Part shown: positions 1 to 51,648 of the stretch, one piece after another
Position numbering within the stretch: the first letter of the stretch is position 1
Layout of the letters: each line of letters opens with the position of its first letter
Assembly: GCF_902859745.1 (NCBI RefSeq)
Contig: NZ_CADIJW010000040.1
Location: forward strand, 1-51,648
Source of the DNA: Achromobacter dolens
Lineage (GTDB): Bacteria > Pseudomonadota > Gammaproteobacteria > Burkholderiales > Burkholderiaceae_B
Length of the DNA: 51,648 bases
Reading direction: 5' to 3'
Position numbers and translations under genes: made by a program
The notes under the pieces: generated by a model
What the model was told of the DNA's origin: nothing
The model's database searches: none
Seen by the model: only the letters and a program-made list of their open reading frames with translations

Positions 1-193
1 TGTTGATCGTGATGCCGCGAGCCTTTTCTTCAGGTGCCGCGTCGATCTGGTCGTAGCCCTTGGCTTCGCCGCCGAACTTGGTCGACAGAACGGTCGTGAT
101 GGCCGCCGTCAACGTCGTTTTGCCGTGGTCAACGTGACCAATCGTACCCACGTTCACGTGCGGCTTGGTACGTTCAAACTTGCCTTTTGCCAT
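1..193 (-). CDS. tuf: Elongation factor Tu, N-terminal part (cut by window edge)
   Basis: GTPase that delivers aminoacyl-tRNA to the ribosome. About 64 codons are visible. The protein starts [19 protein letters not shown], the P-loop GHVDHGKT lies at residues 19-26, and the switch I motif ARGITI sits at the window edge. The ATG is at 191-193, directly downstream of three tRNA genes on the same strand. That arrangement matches the tRNA-tufB operon of proteobacteria, so this is probably the tufB copy. The C-terminal part lies outside the window. Confidence 0.97.
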
Positions 194-261
194 GGCTGAC
201 TCCTGACCTGGATTGCGCTTTTGACTGAAGCTGCTGACTGAAGATAAGACTTTGGAATTTG

Positions 262-336
<75 letters not shown>

Positions 337-348
337 ATGTGTACTGCT

Positions 349-422
349 TGGAGCGGGTGAAGGGAATCGAACCCTCGTCGTAAGCTTGGAAGGCTTCTGC
401 TCTACCATTGAGCTACACCCGC
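349..422 (-). tRNA. tRNA-Gly (anticodon TCC)
   Basis: Minus-strand cloverleaf: acceptor GCGGGTG pairs with CACCCGC, the anticodon loop is CTTCCAA, the T-loop is GTTCGATTC, and CCA is encoded. It lies 12 bp upstream of tRNA-Thr in the tRNA-tuf operon. Confidence 0.96.
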
Positions 423-572
423 GGCTGTCCTTTCACCACCTCACTATCTATCCCAGACTTTCAAAATTAAGGCCTTGGAGAACCAGCCACCTTCGTTGCG
501 AAGGCCGCCCAGTTCCCTAGGCCTACATTTTAAAATCCAGGCAAACATCGCCTGGATTCAGGTTTGGGTCTC

Positions 573-659
573 TGGTGGAGGAGGTTGGATTCGAACCAAC
601 GTAGGCGCAAGGCCAACAGATTTACAGTCTGCCCCCTTTAACCACTCGGGCACCCCTCC
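573..659 (-). tRNA. tRNA-Tyr (anticodon GTA)
   Basis: Class II tRNA with a long variable arm on the minus strand. The acceptor GGAGGGG pairs imperfectly with the 3' strand CTCCTCC, the anticodon loop reads CTGTAAA, the T-loop is GTTCGAATC, and CCA is encoded. It is the first gene of the Tyr-Gly-Thr-tuf unit; its 5' end is about 15 bp from the promoter's -10 box. Confidence 0.96.
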
Positions 660-674
660 AGCGGAGAACTTGAG

Positions 675-703
675 ATTATGAACACTTTCAAATCCGCTGT
701 CAA
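675..703 (-). promoter_or_regulatory. Strong sigma70 promoter for the tRNA-tuf operon
   Basis: On the minus strand a perfect -35 TTGACA (698-703) is followed by a 17-bp spacer and -10 CATAAT (675-680). Transcription would start near 668, a few bases before tRNA-Tyr, as expected for a stable-RNA promoter. The assignment is by consensus match only. Confidence 0.8.
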
Positions 704-772
704 ACGCCTGGGACGAAAAATATTCAAAACTTTCGTTCTGCCTGCCGCGTTTCCGCGCAGAGGGGGCGAAGC

Positions 773-1936
773 TTACAAGATTCCGCGAACGGCTGCACGA
801 AAAAGTTCGGCGTACTGGTCTGACGTATAGACGACGGGGTTGGTGCCGCCGGACGGATCCTCGCTGGCCATGCGCCCTACCCGCTCGGCTTGCGCGTCGT
901 CGATGCCGATGTCGGCCAGGGTGTGCGGGATGCCGACGGTCTCGCGCAACGCCAGGACCCAGTCGAGCACGGCGCCGGGACTGTCGTCCGGCAGCGCCAG
1001 ATAGCGCGCCAGCGCCTGCAGCCGCGGCGCGACCGCGTGCTGGTTGGCCTTGAGCACGTAGGGCATGAGGATGGCGTTGAGCATGCCGTGGTGGGCGTCG
1101 TACAACGCCCCCAGCGGATGCGCCAGCGCGTGCATCGCGCCGAGCCCGCGCTGGAATGCGGTGGCGCCCATGCTGGAGGCCACCAGCATCTGCTGGCGCG
1201 CCTGCAGGTCGGCGCCATCGGCCACGGCCTGCGGCAGGTATTCCTTGATCATTCGCATGCCTTCCAGCGCGATGCCGGCGGCCATCGGATGGAAGAACGG
1301 CGAACAGTAGGCTTCGAGGTTGTGCGACAGCGCATCCATGCCGGTGGCCGCGGTGATGCGCGGCGGCAGGCCGACGGTAAGCTCGGGATCGAGGATGACG
1401 ATCGCGGGCAGCATGCGCGCGTGGAAGATGATGCGCTTGACCTGCGCCGCCTCGTCGGTGATGACGGAGGCGCGCCCCACTTCCGAGCCCGTGCCCGCGG
1501 TGGTCGGCACCGCGACGACTGGCGCCATGCCGGCCACGTTCACGCGCAGGTAGTTGTCGCCCACGTCTTCGAAATCCCACAGCGGGCGTTTCTGTCCGGC
1601 CATCAGCGCGATGGCCTTGGCCGCGTCCAGCGCCGAGCCGCCGCCGAACGCGATCACGCCGTCGTGGCGGCCTTCGCGATAGCGCGCCACGCCATCGTCC
1701 ACGTTCCTGCCGGTGGGGTTGCCCTTCACTTCGTGGAACAGGCCGCATTCGAGTCCGGCCTGGCGGCAGCCGCGCACCGCGTCGGCGATCATGGGCAGCG
1801 CGGCCAGGCCGGGATCGGTGACCAACAAGGGGCGCGCCATGCCGAGTTCGCGGCACCAGTCGGGCAACTCCTTGATGCGGCCGGGGCCGGCCTTGATGGC
1901 GGTGGGATAGTTCCAGTTGACGCTGGGGACGGTCAT
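773..1936 (-). CDS. Iron-containing (group III) alcohol dehydrogenase
   Basis: NAD(P)-dependent, metal-dependent dehydrogenase of the Fe-ADH/FucO family, 387 residues. The nucleotide-binding motif GGGSALDAAK is at residues 98-107. The metal ligands predicted by alignment to FucO are all present: D201, H205, H269 and H283, in the blocks GMDALSHNLEAY, GAMHALAHPLG and HHGMLNA. The ATG at 1934-1936 gives the usual N-terminus. It is the last gene of a leftward set (phosphatase, glutamine-synthetase-like ligase, aldehyde dehydrogenase, this enzyme) and starts about 20 bp after the aldehyde dehydrogenase stop. An alcohol-to-aldehyde step feeding that dehydrogenase is the natural inference. The substrate is unknown. 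Confidence 0.9.
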   Translation of the reverse strand: MTVPSVNWNYPTAIKAGPGRIKELPDWCRELGMARPLLVTDPGLAALPMIADAVRGCRQAGLECGLFHEVKGNPTGRNVDDGVARYREGRHDGVIAFGGGSALDAAKAIALMAGQKRPLWDFEDVGDNYLRVNVAGMAPVVAVPTTAGTGSEVGRASVITDEAAQVKRIIFHARMLPAIVILDPELTVGLPPRITAATGMDALSHNLEAYCSPFFHPMAAGIALEGMRMIKEYLPQAVADGADLQARQQMLVASSMGATAFQRGLGAMHALAHPLGALYDAHHGMLNAILMPYVLKANQHAVAPRLQALARYLALPDDSPGAVLDWVLALRETVGIPHTLADIGIDDAQAERVGRMASEDPSGGTNPVVYTSDQYAELFRAAVRGIL

Positions 1937-1956
1937 GTCGGCTCCTGGTCGCGCGC

Positions 1957-3348
1957 TCAGGCGTTGCGGCGCAGATGGAAGGATTTGGCTTGGGTGAGCT
2001 GTTCGTAGCCGACGCGCGACAACGAAACGCCGCGGCCGGTGTGTTTGACGCCGGTCCACGCCAGCGCGGGATCGAGGTAGTCGCAGCGGTTCATGAAGAC
2101 GGTGCCCGTGCGCAACTGGCGGCCGAGATGCAATGCGGCCTCTTCATCCTGCGTGAAGATGGCGGCGGTCAGGCCATAGGGGCTGTCGTTCATCAAGGCG
2201 ACGGCCTCTTCGTCGCTGTCGACCGGCATCACGCCGACCACGGGGCCGAAGCATTCATCGTTCATGACGCGCATGCGGTGATCCACCTGCGTCAGCAGCG
2301 TCGGCGCCACATAAGGCGTGCCGGCGCGCGCGGCGTCGAAACGCGCGGCATCGACCAGATTGCGGGCGCCGCGCGCTTCGGCTTCGGCGATCACCTCGCG
2401 CACCTCGTCGGCGGCGCGCGTGCGCACCACCGGACCGAGCGTGGTGACCGGCTGCAGGGGATCGCCCAGCACGTACTCCTGGGTCAGCGCCGCGGCGCGA
2501 TCGATGAAATCCTGGTAGCGGTCGCGCGCCACGTAGATGCGCTGGATGCCGCAGCAGGACTGGCCGGAATTGAAGAAGGCGCCGTCCACCAGCGTCTCGA
2601 CCGCATGCGCCAGGTTGGCGTCGGCGCGCACATACGCGGGGTCGTTGCCGCCCAGCTCCAGGCCCACGCCGATGAAGCGGCCGGCGGCGGCCTGCTCCAC
2701 GCTCTGGCCGCCGCGCACCGAACCGGTGAAGGAGACATAGCCGATCTCGGGCGCGCGGATCAGGCGTTGCGCGATGTCGTGGTTCGCGTGCAGGTACTGG
2801 AACACGCCATGCGGCACGCCCGCTTCGCTGAAGGCGCGGCCGATGAGTTCGGCGCACAGCGGGGTCTGGTCGGAGTGCTTGAGGATGACGGTGTTGCCGG
2901 CCATCAGCGCCGGCACGATGCTGTTCACGGCCGTCAGCAGCGGATAGTTCCACGGCGCGATCGTCAACGCCACGCCGATCGGCTCGCGGCTGATGAAGCG
3001 CGTGAAGCCGGCGATCTCGGGCACCTGGATCGGCGCCAGCGCTTCGGCGGCGATGCCGATCATGTGGCGCGCGCGGGCCTCGAAGCCATCGACCTCACCC
3101 GGCGTGTAGCGCAGCGGACGGCCCATCTGGATCGTGATGGCGCGCGCGATCTCGGCCTTGCCGGCGACGAAGCGCGTCACCGCATCGGACAGGATGCGGG
3201 CGCGCTGCTCGATGCCGAGCGCGTGCCAGGCGCCCTGCGCGGCCTGCGCGTCGGCCAGCGCCTGCGCGACCTGCGCCTCGCTGGCGTAGGGACGGCGCAC
3301 GACTTCGCGGCCGTCGATGGGACTGATGGTGATGAGTTCCTGCGTCAT
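1957..3348 (-). CDS. NAD(P)-dependent aldehyde dehydrogenase
   Basis: Aldehyde dehydrogenase superfamily, 463 residues, a length like the Sad/YneI succinate-semialdehyde group. Visible catalytic parts: Asn134 in PWNYP, Lys157 in ILKHS, Glu231 in ELGGND, and the nucleophile Cys265 in GQSCC. It would oxidise an aldehyde to the acid. It sits between a glutamine-synthetase-like ligase and an alcohol dehydrogenase on the same strand. This fits oxidation of a gamma-glutamylated aldehyde, by analogy with PuuC of putrescine breakdown, but the sequence does not prove the substrate. The start ATG is at 3346-3348; longer forms in this frame overlap the upstream gene. Confidence 0.9.
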   Translation of the reverse strand: MTQELITISPIDGREVVRRPYASEAQVAQALADAQAAQGAWHALGIEQRARILSDAVTRFVAGKAEIARAITIQMGRPLRYTPGEVDGFEARARHMIGIAAEALAPIQVPEIAGFTRFISREPIGVALTIAPWNYPLLTAVNSIVPALMAGNTVILKHSDQTPLCAELIGRAFSEAGVPHGVFQYLHANHDIAQRLIRAPEIGYVSFTGSVRGGQSVEQAAAGRFIGVGLELGGNDPAYVRADANLAHAVETLVDGAFFNSGQSCCGIQRIYVARDRYQDFIDRAAALTQEYVLGDPLQPVTTLGPVVRTRAADEVREVIAEAEARGARNLVDAARFDAARAGTPYVAPTLLTQVDHRMRVMNDECFGPVVGVMPVDSDEEAVALMNDSPYGLTAAIFTQDEEAALHLGRQLRTGTVFMNRCDYLDPALAWTGVKHTGRGVSLSRVGYEQLTQAKSFHLRRNA

Positions 3349-3391
3349 GGCGACCCTGTGCATGCGTGGTGAAAAGATGAAGAGGCGGCGT

Positions 3392-4777
3392 TCAGATGAT
3401 CTCGAAATAACGAGCCAGTTCCCAATCGGTGACGTGACGGCGGAACTGGCGTTCTTCCCATTCGCGCGTGGCGGCGTAATGCTCGACGAAGGCATCGCCG
3501 AACAGCTCGCGCGCGGCTTCGGACTGGCGCAGGCGCTGCGCCGCTTCCCACAACGTCGTGGGCAGGCGCAGGTGCTCGGGAAACTGCTGCGTGTAGGCGT
3601 TGCCCTGCACCATCGGTTCGGGTTGCAGGCCCTGTTCGATGCCGCGCAGGCCCGACGCCAGCGCGGCCGACAGCGCCAGATACGGATTGGCGTCGGCCGA
3701 GCCGATGCGCACTTCGACACGCTGCGACTTGTCGCTGCCCGGGATGAGACGCAGCGCGGTGGTGCGGTTCTCCATGCCCCAGGTCGCGTCCAGCGGCGCC
3801 CAGTAACCCGGCACCAGGCGCGAATAGCTGTTGATGGTCTGCGCGTATAGCGCCATGAATTCGGGCAGGTAGCGTTGCACGCCGGCCATGAAGGCTTCCT
3901 GCGTCACGCTCATGCCGTGCGGGCGCGACTCGTCGTGGAACGCCGAGCGGCCGCTGGTGCGGTCGCGCAGCGACAGGTGGATGTGACCGCTCTGGCCGGG
4001 ATGATCGTGCGACCACTTCGCCATGAAGGTGGCCATCAGGCCGTTCTGCTGCGCCAGCGCCTTGGTGAAGGTCTTGAAGAGGAAGGCCTTGTCGCCGGCA
4101 GCGGCGGCCTGGTCGACCGCGATGGCCGCCTCCAGCACGCCTGGGCCGGTCTCGGTATGCAGGCCTTCGATCGGCATGTCCATGCGCTCGCACATGTCGA
4201 GCAGCTTGCGATAGAAGTCGCCCTGCACGGTGCTGCGCAGCACCGAGTAGCCGAAGTTGCCGGGGGTCCAGTTCTCCATGTCGCGGTAGTGCTTGGCGCG
4301 CACCGAGTGCGGCGTCTCGCGGAACATGAAGAACTCGTATTCGAGCGCGGCGTAGACCTCGAAGCCCATGCCGGCGGCGCGGTCCAGCGTGCGGTGCAGC
4401 AGGCGGCGCGGGCAGATGTCGGCGGCGGGGCCTTCGAACTCGGCCAGGAACAGCAGCATGTCCTCGCCGCCGGGCCCCTGCTCCAGCGGCAACCGGCGGC
4501 AGGTGCTGGGCACGATGCGCAGCTTGGCATCGGGATAGGCCGTGTGCCAGCCGGTGTACTTGGTGTTGTCGTAGAGCTGGTCGTCCAGGTCCCAGCCGAA
4601 CACCACGTCGCAGAACGCCAGCCCGCCGCGCAGCGCGGCCAGGAATTTGTCGCGCCTGACGTACTTGCCCAGCATGACGCCATCGACGTCGGACAGGCCG
4701 ATCTTGATATGCGAAAGCGTGCTGGCCTGGACCAGCCGCTCCGCGTCTTCCACCGTTGCTACCCCTAGTGCATGCAT
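3392..4777 (-). CDS. Glutamine-synthetase-like gamma-glutamyl-amine ligase
   Basis: Glutamine synthetase superfamily, 461 residues, with the C-terminal catalytic fold intact: metal ligands in LEYEFF (E146, E148), GQSGHIHLSL (261-270), NSYSRLVPGYWAP (316-328), MENRTTALRL and VEVRIGSADANPYLA. The size and the dehydrogenase neighbours place it with PuuA/GlnA4-type enzymes that ligate glutamate to amines at the cost of ATP, not with housekeeping GlnA. I see no GlnA-type adenylylation motif. It starts at ATG 4775-4777 behind AAGGTG and lies 43 bp upstream of the aldehyde dehydrogenase. The amine substrate (polyamine, ethanolamine or other) is inferred, not shown. Confidence 0.87.
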   Translation of the reverse strand: MHALGVATVEDAERLVQASTLSHIKIGLSDVDGVMLGKYVRRDKFLAALRGGLAFCDVVFGWDLDDQLYDNTKYTGWHTAYPDAKLRIVPSTCRRLPLEQGPGGEDMLLFLAEFEGPAADICPRRLLHRTLDRAAGMGFEVYAALEYEFFMFRETPHSVRAKHYRDMENWTPGNFGYSVLRSTVQGDFYRKLLDMCERMDMPIEGLHTETGPGVLEAAIAVDQAAAAGDKAFLFKTFTKALAQQNGLMATFMAKWSHDHPGQSGHIHLSLRDRTSGRSAFHDESRPHGMSVTQEAFMAGVQRYLPEFMALYAQTINSYSRLVPGYWAPLDATWGMENRTTALRLIPGSDKSQRVEVRIGSADANPYLALSAALASGLRGIEQGLQPEPMVQGNAYTQQFPEHLRLPTTLWEAAQRLRQSEAARELFGDAFVEHYAATREWEERQFRRHVTDWELARYFEII

Positions 4778-4841
4778 GGCTCGTTCACCTTGTCGTGGCT
4801 GAAGCGTTGCGTTGACGTGCGGGGTCGCGGGGCGCGGTGTT

Positions 4842-5648
4842 TCAGGTCACGGCCGCCCCCAGCATCCGCATCGCCTCGCGATGCAGTTGCGGCGTGGCGG
4901 CCGCGATCACGCGGCCCTGCGACGCGAGGCCTAACGGCTGCCCCGACCAATCGGTAATGACGCCGCCCGCGCCTTCGATCACGGGCATCAGCGCCAGGTA
5001 GTCATACGGCTGCAGGCCGGCCTCGACCACCAGGTCGACATGGCCGCTGGCCAGCAGGCCATAGCTGTAGCAATCGCCGCCATAGCGGCGCATGCGCACC
5101 GAGCGCGCCAGCGCCTCGAACGCGTCCAGGTCGGCGCCTTCGAAGATGTCGGGCGAGGTGGCGTAGAGAATCGCCTGGCCCAGTTCGGTGCAGGGGCGCG
5201 CGCGGCAGGGTTCGCCATTCAGGCGCGCGGGCGAACCGGCAACGCCCAGCCAGCGTTCGGCCATCATGGGAATGTCGATCAGGCCCAGCACCGGGCGGCC
5301 GCGGTGCAGCAGGCCCAGCAGCGTGCCCCACAGGGGATTGCCGGAAATGAACGCGCGGGTGCCGTCGATGGGGTCGAGCGACCACACCCACTCGGCCTCG
5401 GCATGGCTGGCGCCGTATTCCTCGCCGAAGATGCCGTGATCCGGATACTGGCGGGCGATGGCTTCGCGCAGCGCCTGCTCGACCTCGCGGTCGGCACGGG
5501 TGACGGGACTTTCATCCGCTTTGGTTTCGACCATCAGGGGGTGGCGGAACCACTGGCGCGACAAGGGCCGGACCTGGTCCGCCAGCGTCTGGGCGAACGA
5601 GGAAAACGCGGCCAATTGCTGCGCGGTGGGCAGCGGCGAAGTTTGCAT
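4842..5648 (-). CDS. Inositol monophosphatase family phosphatase (HisN-like)
   Basis: Mg-dependent sugar/alcohol phosphatase fold, 268 residues. The motif GEEYG gives E76, DPIDGTRAF gives D92 and D95, and the C-terminal YDYLA gives D216; together these are the metal-binding set of the family. HisN-type histidinol phosphatases and inositol monophosphatases share this pattern. It is the first gene of the leftward catabolic set, far from any his genes, so removal of phosphate from an imported phospho-compound is at least as likely as histidinol phosphatase activity. The start is ATG 5646-5648 because GGAG lies 6 bp upstream; a start further upstream would run into the divergent promoter region. 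Confidence 0.88.
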   Translation of the reverse strand: MQTSPLPTAQQLAAFSSFAQTLADQVRPLSRQWFRHPLMVETKADESPVTRADREVEQALREAIARQYPDHGIFGEEYGASHAEAEWVWSLDPIDGTRAFISGNPLWGTLLGLLHRGRPVLGLIDIPMMAERWLGVAGSPARLNGEPCRARPCTELGQAILYATSPDIFEGADLDAFEALARSVRMRRYGGDCYSYGLLASGHVDLVVEAGLQPYDYLALMPVIEGAGGVITDWSGQPLGLASQGRVIAAATPQLHREAMRMLGAAVT

Positions 5649-5716
5649 GACGAGCTCCGAGGCGTAACGCGGCGCGGAAAGACCCATGCGATTCGGGTTT
5701 TTCCAGTCTAGACACG

Positions 5717-5772
5717 TTGCCACAAATTTGCAAATATACCTAAAAACGCAACCCGGGAAACGCAACGTTTCC
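5717..5772. promoter_or_regulatory. Divergent promoter region with candidate operator
   Basis: In the 215-bp gap between the leftward phosphatase and the rightward importer, TTGCCA (5717-5722) and TAAAAA (5741-5746), 18 bp apart, form a plausible rightward sigma70 promoter. Just downstream is the inverted repeat GGAAACG-CAA-CGTTTCC (5756-5772), placed where a repressor would block initiation. The DeoR protein encoded at the end of the importer operon is the obvious candidate to bind it. The motif is seen; its function is inferred. Confidence 0.45.
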
Positions 5773-5863
5773 TCGCGCAACCCTACCGCCCCGCCCCGCA
5801 GGTCGCCGTTCGCAGAAAAGCAGCTCATCGCCGTTGCCGTGTATTCCTTTCCGGAGTCCCATC

Positions 5864-6874
5864 ATGCAATGTAAGAAGAAGCTTGGTCTCGTGGTTGCAG
5901 TAATTTCCCTAGGTTTGACCCAGGCCGTCCACGCTGGCGCCATCACCGTCTACACCGCGCTGGAGGAAGACGAGATCGCCGCCTACCTGAAGGCGGCCAA
6001 TGCCGCGCTGCCGGACGTGAAGGTGAACGTGCTGCGGCTGTCCACCGGCGACCTGGGCGCGCGCCTGATCGCCGAGGCCGGCAATCCGCAGCAGGACGTG
6101 ATCTGGGGCTTCGCCGTCAGCAACATGCTGGATCCGCGCCTGCAGAAGCTGCTGGAACCGTATGCGGCCAAGGGCATCGACGCGCTGCCCTCGCAATACA
6201 AGGCCGCCGACAACAAATGGTTCGCCGCCACCGGCTACGTGGCCGCGTTCTGTGTCAACACCGACCGGCTCAAGTCCAGGAACCTGCCGATGCCGACCTC
6301 GTGGGAAGACCTGACCAAGCCGGTCTACAAGGGCGAGATCGTCATCCCCAGCCCGGCCGCATCCGGCACCGGTTATCTGCAGATCGTGGCGCTGCTGCAG
6401 GGCCTGGGCGCCGAGAAAGGCTGGGCGCTGCTCAAGGACCTGGACAAGAACGTGGCGCAGTACACGCCGTCGGGATCGCGCCCCTGCAAGATGGCGCGCG
6501 CCGGCGAGTATGCGATCGGCGTGTCGTTCGCGTTCCCGGCGATGCAATCGATCGAGGAAGGCTTTCCGGTGAAGATGGTGATCCCGTCGAAATGGGTGGG
6601 CTATGAACTCGAGGCCTCGGGCCTGATGAAGACGGCGAAGAATCCCGCGGACGCCAAGCGCTTCCTCGACTGGACGCTGTCGGCGCAGGCCGGCGGGCTG
6701 TACAGCAAGTACAAGGAACTGGTGACGATTCCCGGCGCCGCCCCCAACAAGGCGGCCGAAGCCGCGGGCTTGCCCAAGGACCTGACCGCCGTGCTGTATC
6801 CGGTGGACTTCCAGAAATCGGCGGCGGAACGCGACGCCACCATCAAGACCTGGCAGGACACCATCAAACGCTGA
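5864..6874 (+). CDS. ABC importer substrate-binding protein, 2-aminoethylphosphonate type
   Basis: Periplasmic binding protein of the iron/thiamine/AEP-type class, 336 residues. A signal peptide (KKK, hydrophobic stretch, VHA) is predicted to be cleaved after Ala24. The mature protein begins ITVYTALEEDEI and contains the family blocks WFAATGYVAAFCVNTDRL and PSPAASGTGYLQI, resembling the putative AEP-binding protein PhnS2. The start at 5864 has GGAG 7 bp upstream. It is the first gene of a binding protein-ATPase-fused permease-DeoR operon. No phnW or phnX gene is visible nearby, so the ligand could be another phosphorylated or amino compound. Confidence 0.85.
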   Translation: MQCKKKLGLVVAVISLGLTQAVHAGAITVYTALEEDEIAAYLKAANAALPDVKVNVLRLSTGDLGARLIAEAGNPQQDVIWGFAVSNMLDPRLQKLLEPYAAKGIDALPSQYKAADNKWFAATGYVAAFCVNTDRLKSRNLPMPTSWEDLTKPVYKGEIVIPSPAASGTGYLQIVALLQGLGAEKGWALLKDLDKNVAQYTPSGSRPCKMARAGEYAIGVSFAFPAMQSIEEGFPVKMVIPSKWVGYELEASGLMKTAKNPADAKRFLDWTLSAQAGGLYSKYKELVTIPGAAPNKAAEAAGLPKDLTAVLYPVDFQKSAAERDATIKTWQDTIKR

Positions 6875-6925
6875 CGGCGCGCGCGGCCGGCGCCCCCGGC
6901 CGCCACGCCACCGCCTGGAGCGGCC

Positions 6926-7933
6926 ATGTACCTGGAATTGCGCGGGATCCGCAAGACCTTCGACGGCGCGGTGGCGCTGGAAGGCATCGACCTGTCGGTG
7001 GGCGAACATGAATTCGTCTGCCTGCTGGGGCCCAGCGGCTGCGGCAAGACGACCCTGCTGCGCATCGTCGCCGGATTGCTGCCGTTCGACAGCGGCACCA
7101 TCACGCTGGGCGGACGCGACCTGTCGGCGCTGCCGGCGCGCAAGCGCGGCTTTGGCATCGTGTTCCAGTCATATTCACTTTTTCCCAACATGACGGTGGC
7201 CGAGAACGTCGGCTACGGGTTGCGCATCCGCGGCGAGACGCGCGAGCGCATCGACGCACGGGTGCGCGAATTGCTGGCGCTGATCAAGCTGCCGGATTAT
7301 GCACAGCGTTATCCCCATCAGTTGTCCGGCGGCCAGCAACAGCGCGTGGCACTGGCACGGGCACTGGCGGTGGACCCGGCGCTGATCCTGCTGGACGAAC
7401 CCTTGTCGGCGCTGGATGCGCGCGTGCGCACCGACATGCGCGCCGAGATCCACGAGGTGCAGCGCCGCCTGCGGATACCGACCATCATGGTGACGCACGA
7501 CCAGGAGGAAGCGCTCACGCTGGCCGATAAGATCGTGTGCATGAATGACGGCCGCGTCGAGCAGGTGGGAACGCCCTCCGATCTGTATCTGCGGCCGAGC
7601 ACACGCTTCGTCGCCAACTTCGTCGGCCTGAGCAACCTGTTGCCGACCGACTGGGTGCGCGAGGCCATGCCGGCGCTGCTGGCGACCCGGCCCGATGGCG
7701 CCAGCGAGCGTTTCGAGGCCTGCCTGCGGCCGGAAAGCCTGCGCATCGCCGTCGATGAACGCGGACCGGGCCGGGTGCGCGAAATGACCTTCATGGGCAA
7801 CCTGACGCGCGTGCGGGTGGACTGGCGAGGCCGCGAGTTGCTGGTCGAACAGCAGGGCGCTGCGGGCTTGTCGCAGGGCGCGCCCGTGCGGCTGGACATG
7901 GCGCCGGAACAATGCGCCTGGGTTCGCGTATGA
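6926..7933 (+). CDS. ABC importer ATP-binding protein, AEP/spermidine-putrescine type
   Basis: Cytoplasmic ATPase of the importer, 335 residues. Walker A GPSGCGKTT is at 35-43, Q-loop FQSYSLFP near 80-87, signature LSGGQ at 133-137, Walker B LILLDEP at 153-159, and the switch histidine is H191. The last 100 or so residues form a TOBE-like domain as in PotA/FbpC/PhnT2-type subunits. The ATG at 6926 is preceded by CTGGAG. It lies 51 bp after the binding-protein gene and 37 bp before the permease. Confidence 0.93.
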   Translation: MYLELRGIRKTFDGAVALEGIDLSVGEHEFVCLLGPSGCGKTTLLRIVAGLLPFDSGTITLGGRDLSALPARKRGFGIVFQSYSLFPNMTVAENVGYGLRIRGETRERIDARVRELLALIKLPDYAQRYPHQLSGGQQQRVALARALAVDPALILLDEPLSALDARVRTDMRAEIHEVQRRLRIPTIMVTHDQEEALTLADKIVCMNDGRVEQVGTPSDLYLRPSTRFVANFVGLSNLLPTDWVREAMPALLATRPDGASERFEACLRPESLRIAVDERGPGRVREMTFMGNLTRVRVDWRGRELLVEQQGAAGLSQGAPVRLDMAPEQCAWVRV

Positions 7934-7970
7934 AAGCGTCCGCCACGCCGGCACGCGCGGGAGTCCGAGT

Positions 7971-9653
7971 ATGAATACGGTTCGTATCGGCGCCGCCGCG
8001 TCGTCCCGCGCCGGCCGCGCGTCCGTGTCGCTGGACCGGGTGTTGCTCTGGACCTGCGTTGGCATCCCGATGGCCGGGCTGGCATTGTTCTTCCTGTATC
8101 CATTGGCCACGGTGGGCTGGCGCAGCCTGGTGGAAAAGGACGGCGCTATCGGCCTGGGCAATTACGCCGAGGTGTTCGCCACCCGCGGCATCCTGACCGC
8201 CACCGCCAACAGCCTGACGATGAGCGCGGCCACCACCGTCGTCAGCCTGCTGCTGGGCTTTGCCATCGCCTTCGGGCTGGACCGCAGCCGCATGCGCGGC
8301 AAGGCGCTGGTGAAGCTGGCGCTGGTGCTGCCGCTGCTGGCGCCGTCGCTGGTGCAGGGGCTGGGGCTGATCTTCATCCTTGGACGCAACGGCCTGGTGC
8401 ATCGCTGGACGGGCTGGGAATTCGATATCTACGGCTTCTGGGGCCTGCTGATCTCGAACGTGTTCTACGCCCTGCCCCAGGCCGTGCTGATCCTGCAGGC
8501 GGCGCTGCGCAACACCGATGCGCGCTATTACGACGCGGCCGAGGTGATGGGCGCGTCGAGCGCGCGGCAGTTCTTCGACATCACGCTGCCCAACTGCAAA
8601 TTCGGGCTGCTGAGCGCAGCGTTCGTGGTGTTCGTCATCACCATCACCGACTTCGGCAACGCCGCGGTGATCGGCGGCAACTATCGCGTGCTGGCCACCG
8701 AGATCTACAGCCAGGTGTCGGGGCAGATGAATTTCGGCATGGGCTCGGTGGTCGGCATCCTGCTGCTGCTGCCGTCGCTGATCTCGGTGCAGATCGAACG
8801 GGTGGCGTCGCAGCGCCAGTTCGGCGCCGCCTCGCCCAGCGGGCTGCGCGTCACGCCGCAACCGGCGCGCGGCCGCGACCTGGCGTTCACGGCCGGCGTA
8901 TTGCTGTGCGCCAGCGCCATCGTGGTGACGGTGGGCACGGTGGTGTTCGCCAGCTTCATGCGGCTGTGGCCCTACCGCATGGAGTGGACCTTGAAGCACT
9001 ACGACATCACCGTCAGCGGCGGTTATGCGCCGCTGTGGACCTCGCTGTACCTGTCGCTGGCGGCCGCGGCCGGCGGGGTGCTGCTGCTGTTCTTCCTGAC
9101 CTTTGGTGTCTGCCGCATCCCGCGCGCCTGGGCCAAGCTGGTGTACCTGGTGTCGGTGCTGCCCGTGGGCGTGCCGGGGCTGGTGCTGGGGCTGTCGTAC
9201 ATCTTCGCCTTCAATTCGCCCGCCAATCCGCTCTACGCACTGTATGGCAGCGCCGCGCTGATCGCGCTATGCAACTTCTACCACTATCACACGCAGGGCT
9301 TCCTGACGATGATGACCGGCATGCGCGCCGTGCCGCAGGCGCTGGAGGAGGCGGTGAGCTGCCTGGGCGGCGGCACTGTGCAGGTGCTGCGCGACGCGGT
9401 GCTGCCGCAGATCGCCCCAACGGTGCTGGGCGTGTTCTTTTTCCTCTTCATGCGCTCCATGGTGACGCTGTCGGCGGTGATCTTCCTGGTCACGCCGTCG
9501 GTCAGCGTCGCGCCGGTTTCCGTACTGCGGCTGGACGAAGCCGGGTTCGTCTCGCAGGCCGCGGCCTATTCGACGCTTATCATGCTGGTCGTGGGCGGTT
9601 CGCTGCTGGCGATGCGCTCGTTGATCGCGCTGCCGGCGCGACGCCGCAAATAG
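7971..9653 (+). CDS. ABC importer permease, two permease domains fused (PhnU2-like)
   Basis: Inner-membrane protein of 560 residues carrying two complete BPD permease domains in tandem, about residues 20-285 and 305-555. Each has an EAA-type loop (EVMGASSARQFFDITLP; AVSCLGGGTVQVLRDAVLP) that docks on the ATPase. About twelve hydrophobic segments can be seen. Fused permeases of this length occur in Fbp/Afu iron and PhnU2 aminoethylphosphonate importers, so one polypeptide replaces the usual heterodimer. The start ATG 7971 has GGAG 7 bp upstream. A DeoR gene follows 17 bp later, which suggests one operon. Confidence 0.92.
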   Translation: MNTVRIGAAASSRAGRASVSLDRVLLWTCVGIPMAGLALFFLYPLATVGWRSLVEKDGAIGLGNYAEVFATRGILTATANSLTMSAATTVVSLLLGFAIAFGLDRSRMRGKALVKLALVLPLLAPSLVQGLGLIFILGRNGLVHRWTGWEFDIYGFWGLLISNVFYALPQAVLILQAALRNTDARYYDAAEVMGASSARQFFDITLPNCKFGLLSAAFVVFVITITDFGNAAVIGGNYRVLATEIYSQVSGQMNFGMGSVVGILLLLPSLISVQIERVASQRQFGAASPSGLRVTPQPARGRDLAFTAGVLLCASAIVVTVGTVVFASFMRLWPYRMEWTLKHYDITVSGGYAPLWTSLYLSLAAAAGGVLLLFFLTFGVCRIPRAWAKLVYLVSVLPVGVPGLVLGLSYIFAFNSPANPLYALYGSAALIALCNFYHYHTQGFLTMMTGMRAVPQALEEAVSCLGGGTVQVLRDAVLPQIAPTVLGVFFFLFMRSMVTLSAVIFLVTPSVSVAPVSVLRLDEAGFVSQAAAYSTLIMLVVGGSLLAMRSLIALPARRRK

Positions 9654-9670
9654 ATTAGGAAGCATCCGAT

Positions 9671-10432
9671 ATGTGGCAAGAAGAGCGGTATCAGAGAATC
9701 CGCGCCCTGCTGTCTTCCCTGCAGCAGGTATCGACCGACCGTATCGTCGGCGAATTGGGGGTATCGCGGGAGACCGTCCGGCGCGATCTGCTGGAACTGG
9801 AGGCGATGGGCGAATTGCGCCGCGTGCATGGCGGCGCGGTGCCGGTGCACAGCGAGCCGCCCATCACGGAACGCGTGCATACCCGCGTCAAGTACAAGCG
9901 CGCCATCGCGCGCGCCGCCGCCGGCCTGGTGACGAGCGGCCAGACGCTGTTCCTGGATGCCGGCAGCACCACCAGCATGCTGGCGGACGAGCTGGCCAAG
10001 CTGAGCGGCCTGACCCTCATCACCAATTCTTTCGACGTGGCGCTCAAGGTCGGCGCCGCCGGCAACGGCGCCAATGAACTCATCATGCTGGGCGGATCGG
10101 TGGGCGGGCCGGTGTGCGCCACCGCCGGCGACATCACCATCGCCGAGATCCACCGCTACCGCGCCGACGTGGCGTTGCTGTCGCCGGTGGGCGTGGATGC
10201 CGAATGCGGCGCCACCAGCTACGACCTGCGAGAGGCCGAAGTGGCGCGCGCCATGGCGGCCAACGCCAAACAGCGCATCCTGCTGGCCGACTTCAGCAAG
10301 ATCGGCCTGTGCAGCCGGGTGTCGTACTGCGAGGTGAACCGCATCGATCACCTCGTCACCAACACCAACGCACAGAAGCAGCCGGCCTTCGCGGCCCTGA
10401 AGAGCGCGGTCGGCAAGATGCTGGTGGTGTAG
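9671..10432 (+). CDS. DeoR/GlpR-family transcriptional regulator
   Basis: 253 residues. The N-terminal winged helix (about 6-57) includes VSTDRIVGELGVSRETVRRD and GELRRVHGGAV, the DeoR signature. The C-terminal sugar-phosphate-isomerase-like sensor domain contains DAGSTTSMLADEL. DeoR proteins usually repress catabolic operons and respond to phosphorylated intermediates, which fits a locus holding an importer and a phosphatase. AGGA lies 8 bp before the ATG at 9671. It is the last gene of the rightward operon and converges on the next gene with a 7-bp gap. Confidence 0.93.
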   Translation: MWQEERYQRIRALLSSLQQVSTDRIVGELGVSRETVRRDLLELEAMGELRRVHGGAVPVHSEPPITERVHTRVKYKRAIARAAAGLVTSGQTLFLDAGSTTSMLADELAKLSGLTLITNSFDVALKVGAAGNGANELIMLGGSVGGPVCATAGDITIAEIHRYRADVALLSPVGVDAECGATSYDLREAEVARAMAANAKQRILLADFSKIGLCSRVSYCEVNRIDHLVTNTNAQKQPAFAALKSAVGKMLVV

Positions 10433-10439
10433 CGCCGCC

Positions 10440-11441
10440 TCAATCCACCGACACCCCCGCCACCTTCACCATGTCTGCCCAGTACGTGGTGTCCTGTTGC
10501 AGGCGCTTGCCGAACGCATCGGGCGCGCTGCCGACGGGCTGGCTGCCGCCGGCCTGGATCTTGGCGATCACATTGGGCGACTTCATGGCCTGCGCCACCG
10601 CCTGCGCCAAGTAGGCGACGCGTTCGGGCGGCGTGCCGGCCGGCGCGAACAGGCCGTACCAGTCGTCGGCCGTGATGCCGTCCATGCCGGATTGGCCAAG
10701 CGTCGGCGCGCCCTTGAAGATGCCGATGCCGTTCTCATGGCTCAGCGCCAGGATGCGTAGCTTGCCGGCCGCCACCATCGGCTCGGCCGAGGCCGGCGAG
10801 GTGATCAGCATGTCGACCGTGCCGCCCATCAGGTCGGTGATCGCGGGCGCGGCGCCACGGTACGGCACGTGCACCAGCTTGACGTTGGCCTTCTGCGACA
10901 GCAGCGCCCCCATCAGGTGGCTCATGGTGCCGTTGCCGGGCGTGGCGTAGGTGATGACGCCGGGCTGCTTGCGCGCGGCGTCCAGGTAGTCGCCCAGCGA
11001 CTTGTAGGCGCTTTCGCTGCGCGCCACCAGCACCAGCGGCGCCGAAGTGATCTGCGAGATCGGCACGAAATCCTTGAGCGGATCGAAGCCCACATTCTTG
11101 TACAGGCGCGGGTTGACCGCCATCACGCTGGTCTGCGACATCACCAGCGTATAGCCGTCGGGCTTGGCGCGCGAGACCTGCGAAGTGCCAACGTTGCCAC
11201 CCGCGCCCGAGCGGTTTTCCACCACCACGCTCTGGCCGGTGATGGCGCCCAGTTCCTGCGCGAGGAGACGCGCGACGCCATCGTTGCCGCCCCCCGGCGG
11301 GAACGGCGAGACCACGGTGATGGGCTGCTTGGGATAGTCGGCCAATGGCGCCGGCGCCTGGGCGTGGGCATTCATCCCCCAGGCCAGGCAGGCCAGGGCC
11401 GCGGCGGTCTTGCAGGCATGCTGCAGATTGAGCTTGTTCAT
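10440..11441 (-). CDS. Tripartite tricarboxylate receptor (Bug) family binding protein
   Basis: Extracytoplasmic solute receptor of 333 residues. The signal peptide ends NAHA and is probably cleaved after residue 27. The mature start YPKQPITVVSPFPPGGGND is diagnostic for Bug receptors, a family greatly expanded in Bordetella. No TctA or TctB membrane genes are adjacent, as is common for orphan Bug proteins. The ATG is at 11439-11441; longer frames read through the leader. It follows the rhodanese gene by 166 bp on the same strand and may belong to the sulfur locus. The ligand is unknown. Confidence 0.92.
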   Translation of the reverse strand: MNKLNLQHACKTAAALACLAWGMNAHAQAPAPLADYPKQPITVVSPFPPGGGNDGVARLLAQELGAITGQSVVVENRSGAGGNVGTSQVSRAKPDGYTLVMSQTSVMAVNPRLYKNVGFDPLKDFVPISQITSAPLVLVARSESAYKSLGDYLDAARKQPGVITYATPGNGTMSHLMGALLSQKANVKLVHVPYRGAAPAITDLMGGTVDMLITSPASAEPMVAAGKLRILALSHENGIGIFKGAPTLGQSGMDGITADDWYGLFAPAGTPPERVAYLAQAVAQAMKSPNVIAKIQAGGSQPVGSAPDAFGKRLQQDTTYWADMVKVAGVSVD

Positions 11442-11564
11442 CGGTATTTCCCCTTGTGGTTGGCGGCCGGATGCTCGGCCGTCCATTGCATTTCGGTTCG
11501 CCATGAACCGTCCGCGCCCCGCCGTCGAAAGCGTCGGGGCGTGCTGATCGGATGAAGCGTTGGG

Positions 11565-11586
11565 CGCGGCCGCCACGGCGGCCGCG
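11565..11586. repeat. GC-rich inverted repeat between rhodanese and Bug genes
   Basis: CGCGGCCGCC and GGCGGCCGCG form ten-base arms around a 2-bp loop. There is no T-run on either side, so it is not a convincing intrinsic terminator. It could slow or stabilise a read-through transcript from the sulfur genes into the Bug gene. Confidence 0.5.
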
Positions 11587-11607
11587 AGGATCATGCAGTC
11601 ACGGCGG

Positions 11608-13203
11608 TCACCCGGCCGGGAAGCGGTAGGCGGCGCGTTCGCGCGCGTCGATCTGCTTGACCAGGTTGGTCTCCCAGGCGAGGTACTGGCGCGCGGCGGC
11701 CTTGTTGCCGTCGTGGCGGTCGTGCACGAAGAACAGGTAGTCGATGCAATCGGCGTCGGCCGGCTCGGCCGGCGTGGACACCAGCGCCAGGCCGGCAGCC
11801 GACCAGCCCGCGGGCGTGCCCAGGTTGGCCTTGACGTCGCGCACGCCGAGCGCGCGCAGGTCCGCCGCGGCCCAGGCGGCCACCGCGCGTTCTTCGGCCA
11901 GCAGCACCAGCGGACGCGAGGGATCCAGCGCCAGGTCGGTGAAACGCGGCCGCACCGACCAGCGCGCCCCGTCGATGTGCTGCGCGCGATAGCGCATGCT
12001 GGGACGGATGTCGAGCAATTGGGCGCCTTGCGCCTGCGCGGCGGCCAGGGCCGCGTCGTCGAGCAGCGTCAACGCGGGCTCCGCCGCCGGGGCGAGAGGC
12101 GCTTGCAGGTCGGCGGCCACGCCTTCCCGCAACACGCTCGCGTCCCAACCCATCTGGCGCAGCCAACTGGCCACCACCGGCGCGCGCACGCCTTCGCCAT
12201 CGAACACCACGATGCGCGCGCCGCGCACCGCCAGGTACTGGTCGGTGGCCTGGATCAACTGGCCGCCGGGCGTGTGCTGGGCGCCCGGCAGCGAGCCGCG
12301 CGCGAATTCCTCGGCGCTGCGCACGTCGCACAGGAAGGTGCTGCGGCTGGCGTCGTTCAGCCAGGCGCGCACCTGCGCGGCGTTCACTTCCGGCACGCCG
12401 TGACGGCGGGCCAGGCCGGCCGAGCGCTGCGCCAGGTCGGGCAGGTCCGCGGCGGCCACCGTGTCGTCGTAGCGGCGGCTGGCGCCATGCTCCAACTTGA
12501 AATCGGCGAGATACCAGCCCTGCGTGCCGTTCTCCAGTGCATAGACCGGGTTGGGCACGCCCAGATTGATAAGCGTCTGTGCGCCGATGATGCTGCGCGT
12601 GCGGCCGGCGCAATTGACCACGATGGTGGTGCTCGGGTCGCGCGCCAGCGTGTGGGCGCGCAGGGCCAGCTCGCCGTTGGGGCAGCAGATGCCGCCGGGA
12701 ATGCTCATCTTCTGGTATTCGCTGTAGGGCCGGCCGTCCAGCACGATCAGGTCGTCGCCGCGGCGCTGGCGCTCGGCCAGGTCGGCGGCGCTGATGCGCG
12801 GGGTGTGGAAAACCTCTTCGGCCAGTTCGCCAAAGGTCTTGCTCGGCACGTTGACCCCGGCGAAGGCGGCATAGCCGTCGCGCTGCCATTGCGCGATGCC
12901 GCCGGCGAGGCGATAGACCCGCGTGTAGCCCAGGGCGCGCAACGCTGTCGCCGAACGCGCGGCGACGTCGTCGTCGCCACCTTCGTCATAAACCACCAGG
13001 CGCACGTCGCGACGCGGCGCCAGGCGCGCGATGTCGGCCTCGAGCCGGCTGAACGGCACGGGCGCCGCATAGAACAGATGGGACTCGCCGTACTGGCCAT
13101 GCTCGCGCACGTCCAGCAGCGCAATCTCGCCGCCGTCATGCAGCCAGCCCTTGAGGGTGTGCGAGTCGATATCGGCCAGTGTCAGGTGGGAATGGGAATG
13201 CAT
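11608..13203 (-). CDS. Multidomain rhodanese-like sulfurtransferase (four domains)
   Basis: 531 residues made of four successive rhodanese folds, roughly 8-110, 136-232, 270-370 and 395-490. Each is recognisable from blocks such as ALLDVREHGQY, VLDGRPYSEY, LCDVRSAEEF and LLDIRPSMRY. Only the second has the catalytic cysteine: C198 in the loop NCAGRTRS. The others have YDEGGDD, FDGEGVR and LAEERAV in the loop. It probably transfers sulfane sulfur, with the inactive folds serving for binding or structure. It begins 2 bp after the stop of the C-S lyase gene, so co-translation is likely. The substrate is not evident. Confidence 0.9.
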   Translation of the reverse strand: MHSHSHLTLADIDSHTLKGWLHDGGEIALLDVREHGQYGESHLFYAAPVPFSRLEADIARLAPRRDVRLVVYDEGGDDDVAARSATALRALGYTRVYRLAGGIAQWQRDGYAAFAGVNVPSKTFGELAEEVFHTPRISAADLAERQRRGDDLIVLDGRPYSEYQKMSIPGGICCPNGELALRAHTLARDPSTTIVVNCAGRTRSIIGAQTLINLGVPNPVYALENGTQGWYLADFKLEHGASRRYDDTVAAADLPDLAQRSAGLARRHGVPEVNAAQVRAWLNDASRSTFLCDVRSAEEFARGSLPGAQHTPGGQLIQATDQYLAVRGARIVVFDGEGVRAPVVASWLRQMGWDASVLREGVAADLQAPLAPAAEPALTLLDDAALAAAQAQGAQLLDIRPSMRYRAQHIDGARWSVRPRFTDLALDPSRPLVLLAEERAVAAWAAADLRALGVRDVKANLGTPAGWSAAGLALVSTPAEPADADCIDYLFFVHDRHDGNKAAARQYLAWETNLVKQIDARERAAYRFPAG

Positions 13204-13205
13204 CG

Positions 13206-14417
13206 TTAAATCCGCAGGGAATCGGAGGAAGGGGCGTTCTGGGTCTGCAGGCCGGGCCGCAATTGGCCGAATGCCTGGTCGAGGTCGGCGATCAGGTCGT
13301 CCGGCTCCTCCAGACCGATATGCAGGCGCAGCATGGCGCCGTGCGGGGCGACGGGCAGGGAACGCGCTTTGGACAGATTGACGGGAATCACCAGGCTTTC
13401 GAAGCCGCCCCAGGAAGCGCCGATGCCGAACAGGCGCAGCGCGTCGATGGCGCGTTCCATGTCGGCGTCGGTGATGCCGGCGGCGAACTCAAGCGTCAGC
13501 AGGCCGTTGGCGCCCGAGCATTCGCGCCGCCAGACCGCATGCGCGGGATCGTCGGGCAAGGCCGGGCACAGCACGCGCGCCACTTCCGCCCTGCCCTGCA
13601 GCCACTGGGCCACGCGCAGGGCGCTGCGGGCGTGCTGCGCCATGCGCAGCGGCAGCGAGCGCATGCCGCGCAGCACCAGGAAGGCGTCGTCGGCGCCGAC
13701 GGTCTGGCCGAAGTCGATGCTGGCGCGTTCCAACGCGCGCCAGGCGCGGGCATTGGTCACCACCGCCCCCATCATCACGTCGGCATGGCCGCCCAGGTAT
13801 TTGGTGGCGGCGAGGATCGAGATATCCGCGCCCAGCGCCAGCGGCTGGCACAGCAATCCCGAGGCCCAGGTGTTATCCACAGCCAGCCAGCAATCGTGGC
13901 GCCGCGCCAACTCGGCCAGTTGCCGCAGGTCCGGCATCTCGTAGGTCAGCGAGCCGGGCGACTCGGCATAGATCATGCGCGTGTTGGGACGCAGCAACTG
14001 CGCCAGGCCGGCGCCGTCCGGCCGATAGAAGGTGAATTCGATGCCCAGCCGCGCAAGGTGCTCGGCGCAGAAGCGGCGCACCGGCTCATAGACCGCGTCG
14101 GTCACCAGCACATGGTCGCCGGCGCGCAGATAGGCCAGCAGCACGACGGCGATCGCGGCCTGGCCCGTCGGATAGAGCTGGGCGCGATGGCCCTGCTCCA
14201 GCTCGACCAGCGCGTCTTCCAGCGCGTGCGTGCTGTCGGTGCCGCGCGCGCCGTACGACGGCAGGCGTTCCTGTTCGCGGCGCGCGCGGGTGTCACGCCA
14301 GGCCGCGACGCTGTCGAACACATAGGTGCTGGCGCGCGTGACCGGGGTATTGACCCAGCCGGCATGGGGACGCCCGGCGCGCAGCAGGCGCGTCGCGGGC
14401 CGCAGGGGCTTGTTCAT
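13206..14417 (-). CDS. PLP-dependent C-S lyase, cystathionine beta-lyase type
   Basis: Cys/Met metabolism PLP enzyme of 403 residues. Features: PTGQAAIAVVLLAYL for phosphate binding, AVDNTWASGLL with the PLP-pairing Asp181, and the Schiff-base Lys206 in AATKYLGGH. The family cleaves cystathionine, cysteine or other thioethers to a thiol, pyruvate and ammonia. It sits between a thiol dioxygenase (5 bp upstream) and a rhodanese (2 bp downstream). Catabolic cleavage of a sulfur compound is therefore more likely than methionine biosynthesis. The ATG at 14415-14417 is the only reasonable start. Confidence 0.9.
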   Translation of the reverse strand: MNKPLRPATRLLRAGRPHAGWVNTPVTRASTYVFDSVAAWRDTRARREQERLPSYGARGTDSTHALEDALVELEQGHRAQLYPTGQAAIAVVLLAYLRAGDHVLVTDAVYEPVRRFCAEHLARLGIEFTFYRPDGAGLAQLLRPNTRMIYAESPGSLTYEMPDLRQLAELARRHDCWLAVDNTWASGLLCQPLALGADISILAATKYLGGHADVMMGAVVTNARAWRALERASIDFGQTVGADDAFLVLRGMRSLPLRMAQHARSALRVAQWLQGRAEVARVLCPALPDDPAHAVWRRECSGANGLLTLEFAAGITDADMERAIDALRLFGIGASWGGFESLVIPVNLSKARSLPVAPHGAMLRLHIGLEEPDDLIADLDQAFGQLRPGLQTQNAPSSDSLRI

Positions 14418-14422
14418 GATGT

Positions 14423-15010
14423 TCAGCGGCGGGTCTGCACGCCGATCGGCATGACCTTGCAGGTGCCTGCCGCCAGGTCGAAAGCGAGTCGTTCGGTCAG
14501 CGTCTCCAGGGCGCGGCCATACATGTGCAGGTGGCGGATGACGCTGTCGCCCTGGATCTCGACGGCATGGATGTCGTCGGGCATCAGCGCGATGCCGCTG
14601 CCGGGTCCCACCACCACGGTGCCGGTCTTTTCCAGGCGGCCCACGCCCGGCACCGACCCGTCGTCGGTGCGGTCGTAGACGTAGTTGTATTCCACGCCTT
14701 CCACGGCGGCGATACAGGCCCAGGTGGTGTGGTTGTGCGGCACGATCTGCTTGCCGGGGCGCATCACGTTCAGGTAGAGCGCGTAGCTCTTGTCGGCGTC
14801 TTCGCCGATCAGGTAGCGCGCCTGGCGCTCGCCCTCTTCCGGCGCCGGATAGCGGTCCTGGGCCCACCAGTCGGTGTGGCTGGCCAGGCCGATCAGCTCG
14901 TCCAGCACGGCCTTCAGGCTGTCGCGGTTCAGGCCCTTATTTCCTAAAGTATTTTTAATATTTCCGATGGCGCTATCGATGCCCTGCTGCTGGGGGTGCG
15001 TGGTGCTCAC
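14423..15010 (-). CDS. Thiol dioxygenase, cysteine dioxygenase family
   Basis: Cupin non-heme iron enzyme of 195 residues if it begins at the GTG 15008-15010, which has GAGGGA about 8-10 bp upstream; no ATG is well placed. The iron ligands are visible: H92 and H94 in PHNHTTW and H148 in DDIHAV. H162 and Y164 in HLHMYG match the catalytic His and Tyr of cysteine dioxygenase. C99 lies five residues after H94, the place of the cross-linked Cys93 of the mammalian enzyme. It would oxidise cysteine or a related thiol such as 3-mercaptopropionate to the sulfinate. First gene of the leftward sulfur operon, divergent from a LysR gene. Confidence 0.85.
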
Positions 15011-15073
15011 AGTGACTTTCCCTCGTTTTTCATGAGTTATTACGGTCACTGTATCGCCGCGCCGGGGCGCCAA

Positions 15074-15085
15074 CAATTTAAATTG
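15074..15085. promoter_or_regulatory. Palindrome in LysR/dioxygenase divergent promoter
   Basis: CAATTTAAATTG is a perfect 12-bp palindrome in the AT-rich 122-bp gap between the leftward thiol dioxygenase and the rightward LysR gene. LysR proteins typically bind such a gap and autoregulate. The role as operator is inferred from position. Confidence 0.4.
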
Positions 15086-15132
15086 CCTTAATATTCCATA
15101 AGCATTGCTAATACTTTGGACCCACCGCCCCC

Positions 15133-16014
15133 ATGCGCAATCTCGATCTGGACTTGCTACGCACGCTGACCGCGATCGCGCGTTACGAAACGTTTTCCGA
15201 AGCGGCCAACCGGCTGCACAAGACCCAATCGGCGGTGACGCAGCAGATGCAGCGGCTGGAAGCGGCCATCGGTTTGCCGCTGTTCGAGAAACAGGGGCGC
15301 AACAAGGCGCTGTCCACACATGGACGGCGCCTGGTCGAATACGCGCGCCACATGCTGGCCATCAACGATGAAGCGCTGCGCGCGCTGCAGGATGCGCCGC
15401 TGGAAGGCGACCTGCGGCTGGGCGCGCCGCTGGACGTGGCCGACACCATTCTGCCGACGCTGTTGACCCATATCGCGCGGTCGGCTCCGCGCGTGAAACT
15501 GGAGATCCGCACCGATCGGAGCCCGTTCCTGATGGACGCGTTGCGCGCCGGCGAACTGGACCTGACCATCTCGACCCGCTTCGACCAGGAATTCGAGGGC
15601 GTGGCGCTGCGCACCTCGCCCACGGTATGGCTGGCCTCGGCCGACTATGTGCATGACGTCAACGCGCCTGTGCCGCTGGTGCTGGCCGACGAGCCCAGCA
15701 TCTTTCGCCGCCTGGCGTTGACCGCGCTGGAGCAGGCGCAGGTGCGTTGGCACACCAACTACGTGGCGCCCAACCTGGTCGGCATCAAGGCCGCGTTGCG
15801 GGCCGGCCTGGGCGTGACGGCGCGCAGCGTCGAACTGCTGGCGCCGGAGATGCGGGTGCTGGGCGAAAAGGAAGGCCTGCCGCCGTTGCCGGACGTGACG
15901 TACTTCCTGTGGATAAGGCGCGACCTGATCAATCCGCTGACGCGGCAAGTCTACGACATGCTGCGCACCAGCCTGGGATTGGCGCATGGCGCCGACGCGC
16001 CGCCCAATCCCTGA
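15133..16014 (+). CDS. LysR-family transcriptional regulator
   Basis: 293 residues. The N-terminal winged helix (residues 4-62) shows the family pattern, with [20 protein letters not shown] and [13 protein letters not shown]. The C-terminal effector domain has the usual periplasmic-binding-like fold. It is transcribed away from the thiol dioxygenase gene with a short shared promoter region, so it most likely controls the dioxygenase, lyase and rhodanese genes in response to a sulfur compound. ATG at 15133. Confidence 0.93.
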
Positions 16015-16062
16015 CAGCGGCGGTCAACGCAATGGCCCGCCGCGCGCCGCCGCGGGCGTCGC

Positions 16063-17067
16063 TCAGTAGCGATCGAAGCAGCGCTGCAACGCCGCGGGCT
16101 CACGCGTGACGCATAACGCCAGCATCAGCAGCACGCGGGCCTTCTGCGGATTCAAGTCGCCGGCGGCGACGAACCCCAGCGCCGCGTCATCCAGTTCGAC
16201 GTCGCGCGCGACGAAACCGCTGCCGGTGCGACTGGATCGCGCCACCGCGACGCCGTTGGCGGCGGCGCGGGTCAGGGCTTCGATAGCCAGATCGGTGGCG
16301 TTGCCGTCGCCCACGCCCGCCAGCACGATGCCGTCGGCCTGGCGCGCGACGAAATCGATGACGTCGCCTTGCAGGTCGGCGTGCGCATAAACGATGTCCA
16401 CGCGCGGCCAGCCTGCCTTTTCCAACAATGCGAGTGAAAACTCGCTTTGCGTGCTGTGCGTGGTGGTGTTGCGCGAATAGAAGCACGGCGTGCCGCCGTG
16501 CATGACGCCGGCGCGGCCGCGGTTGGGCGAGGCGAAGGCGTTGATGCCGGCGCTGGCGATCTTCTGCAGTTCGCGGGCGTAGTGCACGTCCTCGTTCATG
16601 ACGACCAGCGGACCGCGACCGCGGGCATCGGGATGGCGCGCCAACGCGACGGCGTTGTACAGGTTTGCCGGGCCTTCGGCGCCCAGGGCGGTCGCCGGAC
16701 GCATCGCGCCCACCAGCACCACCGGCTTGTCGTGCCGGATCACCAGGCTGAGGAAGTAGGCTGTCTCTTCAAGCGTATCGGTGCCGTGCGTAATGACGAT
16801 GCCGGCCACCGACGGATCGGCGCACAGCGCATCGACACGGAGCGCCAGCGCGCGCCAGACGTCGTGCGTCATGTTCTGGCTGCCGACATTGGCGACCTGT
16901 TCGGCGCGGATATCGGCCAGCGTGGACAGTTGCGGCACGGCGGCCAGCAGGTCGCCCACCGAGAAGGATCCCGCCTTGTAGCCGGCGGAGGTGGCATCGG
17001 CCTGCGCGCCGGCGATGGTGCCGCCGGTGGCCAGGACCGCGACGACGGGCAATGCCTGCTCAGGCAT
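16063..17067 (-). CDS. L-asparaginase, type II family
   Basis: Hydrolyses L-asparagine to aspartate and ammonia. 334 residues. The catalytic threonines are in LATGGTIAG (T14) and HGTDT (T96, D97). Y30 and S63 match the other active-site residues of the E. coli type II enzyme, and the C-terminal PQKARVLLMLAL is typical. There is no obvious signal peptide, so it may be cytoplasmic. It overlaps the end of parB by 8 bp and so appears to be the last gene of the mnmG-rsmG-parA-GNAT-parB operon, an unexpected partner. Confidence 0.92.
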   Translation of the reverse strand: MPEQALPVVAVLATGGTIAGAQADATSAGYKAGSFSVGDLLAAVPQLSTLADIRAEQVANVGSQNMTHDVWRALALRVDALCADPSVAGIVITHGTDTLEETAYFLSLVIRHDKPVVLVGAMRPATALGAEGPANLYNAVALARHPDARGRGPLVVMNEDVHYARELQKIASAGINAFASPNRGRAGVMHGGTPCFYSRNTTTHSTQSEFSLALLEKAGWPRVDIVYAHADLQGDVIDFVARQADGIVLAGVGDGNATDLAIEALTRAAANGVAVARSSRTGSGFVARDVELDDAALGFVAAGDLNPQKARVLLMLALCVTREPAALQRCFDRY

Positions 17068-17977
17068 CGACGACTCCAGACAGGCCTTGCCGTTCCAGCA
17101 GCGAATTCAGGTGTTCCCAGCCATGGAAGTCGATGACGATCTGGCCTTTTTCCTTGGCGCCGACCTTGAGCGCCACGCGCGTGCCCAGATGGTCGGACAG
17201 CGCTTCTTCCAGGCGCGTCAGGTCGCGCGACACGCCGTTGGCCTTTTTCTTGGGCGAGGCGGCGCTCTCGGCTTCCTTGGCGGTCTTTGCGACCAGCTTT
17301 TCGGCTTCGCGCACCGACAGGCGACGCGCGATGATCTGGTTGGCCAGTTGGATCTGCGTGGCCGCGTCGACCGCCAGCAGCGCGCGCGCATGGCCCATGT
17401 CGACATCGCCGGCCAGCAGCATGGTCTGCACCGCGGAAGCCAGGTTCAACAGGCGCAGCAGGTTGCTGGTGGCCGAACGCGAGCGGCCGATGGCCTGGGC
17501 GGCCTGCTCGTGGGTCAGGCCGAATTCGTCCAGCAGGCGGCGCACGCCATGCGCCTCTTCGAGCGGATTGAGGTCTTCGCGCTGGATGTTCTCGATCAGC
17601 GCCATGACGGCCGCGTTCTCGTCGGCGACTTCGCGCACCAGCACCGGCACTTCCTTGAGGCCGGCCAGTTGCGCGGCGCGGAACCGGCGTTCGCCCGCGA
17701 TGATCTCGTAGTGGCCGGGCGCATCGCTCAGCGCGCGCACAAGAATGGGTTGCATGATGCCTTGTGTGCGAATCGACTCGGCCAGCTCGCCCAACGCGCC
17801 CTCGTCCATGCGGGTTCGCGGCTGGTACTTGCCGGCCCGCATCTTCGAAACAGGCAAGGTGGACGGCAGACCCTCGGGCTTGGCCGGGGCCTTGCCGATA
17901 TTGTCGATGGCAGGCGCGTCGGCGCCCAGCAAAGCGTCAAGTCCGCGACCCAATCCCTTGGGTTTCTTGGTGGCCAT
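17060..17977 (-). CDS. parB: Chromosome partitioning protein ParB
   Basis: CTP-dependent DNA clamp that loads at parS sites and spreads. 305 residues. The N-terminus KGLGRGLDALLG is the ParA-interacting tail. The CTP-binding motif GERRFRAA is at 95-102, ENIQREDLNPLEEA at 129-142, a helix-turn-helix at about 154-178, and a C-terminal dimerisation domain ends the protein. Eight matching parS sites lie at 22.3-23.5 kb. The start is ATG 17975-17977. A GNAT gene separates it from parA, with a 44-bp gap. Confidence 0.97.
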   Translation of the reverse strand: MATKKPKGLGRGLDALLGADAPAIDNIGKAPAKPEGLPSTLPVSKMRAGKYQPRTRMDEGALGELAESIRTQGIMQPILVRALSDAPGHYEIIAGERRFRAAQLAGLKEVPVLVREVADENAAVMALIENIQREDLNPLEEAHGVRRLLDEFGLTHEQAAQAIGRSRSATSNLLRLLNLASAVQTMLLAGDVDMGHARALLAVDAATQIQLANQIIARRLSVREAEKLVAKTAKEAESAASPKKKANGVSRDLTRLEEALSDHLGTRVALKVGAKEKGQIVIDFHGWEHLNSLLERQGLSGVVDA

Positions 17978-18021
17978 AGTTAAATCCTCTTTCCTTCTGT
18001 TCTTGGTATCCCGAGCCGGGC

Positions 18022-18837
18022 TCAGGCGGCCGCCTGCTCGGCGGGCAGGCGGTACCAATACGCGTAACAGTCTTTGAAACCGTAGCGGCCATACAAAGCG
18101 CGCGCGGCGGTGTTTTGCGGCTCCACCTGCAGATAGGCCGTGGTGGCGCCGTCTTCGACGCATGCGGCCAGCAGATGCTCAACCAACATCGCGGCATGTC
18201 CCTTGCGCCGCTGCGCGGGGTCCGTCACGATATCGAACAGTCCCGCGAGGTCGCCATCCCGCACGGCCATGCCCCCCGCCACGCATGCGCCGGCGGCGTC
18301 GAACGCCAGCACCGGCAAGATATCCACAGCCAGTCCTTCCAGGCGCGCCTGATGCTCGGCGATGTGCTCTGGCCGGGAATCGCGCATGCGTCCGACCGCC
18401 GCCGCGAAACGGGTGGCGTCCACTGTCCTGAAAAGCAGATCGCCCCGGGCGGCCAGCCTGGGGGCGAGCGGCATGCTCATGACTCGGGTCTCTTCGGTAA
18501 GGAGGAAGCCCCGCGACGCCAGTTCGGCATCCAGGGCGAAATCGGGGCCGATGGAGGTCAGGCGCACCACCATGGGCAGGCCATGACGCGCGTACAACGT
18601 TGAACAATACGCCAGCCGCTCATTGAGCGGACGTGTGGATAACCCCAGCACATTGATGCTGCGTACCCGTTTGGCGGACGACGGCGCAAAGCGCACCAGC
18701 CAACCATCGTAGAGCACCTGCGCGCGCACTGCCGTGGCGTTGAGCGCGGCCTCTTCCAGCCGCACGCGCAGCCCGTCCCGCACGTCGGCAGGCGGCGTGT
18801 GGGTGGCGTCCGGGGACAGGCGGATGACGGCGGACAT
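18022..18837 (-). CDS. GNAT family N-acetyltransferase between parA and parB
   Basis: 271 residues. The C-terminal half carries a GNAT fold with the acetyl-CoA loop TDPAQRRKGHAAMLVEHLL and the terminal pattern NTAARALYGRYGFKDCYAYWYR. The N-terminal half is a divergent GNAT-like domain of unclear function. It starts 12 bp after the parA stop and ends 44 bp before parB, so it is embedded in the partition operon. The substrate is unknown; a role connected with ParA, ParB or a nearby tRNA-modification product is speculation. Confidence 0.88.
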   Translation of the reverse strand: MSAVIRLSPDATHTPPADVRDGLRVRLEEAALNATAVRAQVLYDGWLVRFAPSSAKRVRSINVLGLSTRPLNERLAYCSTLYARHGLPMVVRLTSIGPDFALDAELASRGFLLTEETRVMSMPLAPRLAARGDLLFRTVDATRFAAAVGRMRDSRPEHIAEHQARLEGLAVDILPVLAFDAAGACVAGGMAVRDGDLAGLFDIVTDPAQRRKGHAAMLVEHLLAACVEDGATTAYLQVEPQNTAARALYGRYGFKDCYAYWYRLPAEQAAA

Positions 18838-18849
18838 GATGCGGACAGC

Positions 18850-19650
18850 TTATTTGTTGAGTTCGCGGACGCGCTCGATCATCTCGGCGCCAAAAGAGAT
18901 GTACGCCTGCGCGCCACGCGAGGCACGGTCGTACACCACCCCGGGCATGCCGTAACTGGGCGCTTCGGCCAGGCGCACGTTGCGCGGCACCACGGTCTTG
19001 AAGACCTTGTCGCCGAAGTGCGATTCGAGCTGCGCCGACACCTGTTGTTGCAGCGTCATGCGCGGATCGAACATCACGCGCAGCAGGCCGATGACCCGCA
19101 GGTCGTCGTTGATGTTGCGATGCACGCGCTTGATGGTGTTGACCAGATCCGACAGGCCTTCGAGCGCGAAGTACTCGCATTGCATCGGGATGATGACGCC
19201 ATGCGCCGCGGCCAGGCCGTTCAGCGTCAGCAGCGACAGCGTCGGCGGGCAGTCGATCAGGACGAAGTCGTACTGGCTGGCGACGGTGTCGATGGCGGCC
19301 TTGAGCTGGCGCTCGCGTTCATCCATCTGCACCAGGTCGATCTCGGCGCCGGACAGCTCGCGGTTGGCGGGCAGCACGTCGTAGCCGCCCGATTCCGAGC
19401 GCACGCGCGCCTGCTCGATGGTGGCTTCGCCGATCAACACCTGGTACAGATTCGACTCGAGCGAATTCTTGTCGATGCCGCTGCCCATGGTGGCGTTGCC
19501 CTGCGGGTCCAGGTCCACCAGCAGCACACGTTGCTTGTGCGTGGCCAGCCCGGCCGCCAGGTTGATGGCGGTGGTCGTCTTGCCGACACCGCCCTTCTGG
19601 TTGGCGATGCAGAAAACGCGGGCGGTCGAGCTGGGGGGTAAGTTCTTCAT
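18850..19650 (-). CDS. parA: Chromosome partitioning ATPase ParA
   Basis: Walker-type ATPase that positions chromosome origins together with ParB. 266 residues. The deviant Walker A NQKGGVGKTT is near residues 17-26, followed by VLLVDLDPQGNAT and DFVLIDCPPTL. The start is ATG 19648-19650 with AAGGA upstream; it overlaps the rsmG stop by 4 bp (ATGA), so the two are translationally coupled. Confidence 0.97.
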   Translation of the reverse strand: MKNLPPSSTARVFCIANQKGGVGKTTTAINLAAGLATHKQRVLLVDLDPQGNATMGSGIDKNSLESNLYQVLIGEATIEQARVRSESGGYDVLPANRELSGAEIDLVQMDERERQLKAAIDTVASQYDFVLIDCPPTLSLLTLNGLAAAHGVIIPMQCEYFALEGLSDLVNTIKRVHRNINDDLRVIGLLRVMFDPRMTLQQQVSAQLESHFGDKVFKTVVPRNVRLAEAPSYGMPGVVYDRASRGAQAYISFGAEMIERVRELNK

Positions 19651-20332
19651 AGGGTTCCTTGACTGCGGCGCATCCAGATCAGGCAGCGTTCTGCTTGCAG
19701 CTCCGGCACCCGGAGCGGCTGAATATGGTCGACTTGCCATTCCCCACGCGCGTGCAGCGCCTGGATCTCATCATCCGGGACCTTGCCCTTCATGGCGACG
19801 AGGGTACCACCGTTGCCCACATGTCTGCCCGCGAGCATCGCAAAATCCTCCAAGGATGCGAAGGCGCGCGACGTCACAATGTTGCAGCCGGCGGGTTCCA
19901 GCGTTTCGATGCGCGCGTGGCGCGCCTGCAGGTTCGGCAGCGCCAGCGCGCCGCTCATCTGCCGGACGAATGCGGTTTTCTTTTCAACGGCGTCGATGCA
20001 GGTCACCGACCATTCGGGCCGCATTACCGCCAGGACGACACCCGGCAGCCCGCCGCCCGAGCCGACATCGTAGACCTTGGCCGGCGTGCCGGGCGCGCCC
20101 AGGATGTCGCTGAACGGTCCCACGGCAGCGAGGCTGTCGAACAGGTGCTGCACCAGCATCTGCTGCGGATCGCGAATGGCGGTCAGGTTGTAGGTCCGGT
20201 TCCAGCGCTGCATCTGCGCCAGGTAGTCGAGCAGCTTGGCGGACGCCGCGGCGTCCGCCTGCAGTCCGAGCTGCTCGAAGGCATGCGCGAGGCGGCCGGC
20301 CATGTCCGCGCCGGCCGGGTGGAGGTGGGCGC

Positions 20333-20336
<4 letters not shown>
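19647..20336 (-). CDS. rsmG: 16S rRNA (guanine-527-N7)-methyltransferase RsmG
   Basis: SAM-dependent methyltransferase of the small ribosomal subunit (formerly GidB). 229 residues. The SAM motif [12 protein letters not shown] is at 88-99, and NLTAIRDP and SRAFASL are family signatures. It overlaps mnmG upstream and parA downstream by 4 bp each, which places it firmly in one operon. Confidence 0.97.
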
Positions 20337-22252
<1,916 letters not shown>

Positions 22253-22282
22253 GATGGGGAGATAAGAGAGCGTTCGGTGCTC

Positions 22283-22311
22283 ATTATAGAGGCAGGGGGT
22301 GCATGTTTCAC
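22283..22311 (-). promoter_or_regulatory. Probable promoter of the mnmG-parB operon
   Basis: The minus strand has a perfect -10 TATAAT at 22283-22288. With a 17-bp spacer the -35 position is GTGAAA (22306-22311), which falls inside the first parS site. Transcription would start about 25 bp before mnmG. The -35 match is weak, 4 of 6. Confidence 0.5.
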
Positions 22312-22319
22312 GTGAAACA
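22304..22319. promoter_or_regulatory. parS site 1 (perfect consensus)
   Basis: TGTTTCACGTGAAACA, identical to the parS palindrome widely used by chromosomal ParB. It overlaps the predicted -35 of mnmG. Confidence 0.95.
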
Positions 22320-22473
22320 TGGTTCGCTGCAGCAATGGAGGCAGTAACACTGCGGCTCGTGTGCAGATTGACAACGAGAAACCGTCGATCGGCGTTTGAA
22401 TATGTCGGCATCTGCCGCTGTTAGAGGGTGAGGCTCCATGGGAACATCTTGTGCCCGTAGTGAAACGAGGCAA

Positions 22474-22489
22474 TGTTTCACGTGAAACA
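22474..22489. promoter_or_regulatory. parS site 2 (perfect consensus)
   Basis: TGTTTCACGTGAAACA, 170 bp from site 1. Confidence 0.95.
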
Positions 22490-22613
22490 TGGGCGCCGCG
22501 GAGGACAACGGAGTGTCCAATACTGTTCATCGCTGGCATCGCGGCATGAGGCAGAGATCGGCCTTCCCCGCCAGCGACTCCCCTCCTCTCCACCTCGCGT
22601 CATGGCCGGCCGA

Positions 22614-22629
22614 TGTTTCACGTGGAACA
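22614..22629 (+). promoter_or_regulatory. parS site 3 (one mismatch)
   Basis: TGTTTCACGTGGAACA: the right half has GTGGAACA instead of GTGAAACA, so the site is asymmetric. Confidence 0.88.
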
Positions 22630-22754
22630 TGTAGTGCATCCAGCGATGAAGGAGTTTCCGAATCGACCTCCACATCGATTCCGACCTGGCCACCGTCAAT
22701 ATATCGATAACCCAGACGTATCGGCCACCCCGTTTCATCGATACTGGACACCGA

Positions 22755-22770
22755 TGTTTCACGTGGAACA
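22755..22770 (+). promoter_or_regulatory. parS site 4 (one mismatch)
   Basis: TGTTTCACGTGGAACA, the same variant and orientation as site 3, 141 bp further on. Confidence 0.88.
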
Positions 22771-22862
22771 TCGCTGTACATGGGGCCATTCACCACGGAT
22801 CCATCCACGCCGTACTGCCAGCCGATAGATATTCCTCATCAATTGCAGATGCCTGCGTTCGA

Positions 22863-22878
22863 TGTTTCACGTGAAACA
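22863..22878. promoter_or_regulatory. parS site 5 (perfect consensus)
   Basis: TGTTTCACGTGAAACA. Confidence 0.95.
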
Positions 22879-22938
22879 TGCCGCACCTTGCGGTTGGAGT
22901 TGGGGCGGCAATCCGCTAGTCGATCACCACTGAATAGT

Positions 22939-22954
22939 TGTTCCACGTGGAACA
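22939..22954. promoter_or_regulatory. parS site 6 (symmetric variant)
   Basis: TGTTCCACGTGGAACA: both halves carry the same substitution, so the palindrome is kept. Confidence 0.88.
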
Positions 22955-23164
22955 TAGAGAAAAGCACATCGACCCCTGAGCGCCTGTCGCATTGACAATG
23001 CGACGAGCCCGGGCGCTTCATGGCTCCAGCGTCCCTACAAGCCAAACAAATAATGCAGGAACAACGGTTCCTCGCTTAGTGATCGGGCAGTCGGGCATCT
23101 AAAGAAAAAAAGCGTTTTATCTTCCCCTATCCTACCCCTACCCCTAAAAAATCATCTTTTCTTG

Positions 23165-23180
23165 TGTTTCACGTGGAACA
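23165..23180 (+). promoter_or_regulatory. parS site 7 (one mismatch)
   Basis: TGTTTCACGTGGAACA, the same asymmetric variant and orientation as sites 3 and 4, just after an AT-rich stretch (23101-23164). Confidence 0.88.
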
Positions 23181-23497
23181 GCAAGTCGAGTCCGTCCAAC
23201 GTGGGCGCCCCGAATCTCACAATCTTCACCATCGCATTCGCGGTTATTCATCTTGAATGTCTCTCGTCATTCATCTGAAACACCAAGGCCCTATGACAAA
23301 TCCGCCACACCGGGAGCGGACGCCCGGCACCGTTCGCTTCTTCAACAGCCGAACGACAATGCCACAAGCCGACGCGCCGAAGCACATCGTCCGGAAATGG
23401 CGTGAGTGGATTCTTGGGCTAAACCGGAAAGCCGACGCAACGCCGCCGGCGCGTTGTGCACAAACCCATCCACAGCCAGGAATGCTCCCGGGACCTT

Positions 23498-23513
23498 GGT
23501 TTCACGTGGAACA
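23498..23513 (+). promoter_or_regulatory. parS-like site 8 (two mismatches)
   Basis: GGTTTCACGTGGAACA: the first base and the right half deviate. It is the outermost and weakest site of the array. Confidence 0.7.
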
Positions 23514-23517
23514 ACTT

Positions 23518-24604
23518 TGGGGATAACTCGAAGATGCGCCACAGCAAGAAGTCGACAACGCGGACCTGAAGCGATCGAAGGAGAATTACCCAGATTGCGG
23601 AAAGCGCACAAATTCGCAATGCGCCACCCGGCGGAAAACCTGGCTACAAGCGCAAAATTGCCATGCCTGCAACGTCTGCGATCCGGCCTGCAGGTATACC
23701 CGGGACGATACGGCGAGACGGGAAAACAGCAGTGGAAAAGATTGTGGATAAGCCGCCGCTATCGGCGCGATAAGCGTTGCCAAAATAGGCCCCCGCTGCG
23801 GAAACCAAGTTGGTCCCGCTCCGGCCGCGCAGTTGAGATATCGCCTTCGACTTCACGGGGAACTTCACACCCGGTCAAAAGTCCAACCGCGCCTTAAGCT
23901 GGCGCCAGCATCTTATTCACATATTTATCCCACGCCGCTGGACCGCATCGGCGGGCTGTGCGCAACTCATGCAGGACGCTCGATCGCACAATCATCTTGC
24001 CCGTCCGCGGAGTTTCGCGCCATCATCCTTTCGGCTGACACGTGTTCCCGCAATGGCCAATCTGGGCGCTAACTGTGGAAAACTCATTGGCGAAAATTTC
24101 CGCCTGAATTTTCCTTCACATGAAATCCACAAGTACGGGGTCGCGATGCAAAACCGGACGGCAGCAGGCCACCGGCCAATCGTGGAAGACGATTTTTGAT
24201 CCACTATCCCCATTTCTATCCACAGGCTGAACCCCCACCTTTTGGCTACTCGAGGTGTCATTCTGTGCATAACCCGGATGGGGATATCTTTGTGCACAAC
24301 CGCGGCGCGGATGGACAAAAAATGGGTCGTGGCGGGCATCACTGATGGCCTGGCAACGACGAATGCCATGCCGCGAGACAGGCAAAAAAAGCCGTAAATG
24401 CCCGCTTTTCCTAGGGAAATGCACTATTTCCCTCGACGCCCGCCCGGTCCGGCGCAGCGGCGCAGCCAATGGGAAAATCGCCCTTCCGCCTCGACAGATC
24501 TTTCCAGGAATTGTGCAAAACTACGGCGCGAAAAGGCGGTGTGCTTCATTACTGCGCAGCGCAATGCACATGCCCGGGAATAATTATCCACAAACTTATC
24601 CAAC
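23518..24604. other. Candidate chromosomal replication origin (DnaA-box cluster)
   Basis: Within the gene-free stretch 22253-24753, between mnmG and the cold-shock gene. Perfect DnaA boxes lie at 23743-23751 (TGTGGATAA) and 24584-24592 (TTATCCACA). One-mismatch boxes lie at 23518, 23913 (TTATTCACA), 24074 (TGTGGAAAA), 24216 (CTATCCACA) and 24264 (TGTGCATAA). The parS array is immediately to the left. AT-rich patches at 23101-23164 and 24083-24135 could serve for unwinding. The frames open here encode nothing recognisable. Origin function is inferred from boxes, parS sites and gene context. Confidence 0.65.
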
Positions 24605-24614
24605 GCTCGAGGAT

Positions 24615-24634
24615 ATGTTAGTAACCACTAACAT
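24615..24634. repeat. Perfect 8-bp inverted repeat near the origin region
   Basis: ATGTTAGT and ACTAACAT flank AACC. The palindrome lies between the last perfect DnaA box and the cspA terminator, where no gene promoter is expected. It could be a protein-binding site; no matching regulator is evident. Confidence 0.5.
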
Positions 24635-24676
24635 CACCGTATGAGCAGGCTGCGGACACGGCTGCCGCAAATGAAA

Positions 24677-24709
24677 CAACGCCCCAGACCGCGAGGTTCT
24701 GGGGCGTTG
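24677..24709 (-). terminator. Intrinsic terminator of the cold-shock gene
   Basis: Twelve-base arms CAACGCCCCAGA and TCTGGGGCGTTG are followed on the minus strand by TTTCATTT. It lies 45 bp beyond the cold-shock stop codon. Confidence 0.8.
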
Positions 24710-24753
24710 CAGCCAGGCCAGGCCTGGCGGACGGGAAATTGGGATTTCCCGAT

Positions 24754-24960
24754 TTAGAGCGGGCGAATTTCGGCCGCTTGAGGTCCTTTCGGACCATCCT
24801 TGACTTCGAATTCGACTTCCTGCCCTTCGTTCAGGCTGCGATAGCCGCGGCCCTGGATGGCGGAAAAGTGTGCGAAAACATCGGTGCCACCGGCATCCGG
24901 CGTAATGAAACCGTAACCCTTGTCAGCGTTGAACCACTTGACTTTGCCCTTCTGAGCCAT
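24754..24960 (-). CDS. Cold-shock domain protein (CspA family)
   Basis: Single-stranded nucleic-acid-binding RNA chaperone of 68 residues, one OB-fold. RNP1 KGYGFI is at 14-19 and RNP2 VFAHF at 28-32, and it starts [11 protein letters not shown]. Length and motifs are fully typical. ATG at 24958-24960. A terminator follows, and the long leader upstream is typical of csp genes. Confidence 0.97.
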
Positions 24961-25129
24961 TTTCCTAGCGTCCTGTAATTAACGAAATGCAATGAATCAA
25001 GGACGCCGTGAGAACTGAACGACCGGTAGGGATACCTGCGTTGCTGCTGCGTTCTCGCTTGCCGCAAAAGCGGCAGAACAAGTCCGCGCGCTGCTTGAAT
25101 CAACTGCGGAACCAGCATACCCACCCCGC

Positions 25130-25159
25130 ATTACAGACTCATATAGTTGTTTTCCCCAA
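25130..25159 (-). promoter_or_regulatory. Probable promoter of the cold-shock gene
   Basis: On the minus strand TTGGGG (25154-25159) and TGTAAT (25130-25135) are separated by 18 bp. Initiation here would give a 5' leader of about 160 nt, as in other csp mRNAs. The -35 is weak. Confidence 0.4.
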
Positions 25160-25192
25160 TGTCGTATTTTTCTGACTGGAACGCCAATACCG

Positions 25193-26239
25193 CTACGCGG
25201 AATTTGCCTGCCGCCGCGCCAGGAACGCGTACATCGGACCGGTCACGATCACCACGAACACCATCCGCGAGACATGGAATGCGGTCACCACCGGCACGCC
25301 CAACTGCAGCACCTTGGCGGTAATCGCCATCTCGGCGATGCCCCCCGGCGTGGTGCCCAGGATCAACGTCGGCACCGGCGCCGCGGACCACAATGACAAT
25401 AACGCCCCCAGGCCGAACGCCAGTGCCAACGCGATGACCGTGAACACCGCCACCGCCGCGATAAATCGCGGCGCCGCGCGGAAGAAATCCGGGCGATAAC
25501 GATCCCCCAGCGACCAGCCGATGAAGAGCTGTCCGATCTTGGGCACGAAATCCGGCAACGCGGACAACTCGATGCTACTTGCGGTCAGGATCATCGCCAC
25601 CAGCATCGGCCCCAGCACCCATGGATTCGGCAGGCGCAGCTTCATGAAGCACAGCCCGCCAACGCAGGTCAGCGCCACCAGCGCGGCCAGGCCGGCGCCA
25701 TGCACGGTCCTGGGCCCGGGCACGGTGGGGTCGATACCGGCCACCCCCCACCACTGGAAAATGAACGGCACTGTGACCACGACCAGCAGCACGCGCACGC
25801 TATGCGCGGTCGCCACGCGGTCGATGCGGGCGCCGTGTCGCTCCGCCAGGCTCGCCATTTCGCTGGCCCCGCCCATGGCCGACGAAAACCACGCCGTCTT
25901 GAAATCAGCATCGGTGTAGCGCCGCAAAATGGCGGTGCCGATGAACGCCAGCCCCAACGCGAATAGCATGCCGACGATGATGGGGCCGGCATTGCTGCCT
26001 ATGTGTCCGATCACCTGCGGCGTGAAATACAGGCCTAGCGACGTGCCGATGACCCATTGGCCGGCGTTGCGCGCCGGCCGCGGGCATACGGTGCCGCCGC
26101 CCGCGATGCGCACCGCCGCTGTCAACAGCAAGGCCCCCAGCATCCATGGCAACGGCAAATGCATCCACAGCGCCAGCAAGGCGCCGGTCAACGCGATCGC
26201 CAGGCCGCCGAGGACCCTCCACAACATGTTTTGAACCAC
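25193..26239 (-). CDS. AbrB family membrane protein (putative permease)
   Basis: Integral membrane protein of 348 residues with about nine or ten hydrophobic segments arranged as two AbrB/AbrB-like repeats. Family blocks include GNAGPIIVGMLFALGLAF-like segments and the C-terminal LILGTTPGGIAEMAITAK; the matching first-repeat segment is FSSAMGGASEMASLA. Homologues were once mislabelled ammonia monooxygenase; the transported solute is unknown. The start could be GTG 26237-26239, with GGCGG 4 bp upstream, or ATG 26225-26227. It is divergent from the aminotransferase gene. Confidence 0.88.
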   Translation of the reverse strand: MVQNMLWRVLGGLAIALTGALLALWMHLPLPWMLGALLLTAAVRIAGGGTVCPRPARNAGQWVIGTSLGLYFTPQVIGHIGSNAGPIIVGMLFALGLAFIGTAILRRYTDADFKTAWFSSAMGGASEMASLAERHGARIDRVATAHSVRVLLVVVTVPFIFQWWGVAGIDPTVPGPRTVHGAGLAALVALTCVGGLCFMKLRLPNPWVLGPMLVAMILTASSIELSALPDFVPKIGQLFIGWSLGDRYRPDFFRAAPRFIAAVAVFTVIALALAFGLGALLSLWSAAPVPTLILGTTPGGIAEMAITAKVLQLGVPVVTAFHVSRMVFVVIVTGPMYAFLARRQANSA

Positions 26240-26342
26240 GATACCGCCCGCGCCTATAAGCTCATGAGAAACCCGAATTATGAGTTAGTGGGATACTTAC
26301 GAAAACTCTCTTGCACACCCAGCGTTCCACTTCGCGTCCACC

Positions 26343-27509
26343 ATGATCCGATCCAAACTTCCCGACGTCGGCACCACCATCTTTACCGTCATGAGCCGCC
26401 TGGCCATTGAGCACAAGGCCATCAACCTGGGCCAGGGCTTTCCGGATTTCGATCCCGATCCCGCGCTGTGCGCGCTGGTCAGCAAGGCCATGGCCGACGG
26501 CCATAACCAATACCCCTACATGCCCGGCGTGGCGCCGCTGCGCGAAGCCATCGCCGCCAAGACCCAGGCCCTGTATGGCCGCGCCTACGACCCGGAAACC
26601 GAGATCACCGTCACCAGCGGCGCCACCGAGGCGCTGATGGCCACCGTGCTGGCCGCGGTCAACAGCGGCGACGAAGTCGTCGTCATCGAGCCCTGCTACG
26701 ACTCCTACCTGCCGGCCATCCGCCTGGCCGGCGGCACCGCGGTGCCGGTGCCGCTGCGCGCGCCCACCGCCGAGGATCCTTACTACCGCATCGACTGGCA
26801 GCGCGTGCGCGACGCCATCACGTCCAAGACCCGCCTGCTGATGCTGAACTTCCCGCACAACCCCACCGGGGCCGTGCTGGACGACAGCGATCTCGATGCG
26901 CTCGAGGCCATCGTGCGCGACACCGGCGTGCTGTTGGTGTCGGACGAGGTCTATGAACACATCGTGTTCGATGGCAAGCCTCATGCCAGCATCGCGCGCC
27001 GCCCGCTGCTGGCCGAACATGCGTTCGTGATCTCGTCGTTCGGCAAGACCTATCACACCACCGGCTGGAAGATCGGCTACTGCTGCGCGCCGCGCCAGCT
27101 CAGCGCCGAGCTGCGCAAAGTGCACCAGTTCATGGTGTTCACGGTGCCGTCGCCGATGCAGTTCGCGCTGGCCGAATTCATGCGCGATCCCAAGCCCTAC
27201 CTGGACCTGCCCGCGTTCTACCAGGCCAAGCGCGACCGCCTGTCGCAAGGCTTGGCCAAGACACGTTTCAAGCCGCTGCCCAGCCCCGGCACGTTCTTCC
27301 TGCTGGCCGACTACAGCGAGATCTCCAGGCAGAACGAGGCGGACTTCGCGCGCGACCTGACGGTGCGCCACGGCGTCACGGTGATTCCCGTTTCGGCGTT
27401 CTACCAGAAGCCCGACGCGGCTGAGTCGAACCATCGCATCGTACGCTTCTGCTTCGCCAAGAAAGACGCCACGCTCGATGCCGCGCTGGAGCGCCTGGCG
27501 CGGGTCTGA
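26343..27509 (+). CDS. PLP aminotransferase, methionine aminotransferase (YbdL) type
   Basis: Class I/II aminotransferase of 388 residues, the length of E. coli YbdL. Features: NLGQGFPDFDP near the start, NPTG at 173-176, DEVYEH from D201, Schiff-base Lys235 in SSFGKTYHTTGWK, and a C-terminal Arg in RIVRFCFAKK. It would transaminate methionine or aromatic 2-amino acids with 2-oxo acids. It stands alone, with its own terminator at 27534 and a divergent permease upstream. ATG at 26343. Confidence 0.9.
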   Translation: MIRSKLPDVGTTIFTVMSRLAIEHKAINLGQGFPDFDPDPALCALVSKAMADGHNQYPYMPGVAPLREAIAAKTQALYGRAYDPETEITVTSGATEALMATVLAAVNSGDEVVVIEPCYDSYLPAIRLAGGTAVPVPLRAPTAEDPYYRIDWQRVRDAITSKTRLLMLNFPHNPTGAVLDDSDLDALEAIVRDTGVLLVSDEVYEHIVFDGKPHASIARRPLLAEHAFVISSFGKTYHTTGWKIGYCCAPRQLSAELRKVHQFMVFTVPSPMQFALAEFMRDPKPYLDLPAFYQAKRDRLSQGLAKTRFKPLPSPGTFFLLADYSEISRQNEADFARDLTVRHGVTVIPVSAFYQKPDAAESNHRIVRFCFAKKDATLDAALERLARV

Positions 27510-27533
27510 AGACGCGCCGCGCGCATCAAGACG

Positions 27534-27561
27534 AAGCGCCCCATCGGGGCGCTTTCCTTTT
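27534..27561 (+). terminator. Intrinsic terminator after the aminotransferase
   Basis: AAGCGCCCC and GGGGCGCTT form a nine-base stem with loop ATC, followed by TCCTTTT. It lies 24 bp after the stop codon. Confidence 0.85.
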
Positions 27562-27584
27562 GTCTCGACCACAAATGTAGAGAT

Positions 27585-27611
27585 GAAAAAAAGGAGCGCC
27601 GCGGCGCTCCT
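27585..27611 (-). terminator. Intrinsic terminator of the tct operon
   Basis: A perfect 20-bp palindrome AGGAGCGCCGCGGCGCTCCT (27592-27611) is followed on the minus strand by seven T. It lies 72 bp after the tctA stop and faces the aminotransferase terminator. Confidence 0.85.
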
Positions 27612-27682
27612 GAACTACCTCCGGCGTGACCCGCTCCGACGCCGCGCGGCCCCGTGCCGGCGGGGCCGCGGCGCGGAACCCG

Positions 27683-29209
27683 TCACACCGGTTCGGCGGC
27701 AACCTTCCTGGCCCGGCGCACGCGGCGCAGGATCTGCGGCACCACCACCACGGCGATGGCGGCGGTCCATAACGTGATGGCGACAGGGCTGGCGAACAGC
27801 ACCGACACGTTGCCATCGGTCATCGACAAGGCCCGGCGCAGGTTCTGCTCCATCATGTTGCCCAGCACCACGCCGAGCACCAGCGGCGCCATCGGCACGC
27901 CGAACTTGCGCAGGAAATAGCCGAGCGCACCAATGCCCGTCACCAGCAGCAGATCGAACGTGCCGGCGTTGATGGCATACACGCCGATATAGCTGATGCA
28001 CAGGATGCCCGGCACCATCAGCCAGCCCGGCACCGACAGCACTTTCGAGAACAGCCGCACCATCGGCACGTTCATGACGAACAGCAGCACGTTGGCCACG
28101 AACAGCGAAGCGATCAGCCCCCACACCAGTTCCGGCTTGGTGTCGAACAGCACCGGACCGGGCGTGATGTTGTAGAGCGTCAGCGCCCCCATCATCACCG
28201 CGGTGGTGCCCGAGCCCGGCACGCCCAGCGTCAGCATCGGCACGAACGAGCCGATCGCCGACGAGGTGGCGGCGGCTTCCGGCGCAACCAGGCCGCGCAT
28301 GTCGCCCTTGCCGAACTTGGCGTTCGGATCCTTGGCTTCGATGATGCGCTTTTCCTGCGAGTAGGCCACGGCCGCGGCCACGCTGGCTCCAGCGCCCGGC
28401 AGCACGCCGACGCCGAAGCCCACCAGCGCGCTGCGCACCACGCTCCACCAGGTGAACGCCAGCTCCTTCAGGTTGAACAGCTTGCGGCCGCTGGGCTTGA
28501 CCTCGACGCTGTGGCCCGCCATCACCTTCTCGAGCATTTCCAGCATCTCGCTGACCGCGAACAGCGCAATCACGACCACCACGAAATCGATGCCGTCGGC
28601 CAGGTGCACGGAGTCGAAGGTATAGCGGTATACGCCCGAATTCGCATCCACGCCGATGACCGAGATCGACAGGCCGATCATGGCCGCCAGCACGCCCTTG
28701 ATGGGTTGCTTGCCGAGCAGGCTGGTGAGGCAGCAGAAGGCGAAGATCATCAGCACGAAGTACTCGGCCGGACCGAACGCCAGCGCCCATTTGGCCAGCA
28801 GCGGCGCCAGCAGGATGATGCCCACCACCGACACGATGGCGCCGAAGAACGCGGACCACGCCGACAGCGACAGGGCGACGTTGGCCAGTCCCTGGCGCGC
28901 CAGCGGATAACCGTCCAGCGTCGTCATGATGGCGCTGGCCTCGCCCGGCACGTTCAGCAGGATCGAGGTAATGCGGCCGCCATATTCCGCGCCCACGTAA
29001 ACCGCCGCCAGCAGGATCAGCGCGGTCTCGGGCGGCAGGTTCATGGCGAACGCGATCGGAATCAGCATCGCCACGCCGTTGATGGGCCCCAGGCCCGGCA
29101 GCACGCCCACCATGGTGCCGAAGAACGAGCCGATCGCGGCCACCAGGATGTTGGTCCATGAGAACGCAACGCCAAAGCCGATCGACAGATGATCGAGGAT
29201 TCCGCTCAT
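27683..29209 (-). CDS. tctA: Tricarboxylate transporter large membrane subunit TctA
   Basis: Large integral membrane subunit of a tripartite tricarboxylate transporter, 508 residues and about twelve transmembrane segments. The hallmark motif is seen as GTMVGVLPGLGPINGVAMLIP near residues 31-51 (given here in part: GVLPGLGP), with a second copy-like GVGVLPGAGASVAAAVAY. It takes up citrate or another carboxylate with TctB and the periplasmic TctC. The start at ATG 29207-29209 overlaps the tctB stop by 4 bp. Last gene of tctDE-CBA. Confidence 0.96.
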   Translation of the reverse strand: MSGILDHLSIGFGVAFSWTNILVAAIGSFFGTMVGVLPGLGPINGVAMLIPIAFAMNLPPETALILLAAVYVGAEYGGRITSILLNVPGEASAIMTTLDGYPLARQGLANVALSLSAWSAFFGAIVSVVGIILLAPLLAKWALAFGPAEYFVLMIFAFCCLTSLLGKQPIKGVLAAMIGLSISVIGVDANSGVYRYTFDSVHLADGIDFVVVVIALFAVSEMLEMLEKVMAGHSVEVKPSGRKLFNLKELAFTWWSVVRSALVGFGVGVLPGAGASVAAAVAYSQEKRIIEAKDPNAKFGKGDMRGLVAPEAAATSSAIGSFVPMLTLGVPGSGTTAVMMGALTLYNITPGPVLFDTKPELVWGLIASLFVANVLLFVMNVPMVRLFSKVLSVPGWLMVPGILCISYIGVYAINAGTFDLLLVTGIGALGYFLRKFGVPMAPLVLGVVLGNMMEQNLRRALSMTDGNVSVLFASPVAITLWTAAIAVVVVPQILRRVRRARKVAAEPV

Positions 29210-29643
29210 ATCAGGTTCTCCAGCAAGCCACCGGGCAGGACGACATCCAGCACCTTGTCGAACAGCACGAAAAAGAAAACGCTCATGACCACGCCGCCAA
29301 GCGCGCACTTGGCCCAGCCGCCGCCGAACAGGCGGCCGACGAAGACCGTCATCAACGCCGTCGCGATGACGAAACCGAGCCACTGGAACAGAAAGGCGTA
29401 GGCGGCGGCGAACACCACCATCAGCGCAATACGGCCATTGGCGCCGGCGGGATTGGGTTCGACCGGGTTGCCGCCCTTGTAGGCCAGCCGCAATCCGCAC
29501 AGGCCGATGATCAACGCCAGCAGCAGCGGGAAGGCGCGTGGTCCCACGGGTTCGTAGGCGAATGGGGCTTCGATGCCCCACCCCGCCCAGGTCATGAAGG
29601 CCGCCAGCAGCAACGCCGCGATGCCCAGGATTCGATCGTTCAT
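29206..29643 (-). CDS. tctB: Tricarboxylate transporter small membrane subunit TctB
   Basis: 145 residues with four predicted transmembrane helices, including ILGIAALLLAAFMTWAGW at the start and the typical VGPRAFPLLLALIIGLCG. This is the small partner of TctA in the inner membrane. It overlaps tctA by ATGA. A strong hairpin at 29692-29714 separates it from tctC. Confidence 0.93.
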   Translation of the reverse strand: MNDRILGIAALLLAAFMTWAGWGIEAPFAYEPVGPRAFPLLLALIIGLCGLRLAYKGGNPVEPNPAGANGRIALMVVFAAAYAFLFQWLGFVIATALMTVFVGRLFGGGWAKCALGGVVMSVFFFVLFDKVLDVVLPGGLLENLI

Positions 29644-29691
29644 GATCAGCTTTCCGTTGGTTGAAGGACCGCGCGGCGCGAGCCCGCCCCG

Positions 29692-29714
29692 GCCGCCGGC
29701 TCCAGGCCGGCGGC
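29692..29714 (-). promoter_or_regulatory. Intercistronic hairpin between tctC and tctB
   Basis: GCCGCCGGC and GCCGGCGGC form a nine-base stem around TCCAG, with no T-run. Such hairpins often protect the upstream binding-protein message and lower the expression of the membrane subunits. Inferred from position. Confidence 0.45.
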
Positions 29715-29764
29715 GCTGCGGGCGCGCTGGATGCGCGCGGCGGGATGGGAGAACGCCCTGCGGC

Positions 29765-30763
29765 TTACTTCTTGACCAGGCCGAAGGAGCCGGCCAGTTC
29801 GGCGTACTGCTTGACCTGCTGCTTCACGTAGGCGTCCAGGTCGGCGCCGGTCTTGTTGAAGGGGAACAGGCCCTGCTGTTCGCGCAGCTTGGCGAACTCG
29901 GGCGCTTCGGTGACGCGGTTGAAGGCGTTGACCCAGAACTGGTAGTCGGCATCCGACACCTTGGGGCCGACGTAGAAACCGCGGATGATGGGCCAGACGA
30001 TGTCGTAGCCCTGCTCCTTCGCGGTCGGCACCGTGCCGAGCTTGCCCGGCAGGCGCTGATCGTTGAACACGGCCAGCACGCGGATCGGTGCGCCGCCCTC
30101 GAGCATGGTGAAGGCTTCCGCGGCATCGCCCATGTAAGCCTGGATATGGCCGCCACGCAGCGCCGTCACGGCCTCGCCGCCGCCTTCAAAGGCCACGAAG
30201 CGCATCTTTTTGAAATCGACCCCGGCCGCCTTGGCGGTCAGCGCGGCCTTCATCCAGTCCTGGCTGCCCACGGTGCCGCCGGCGCCCAGCACGATCTTGG
30301 TTGGATCCTGCTTGAAGGCGTCCATCAGGCTCTTGAGGTCGGTGTACGGCGAATCGTTGCGCACCACGGCCACGCCGTAATCGGTGCCGATGGCCGCCAG
30401 CCAGCGCACGTCGTCGACGTTGTACTTGCCGAACTTGCCTTGCGCCAGGTTCAACAACGAACCGCCCGAGAACGCCACGATGGTGCCGGGCTCGTTGGGA
30501 TGCTGGGCCACGATGTTGTTGTAGGCCACGGCGCCGATGCCACCCGGCATGTAGACGATGCGCATGGCGCTCTTGAGCGCCCCGCTCTGCTTGAGGCCCT
30601 CGGTGGCCAGGCGGCAGGTCAGGTCGAAGCCGCCGCCGGGCTGGGCCGGCGCAATGCACTCGGGGCGGCGCGGTTCGTCGGCGGCATGGGCGGCGCCCAG
30701 GGAAAGGGTGATCGCGCCGAGCGCCGCGACGGCGGCCAGGCGCAGCTTGAGGCTGGTCTGCAT
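29765..30763 (-). CDS. tctC: Tricarboxylate-binding periplasmic receptor TctC
   Basis: 332-residue Bug-type receptor with a signal peptide ending AHA, cleaved near residue 27. Features: CIAPAQPGGGFDLTCRL (ligand loop), VYMPGGIGAVAYN and AFSGGSLLNLAQGKFG. It captures citrate or a related tricarboxylate for TctAB and is the receptor of the adjacent system. It starts 112 bp after the sensor kinase stop; that gap may contain its own promoter. Confidence 0.95.
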   Translation of the reverse strand: MQTSLKLRLAAVAALGAITLSLGAAHAADEPRRPECIAPAQPGGGFDLTCRLATEGLKQSGALKSAMRIVYMPGGIGAVAYNNIVAQHPNEPGTIVAFSGGSLLNLAQGKFGKYNVDDVRWLAAIGTDYGVAVVRNDSPYTDLKSLMDAFKQDPTKIVLGAGGTVGSQDWMKAALTAKAAGVDFKKMRFVAFEGGGEAVTALRGGHIQAYMGDAAEAFTMLEGGAPIRVLAVFNDQRLPGKLGTVPTAKEQGYDIVWPIIRGFYVGPKVSDADYQFWVNAFNRVTEAPEFAKLREQQGLFPFNKTGADLDAYVKQQVKQYAELAGSFGLVKK

Positions 30764-30875
30764 TCTTGCGTCTCCGAATTTATAGGTCTAGGCATGGCTG
30801 GCGATCGGGGCGGTCTGCCGCCGGGTCGGGCTCCAGCGGATGCAACCGTACAAAATCGAAGCTTTCCAATACCTT

Positions 30876-32360
30876 TCAAAAACCGCTATTTTCCTGGTGC
30901 AGCGCAACATCGGACGCCATTTCCAGGGAAAACACCAACGCGGCGCGCAGGCCGGGCAAGGGCGTCCGGTTCTCCAGCACCAGGCGGGCCCCCAGCAGCC
31001 CGGCAATGGTGTCGACGATGGCCAGTCCGAGGCCGGCGCCGGGCTTGTTCTTGCCGGCCGCGCCGCGGCGAAAGCGGATGCCGGCCCGGGCGATGTCTTC
31101 GGCTGACATGCCGGGACCGCTGTCTTCCACGGCCAGGCTGGCCTGCCCAGACTCGCCGCGCACCACCACCGTGACCACGCCGCCGGGGGCGGTGTAGCGG
31201 ATGGCATTGTCGACCAGGTTGCTGACCGCCTCACGCAACAGCCAGTCCACGCCCTGGACCACGACCGGGTCGTCGGCAGCGTCCAGGCCGATGTCGATTT
31301 GCCGCGATCGGGCGGTCGGCAGCAGGGCCCGGATGACGCCATGGGCCAGTCCCACCAGGTCGACCGGCTCGGCCGCCAGGCCGCCTTCGGCCAGCGAGGC
31401 GTCTTTGGCGCGCGCCAGGGCGAGCATCTGGTTGGTGGTGCGTACCGCCCTGTCCAACCCGTCCTGCATCGCCAGAAGGGCTGTACGGACCTCCTGGGGG
31501 CATGTTTCGCGCAAGGCATAAGCCGTCTGGGTGCGCAAAACCGACAAAGGCGTGCGCAACTGGTGCGAGGCGTCGTCCAGGAACTGGCTCTGGACCCTCG
31601 CCTGAGCCGCGTAGCGGGCCATGTGGAGGTTTACGGCCGCCACCAGGGGTAGGACCTCACCTGGCATCTCCGACGCGCTGACGGGGCTTAAATCGTCCGC
31701 GGAACGCCTCTCCACTTCCTGCTTCAGGCGCTGCAGGGGGCGCAAGGCCATGAAAACCCCCAGGACGATCACCAGGACGCTGATCAGGATCACGGCCAGA
31801 TCCCGCTCCACCGAGCGCACCAGCACCTGGTGCAGGAAAGCCTGGCGGCTCTCCAGGCCTTCGGCGACCTGGACTATAACCCGTCCCCCTTTGTTCGCGT
31901 AGAGCGGCGGGTTCATCGGCCTGGCCAGGGCGGCGACCCGTACCGGGGTGCCCAGGTAGGTCGCGTAGAAAAACTGGGCTTCGCCGGATTCCAGCGGCTG
32001 GGGCGGCATCGGCAGCCCGGGATGACCGATTTCGGCCAGCCCATCCTCGGTGGCCACGCGGTAGAACACGCTGCCATTGGCCGTCAGCTCGAAAAATTCC
32101 AGCATCAGGTACGGCTGCTCCATGGCTAATCCACCGCTGGCTGTGGATATGTTGTGGTCGATCGCGCGCAGCGCGCCAGCGAGCGACCGGTCATAGGCGA
32201 TATCGACCTGGTTGCGCAACTGGTGGTTGGACAGCCAGAGCGCGCCGACCATCACCAGTACCAGGGTCGGGATCAACCACCAGAGCAACTGCGTTTTCAG
32301 GGTCCGGTTGCGGTTTTTTTTCCTGGAAACCGGGGTTTTTTCCGGAAAACTAGTTGTCAA
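30876..32360 (-). CDS. tctE: Two-component sensor histidine kinase TctE
   Basis: Inner-membrane sensor of 494 residues for tricarboxylate uptake. Transmembrane helices are at about 25-45 and 188-207 around a periplasmic sensor domain. The phospho-acceptor is H266 in DDASHQLRTPLS, the N-box is SNLVDNAIRY, and G-boxes include DSGPGM and GAGLGLAIV. There is no ATG in the right place. The start chosen is TTG 32358-32360, with GGAG 7 bp upstream, overlapping the end of tctD by 11 bp so that the pair is translationally coupled. Confidence 0.93.
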   Translation of the reverse strand: MTTSFPEKTPVSRKKNRNRTLKTQLLWWLIPTLVLVMVGALWLSNHQLRNQVDIAYDRSLAGALRAIDHNISTASGGLAMEQPYLMLEFFELTANGSVFYRVATEDGLAEIGHPGLPMPPQPLESGEAQFFYATYLGTPVRVAALARPMNPPLYANKGGRVIVQVAEGLESRQAFLHQVLVRSVERDLAVILISVLVIVLGVFMALRPLQRLKQEVERRSADDLSPVSASEMPGEVLPLVAAVNLHMARYAAQARVQSQFLDDASHQLRTPLSVLRTQTAYALRETCPQEVRTALLAMQDGLDRAVRTTNQMLALARAKDASLAEGGLAAEPVDLVGLAHGVIRALLPTARSRQIDIGLDAADDPVVVQGVDWLLREAVSNLVDNAIRYTAPGGVVTVVVRGESGQASLAVEDSGPGMSAEDIARAGIRFRRGAAGKNKPGAGLGLAIVDTIAGLLGARLVLENRTPLPGLRAALVFSLEMASDVALHQENSGF

Positions 32361-33027
32361 CAGCGTTCTCCAGGCAGTAGCCCATGCCGCGCATGGTGGT
32401 GATCTGGACGCCGGTTTCCGCCAATTTTTTGCGCAACCGGTGCACCAGCACCTCGATGGCTTCGAGGTTGATGTCGGCATCGTCGGTCACGATGCGATCC
32501 AGGATCTGCTGCTTGTTGATCGGTTCGCCGCTTTTCTGGATCAACACTCGCAGGACCGCGTGTTCCCGTGGGGATAACTGCAAAGCCTGTCCGGAGACCG
32601 TGAATTTTTGCGCGGAAGTCTCGAAAACCAGGTTTCCCAGGGTGAGTCGCGGATGGTCGCGGCCACGGCTGCGGCGTACCAGTGCGATCAAGCGCGCTTC
32701 CAATTCTTCCACGACAAACGGTTTCGGCAGGAAATCGTCCGCGCCTTCGTGAAGTGTCCCGATTTTTTCGGCCAGCGAATCGCGCGCGGTCAAGACCAGC
32801 ACCGGCGTACGGTCGTCGCGCGCGCGGATCTTCGCCAGCAAGGTATGGCCATCCATGCCGGGCAGTCCCAGGTCGAGGATGACCGCATCGAATTCTTCGA
32901 CCGCCAGTCTTCTTTCGGCGACCAGACCGTCATCAGCCCAGTCGACCACGAAGCCCGCGTGCCGGGCCAGGCTTCTGGAGAGCCAGCGAGCAAGTTCGGC
33001 TTCGTCTTCTATGAGAAGGATGCGCAT
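32350..33027 (-). CDS. tctD: Two-component response regulator TctD (OmpR family)
   Basis: 225 residues. The receiver domain is 1-115, with the acidic pocket E7-D8, phospho-acceptor D52, T80 and K102. The OmpR-type winged helix follows (LSPREHAVLRVLIQ, IEVLVHRLRKKL). Partner of the overlapping TctE kinase; it probably activates tctCBA in response to tricarboxylates. ATG at 33025-33027. Confidence 0.95.
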   Translation of the reverse strand: MRILLIEDEAELARWLSRSLARHAGFVVDWADDGLVAERRLAVEEFDAVILDLGLPGMDGHTLLAKIRARDDRTPVLVLTARDSLAEKIGTLHEGADDFLPKPFVVEELEARLIALVRRSRGRDHPRLTLGNLVFETSAQKFTVSGQALQLSPREHAVLRVLIQKSGEPINKQQILDRIVTDDADINLEAIEVLVHRLRKKLAETGVQITTMRGMGYCLENAVDN

Positions 33028-33519
33028 GGACGGAGTCCGGGGGGGCGTGGCTGGGAGGTGAGAGAAAGCATGTTTGTCTTTTCCCTGTATTTCTCTTTAT
33101 ATAAAGACTAATGATTAATAAGGCCTGTGGATAACTACCTTAACCTTGGAAACCTGTTTTTTTTCATCAGGTTGCGAGCGTTTTTGGCTGTGCAAGAACT
33201 CTGTGTGGGAAAAGAGCCGAAGTTGGACAAGATTTGGGAGTGGACCAAAAACCCCCGCTTGTTCAACTTGCCTCCACACAATGTGCACAACCTGCCGCCC
33301 TAGGAGTTATCCACAGCCCTTTTCTGCCGAACCGGGTCGGGAAGCGGCACTTTTACCCCGAAAAAACGCCCCTTGCCTACCCTGGTTTTCGCCCCTTTGC
33401 AGGCGCGTAAAGGCCTTTGGAGGCGTTGCGGGAATCGGCCATGTGAGGGGTGGCGTCCCCGTGCGGTTGACGTTGGGCTGAACAAAAAGTGAGCAGATTT
33501 CCGCCGTAGAATCCCGCCC
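33028..33519. other. Intergenic region between tctD and clcB
   Basis: 490 bp with no credible gene. It holds the AT-rich palindrome CTTTATATAAAG (33095-33106), probably in the leftward tctDE promoter, and two perfect DnaA boxes: TGTGGATAA at 33126-33134 and TTATCCACA at 33307-33315. Confidence 0.6.
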
Positions 33520-34911
33520 ATGGCACAACAACTCAGAATCAAGAAACCGGCCTGGGCGACCTGGCTGAGGGGCCGTTTGCTGGCCGACAACCTGCCCGCG
33601 ACCTTGTGCGCGGCCGCGCTGATGGGACTGGCCGGCGCGCTGGCGACGGTGATCTTTCGCGAACTGCTCGGCGGGATCCAGATGGTCCTGGGCGGGGTCG
33701 ATTCACCGCACGGGATGGTCTCGCTGGCGCGCGGAATGTCGCCCTGGGAACGGCTGCTGCTGCCGGCGGCCGGGGGCGCGATCGCGGGGTTGATTCTGCA
33801 GGCGGCCGCCCGGCGCCTGCCGCCGCGCGGGGCCGCCGACTATATGGAAGCGATCGCCATCGGCCGCGGCGTGATCGGCTTTCGCCAGACCGTGGCGCGC
33901 AGCATTTCTTCTTTGTTTTCAATCGGTTCGGGCGCATCGATTGGCCGCGAGGGACCGATGGTGCAGTTGGCGGCGATGTTCTCGTCGCTGTCGGGCCGCT
34001 ATCTCGTCCTGCCGCCTCGCCATCTGCGGCTGCTGGTGGCCTGCGGCGCCACCGCCGGGATCACCGCCGCCTACAACGCGCCGATCGCCGGCGCGCTGTT
34101 CATTTCCGAGATCGTGTACGGCGCCATTTCCTCGGCGACGCTGGTGCCCCTGGTGGTGTCGTCGGTGGTCGCCAATATCGTGACGCGCCAGATCCTGCAC
34201 TACGACGCGGTGTTCCACATGCCGCCGTTCGAGTTCGTGTCCGGCTGGGAGGTGGCCAATTACCTGGGGCTGGGCCTGATCGCCGGGGTGGTGGCGCCGC
34301 AGTTCCTGCGGTTTCTCGATGGGTCGAAGGCGTTGTTCCGCCGCCAGGCCCTGCCGTTGTGGGCCAAGATGGCGCTGGGCGGACTGGTGGTCGGCGCCCT
34401 GTCGGTCTTCAAACCCGAGGTCTGGGGCAATGGCTACAGCGTGGTCAACAGCATGTTGCACACGGAATGGGCCTGGCAGGCCGTGGCGGCGATCCTGCTG
34501 TTCAAGATCGTGGCCACCGGCGCCAGCGTCGGTTCCGGCGCGATCGGCGGCGTGTTCACGCCGACCTTGTTCGTGGGCGCGGCAGTGGGCGCGTTGTATG
34601 GGTCCGGCCTGCACGCGCTGTTTCCCGTCGGCGATCTGTCGGCCGTGTCCAGCTACGCGGTGGTGGGCATGGGGGCGCTGCTGGCGGCCACGACCTACGC
34701 GCCGCTGATGTCGATATTGATGATCTTCGAGATGACGTTGAGCTACGAGGTGATGTTGCCGTTGATGCTGGCGTGCATCACCGGCTTCGTGATCGCGCAA
34801 CGCATCCGGCCGGATTCGGTGTACGCGAAATCGCTGGCCAGCAATCGCATTGCGCGCGAGACGTTGAAGGCGGCGCCGGTGCCGACGGCGGACAATGCGC
34901 GGGATTCCTGA
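33520..34911 (+). CDS. ClcB-type voltage-gated chloride channel family protein
   Basis: CLC family membrane protein of 463 residues. The selectivity regions are visible: GSGASIGREGP at 136-146, with the external gating glutamate E144, and GGVFTP later. AAYNAPIAGALFISEIVYG aligns to the E. coli ClcA segment carrying internal E203; here the residue after E197 is Ile198, so the internal proton glutamate is missing. This favours a channel-like or altered exchanger and matches the ClcB subgroup. No clear ribosome-binding site precedes the ATG at 33520. Monocistronic. Confidence 0.9.
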   Translation: MAQQLRIKKPAWATWLRGRLLADNLPATLCAAALMGLAGALATVIFRELLGGIQMVLGGVDSPHGMVSLARGMSPWERLLLPAAGGAIAGLILQAAARRLPPRGAADYMEAIAIGRGVIGFRQTVARSISSLFSIGSGASIGREGPMVQLAAMFSSLSGRYLVLPPRHLRLLVACGATAGITAAYNAPIAGALFISEIVYGAISSATLVPLVVSSVVANIVTRQILHYDAVFHMPPFEFVSGWEVANYLGLGLIAGVVAPQFLRFLDGSKALFRRQALPLWAKMALGGLVVGALSVFKPEVWGNGYSVVNSMLHTEWAWQAVAAILLFKIVATGASVGSGAIGGVFTPTLFVGAAVGALYGSGLHALFPVGDLSAVSSYAVVGMGALLAATTYAPLMSILMIFEMTLSYEVMLPLMLACITGFVIAQRIRPDSVYAKSLASNRIARETLKAAPVPTADNARDS

Positions 34912-34947
34912 CCGGAGTTTTCGACAAAACCCCTTGAAAATAAGGGG

Positions 34948-34969
34948 TGAGCAAAAGCTCATATTTTTT
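34948..34969 (+). terminator. Probable terminator of the chloride channel gene
   Basis: TGAGC-AAAA-GCTCA is followed by TATTTTTTAT. It is preceded by another small stem, ACCCCTT/AAGGGGT (34929-34948). The stem is short but the T-run is good. Confidence 0.55.
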
Positions 34970-35163
34970 ATCGATGTTCTTCAATGACGCGCAGAGTGGC
35001 ATTCTTGAAGGAAGATGGTTTGCCTGGATGTCATTGAAATCGAAAGGAATGGCCGTGAGGAACGGCTTCGACCAGTCGGGAAGGAAGGGGCCCGGATTGA
35101 TCGCGATAGGCGGGTTGGGATTTTTTCCAATAAGTGAGTTATTGCTCGCTTATTGTGGATCGG

Positions 35164-35634
35164 TCAATCCAGGCTTTTAGTCATGAATACGCGCTTCAGG
35201 CCGATCTCTTCGGCGCGATGCGTTTCGACATAGCCGTAGCGGTGATAGATGGCGATGTTCTCGCTCATCGCCTCCTGCGTGTAGAGCCGGATGCGGCGAT
35301 ACCCGGCCCGCCGCGCCGCGATTTCCGCCCATTGCATCAACGCGCGGCCATAGCCGCGCCCTTGCGCGCCAGGCGACACCGCCACATTGTCGAGCAACAG
35401 GCAATCCGCTTCGCGCACCAGGACCAGCACGGCCTGGATGCCGGTCTCGTCTTCCAGCACCTGCGTCTGGCCCTGCGCGATGCGCATGCGGTAATCGTCG
35501 CGCATCGGTCCCGGCGTGGCGCCGATGCGCGCCACGTAATGACGGTAGGCGTCGTGGACGATGCGTTCGACCGTCGCCAGGTCATCGACCGTCGCCGGGC
35601 GGATCCGGTGAGGTGTGCTGGCGGGAGCGGCCAT
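35164..35634 (-). CDS. GNAT family N-acetyltransferase
   Basis: 156-residue single-domain acetyltransferase. Motif A is VSPGAQGRGYGRALMQWAE (about residues 86-104), followed by IRLYTQEAMSENIAIYHRYGY, the usual acetyl-CoA and C-terminal signatures. The substrate is unknown. It ends the leftward mnmE unit, starting 5 bp after the mnmE stop frame on the same strand. Confidence 0.92.
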   Translation of the reverse strand: MAAPASTPHRIRPATVDDLATVERIVHDAYRHYVARIGATPGPMRDDYRMRIAQGQTQVLEDETGIQAVLVLVREADCLLLDNVAVSPGAQGRGYGRALMQWAEIAARRAGYRRIRLYTQEAMSENIAIYHRYGYVETHRAEEIGLKRVFMTKSLD

Positions 35635-35639
35635 GAGCG

Positions 35640-36992
35640 CTACTTCCCGATGCAGAAGCTCGAGAAGATCTCGCCCAGCAAATCGTCGCTGGTGAACTTC
35701 CCGGTGATGCTCGACAGGCTGTCATGCGCCAGCCGCAATTCCTCGGCGAACAGGTCCAGCACGCGGTCGTCCTGTTCGGCGTGCTCGGCCGCCAGCGCCA
35801 GGTGATCGGCGGCGTCCTGCAGCGCGTGCAGGTGCCGTTCGCGCGCCAGCCAGGGCGATTCGGCGCCGGGGTTCCAGCCGGCGATGCGCAGCAATTCGGC
35901 GCGCAGCGCGTCCAGGCCGGCGCCGCGCTTGGCGGAAATGCCGAGTTCGCCGGGGCCCGCGGTAAATGCTGTGGATAACAGGTCCACCTTGTTGAAAACC
36001 TTCAACACCGGCGTGCGCGGCGGCAGGCGCGCGGTGATCTGCGCGTCCAGTTCGTCGCCCGGCTGGGTGGCGTCCTGCAGGTGCAGGATGACGTCGGCGC
36101 GTTCGATTTCCTGCCAACTGCGGGCGATGCCGATGCTCTCCACCGTGTCTTCGGTTTCGCGCAGGCCGGCGGTGTCGACGATGTGCAGCGGCACGCCGTC
36201 GATATGGATCTGCTGCACCACTTTGTCGCGCGTGGTGCCCGCAATCGGCGTGACGATGGCGACGTCGTCGCCGGCCAGCGCGTTCAGCAGGCTGGATTTG
36301 CCGACGTTGGGCTGGCCCGCCAGCACCACATGCAGGCCTTCGCGCAGGATCACGCCCTGGCGCGCCTGGGCGATGAGATGACCGAGGTCGCCGGCCAGCT
36401 TTTCCAGCGTGGGGCGCGCCTGGTATTTCTCGAGGAAGTCTATTTCCTCTTCGGGGAAATCGAGCGTGGCCTCGACCAGCATGCGCAGGTGGATGATGCG
36501 GTCTGACAGGTCGTTGACGCGCGCCGAGAAGTCGCCCGACAGCGAGGCCATGGCGCCGCGCGCGGCCGCCACCGACGAGGCTTCGATCAGGTCGGCGACC
36601 GCTTCGGCCTGCGCCAGATCCATGCGGTCATTGAGGAACGCGCGGCGGGTGAACTCACCCGGTTCGGCCAGCCGCAGCCCGAGGTCGCGGCCCGCCGCCA
36701 GGCAACTGTCGAGCACGCGGCGCAGCACGGCGGGGCCGCCGTGGCCTTGCAGTTCGAGCACGTCTTCGCCGGTGTAGGAATGCGGCCCCTTGAAGTACAG
36801 CGCGATGCCTTCGTCGAGCAGCTCGCCATCGACCGCCTTGAACGGCAGATAGTGCGCGTGGCGCGGCGTGAGTTCGCGCTGGAACAGGCGACGCACCAAT
36901 TCGGACAGGTCCGCACCAGAAACGCGCACGACGCCGATGCCGCCTCTTCCGGGGGCGGTGGCAATGGCGGCGATGGGGGCGTGGGTGGACAT
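35640..36992 (-). CDS. mnmE: tRNA modification GTPase MnmE
   Basis: 450 residues. The N-terminal folate-binding domain starts [20 protein letters not shown] (partly GRGGIG at 15-20). The G domain has GQPNVGKS at 226-233 and the switch AGTTRD at 251-256, and the C-terminus is FCIGK with the functional cysteine. It works with MnmG on wobble uridines. The start at ATG 36990-36992 matches the family N-terminus; an in-frame TTG at 37019 is less likely. A perfect DnaA box lies inside the gene at 35970-35978. In most relatives mnmE sits next to yidC; here 11 kb intervene. Confidence 0.97.
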
Positions 36993-37104
36993 ATCGGGGA
37001 TAACGCGAAGCAAGGACAATAGGGGAATATAACTGTTGCGCGGGGCCTTGTTTGCTGGTTAAGGTGCGCCAGAGGTTTAAAACCCGAAACGTCCCTGGGA
37101 GATC

Positions 37105-38694
37105 ATGATGGCATCTCGGTTTTCGCGTGCGTTGGCCTGTGGTTCGGTAGCGGTTCTATTGGCCTTCGGCACCCTCAATTCGGCGCTGGCGCGCGATCTG
37201 GTGATCGGGCTGAAGACCGAGCCATCGTCGATGGATCCGCAGTATCACGCGCTGACGCCGAACACCCAGATCTCCCAGACCATCTTCGATACGCTGGTGG
37301 CTACCGACGCGCAGCTCAAGCCGGTGCCGGCGCTGGCCGAATCCTGGACCGTCGATGGCAAGGTGTGGACCTTCAAGCTGCGGCCTGGCGTCAAGTTCTC
37401 CGATGGGTCGCCGTTCACGGCCGACGACGTGGTCTTCACCTACGACCGCGTGCCCAAGGTGCCGAACAGCCCCTCGCCGTTCACGCTGTATCTGGGCTCG
37501 GTAGCCAAGGCCGAGGCGGTGGATCCGATGACCCTGCGTATCACCACCAAGGAAGTGGCGCCGAACCTGCTGGTGAACCTGGCGCAACTGCCCATCATGT
37601 CGAAGAAGGCGGCCTCCGGCCCCGCGGCCGAAGGCAAGACCACCACCGAATTGAACAGTGGCGACGGCCTCATCGGCACCGGTCCCTACAAGTTCGTGTC
37701 GTGGAAGCGCGGCGCCGAATTCGTGCTGGCGCGCAATGAAAACTACTGGGGCAAGAAGCCCGTGTGGGACAAGGTGATCTATCGCCCGATCAGCAATGCC
37801 GCGGCGCGTGTGGCCGCCCTGCTGGCCGGCGATGTCGACATGATCGAGGATCCCCCGACCGATGACCTGCCCAAGCTCAAGGGCGACAAGAAGCTGTACG
37901 TCGAAGAGACGCCGTCGGTGCGCGTGGTGTACGTGGCGCTGGACCAGTACGCCGAGCCCTCGCCCGGCATCCAGGGCACCGGCAAGAATCCGTTGAAAGA
38001 CAAGCGCGTGCGCGAAGCGCTGTCGCTGGCGATCAACCGCGATGCGCTGGTCGAGCGCGTGATGGGGGGCGTGGCGCTGCCCGCCGGCAACCTGCTGCCC
38101 TACCCCATGTTCGGTTCCAGCAAGGAACACTCCAAGGCGCCCAAGGCCGATGTCGAAAAGGCCAAGGCGCTGTTGAAGGAAGCGGGCTATCCCAACGGTT
38201 TCTCGATCACGCTGGGCTCGCCCTCGGGCCGCTACGTCAACGACTCCAAGGTGGCGCAGGCCATCGCCTCGATGTGGACGCGCGTGGGCGTGAAGACCAG
38301 CGTCGACGCCATGGCGCCGCCGGTGTTCTTCAAGAACCGCGACAGCTATGCGTTCTCGGCCTATCTGGCTGGCTGGTCGGTGACCAGCGGCGAGATGTCG
38401 AATGCGCTGACTTCGCTCCTGGTGACGCGCAATCCGGAAGCCGGCCTGGGCACCACCAACCGCAGCCGCTACTCGAATCCCAAGATGGACGAGCTGGTCA
38501 AGGAAGCCTCGTCCACCATGGATGACGCCAAGCGCGCCGAGCTGTTGTCCAAGGCCAGCAACATCGCCATGGATGATTTCGCGATGCTGCCGGTGCACTT
38601 CGAGCTGTCGGTGTGGGCGATGAAGAACGACATCCGCTACCAGGGCCGTCCCGACCAGGTCACGCTGGCGCAGTTCGCAACGCTGAAGAAGTGA
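37105..38694 (+). CDS. Peptide/nickel-type ABC importer substrate-binding protein (DppA-like)
   Basis: SBP family 5 periplasmic protein of 529 residues. The signal peptide ends NSALA, cleaved near residue 29. The domain then starts DLVIGLKTEPSSMDPQYHAL, followed by AESWTVDGKVWTFKLRPGVK-type blocks and FTADDVVFTYDRV. The second of two adjacent ATGs (37108) has the better-spaced GGAG and may be the true start. First gene of a five-gene importer. The ligand is probably a peptide or acylated amino acid, judging by the M20 hydrolase downstream. Confidence 0.93.
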   Translation: MMASRFSRALACGSVAVLLAFGTLNSALARDLVIGLKTEPSSMDPQYHALTPNTQISQTIFDTLVATDAQLKPVPALAESWTVDGKVWTFKLRPGVKFSDGSPFTADDVVFTYDRVPKVPNSPSPFTLYLGSVAKAEAVDPMTLRITTKEVAPNLLVNLAQLPIMSKKAASGPAAEGKTTTELNSGDGLIGTGPYKFVSWKRGAEFVLARNENYWGKKPVWDKVIYRPISNAAARVAALLAGDVDMIEDPPTDDLPKLKGDKKLYVEETPSVRVVYVALDQYAEPSPGIQGTGKNPLKDKRVREALSLAINRDALVERVMGGVALPAGNLLPYPMFGSSKEHSKAPKADVEKAKALLKEAGYPNGFSITLGSPSGRYVNDSKVAQAIASMWTRVGVKTSVDAMAPPVFFKNRDSYAFSAYLAGWSVTSGEMSNALTSLLVTRNPEAGLGTTNRSRYSNPKMDELVKEASSTMDDAKRAELLSKASNIAMDDFAMLPVHFELSVWAMKNDIRYQGRPDQVTLAQFATLKK

Positions 38695-38716
38695 CGCGCG
38701 TCGCGGGCGGTATCCA

Positions 38717-39691
38717 GTGCTAGCGACAATCGTACGAAGACTGCTGCAAACCATCGTCGTCATGCTGGTCATGTCGGCGCTGGTCTTCGCCGGCATCTAC
38801 ATGGTCGGCGATCCAGTGTCGATGCTGGCCAGCCCGGAGGCCACCGAGGCGCAGCGCGCGGCCATCCGCGCATCGCTGGGCCTGGACCTGCCGCTGTGGC
38901 GGCAGTACCTGATCTTCATGGGCCAGGCGGTGCGCGGTGATTTCGGCAACAGCTTCCTGACCGGCGAACCGGCCATGCGCCTGATCCTGGAGCGCATGCC
39001 GGCCACGGTCGAGCTGGCCTGTGTGGCCATGCTGCTGTCGGTGCTGATCGGGGTGCCGCTGGGCATCATCGCGGGCCTCAAGCCCAAGGCGGCCGGCTCG
39101 CGCGCCATCATGACGGGATCGGTGCTGGGGTTCTCGCTGCCCAATTTCTGGGTGGGCCTGATGCTCATCATGGTGTTCGCGGTGATGCTGGGCTGGGTGC
39201 CGGCCGGCGGCCGCGGCCAGACCGTCAGCATCGGTTCGCTGCAGTTGAGCGTGCTGACGCTGGACGGCTGGCTGAGCCTGGCCTTGCCGGCCGCCACCAT
39301 CGCCTTCGCCAAATGCGCCATGATCATCCGCGTGACGCGCGCCGCCACGCGCGAGGCGCTGCCGATGGACTACATCAAGTTCGCGCGCGCCAAGGGCCTG
39401 TCGGAAAAGCGTGTGCTGGGCGTGCATCTGCTCAAGAACATCCTGATCCCGGTGGTCACCGTGGCGGGCCTGGAGTTCGGCCAGGTGATGGCCTTCGCGG
39501 TGGTGACCGAGACGGTGTTCTCGTGGCCCGGCATGGGCAAACTGCTGATCGATTCCATCATCAACCTGGACCGGCCGGTGGTGGTGGCGTACCTGCTGCT
39601 GATCGTGTTCTTCCTTGTGATGCTGAACCTCGTGGTGGACATCATCTATACGGTGCTGGATCCCCGCGTACGCCTGGATAGCCGCCGATGA
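38717..39691 (+). CDS. Peptide ABC importer permease, DppB type
   Basis: 324 residues with six predicted transmembrane segments. Family blocks: IVRRLLQTIVVMLVMS at the start, LGLDLPLWRQY, and the EAA loop region DYIKFARAKGLSEKRVLGVHLLKN. The start is GTG 38717, with GGGCGG 6-11 bp upstream; it is the only fitting start. It overlaps the next permease by 4 bp. Confidence 0.94.
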   Translation: MLATIVRRLLQTIVVMLVMSALVFAGIYMVGDPVSMLASPEATEAQRAAIRASLGLDLPLWRQYLIFMGQAVRGDFGNSFLTGEPAMRLILERMPATVELACVAMLLSVLIGVPLGIIAGLKPKAAGSRAIMTGSVLGFSLPNFWVGLMLIMVFAVMLGWVPAGGRGQTVSIGSLQLSVLTLDGWLSLALPAATIAFAKCAMIIRVTRAATREALPMDYIKFARAKGLSEKRVLGVHLLKNILIPVVTVAGLEFGQVMAFAVVTETVFSWPGMGKLLIDSIINLDRPVVVAYLLLIVFFLVMLNLVVDIIYTVLDPRVRLDSRR

Positions 39692-40605
39692 CCGCCCCCG
39701 TGACTGCTGCCGTACCCGCCGCCGCCAGGGAACAGACGCCGTGGCGCCGTTTCGTGGGCGATTTCTTCGCCAGCAAGCTGGCCACGCTGGGCCTGGTGAT
39801 GCTGGTGCTGATCGTCGGCGCCGCCTTGCTGGCGCCGTGGATCGCGCCGCAGAATCCGTATGACCTGGCATCGCTGGACATCATGGATTCCAAGCTCAAG
39901 CCCGGCAGCGAAAGCGGCGACGGCAGCATGCATTACTGGCTGGGCACCGATGGCCAGGCGCGCGACCTGTTGTCGGCGATCCTGTACGGCATGCGCACCA
40001 GCCTGCTGGTGGCCACCGTGTCGGTGCTGGCGGCCTTCGGCATCGGCGCCACCGTCGGGCTGATCGCGGCGTACTTCGGCGGGCGCATCGATGCGCTGCT
40101 GATGCGCATTGTGGATATCCAGTTGTCGTTCCCGGCGATCCTGGTGGCGTTGATGCTGCTGGCGATCCTGGGCAAGGGTGTGGATAAGGTGATCATCGCG
40201 CTGATCGTGGTGCAGTGGGCTTATTTCGCCCGCGCCGCGCGCGGCGCCGCATTGGTCGAACGCGGCAAGGAATACGTCGAGGCGGCGCGCTGCATGTCGC
40301 TGTCGTGGGGGCGGGTACTGTTCCGCCACGTGCTGCCCAACTGCATGCCGCCGCTGATCGTGATCGCCACCATCGACCTGGCGCACGCCATTGCGCTGGA
40401 AGCCACGCTATCGTTCCTGGGCGTGGGCGTGCCGGTGACCGAGCCGTCGCTCGGCATGCTGATCTACAACGGCTTCGAGTACCTGCTGTCGGGCCAGTAC
40501 TGGATCTCGTTCTTCCCCGGCATCGCGCTGGCGCTGGCCATCATCGCCATCAATTTGGTGGGGGACCACCTGCGCGATGTGCTCAACCCGCGCCACGCGA
40601 ACTGA
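39688..40605 (+). CDS. Peptide ABC importer permease, DppC type
   Basis: 305-residue partner permease. N-terminal cytoplasmic stretch, then LVMLVLIVGAALLAPWIAP, the DppC block YWLGTDGQARDLLSAILYGMR (in part LGTDGQARD), and the EAA-loop AARCMSLSWGRVLFRHVLPN. It overlaps dppB-like by ATGA. A perfect DnaA box falls inside the gene at 40179-40187. Confidence 0.94.
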   Translation: MTAPVTAAVPAAAREQTPWRRFVGDFFASKLATLGLVMLVLIVGAALLAPWIAPQNPYDLASLDIMDSKLKPGSESGDGSMHYWLGTDGQARDLLSAILYGMRTSLLVATVSVLAAFGIGATVGLIAAYFGGRIDALLMRIVDIQLSFPAILVALMLLAILGKGVDKVIIALIVVQWAYFARAARGAALVERGKEYVEAARCMSLSWGRVLFRHVLPNCMPPLIVIATIDLAHAIALEATLSFLGVGVPVTEPSLGMLIYNGFEYLLSGQYWISFFPGIALALAIIAINLVGDHLRDVLNPRHAN

Positions 40606-40616
40606 GGGCGGACGCG

Positions 40617-41608
40617 ATGCAGATACAAGCTGTGGAAAAGTCGCCGGTCCTCGATGTGCGCGGACTGAAGACGCATTTCTTCACCCGCAACGGCGTGGTC
40701 AAGCCAGTCGATGGCGTCGACCTGACGCTGGCCGAGGGCGAGATCCTGGGGCTGGTGGGTGAATCCGGCTCGGGCAAGAGCATCACCGGCTTCTCGCTGA
40801 TGGGCCTGCTGGACGAGCCCGGCCGCATCGTCGAGGGCGAACTGCGCCTGAACGGCGAGGACCTGCGCGGCGCGTCGCCGGCGCGCTGGCGGCAACTGCG
40901 GGGCCAGGAGATCGCCATGATCTTCCAGGACCCGATGATGACGCTGAACCCGGTGCTGCGCGTCGATACGCAGATGATCGAAGCGGTGCAGGCGCACCAC
41001 AAAGTATCGCGCGAACAGGCGCGTGAACGCGCCCTGCAGACGTTGACGATGGTCGGCATTCCGTCGCCGCAGGAACGCCTGCGCACCTATCCGCATCAGT
41101 TGTCCGGCGGCATGCGGCAACGCGTGGCGATCGCGATCGCGCTGCTGAATTCGCCGCGCGTCATCATCGCCGATGAGCCCACCACGGCGCTGGACGTGAC
41201 CATCCAGGGGCAGATCCTGTTCGAAGTGCAGAAGCTGTGCCGCGAGACCGGCACCGGCCTGGTGTGGATCACCCACGACCTGGCGGTGGTGGCGGGCCTG
41301 GCCGACCGCGTGTCGGTGATGTACGCCGGCCGCGTGGTCGAGACCGGCAGCACGCGCGACGTCATCAGCCATCCGATGCATCCCTACACCCACGGCCTGA
41401 TTGCCTCGATTCCGACGCCGGAATCGCGCGGCCGGCCGCTGGTGCCGATTCCCGGCATGACGCCGTCGTTGCTCAATCTGCCGCAGGGCTGTGCGTTCCG
41501 CGGGCGTTGCCCGCGCGCCAGCGAGGCCTGTCTGACCGAACCGCAGCCCGTGGAAGTGCGCCCGTCGCAATGGGTGCGCTGCTGGCATGCCGGCGCGCCG
41601 GAGGTCCA

Positions 41609-41612
<4 letters not shown>
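40617..41612 (+). CDS. Peptide ABC importer ATPase, DppD type
   Basis: 331 residues. Walker A GESGSGKS, signature LSGGMRQRVAIAIAL, Walker B VIIADEPTTALD, and the C-terminal oligopeptide extension with the cysteine motif CAFRGRCPRASEAC. The start is ATG 40617, with AGGGCGG upstream; longer frames run into the permease gene. It overlaps the second ATPase by 4 bp. Confidence 0.95.
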
Positions 41613-42625
<1,013 letters not shown>

Positions 42626-42733
42626 CGCCAATCCGTAACAACGCTGGACGCGGCCGGCGACGGGCGCGAGAATTTTCCGATACCCTGTCATACGACATCC
42701 GTTCTCTTCTCTCCCTTCCGCCTATCCACCGCC

Positions 42734-43936
42734 ATGAAAACCCTAGCCGAAATCGAACGCGCCCACGGTGAACTGACCGAACTGCGCCGTGACATCCACG
42801 CCCATCCCGAACTGGCCTTCCAGGAAACGCGCACCTCCAGCCTGGTAGCCGAGCGCCTGCGCCAATGGGGGCTGGAAGTCCACACGGGGCTGGGGAAAAC
42901 CGGCGTGGTCGGCGTGCTGCGCGGCGGCAGCGGCGGCAAGACCATCGGCCTGCGCGCCGACATGGACGCGCTGCCCATGCCTGAGCACAACCGCTTCGCG
43001 CACAAGTCCACCATCAGCGGCCGCATGCACGGCTGCGGCCACGATGGCCACACCACGATGCTGCTGGGCGCGGCGCAATACCTGTCCACGCATCGCGATT
43101 TCGACGGCACCGTGGTGTTCATCTTCCAGCCGGCCGAGGAAGGCGGCAACGCCGGCGCGCGCGCCATGATGCAGGATGGACTGTTCGAGAAATTCCCCTG
43201 TGACGCGGTGTTCGGCATCCACAACATGCCCGGCATGCCGGTCAACCAGTTCGGCTTTCGCGCCGGTCCCACCATGGCGTCGAGCAACCGCTGGGACATC
43301 GTCATCAAGGGCGTGGGCGGCCACGCCGCGCAGCCGCATGCGTCGGTCGACCCGATCATCGTCGCGGCCGACATGGTGCATGCGCTGCAGACGGTGATCT
43401 CGCGCAGCAAGAATCCGCTGGAGCAAGCGGTGCTGTCGATCACGCAAATCCATGCCGGCGACGCCTACAACGTGATTCCCGGCGAAGCGGTGCTGCGCGG
43501 CACGGTGCGCACCTATTCGGTCGAGGTGCTCGACAAGATCGAGGAAGACATGCGCCGCATCGCCACCACGCTGCCGCAGGTGTATGGCGGCACCGGCACG
43601 CTGGACTTCGTGCGCGCCTATCCGCCGCTGGTGAACTGGGACAAGGAAACCGCGTTTGCCGCGCAGGTGGCCGAGGACACCTTCGGCGCCGAGAACGTGG
43701 TGCGCGACATGCCGCCCTTCATGGGCGCCGAGGACTTTTCCTTTTTCCTGGAAGCCCTGCCCGGCACCTATCTGTTCCTGGGCAACGGCGACGGCGACCA
43801 TCGCATGGAGAGCTATCACGGCATGGGGCCGTGCCAGTTGCACAATCCGAACTACGACTTCAATGACGCGCTCCTGCCGGTCGGCGCGACATATTGGGTC
43901 AAGCTGGTCGAGGCCTACCTGCCCAAGCACAAGTAG
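42734..43936 (+). CDS. M20 family amidohydrolase (hippurate/N-acyl amino acid hydrolase type)
   Basis: Metal-dependent hydrolase of 400 residues. Metal and catalytic blocks: LRRDIHAHPELAFQE at the start, GLRADMDALP, RMHGCGHDGHTTMLLGAA with the conserved Cys and His, FQPAEEGGNAGARAMM, and a C-terminal FMGAEDFSFFLE. These enzymes release acyl groups from amino acids or cleave small amides in the cytoplasm. It follows the ABC importer by 108 bp on the same strand and probably processes the imported compound. A terminator follows. Confidence 0.93.
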   Translation: MKTLAEIERAHGELTELRRDIHAHPELAFQETRTSSLVAERLRQWGLEVHTGLGKTGVVGVLRGGSGGKTIGLRADMDALPMPEHNRFAHKSTISGRMHGCGHDGHTTMLLGAAQYLSTHRDFDGTVVFIFQPAEEGGNAGARAMMQDGLFEKFPCDAVFGIHNMPGMPVNQFGFRAGPTMASSNRWDIVIKGVGGHAAQPHASVDPIIVAADMVHALQTVISRSKNPLEQAVLSITQIHAGDAYNVIPGEAVLRGTVRTYSVEVLDKIEEDMRRIATTLPQVYGGTGTLDFVRAYPPLVNWDKETAFAAQVAEDTFGAENVVRDMPPFMGAEDFSFFLEALPGTYLFLGNGDGDHRMESYHGMGPCQLHNPNYDFNDALLPVGATYWVKLVEAYLPKHK

Positions 43937-43990
43937 CGTGCCACGGCGCTTCAGGCATTGCGGTTATTTGCTTATGCGCCATGCCGCCAC

Positions 43991-44019
43991 AAACCGCCCG
44001 CTTGCCCCGGGCGGTTTTT
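43991..44019 (+). terminator. Intrinsic terminator after the amidohydrolase
   Basis: AAACCGCCCG and CGGGCGGTTT form a ten-base stem around CTTGCCC, running into TTTTT. Ends the importer-hydrolase unit. Confidence 0.9.
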
Positions 44020-44161
44020 CTATATGACGCCAGGCTTTGTTCAAACGCCGATAACTTCGTTTGAGATACAAGGCGCGCTTTCCATAATCGGTCATTCCTG
44101 ATCCATCCGCGGATGGATCTCAGCGCCGGCGGCAACGCCGCCACGCCAACCGGAGTGACCG

Positions 44162-45076
44162 ATGTCCCAGAGCAACGCCGTGCGGCGCGAAGAGGCCGCC
44201 CCCGTTCCGCCGCCCCCGGCCGCGCAGGCGTTCGAGCTGCGGCTGCTGCCGGGCCCCGTGGGCGCCGAGCTCATCGGCCTGGACCTGGGCCGCGAGCTGT
44301 CGTCCGCCGATTTCAAGCGCGTGCACCAGGCGCACCTGGACCACCACCTGCTGGTGTTCCGCGACCAGCGCATCACGCCGCGGCAGCACATCGACTTCAG
44401 CCGCCGCTTCGGGCCGCTGATGATCCACGTGCTGCACCAGTTCCACCTGGCCAATCATCCCGAGATCCTGATCGTCTCCAACATCGTCGAGAACGGCAAG
44501 CCGGTCGGCCTGGGCGATGCGGGCAAGTACTGGCATTCGGACATCTCGTACAAGGAACTGCCCAGCCTGGGCTCGCTGCTGCATGCGCAGGAATTGCCTG
44601 CGCAAGGCGGCGACACGCTGTTCGCCAACATGCACCTGGCCTATGACACCCTGCCCGCCGCATTGCGCAACGCCGTCGAGGGCAAGCGCGCGGTGCATTC
44701 GTATCTGGCCAAGTACGGCCAGTTGCAGAAGGAAGGCAACTGGCGGCCCAACCTGAGCGCGCAGCAGGTGGCGCAGGTGCAGGCGGTATCGCATCCGGTG
44801 GTGCGCACCCATCCCGAGAATGGCCGCCGCGCCCTGTTCGTGAGCGAAGGCTTCACTACCCACATCGAAGGCCTGCCGGAGGACGAGAGCCGGCAATTGC
44901 TGGACGAACTGTTCGCGCACAGCGTGCGGCCCGAGCACATCTACCGCCACCGCTGGCAGCCGCACGACCTGGTGTTCTGGGACAACCGCTCGCTGATCCA
45001 CCTGGCGGGCGGCACGCCGGATCATCTGCGCCGCAAGCTCTACCGCACCACCATCGAAGGCGATGTGCCGTTTTAG
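44162..45076 (+). CDS. TauD/TfdA family 2-oxoglutarate-dependent dioxygenase
   Basis: Fe(II)/2-oxoglutarate oxygenase of 304 residues. The iron triad is H125 and D127 in WHSDISY and H280 in WDNRSLIH. R295, 15 residues after H280, is placed to bind 2-oxoglutarate. The TauD-type block RRFGPLMIHVLHQF and the late LAGGTPDHLRRKLYRTTI are present. No sulfonate transporter is adjacent, so taurine or an aryloxyalkanoate is not certain as substrate. ATG at 44162. The gene appears to stand alone after a terminator. Confidence 0.9.
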   Translation: MSQSNAVRREEAAPVPPPPAAQAFELRLLPGPVGAELIGLDLGRELSSADFKRVHQAHLDHHLLVFRDQRITPRQHIDFSRRFGPLMIHVLHQFHLANHPEILIVSNIVENGKPVGLGDAGKYWHSDISYKELPSLGSLLHAQELPAQGGDTLFANMHLAYDTLPAALRNAVEGKRAVHSYLAKYGQLQKEGNWRPNLSAQQVAQVQAVSHPVVRTHPENGRRALFVSEGFTTHIEGLPEDESRQLLDELFAHSVRPEHIYRHRWQPHDLVFWDNRSLIHLAGGTPDHLRRKLYRTTIEGDVPF

Positions 45077-45089
45077 GCCGGCCCGCGAC

Positions 45090-45098
45090 TTATCCACA
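45090..45098. promoter_or_regulatory. Perfect DnaA box upstream of a small gene
   Basis: TTATCCACA, 9 bp before the ATG of a 54-codon gene and directly followed by its AAGGA ribosome-binding site. DnaA bound here could affect expression; inferred. Confidence 0.4.
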
Positions 45099-45107
45099 AG
45101 GAACGCC

Positions 45108-45272
45108 ATGCGTCTGTCTCCTGAACTGCGCGAACGATTGATCCGCACCGTCACGGCGGCAGGCGTGGCATTGGCGTTGGCCGTCGTGGCCCTGGCCTCG
45201 CCCACGCCCGCGCTGGCCGCCCCGTCCATCGACAGCGTCCGCGCCGACCTGTGGATATCCCAGCATCCCTAA
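45108..45272 (+). CDS. Small exported protein, 54 residues, function unknown
   Basis: ATG at 45108 with AAGGA 6 bp upstream. Residues 1-13 are charged (MRLSPELRERLIR), about 14-31 are hydrophobic, and PALA followed by AP gives a plausible signal-peptidase site near residue 37, leaving a mature tail of about 17 residues. It could equally be a single-pass membrane peptide. It lies between the TauD-type dioxygenase gene (stop 31 bp upstream) and the cysteine-synthase-like gene. I recognise no family. The support is start context, signal-like sequence and position. Confidence 0.5.
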   Translation: MRLSPELRERLIRTVTAAGVALALAVVALASPTPALAAPSIDSVRADLWISQHP

Positions 45273-45344
45273 AATAGTCCGGTACGCATCGACCGCGCCT
45301 TCGGCATCCCACGGATGCGCGCGGTTGCGCCTATCGGACTCGAC

Positions 45345-46271
45345 ATGCTGGCAACCTCTTCCATTGAACTCATCGGCAACACCCCCCTGATCACGTTGAG
45401 CCGGGCGCACGACGGTCCCGGCCGAATCGTGGCCAAGGCCGAATTCCTGCAACCGGGCGGCAGCGTCAAGGATCGCGCCGCCAAGGCCATCCTGCTGGCC
45501 GCGCGCGCCGATGGCCGCCTGGCGCCCGGCATGCCGGTGGTGGAGATGACCAGCGGCAACATGGGGGCGGGCCTGGCCGTGGCCTGCGCCGCGCTGGGGC
45601 ATCCGCTGGTGGTCACCATGTCGGCGGGCAACAGCCCGGCCCGCGCCCGCATGCTGGAAGGACTGGGCGCCGAGGTGGTGCTGGTGCCGCAGGTCGATGG
45701 CGCCCCCGGGCAGGTCACCGGCGCCGACGTCCAGGCGGCGGCCGAGGTGGCGGCGGCTTTGGCGCGCGAACGCGGCGGCTTCTACGTCGACCAGTTCAAC
45801 GCCGTCGAATGCATGGCCGCGCACGAAAGCGGCACCGGCCGCGAAATCCTGCAACAGCTTGGCGCGCCCGTGGACGGCTGGGTCGCGGCCGTCGGCACCG
45901 GCTGCACCTTCATGGGCGTGGCGCGCGCGCTCAGGGAGGCCAACGCCGCCACCGTTTGCGCGGCGGTCGAGCCGCTGGGCTGCGAAGTGCTGGCCGGCGC
46001 GCCGGTGACCAAGGCGCGCCACCTGATCCAGGGCACCAGCTATGGCGCGGTGCCGCCGCACTGGGATCCGTCCCTGATGGACCTGAGCATTGCGGTCACC
46101 GACGACGAGGCGCAGGAATGGCGGCGCCTGCTGGCCGTGCGCGAGGGCCTGTACGTGGGTTATTCCGCCGCCGCCAATGTATGCGCGGCCGCCAGGCTGC
46201 TGCGTTCGGGCCGGCTGCGTGCGGACGCGACGGTGGCCACCGTGCTGTGCGATACGGGCCTGAAATACTAG
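45345..46271 (+). CDS. Cysteine synthase family PLP enzyme
   Basis: Fold-type II PLP enzyme of 308 residues. IELIGNTPLITLSR is at 7-20, the PLP lysine K42 is in GGSVKDRAA, the substrate loop is TSGNMGAGLA, and the phosphate cup is GTGCTFMGVA. O-acetylserine sulfhydrylases have TSGNTG; the Met in TSGNMG marks a subgroup whose reaction may differ. I chose ATG 45345 because GGA lies upstream and the protein then starts at the usual place; ATG 45315 would add ten residues. Cysteine synthesis or breakdown is likely but not settled. Confidence 0.85.
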   Translation: MLATSSIELIGNTPLITLSRAHDGPGRIVAKAEFLQPGGSVKDRAAKAILLAARADGRLAPGMPVVEMTSGNMGAGLAVACAALGHPLVVTMSAGNSPARARMLEGLGAEVVLVPQVDGAPGQVTGADVQAAAEVAAALARERGGFYVDQFNAVECMAAHESGTGREILQQLGAPVDGWVAAVGTGCTFMGVARALREANAATVCAAVEPLGCEVLAGAPVTKARHLIQGTSYGAVPPHWDPSLMDLSIAVTDDEAQEWRRLLAVREGLYVGYSAAANVCAAARLLRSGRLRADATVATVLCDTGLKY

Positions 46272-46279
46272 CAAGCGGG

Positions 46280-46394
46280 TTTTCCACAGCATGCCCGGGC
46301 AAGACTATCCACAGCCCTGTGAAAATCCTGTGGATTGCCTGTGAATTGGCTGTGGACGAATGGGGATAACTTTTTCCGGCCCTGCTGTGGAAAA
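46280..46394. repeat. Cluster of degenerate DnaA-box-like repeats
   Basis: In the 300-bp gap between two convergent genes, six near-boxes occur in 115 bp: TTTTCCACA 46280, CTATCCACA 46305, TGTGGATTG 46329, TGTGGACGA 46351, TGGGGATAA 46361 and TGTGGAAAA 46386. Part of this is a run of 11-12-bp units beginning CCTGTG (46316, 46327, 46338). No gene is seen in the gap. Confidence 0.5.
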
Positions 46395-46498
46395 GTCGCT
46401 TGCGGCGGTTTCCGGAGCAAAGCGCAGGCGATAAACGCGACCGCCGCCAGGGGAACAAGCCGTGAAGGCCGGCGAAAAGCGCTCGACAGACATAGAAT

Positions 46499-46520
46499 CG
46501 GGCGGCCCGCGGGCCGCCCG
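46499..46520. repeat. Perfect 22-bp GC palindrome downstream of katA
   Basis: CGGGCGGCCCG is followed directly by its reverse complement. It lies 52 bp past the katA stop. There is no T-run, so it is a stem-loop with uncertain terminator function for the convergent genes. Confidence 0.5.
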
Positions 46521-46571
46521 ATGTGTATTGCGCGGGGTGTCGGCCGCGCGTGGACGCAGCCCTTACAGCCC

Positions 46572-48017
46572 TTACAGCTTCAGCCCCAGCGCCTTGGCCA
46601 CGCCCGCCGCGTAGGCCGGATCGGCCTTGCGGAAGTGTTCCAACTGGCGGCGCTGGATTTCCTCGGGCACGCCGGCCATGTGGCGGCCGATGTTGCCGAA
46701 CAGCAGTTCCTGCTGCGCCGGCGTCATCAGGCGGAACAGCGCGCCCGGCTGCGAGTAGTAGTCGTCATCGACGCGGTGGTTCCAGCGCGCGGCGGCCTGG
46801 CCGTCCAGCGGCAGCGGCGGCTCGCCGGCCGACGGGGTTTCCTTCCATTCGCCGGCGCTGTTGGGCTCGTAGTTGAGCGTGCCGCCGGCATTGCCGTCGA
46901 CCCGGCCCGCGCCGTCGCGGTGATAGCTGTGGAACGGGCAGCGTGGGGCGTTCACCGGGATCTGGTGATGGTTGATGCCCAGGCGGTAGCGGTGCGTGTC
47001 ACCGTAGGAGAACAGGCGGCCCTGCAGCATCTTGTCCGGCGAGAAGTCGATGCCGGGCACCACGTTGGCGGGCGTGAAGGCGGCCTGCTCGACCTCGGCG
47101 AAGTAGTTCTCCGGGTTTTTGTTCAGTTCCAGCACGCCCACTTCGATCAGCGGGTAATCGCCGTGCGGCCACACCTTGGTCAGATCGAACGGATTGATGT
47201 GATAGGTCTCGGCTTCGGCCGCGGGCATGATCTGCACTTTCAGCGTCCACTTCGGGAAGTTGCCCTGCTCGATGTTGTCGAACAGGTCGCGCTGCGAGCT
47301 CTCGCGATCGTGGGCCACGACCTGCGCGGCTTCCTCGTCGGTCAGACAGGCGATGCCCTGCTGCGACTTGAAGTGGAATTTCACGTAGAAGCGTTCGCCT
47401 TCGGCATTGACGAAGCTGAAGGTGTGCGAGCCGAAGCCATGCTGCTGGCGCAGGTTGGCCGGAATGCCGCGGTCGCTCATCAGGATGGTGACCTGGTGCA
47501 GCGATTCGGGGCTGAGCGACCAGAAATCCCAGGCCGCCGTGGCGCTGCGCAGGTTGGTCTTGGGGTCGCGCTTCTGGGTGTGGATGAAGTCGGGGAACTT
47601 GAGCGGGTCGCGGATGAAGAACACCGGGGTGTTGTTGCCCACCAGGTCCCAGTTGCCTTCGTCGGTGTAGAACTTGATGGCGAAGCCGCGCACGTCGCGC
47701 TCGGCGTCGGCGGCGCCGCGTTCGCCGGCCACGGTCGAAAAACGCAGGAACAACGGAGTCTGCTTGCCGACCTTGGAGAAGATGCTGGCGCGGGTGTACC
47801 TGGTGATGTCGTGGGTGACGGTGAAGGTGCCGTAGGCGCCCGAGCCCTTGGCGTGCACCACGCGTTCGGGGATGCGTTCACGGTCGAAATGGGCGAGCTT
47901 TTCTATCAGCCAGAAGTCCTGCAACAGCGCCGGGCCGCGCGGACCGGCGGTCAGGGTGTTGGTGTTGTCGGCCACCGGGGCGCCCGAGGCGGTGGTCAGA
48001 TGCTTCTTGTCGGTCAT
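46572..48017 (-). CDS. katA: Monofunctional heme catalase KatA
   Basis: Converts hydrogen peroxide to water and oxygen. 481 residues, the small-subunit clade size known for Bordetella KatA. The distal pocket has H55 in [11 protein letters not shown] and N128 in VGNNTPVFF; the proximal tyrosine lies in [25 protein letters not shown] is also present. The start ATG 48015-48017 has GGGAG 8 bp upstream. The AT-rich upstream region has a good promoter and an OxyR-like motif, so induction by peroxide is likely. Confidence 0.97.
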
Positions 48018-48119
48018 GGACACACTCCCTACGTAATTCCTGGAATGCGCGGCGCCGGGGCCGCGCAGCGTGATCGGATACCGCCCGGGACATTGCCGGC
48101 CGGGGGATATCTCCGACAC

Positions 48120-48148
48120 ATCATAGGGGTCAATGTTTGCAGTGTGAA
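48120..48148 (-). promoter_or_regulatory. katA promoter
   Basis: The minus strand has -35 TTCACA (48143-48148), a 17-bp spacer and -10 TATGAT (48120-48125). Both hexamers match consensus at 5 of 6. The leader to the ATG would be about 95 nt. Confidence 0.7.
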
Positions 48149-48158
48149 GTTGATTGAT

Positions 48159-48185
48159 CTATAAAATTTGATTGAAAATAACTAT
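48159..48185 (-). promoter_or_regulatory. Candidate OxyR-binding site upstream of katA
   Basis: ATAG tetramers on the minus strand at 48182-48185 and 48159-48162 lie 23 bp apart in AT-rich DNA, with CAAT at the intermediate position. OxyR sites have ATAG/CTAT tetramers about every 11 bp, so the fit is partial. The site ends about 10 bp upstream of the -35, a typical activator position. Confidence 0.4.
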
Positions 48186-48236
48186 CAAGTGCGCGACTTC
48201 CGGCCCATCGGCGCCAAACTCCTCGCAACGGGGACG

Positions 48237-48263
48237 AAAAAAAACCGGCCCCTGGGGGCCGGC
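48237..48263 (-). terminator. Intrinsic terminator after yidC
   Basis: CCGGCCCC and GGGGCCGG form a GC stem (48245-48262) followed on the minus strand by eight T. It lies 22 bp past the yidC stop and ends the rpmH-rnpA-yidD-yidC unit. Confidence 0.9.
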
Positions 48264-48284
48264 TTTTCATGGCGCGAATGGGAA

Positions 48285-49973
48285 TCAGCGGTTGGCCGCG
48301 GCTTCCGTCTTGCGCTGCATGGCGCGCGTGATGGACCACTGCTGCGCGATCGACAAGGTGTTGTTGACGCACCAGTAGAGCACCAGGCCGGCCGGGAAGA
48401 AGAACATCATCCCGCCGAACACCAGCGGCATGATCATCATGACCTTGGCCTGGACGGGGTCCGGCGGCGTCGGGTTCAGCTTGATCTGCAGGAACATGGT
48501 GGCCATCATGATGGCGGGCAGAATGAAGTACGGGTCGCGGATCGACAGGTCGTGCACCCACAGGATCCACGGCGCGCCGCGCATTTCCACGCTGGCCAGC
48601 AGCACCCAGTACAGCGAGATGAACACCGGGATCTGCACCACCATCGGCAGGCAGCCGCCCAGCGGATTGATCTTCTCGGTGCGGTACATCTCCATCATGG
48701 CCGCGTTGAGCTTCTGCTTGTCGTCGCCGTACTTTTCCTTCAGGGCCTGCAGGCGCGGGGCGACCTGCTTCATGCGGGCCATGGAGCGGTAGCTGGCGGC
48801 GGCCAGGGGGTAGAACAGCGCCTTGATCAGCACGGTCAGGGCGACGATGGTCCAGCCCCAGTTGCCCAGGATGGAATGCAGCCAGGTCATCAGCGTGAAC
48901 AGCGGCTTGGCGATGATGGTCAGCCAGCCGTAGTCGACCACCAGTTCCAGGCCGGGGGCGAGCGCCGCCATGGCCTTCTGGTCCTGCGGACCGACCCACA
49001 GGTGCGAATCGACGCGGGCGGCGGCGCCCGGGGCGATCTCGCCGACGGCTTCGATGGTGCGGGCGGCGTACAGGTTCTTCTGCACTTCCAGCACTTCGTT
49101 GTTGCGCGGCTTGCCTTGCGGCGGCACCCAGGCGGTGGCGAAGTAGTGCTGCACCACGGCGATCCAGCCGTTGTCCGCCTGCTTGATGTAGTTGGCCTTC
49201 TTCTTCTCGATGTCGGCGAAGGTCATCTTCTGGAACTTGTCCTGTTCCGAGTAGACGGCAATGCCGGTGAACGTGTGATAGAAGCTGGAGGTATCGGCCG
49301 GATCGTTGCCGTCGCGCTCGAGCTGCAGGTACAGCGCCGGCGTCACGGGGGCGGCGCCGACGTTGGCCAGGTCGTGGCGCACGTCGATGTCATAGCGGCC
49401 GCGATGCAGCGTGAAGGTCTTGGTGACCTTGACGCCACCCGATTCGGCTTCGAACGCCACCACCAGGCTGTCGCCGGTCATCTGGCGGTCGGTCGAGACC
49501 ACGCGGAACGGCGTCTGGTGGGTGGGGAAATTCTGGCCGTTGGCGGCGCCGACCACGCCGGTCTGGGCAACGTAGTTCAGGCCCGCGGTGCGGTCCAGCA
49601 GCACGGTGGGCTTGTCGGGCTGGCCGGTGGCCGGGTACTTGAGCAGCTCGGCGCGCACCAGTTGGGCGCCCAGCGTGTCGAAGGTCAGGCGCAGCACGTC
49701 GGTGGTGACGACCACTTCTTCCGAGCGCGTCGGCACCGGCGCGGCGGCGCCAGGCACGGCCGAAGGCGCGGTGGCGGCGGTCGCGGGCGGCGCATTGGGC
49801 ACCGAGGGCGTCGCGTTGTTCGCGGCGGCCGGCGTGCCGTTGGCGGTCGTGCTGGCCGTGGGCGTGGGCGCCCCGAACAACGACGGTTTGCCGTTATGGA
49901 TCTGCCAGTTGTTCCAAAGGAGCAACAGCGAGAAGGAGAAAATCATCCAGAGGACGGTTCGTCGGATATCCAT
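48285..49973 (-). CDS. yidC: Membrane protein insertase YidC
   Basis: Inner-membrane insertase of 562 residues. N-terminal anchor helix (VLWMIFSFSLLLLWNNWQ), a Pro/Ala/Thr-rich linker to about residue 85, a periplasmic beta domain (about 85-350), and the conserved C-terminal five-helix core with GWTIVALTVLIKALFYPLAA, MEMYRTEKINPLGGCLPM and a final FFFPAGLVLYWCVNNTLS. It lies downstream of rpmH, rnpA and yidD as in most bacteria. The usual next gene, mnmE, is missing here. Confidence 0.98.
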   Translation of the reverse strand: MDIRRTVLWMIFSFSLLLLWNNWQIHNGKPSLFGAPTPTASTTANGTPAAANNATPSVPNAPPATAATAPSAVPGAAAPVPTRSEEVVVTTDVLRLTFDTLGAQLVRAELLKYPATGQPDKPTVLLDRTAGLNYVAQTGVVGAANGQNFPTHQTPFRVVSTDRQMTGDSLVVAFEAESGGVKVTKTFTLHRGRYDIDVRHDLANVGAAPVTPALYLQLERDGNDPADTSSFYHTFTGIAVYSEQDKFQKMTFADIEKKKANYIKQADNGWIAVVQHYFATAWVPPQGKPRNNEVLEVQKNLYAARTIEAVGEIAPGAAARVDSHLWVGPQDQKAMAALAPGLELVVDYGWLTIIAKPLFTLMTWLHSILGNWGWTIVALTVLIKALFYPLAAASYRSMARMKQVAPRLQALKEKYGDDKQKLNAAMMEMYRTEKINPLGGCLPMVVQIPVFISLYWVLLASVEMRGAPWILWVHDLSIRDPYFILPAIMMATMFLQIKLNPTPPDPVQAKVMMIMPLVFGGMMFFFPAGLVLYWCVNNTLSIAQQWSITRAMQRKTEAAANR

Positions 49974-50021
49974 GGTGCCTACTGAAGTGAATACGGGCCA
50001 GCAAAGCCCGCCAGTTTAGCG

Positions 50022-50345
50022 TCAATCATGCTCGGTGCGGTGGCCATGGGAGCAGCAGGCCCCGCGCTTGGTTCCCTTGTCGGCGGGAACCGGGTCCCAG
50101 CCGCCGGGCGACCAGGGGTGGCAGCGGCCGATGCGTCGCAGCATCAGCCAGAAGCCGCGCCAGGGTCCGTGGCGCTCGATCGCCTCGATCGCGTACGCCG
50201 AGCAGGTCGGGGTGAAGCGGCATTGCCGGCCGATCCAGGGACTCAGGAAAAACCTGTAGAACCGGATCGGGGCAATGAGGATTGCGGCCCCCACGGAACG
50301 CCCGCGCTGCGCGCGGCCTGCCTGCCGGGGGGATGGGCCGTTCAT
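50022..50345 (-). CDS. yidD: Membrane protein insertion efficiency factor YidD
   Basis: 107 residues. Core [30 protein letters not shown] (the FTPTCS and YA..A motif is diagnostic), then [14 protein letters not shown]. It assists YidC-dependent insertion. It overlaps the rnpA stop by 4 bp. The His/Cys-rich tail ([13 protein letters not shown]) resembles those of other YidD proteins. Confidence 0.96.
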
Positions 50346-50713
50346 CGCGCGATCCGCTCGAAGTGAGCGTCCGCTTCGGCCCGGGCCGCCTGTTTCAGCG
50401 CGGTGAGCGTGGCGGGCGTCACCTTGCTGTGCAGCCGGACGACGTAGTCTTTCGCCGGCAACCCCAGCCGCCGGTGGCGGAACGCCTCGCGGATGACCCG
50501 CTTGAGGGCGTTGCGCGTGGTGGCGTGGGCAGCGAAGCGCTTGGCGATCACCAGGCCAAGCCGGGCACAGGGAGCCTGGCCGGGGGGCAGATCGTTGGAA
50601 GCGGCGCTCACAACGAAAAACGCCCCTCGGGCCAGACGCCGGCCTTTGAGGGCGGCGGCGAACTCGGAGGGGCGATGCAGCCGCGCCTCCGGCGGAAGCG
50701 TGGCGCGCGGCAT
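50342..50713 (-). CDS. rnpA: Ribonuclease P protein component
   Basis: Protein subunit of RNase P, 123 residues. The RNR motif is seen as [15 protein letters not shown], with [13 protein letters not shown] before it. It starts at ATG 50711-50713, 46 bp after the rpmH stop, and overlaps yidD by ATGA. Confidence 0.96.
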
Positions 50714-50759
50714 GGACTGCGGGTCAGGCGTGGGTCAAGTGTCTGCGCGACAGCGAGAC

Positions 50760-50894
50760 TTAGACGGCCAGACGCTTGCGGCCCTTGGCGCGGCGAGCGT
50801 TCAGGATGGCGCGGCCAGCGCGGGTCTTCATGCGCACGCGGAAACCATGGGTGCGCTTGCGGCGGGTAACGGAAGGTTGGTAGGTGCGTTTCAT
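50760..50894 (-). CDS. rpmH: 50S ribosomal protein L34
   Basis: 44 residues, [18 protein letters not shown] at the start and GRKRLAV at the end, fully typical of bL34. First gene of the leftward rpmH-rnpA-yidD-yidC operon and divergent from dnaA. Confidence 0.98.
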
Positions 50895-51307
50895 GGACGA
50901 TCCACAAAAAGAACAAAAGTCAGAAGGGACCTGCCCGGAGGGTTCCTGGTCGCAAATCCGGTAGCGGGTATCTAGTAAGCGTTTCGCTGCGAATCGCATG
51001 TGATATGCGGATTCGCTGGCAAAGACAGGCTTGTAGACGGGGCTCTGGTCCGGGCAATACCCGGGCGACCTATTCAGCAAGGCACAGTTCCGGGGGCGGG
51101 GTAAGTGTAACCATTACCCTATTACCCGTGTGAACCTGGGCCTTCTGCGAAACCTTCTGACAGACAGAATTCGGAAAAGCCCACCATTTCAGCAAGTTTT
51201 CCCTGTCTTGTCAAACAGTTAAGGGGGCAGATTGTGCACGCCCATGCCCTACCCTGTGGATAACCCGTGCCCAGGCAAGGTAGAATCGAGGTTTGAATAA
51301 GAGCGAC
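50895..51307. other. rpmH-dnaA intergenic region
   Basis: 413 bp without a credible gene. On the minus strand TTGACA (51209-51214), a 17-bp spacer and TGAAAT (51186-51191) form a likely rpmH promoter. On the plus strand TAGAAT (51281-51286) is a likely dnaA -10. A single perfect DnaA box, TGTGGATAA at 51255-51263, lies at its -35 position. With one strong box only, this is less convincing as oriC than 23.5-24.6 kb. Confidence 0.6.
51255..51286 (+). promoter_or_regulatory. dnaA: dnaA promoter with overlapping DnaA box
   Basis: DnaA box TGTGGATAA (51255-51263) covers the region 17 bp upstream of the -10 TAGAAT. Binding of DnaA there would repress its own gene, as known in other bacteria. The arrangement is seen; the regulation is inferred. 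Confidence 0.5.
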
Positions 51308-51648
51308 ATGAAAGAATTCTGGCAGACCTGCGTCAGTCGTCTTGAGCAGGAACTCCCCCCCCAACAAATCAGCGCGTGGATACGACCGCTGGTCCCGCTT
51401 GCGTATGACGAAACGCAGGCGGTGCTGCGCGTTGCCGCCCCCAACCGGTTCAAGCTGGACTGGGTGCGCAAGAACTTCTCCCACCAGATCGAAGCGTTGG
51501 CCGCGGAGTGGTTCGAGCGTCCGGTACAGGTCCTGTTCGAATTGCCCACGCAAGGCGCCACCCCGCGCATGCCGGTGGCGCCGGTGCGCGCGCAGCCGCC
51601 CGTGCAGACCGCGCCTTCGGCCGCCGCGCCCCTGGGCGGCGCGCCACC
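51308..51648 (+). CDS. dnaA: Chromosomal replication initiator DnaA, N-terminal part
   Basis: Initiator that melts oriC. About 113 codons are visible before the window ends. Domain I (residues 1-80) contains FWQTCVSRLEQELPPQQISAW (in part), IRPLV, and FKLDWVRKNFSHQIEAL. A Pro/Ala-rich domain II linker begins near residue 85. No stop is reached. ATG at 51308. Codons 16-18 include a run of eight C. Confidence 0.97.
   Translation, partial: MKEFWQTCVSRLEQELPPQQISAWIRPLVPLAYDETQAVLRVAAPNRFKLDWVRKNFSHQIEALAAEWFERPVQVLFELPTQGATPRMPVAPVRAQPPVQTAPSAAAPLGGAP

Follow-up and report, generated by a model that had tools for sequence, protein, structure and literature searches.

The locus described here lies in a 51,648-nucleotide stretch of Achromobacter dolens DNA (the window), and sets an ABC importer opposite a phosphatase, a ligase and two dehydrogenases across a common promoter. 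It raises the question of what compound is taken up, and how it is then degraded. There are two divergent operons comprising eight genes, all with open frames, with intra-operon gaps of 17-64 bp and with 215 bp (5649..5863, between phosphatase and receptor) separating the two. Proceeding from this promoter region, the minus strand carries an IMPase-family (HisN-like) phosphatase (4842..5648), a glutamine-synthetase-like ligase with a Gln-synt_C domain (3392..4777), an aldehyde dehydrogenase (Pfam Aldedh; 1957..3348) and an iron-dependent alcohol dehydrogenase (Pfam Fe-ADH; 773..1936). On the plus strand are a periplasmic receptor (5864..6874), an ABC transporter ATPase (6926..7933), a fused ABC transporter permease (7971..9653) and a DeoR-family regulator with HTH_DeoR and DeoRC domains (9671..10432). 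The first-pass annotation had described this divergent arrangement of an aminoethylphosphonate-type importer and DeoR facing the four enzymes, and this is confirmed, although it counted seven genes where there are eight.

We consider it very likely, from comparison of sequences, that these operons are under DeoR control and serve the import of phosphoethanolamine, its dephosphorylation inside the cell and the degradation of the resulting ethanolamine via gamma-glutamyl intermediates. Bacterial and animal membranes alike contain a major phospholipid with phosphoethanolamine as its head group. The gene set is conserved, the importer cassette is portable, the phosphate-site residues of the receptor are conserved and an operator-like motif recurs. 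In the proposed pathway the receptor would bind phosphoethanolamine and the ABC importer would bring in the intact ester, from which the HisN-like phosphatase would release ethanolamine and phosphate. The ligase, as a predicted gamma-glutamylethanolamide synthetase, would convert ethanolamine to gamma-glutamylethanolamide. The two dehydrogenases would oxidize this to gamma-glutamylglycine, the iron enzyme being the predicted gamma-glutamylethanolamide dehydrogenase and the aldehyde dehydrogenase giving the predicted end product. An amidase encoded elsewhere (in relatives an M81 metallopeptidase or a class-I amidotransferase) would yield glycine and glutamate. Both promoters would be controlled by DeoR, for which phosphoethanolamine may be the signal. 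A single lipid head group would provide phosphorus, nitrogen and carbon for the cell.

The best models for the three importer proteins are those of aminoethylphosphonate systems, and all three fall below the curated cut-offs. The receptor (phnS2-like) scores 345.5 of 392.75 bits with TIGR03261, the ATPase (PhnT2-like) 409.4 of 457.7 bits with TIGR03265 and the fused permease (PhnU2-like) 482.3 of 593.25 bits with TIGR03262. The nearest solved relatives of the receptor are AfuA and P5PA, which bind hexose phosphates and pyridoxal phosphate, respectively (PMC4546632, PMC8427247). Most of their phosphate-binding residues are retained (AfuA positions 37, 38, 148-150, 184 and 185), while AfuA Thr60 is replaced by Ala in all receptor groups. 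Unlike AfuA, the Achromobacter receptor has replaced the sugar residues His205 and Asp206; another sugar residue, Glu229, is retained in the receptors, and this counts against our reading. The phosphate subsite is identical in the cassette receptors and those of aminoethylphosphonate type, and because it is equally conserved in both groups it cannot separate a phosphate ester from a phosphonate.

Might the importer take up 2-aminoethylphosphonate, the facing ethanolamine operon merely having the promoter in common? The two compounds are isosteric, and the known aminoethylphosphonate receptors AepX and AepS belong, like the cassette receptor, to Pfam PF13343; in the AepXVW and AepSTU importers, the receptor, ATPase and permease are of the same families as those here (PMC8316502). 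Yet the cassette differs from these systems in several respects. A second receptor, of aminoethylphosphonate type and 44 percent identical, adjoins phnX elsewhere in the genome, and such a paralogue is present in all 43 Achromobacter genomes (42-44 percent identity). In a tree constructed, like the pocket table, from every fourth of 120 listed relatives per receptor plus the locus receptors, the cassette receptor does not group with the phnX-linked paralogue; support for the clade that unites the linked receptors is only 0.646. No phnX was found near any ligase or cassette locus scanned, consistent with its absence here as noted in the first-pass annotation. The cassette is linked instead to a phosphatase, to eutBC or to a phospho-lyase homologue, and none of these acts on a C-P bond. 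With the scores below the cut-offs, the separate clade and the phnX-linked paralogue elsewhere, we regard uptake of aminoethylphosphonate as unlikely, and the phosphonate half of the original title for the locus lacks support. We note that there are 1223 relatives of the receptor at E <= 1e-60 (120 among the matches listed), a number that does not imply a shared substrate for all of them; in the databases this group goes by names for iron(III) receptors or simply for ABC transporter receptors.

Further indications of the substrate of the importer come from its genomic contexts. Receptor-only searches led to 25 loci that were opened; of 16 plasmid records, twelve were covered (all but H11, H13, H14 and H16). 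Ten had the same phosphatase together with eutBC, i.e. the short eut operon (in L148, EutB and EutC score 738.9 and 308.2 bits), four had the phosphatase alone, and five had a homologue of phosphoethanolamine phospho-lyase without the phosphatase. The other six, which lie outside the cassette's own receptor clade, had no phosphatase, eutBC or phospho-lyase. The phosphatase (14 loci) and the phospho-lyase (5 loci) were mutually exclusive; the latter five represent two lineages, the phospho-lyase proteins of the four plasmid loci being 100 percent identical. The phospho-lyase homologues score 344.5 and 355.3 bits against the human ethanolamine-phosphate phospho-lyase 6tor, compared with 185-189 for the next enzyme family. 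Judged from these gene neighborhoods, the importer, phosphatase and DeoR gene form a portable unit, and phosphoethanolamine is the metabolite that its three contexts share (gamma-glutamyl trio, eutBC and phospho-lyase). It is likely that this is a phosphoethanolamine-scavenging cassette, comprising receptor, ATPase, fused permease, DeoR with a tandem operator, and either the phosphatase or a PLP-dependent phospho-lyase, that has been distributed across the Alpha-, Beta- and Gammaproteobacteria to feed three unrelated routes; it would be the first bacterial system dedicated to taking up the intact compound. No relevant title on a phosphoethanolamine transporter was found among the papers listed from the literature searched, which was thin on subscription journals.

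The exact ligand is not fixed by the sequence. Residue 206 varies among the linked receptors, and known class-III phospho-lyases act on 5-phosphohydroxylysine as well as on phosphoethanolamine (reference in PMC8154272). The ligand might be another compound related to ethanolamine, for instance glycerophosphoethanolamine or 1-amino-2-propanol phosphate, or the importer might accept several amino-alcohol phosphates for a broader pathway. We think this quite unlikely, since a phosphodiesterase gene was not recognized in the cassette, and the contexts with an ethanolamine permease, with EutBC and with the phospho-lyase all point to ethanolamine or its phosphate.

A scan of named genomes with the ligase gave 592 confirmed loci, of which the best 80 were taken, so that the counts given here (from tblastn, as for the cassette neighbors) describe the closest relatives only. 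Among the 67 loci of these 80 that are outside Achromobacter, the ligase is accompanied by the alcohol dehydrogenase in 61, by the aldehyde dehydrogenase in 57 and by an amidotransferase gene in 32, and in 16 an ethanolamine-permease-like gene lies directly upstream. Permeases adjoining ligase relatives score 653.3 and 551.8 bits (cut-off 381.75), one of them in an Achromobacter without the importer, and EutR-like regulator genes also flank the relatives. The ligase itself is below cut-off for both GlnA (218.7 of 429.15 bits) and gamma-glutamylputrescine synthetase (181.8 of 650 bits) and lacks the DGSS loop of GlnA, and a better GS match exists elsewhere in the genome; ordinary glutamine synthetase was accordingly rejected as its identity. 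The PuuC model gives 233.9 of 850 bits, so that with the low PuuA-type score the Puu putrescine pathway was also discarded. The iron alcohol dehydrogenase passes no NCBIfam equivalog cut-off. A GS-like ligase other than glutamine synthetase, encoded in one operon with an alcohol and an aldehyde dehydrogenase, is the arrangement of the ETAGA/GlnA4 type, and the trio agrees with the gamma-glutamyl pathway known for ethanolamine; the permease, EutR-like and eutBC contexts suggest ethanolamine as the substrate of the ligase. Import, dephosphorylation, N-glutamylation and alcohol oxidation, with the amidase elsewhere, is the chain put forward in the first-pass annotation; these contexts of the trio and of the cassette lend it support, and narrow its probable starting compound to phosphoethanolamine.

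The phosphatase, with predicted substrate phosphoethanolamine, passes the histidinol-phosphatase model TIGR02067 with 295.8 bits (cut-off 275.15), and its DPxDGT motif is intact. HisN above the cut-off is found in 33 of 43 Achromobacter genomes, and so is not genus-wide as would be expected of a housekeeping enzyme. Of the ten genomes without it, five are single-contig and four contain a weaker homologue (243-248 bits). Identity as a housekeeping HisN was rejected on this basis, assuming that these ten make histidine. A coincidental cluster, in which the ligase would make glutamine or gamma-glutamylputrescine (it does resemble both kinds of synthetase) and the phosphatase would be an ordinary histidinol-phosphatase, is very improbable in view of the low ligase scores, the lost loop, the ten Achromobacter genomes without HisN above the cut-off and the ethanolamine genes flanking the ligase relatives.

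The first-pass annotation had proposed a survey of co-occurrence. The receptor is present in 29 of the 43 Achromobacter genomes searched (G029 has it as a frame broken into two pieces). Each of these 29 genomes carries the ligase and an above-cut-off phosphatase as well, so the cluster is more than chance. The importer is missing from 12 of 41 ligase-bearing genomes, which counts against our explanation. Three Achromobacter genomes have the phosphatase at the ligase without an importer, and a fourth has the phosphatase and DeoR elsewhere, again without one; these also count against our explanation. L144, L049 and L133 lack the importer and still carry the DeoR gene next to that for the phosphatase. 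EutB was found in none of the 43 genomes, and among 14 control genomes in E. coli only, so EutBC was rejected as the host's own route for ethanolamine.

A gene for the gamma-glutamylglycine amidohydrolase, sought as GATase or M81, is lacking from the cluster, a point against our reading. Among the best 80 of 592 ligase loci, a GATase or M81 homologue was found in none of the 13 named Achromobacter loci, and in 42 of the 67 others, bearing out the earlier remark that no obvious gamma-glutamyl amidase is present in the operon. M81 genes are found in all 43 Achromobacter genomes, and their presence is therefore uninformative. When three of the genome's five M81 matches were set against M81 proteins linked to the operon, none proved a clear orthologue, because their best identities are 46-50 percent and the operon-linked proteins are 55-69 percent identical among themselves.

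In Phaeobacter sp. MED193, the ethanolamine operon comprises EtoXVW, ETAGA, GAADDH, GETADH and GGAH and is induced during growth on phosphoethanolamine; phosphate is removed extracellularly, with PhoX contributing, before ethanolamine uptake, and the TRAP receptor binds ethanolamine and not phosphoethanolamine (PMC10132767). The Achromobacter trio resembles it in having a predicted ethanolamine ligase and two dehydrogenases predicted to lead to gamma-glutamylglycine, but its neighbors are an ABC importer and a phosphatase of intracellular type, and it lacks the amidohydrolase gene. In the GlnA4 cluster of Streptomyces coelicolor (SCO1610-SCO1615) a GS-like enzyme likewise glutamylates ethanolamine, and dehydrogenases and an amidohydrolase are proposed for the later steps; this cluster differs in having a short-chain dehydrogenase and, in some species, an ethanolamine permease gene, and neither a phosphate ester importer nor a phosphatase is named in the portion of the report available (PMC6529630). 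The gamma-glutamyl ethanolamine pathway is thus already known, and the predicted novelty is the dedicated phosphoethanolamine uptake cassette. If correct, import of the intact ester would revise the view of how microbes share the phosphorus, nitrogen and carbon that come from lipids, would give a function to receptors filed under iron, aminoethylphosphonate or plain ABC transporter names, and would provide a new role for phosphatases annotated hisN.

The promoter region contains tandem repeats (5717..5753, plus strand) that are a predicted DeoR operator. A scan of 5649..5863 found no sigma-70 consensus. The operator-like motif recurs in divergent promoters and tracks the DeoR gene; its sites were chosen by eye from intergenic regions prior to the leave-one-group-out test. 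Scores are weak in L175 (12.8), L178 (11.4) and L176 (11.7), where chance sites elsewhere reach 14.8, and no motif was found in L177. With the Achromobacter sites left out, 5727-5753 scores highest (20.2 bits) within the window's first 20 kb, and on leaving out one group at a time the best site lay in the gap between phosphatase and receptor in 14 of 14 loci. The motif is also strong in three DeoR/phosphatase loci that were not used in building it.

Two divergent operons with 215 bp between them make up the locus, and all eight genes are intact. The HisN-like phosphatase (4842-5648), ligase (3392-4777), aldehyde dehydrogenase (1957-3348) and iron alcohol dehydrogenase (773-1936) are transcribed from the minus strand, with tRNA genes directly past the last; the receptor (5864-6874), ATPase, fused permease and DeoR regulator lie on the plus strand. 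We infer, for substrate recognition and for catalysis at every step, that this is the known gamma-glutamyl ethanolamine pathway, lengthened upstream by a predicted phosphoethanolamine importer and phosphatase. No description of a dedicated phosphoethanolamine transporter was found in the literature searched, in which subscription journals were thinly covered.

Of the loci reached by searching genomes and plasmids with the receptor alone, we examined 25 from outside the genus Achromobacter, in 13 genomes and on 12 of the 16 plasmid records, and re-checked the tally by tblastn. The cassette phosphatase is accompanied by EutB and EutC at ten, and has no adjoining degradation module at four. Five carry a class-III PLP enzyme and no phosphatase, and the other six have no phosphatase, EutBC or PLP enzyme, two of these having a HAD hydrolase. 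Phosphatase and PLP enzyme are mutually exclusive by tblastn (14 versus 5 of the 25 loci). EutBC with the cassette was found in six genomes from three genera of another family of the same order (all six matches among 297 genomes searched; in L148 Pfam EutB and EutC score 738.9 and 308.2 bits), and no ligase relative was found at E ≤ 1e-40 in one EutBC genome (G643). It is also present on four Azospirillum plasmids, where eutC-eutB-hisN lies opposite receptor-ATPase-permease-deoR, i.e. the layout of the window with the ligase and two dehydrogenases (the trio) exchanged for eutBC. Ligase-based searches added five loci with trio and cassette, either arranged as in the window (L142, L145) or in a layout where the cassette sits at the far end (L146, L152, L153). 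At L179:11796-12488 and L180:11935-12663 a HAD hydrolase replaces the HisN-like phosphatase, following a more distant receptor (53-57 percent identity).

The PLP enzyme accompanies the importer on four Klebsiella/Enterobacter conjugative plasmids (L176, L188, L189, L190), annotated there as an aspartate aminotransferase family protein. The four copies are 100 percent alike and therefore represent one mobile lineage; the fifth, in genome G1300, is 74 percent identical. The enzymes score 344.5 and 355.3 bits against human ethanolamine-phosphate phospho-lyase (6tor) and 319.3 and 312.2 bits against the bacterial phospholyase 5g4i, with the next-best family at only 185-189 bits. Against the phosphonate lyase PbfA the Klebsiella copy scores only 193 (cut-off 525). 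One metabolite, phosphoethanolamine, is common to phosphatase with gamma-glutamylation, to phosphatase with EutBC, and to loci where a phospho-lyase homologue stands in for the phosphatase. The importer is a portable unit whose sequence contexts point to this compound. Recurrence of the cassette with phosphatase and EutBC, or with the phospho-lyase homologue instead, supports the first-pass proposal that an amino-alcohol phosphate is imported and dephosphorylated.

The nearest solved receptor relatives with a published ligand are AfuA, reported to bind hexose phosphates (PMC4546632), and P5PA, reported to bind pyridoxal phosphate (PMC8427247). AfuA phosphate positions 37, 38, 148, 149, 150, 184 and 185 are T, G, S, G, T, S and G in all 18 cassette receptors, while Thr60 is Ala. 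The sugar-binding His205 is Phe in 18/18 (Tyr in 31/31 aminoethylphosphonate-type receptors), Asp206 is replaced by Pro, Ala, Val or Thr, and Glu229 is retained. These residues speak for a small ligand, either a phosphate or a phosphonate, without choosing between the two. Transport of 2-aminoethylphosphonate is very improbable. Receptor, ATPase and permease all fall below the aminoethylphosphonate model cut-offs, and a second receptor (42-44 percent identity), present in 43/43 Achromobacter genomes, adjoins phosphonoacetaldehyde hydrolase phnX in this genome (329.3 bits, cut-off 220). In a tree of every fourth of 120 listed relatives per receptor plus the locus receptors, 31/31 of the phnX type form their own clade (support 1.0). 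Receptors linked to ligase, EutBC or phospho-lyase fall in a separate clade of 48 leaves (support 0.646) containing no phnX-type receptor in this sampled tree and none of six from loci without phosphatase or phospho-lyase. Of the phosphate or phosphonate originally suggested, the cassette contexts favour the phosphate, and the phosphonate is disfavoured by the scores, paralogue and clades.

Scanning named genomes for the ligase gave 592 confirmed loci, and the analysis covers the best 80 of them (13 Achromobacter, 67 others). Among these 67, an alcohol dehydrogenase lies near the ligase at 61 and an aldehyde dehydrogenase at 57. An APC-type permease is encoded on the same strand 27-283 bp 5′ of the ligase at 16, and LysR regulators (22), TRAP receptors (9) and EutR-like regulators (5) also occur. 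The curated model for ethanolamine permease (cut-off 381.75 bits) was run on three ligase-linked permeases, giving 551.8 (L094), 370.8, below the cut-off (L080), and 653.3 bits (L132); the EutR-like protein of L050 scored 245.4 (cut-off 319). L132, an Achromobacter outside the best-80 set, is informative because no importer is present in its genome; the ethanolamine permease and a EutR-like gene stand at the ligase in its place. Glutamine synthetase and gamma-glutamylputrescine synthetase are very unlikely identities of the ligase, which scores far below both cut-offs and, like five relatives, does not have the DGSS loop seen in the GlnA of this genome. The trio therefore looks like an ethanolamine module, in agreement with the gamma-glutamyl route suggested earlier. 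The first step of the gamma-glutamyl ethanolamine pathway is reported as proven for Streptomyces GlnA4 (PMC6529630), and ligase, two dehydrogenases and an amidohydrolase are reported to increase in Phaeobacter on phosphoethanolamine (PMC10132767).

Among 43 Achromobacter genomes the ligase is present in 41, the receptor in 29 and a phosphatase over the cut-off in 33; EutB was found in none. All 29 receptor genomes also have ligase and phosphatase. In one the receptor frame is split in two pieces (G029:C6:85072-86062). Four genomes have the phosphatase without the receptor, either at the ligase (G014, G024, G032) or with DeoR at another place (G025). Ten lack a phosphatase over the cut-off, four of them having a weaker homologue (243-248 bits). 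Missing from part of the genus, the phosphatase gene is thus an accessory one and unlikely to encode the housekeeping histidinol-phosphatase, assuming that those ten make histidine.

An operator-like motif was derived from sites picked by eye in the divergent promoters and evaluated by omitting one lineage group at a time. At 14/14 loci (10/10 groups) the highest-scoring site anywhere in the locus lay in the gap between phosphatase and receptor, with at least 16.5 bits at 12; L175 (12.8 bits) and L178 (11.4) are inside the range of the best unrelated sites (up to 14.8). With the full matrix, three loci outside the training set that retain DeoR and phosphatase and lack the importer scored 32.8 (L144), 30.4 (L049) and 29.8 bits (L133). 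Phospho-lyase loci were weaker (L182 16.6 bits; L176 11.7, no better than chance); the best match of L188 falls outside the promoter, and the scan of L177 gave no site. Five loci without DeoR (L128, L129, L131, L134, L151) have no strong promoter site, and the motif therefore tends to accompany the DeoR gene, as would be expected of a DeoR operator. The predicted operator of the window is at 5727-5753, inside repeats starting at 5717.

The locus was noted to lack an obvious gamma-glutamyl amidase, and indeed none is found in the operon at any of the 13 named Achromobacter loci within the best 80 of 592. At the 67 others in that set a class-I amidotransferase is present at 32 and an M81 metallopeptidase at ten (L048, L050, L053-L056, L059-L061, L063). 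For the 55 of these with sufficient downstream sequence the counts are amidotransferase 29, M81 ten, both 0 and neither 16; where the ligase operon ends, the M81/MlrC-type protein replaces the amidotransferase. These counts suggest that the two are alternative amidases, but the pattern also tracks phylogeny. The M81/MlrC-type protein may be an alternative gamma-glutamylglycine hydrolase; if so, this would be a new function for the family. None of three M81 copies compared from the present genome is a clear orthologue.

The trio also occurs in Nitrosomonas (L084, L092, L101, L105, L112) and Legionella (L068, L071, L082, L087), with no importer of the reference set beside it at these nine loci; here it could possibly recycle the cell's own ethanolamine. 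In a gammaproteobacterial MAG (L106:3639-9827) an importer of another type, with an OpuAC-type receptor, adjoins ligase, dehydrogenase and amidotransferase genes; a choline/ethanolamine-kinase-like gene accompanies it, as does a distant DeoR. The window is from Achromobacter, and its ligase matches the one in A. ruhlandii LMG 1866 at 100 percent identity. Lastly, a TctC-type receptor gene follows the importer on the opposite strand (10440-11594), and at seven Achromobacter loci that lack the cassette such a gene directly adjoins the ligase.
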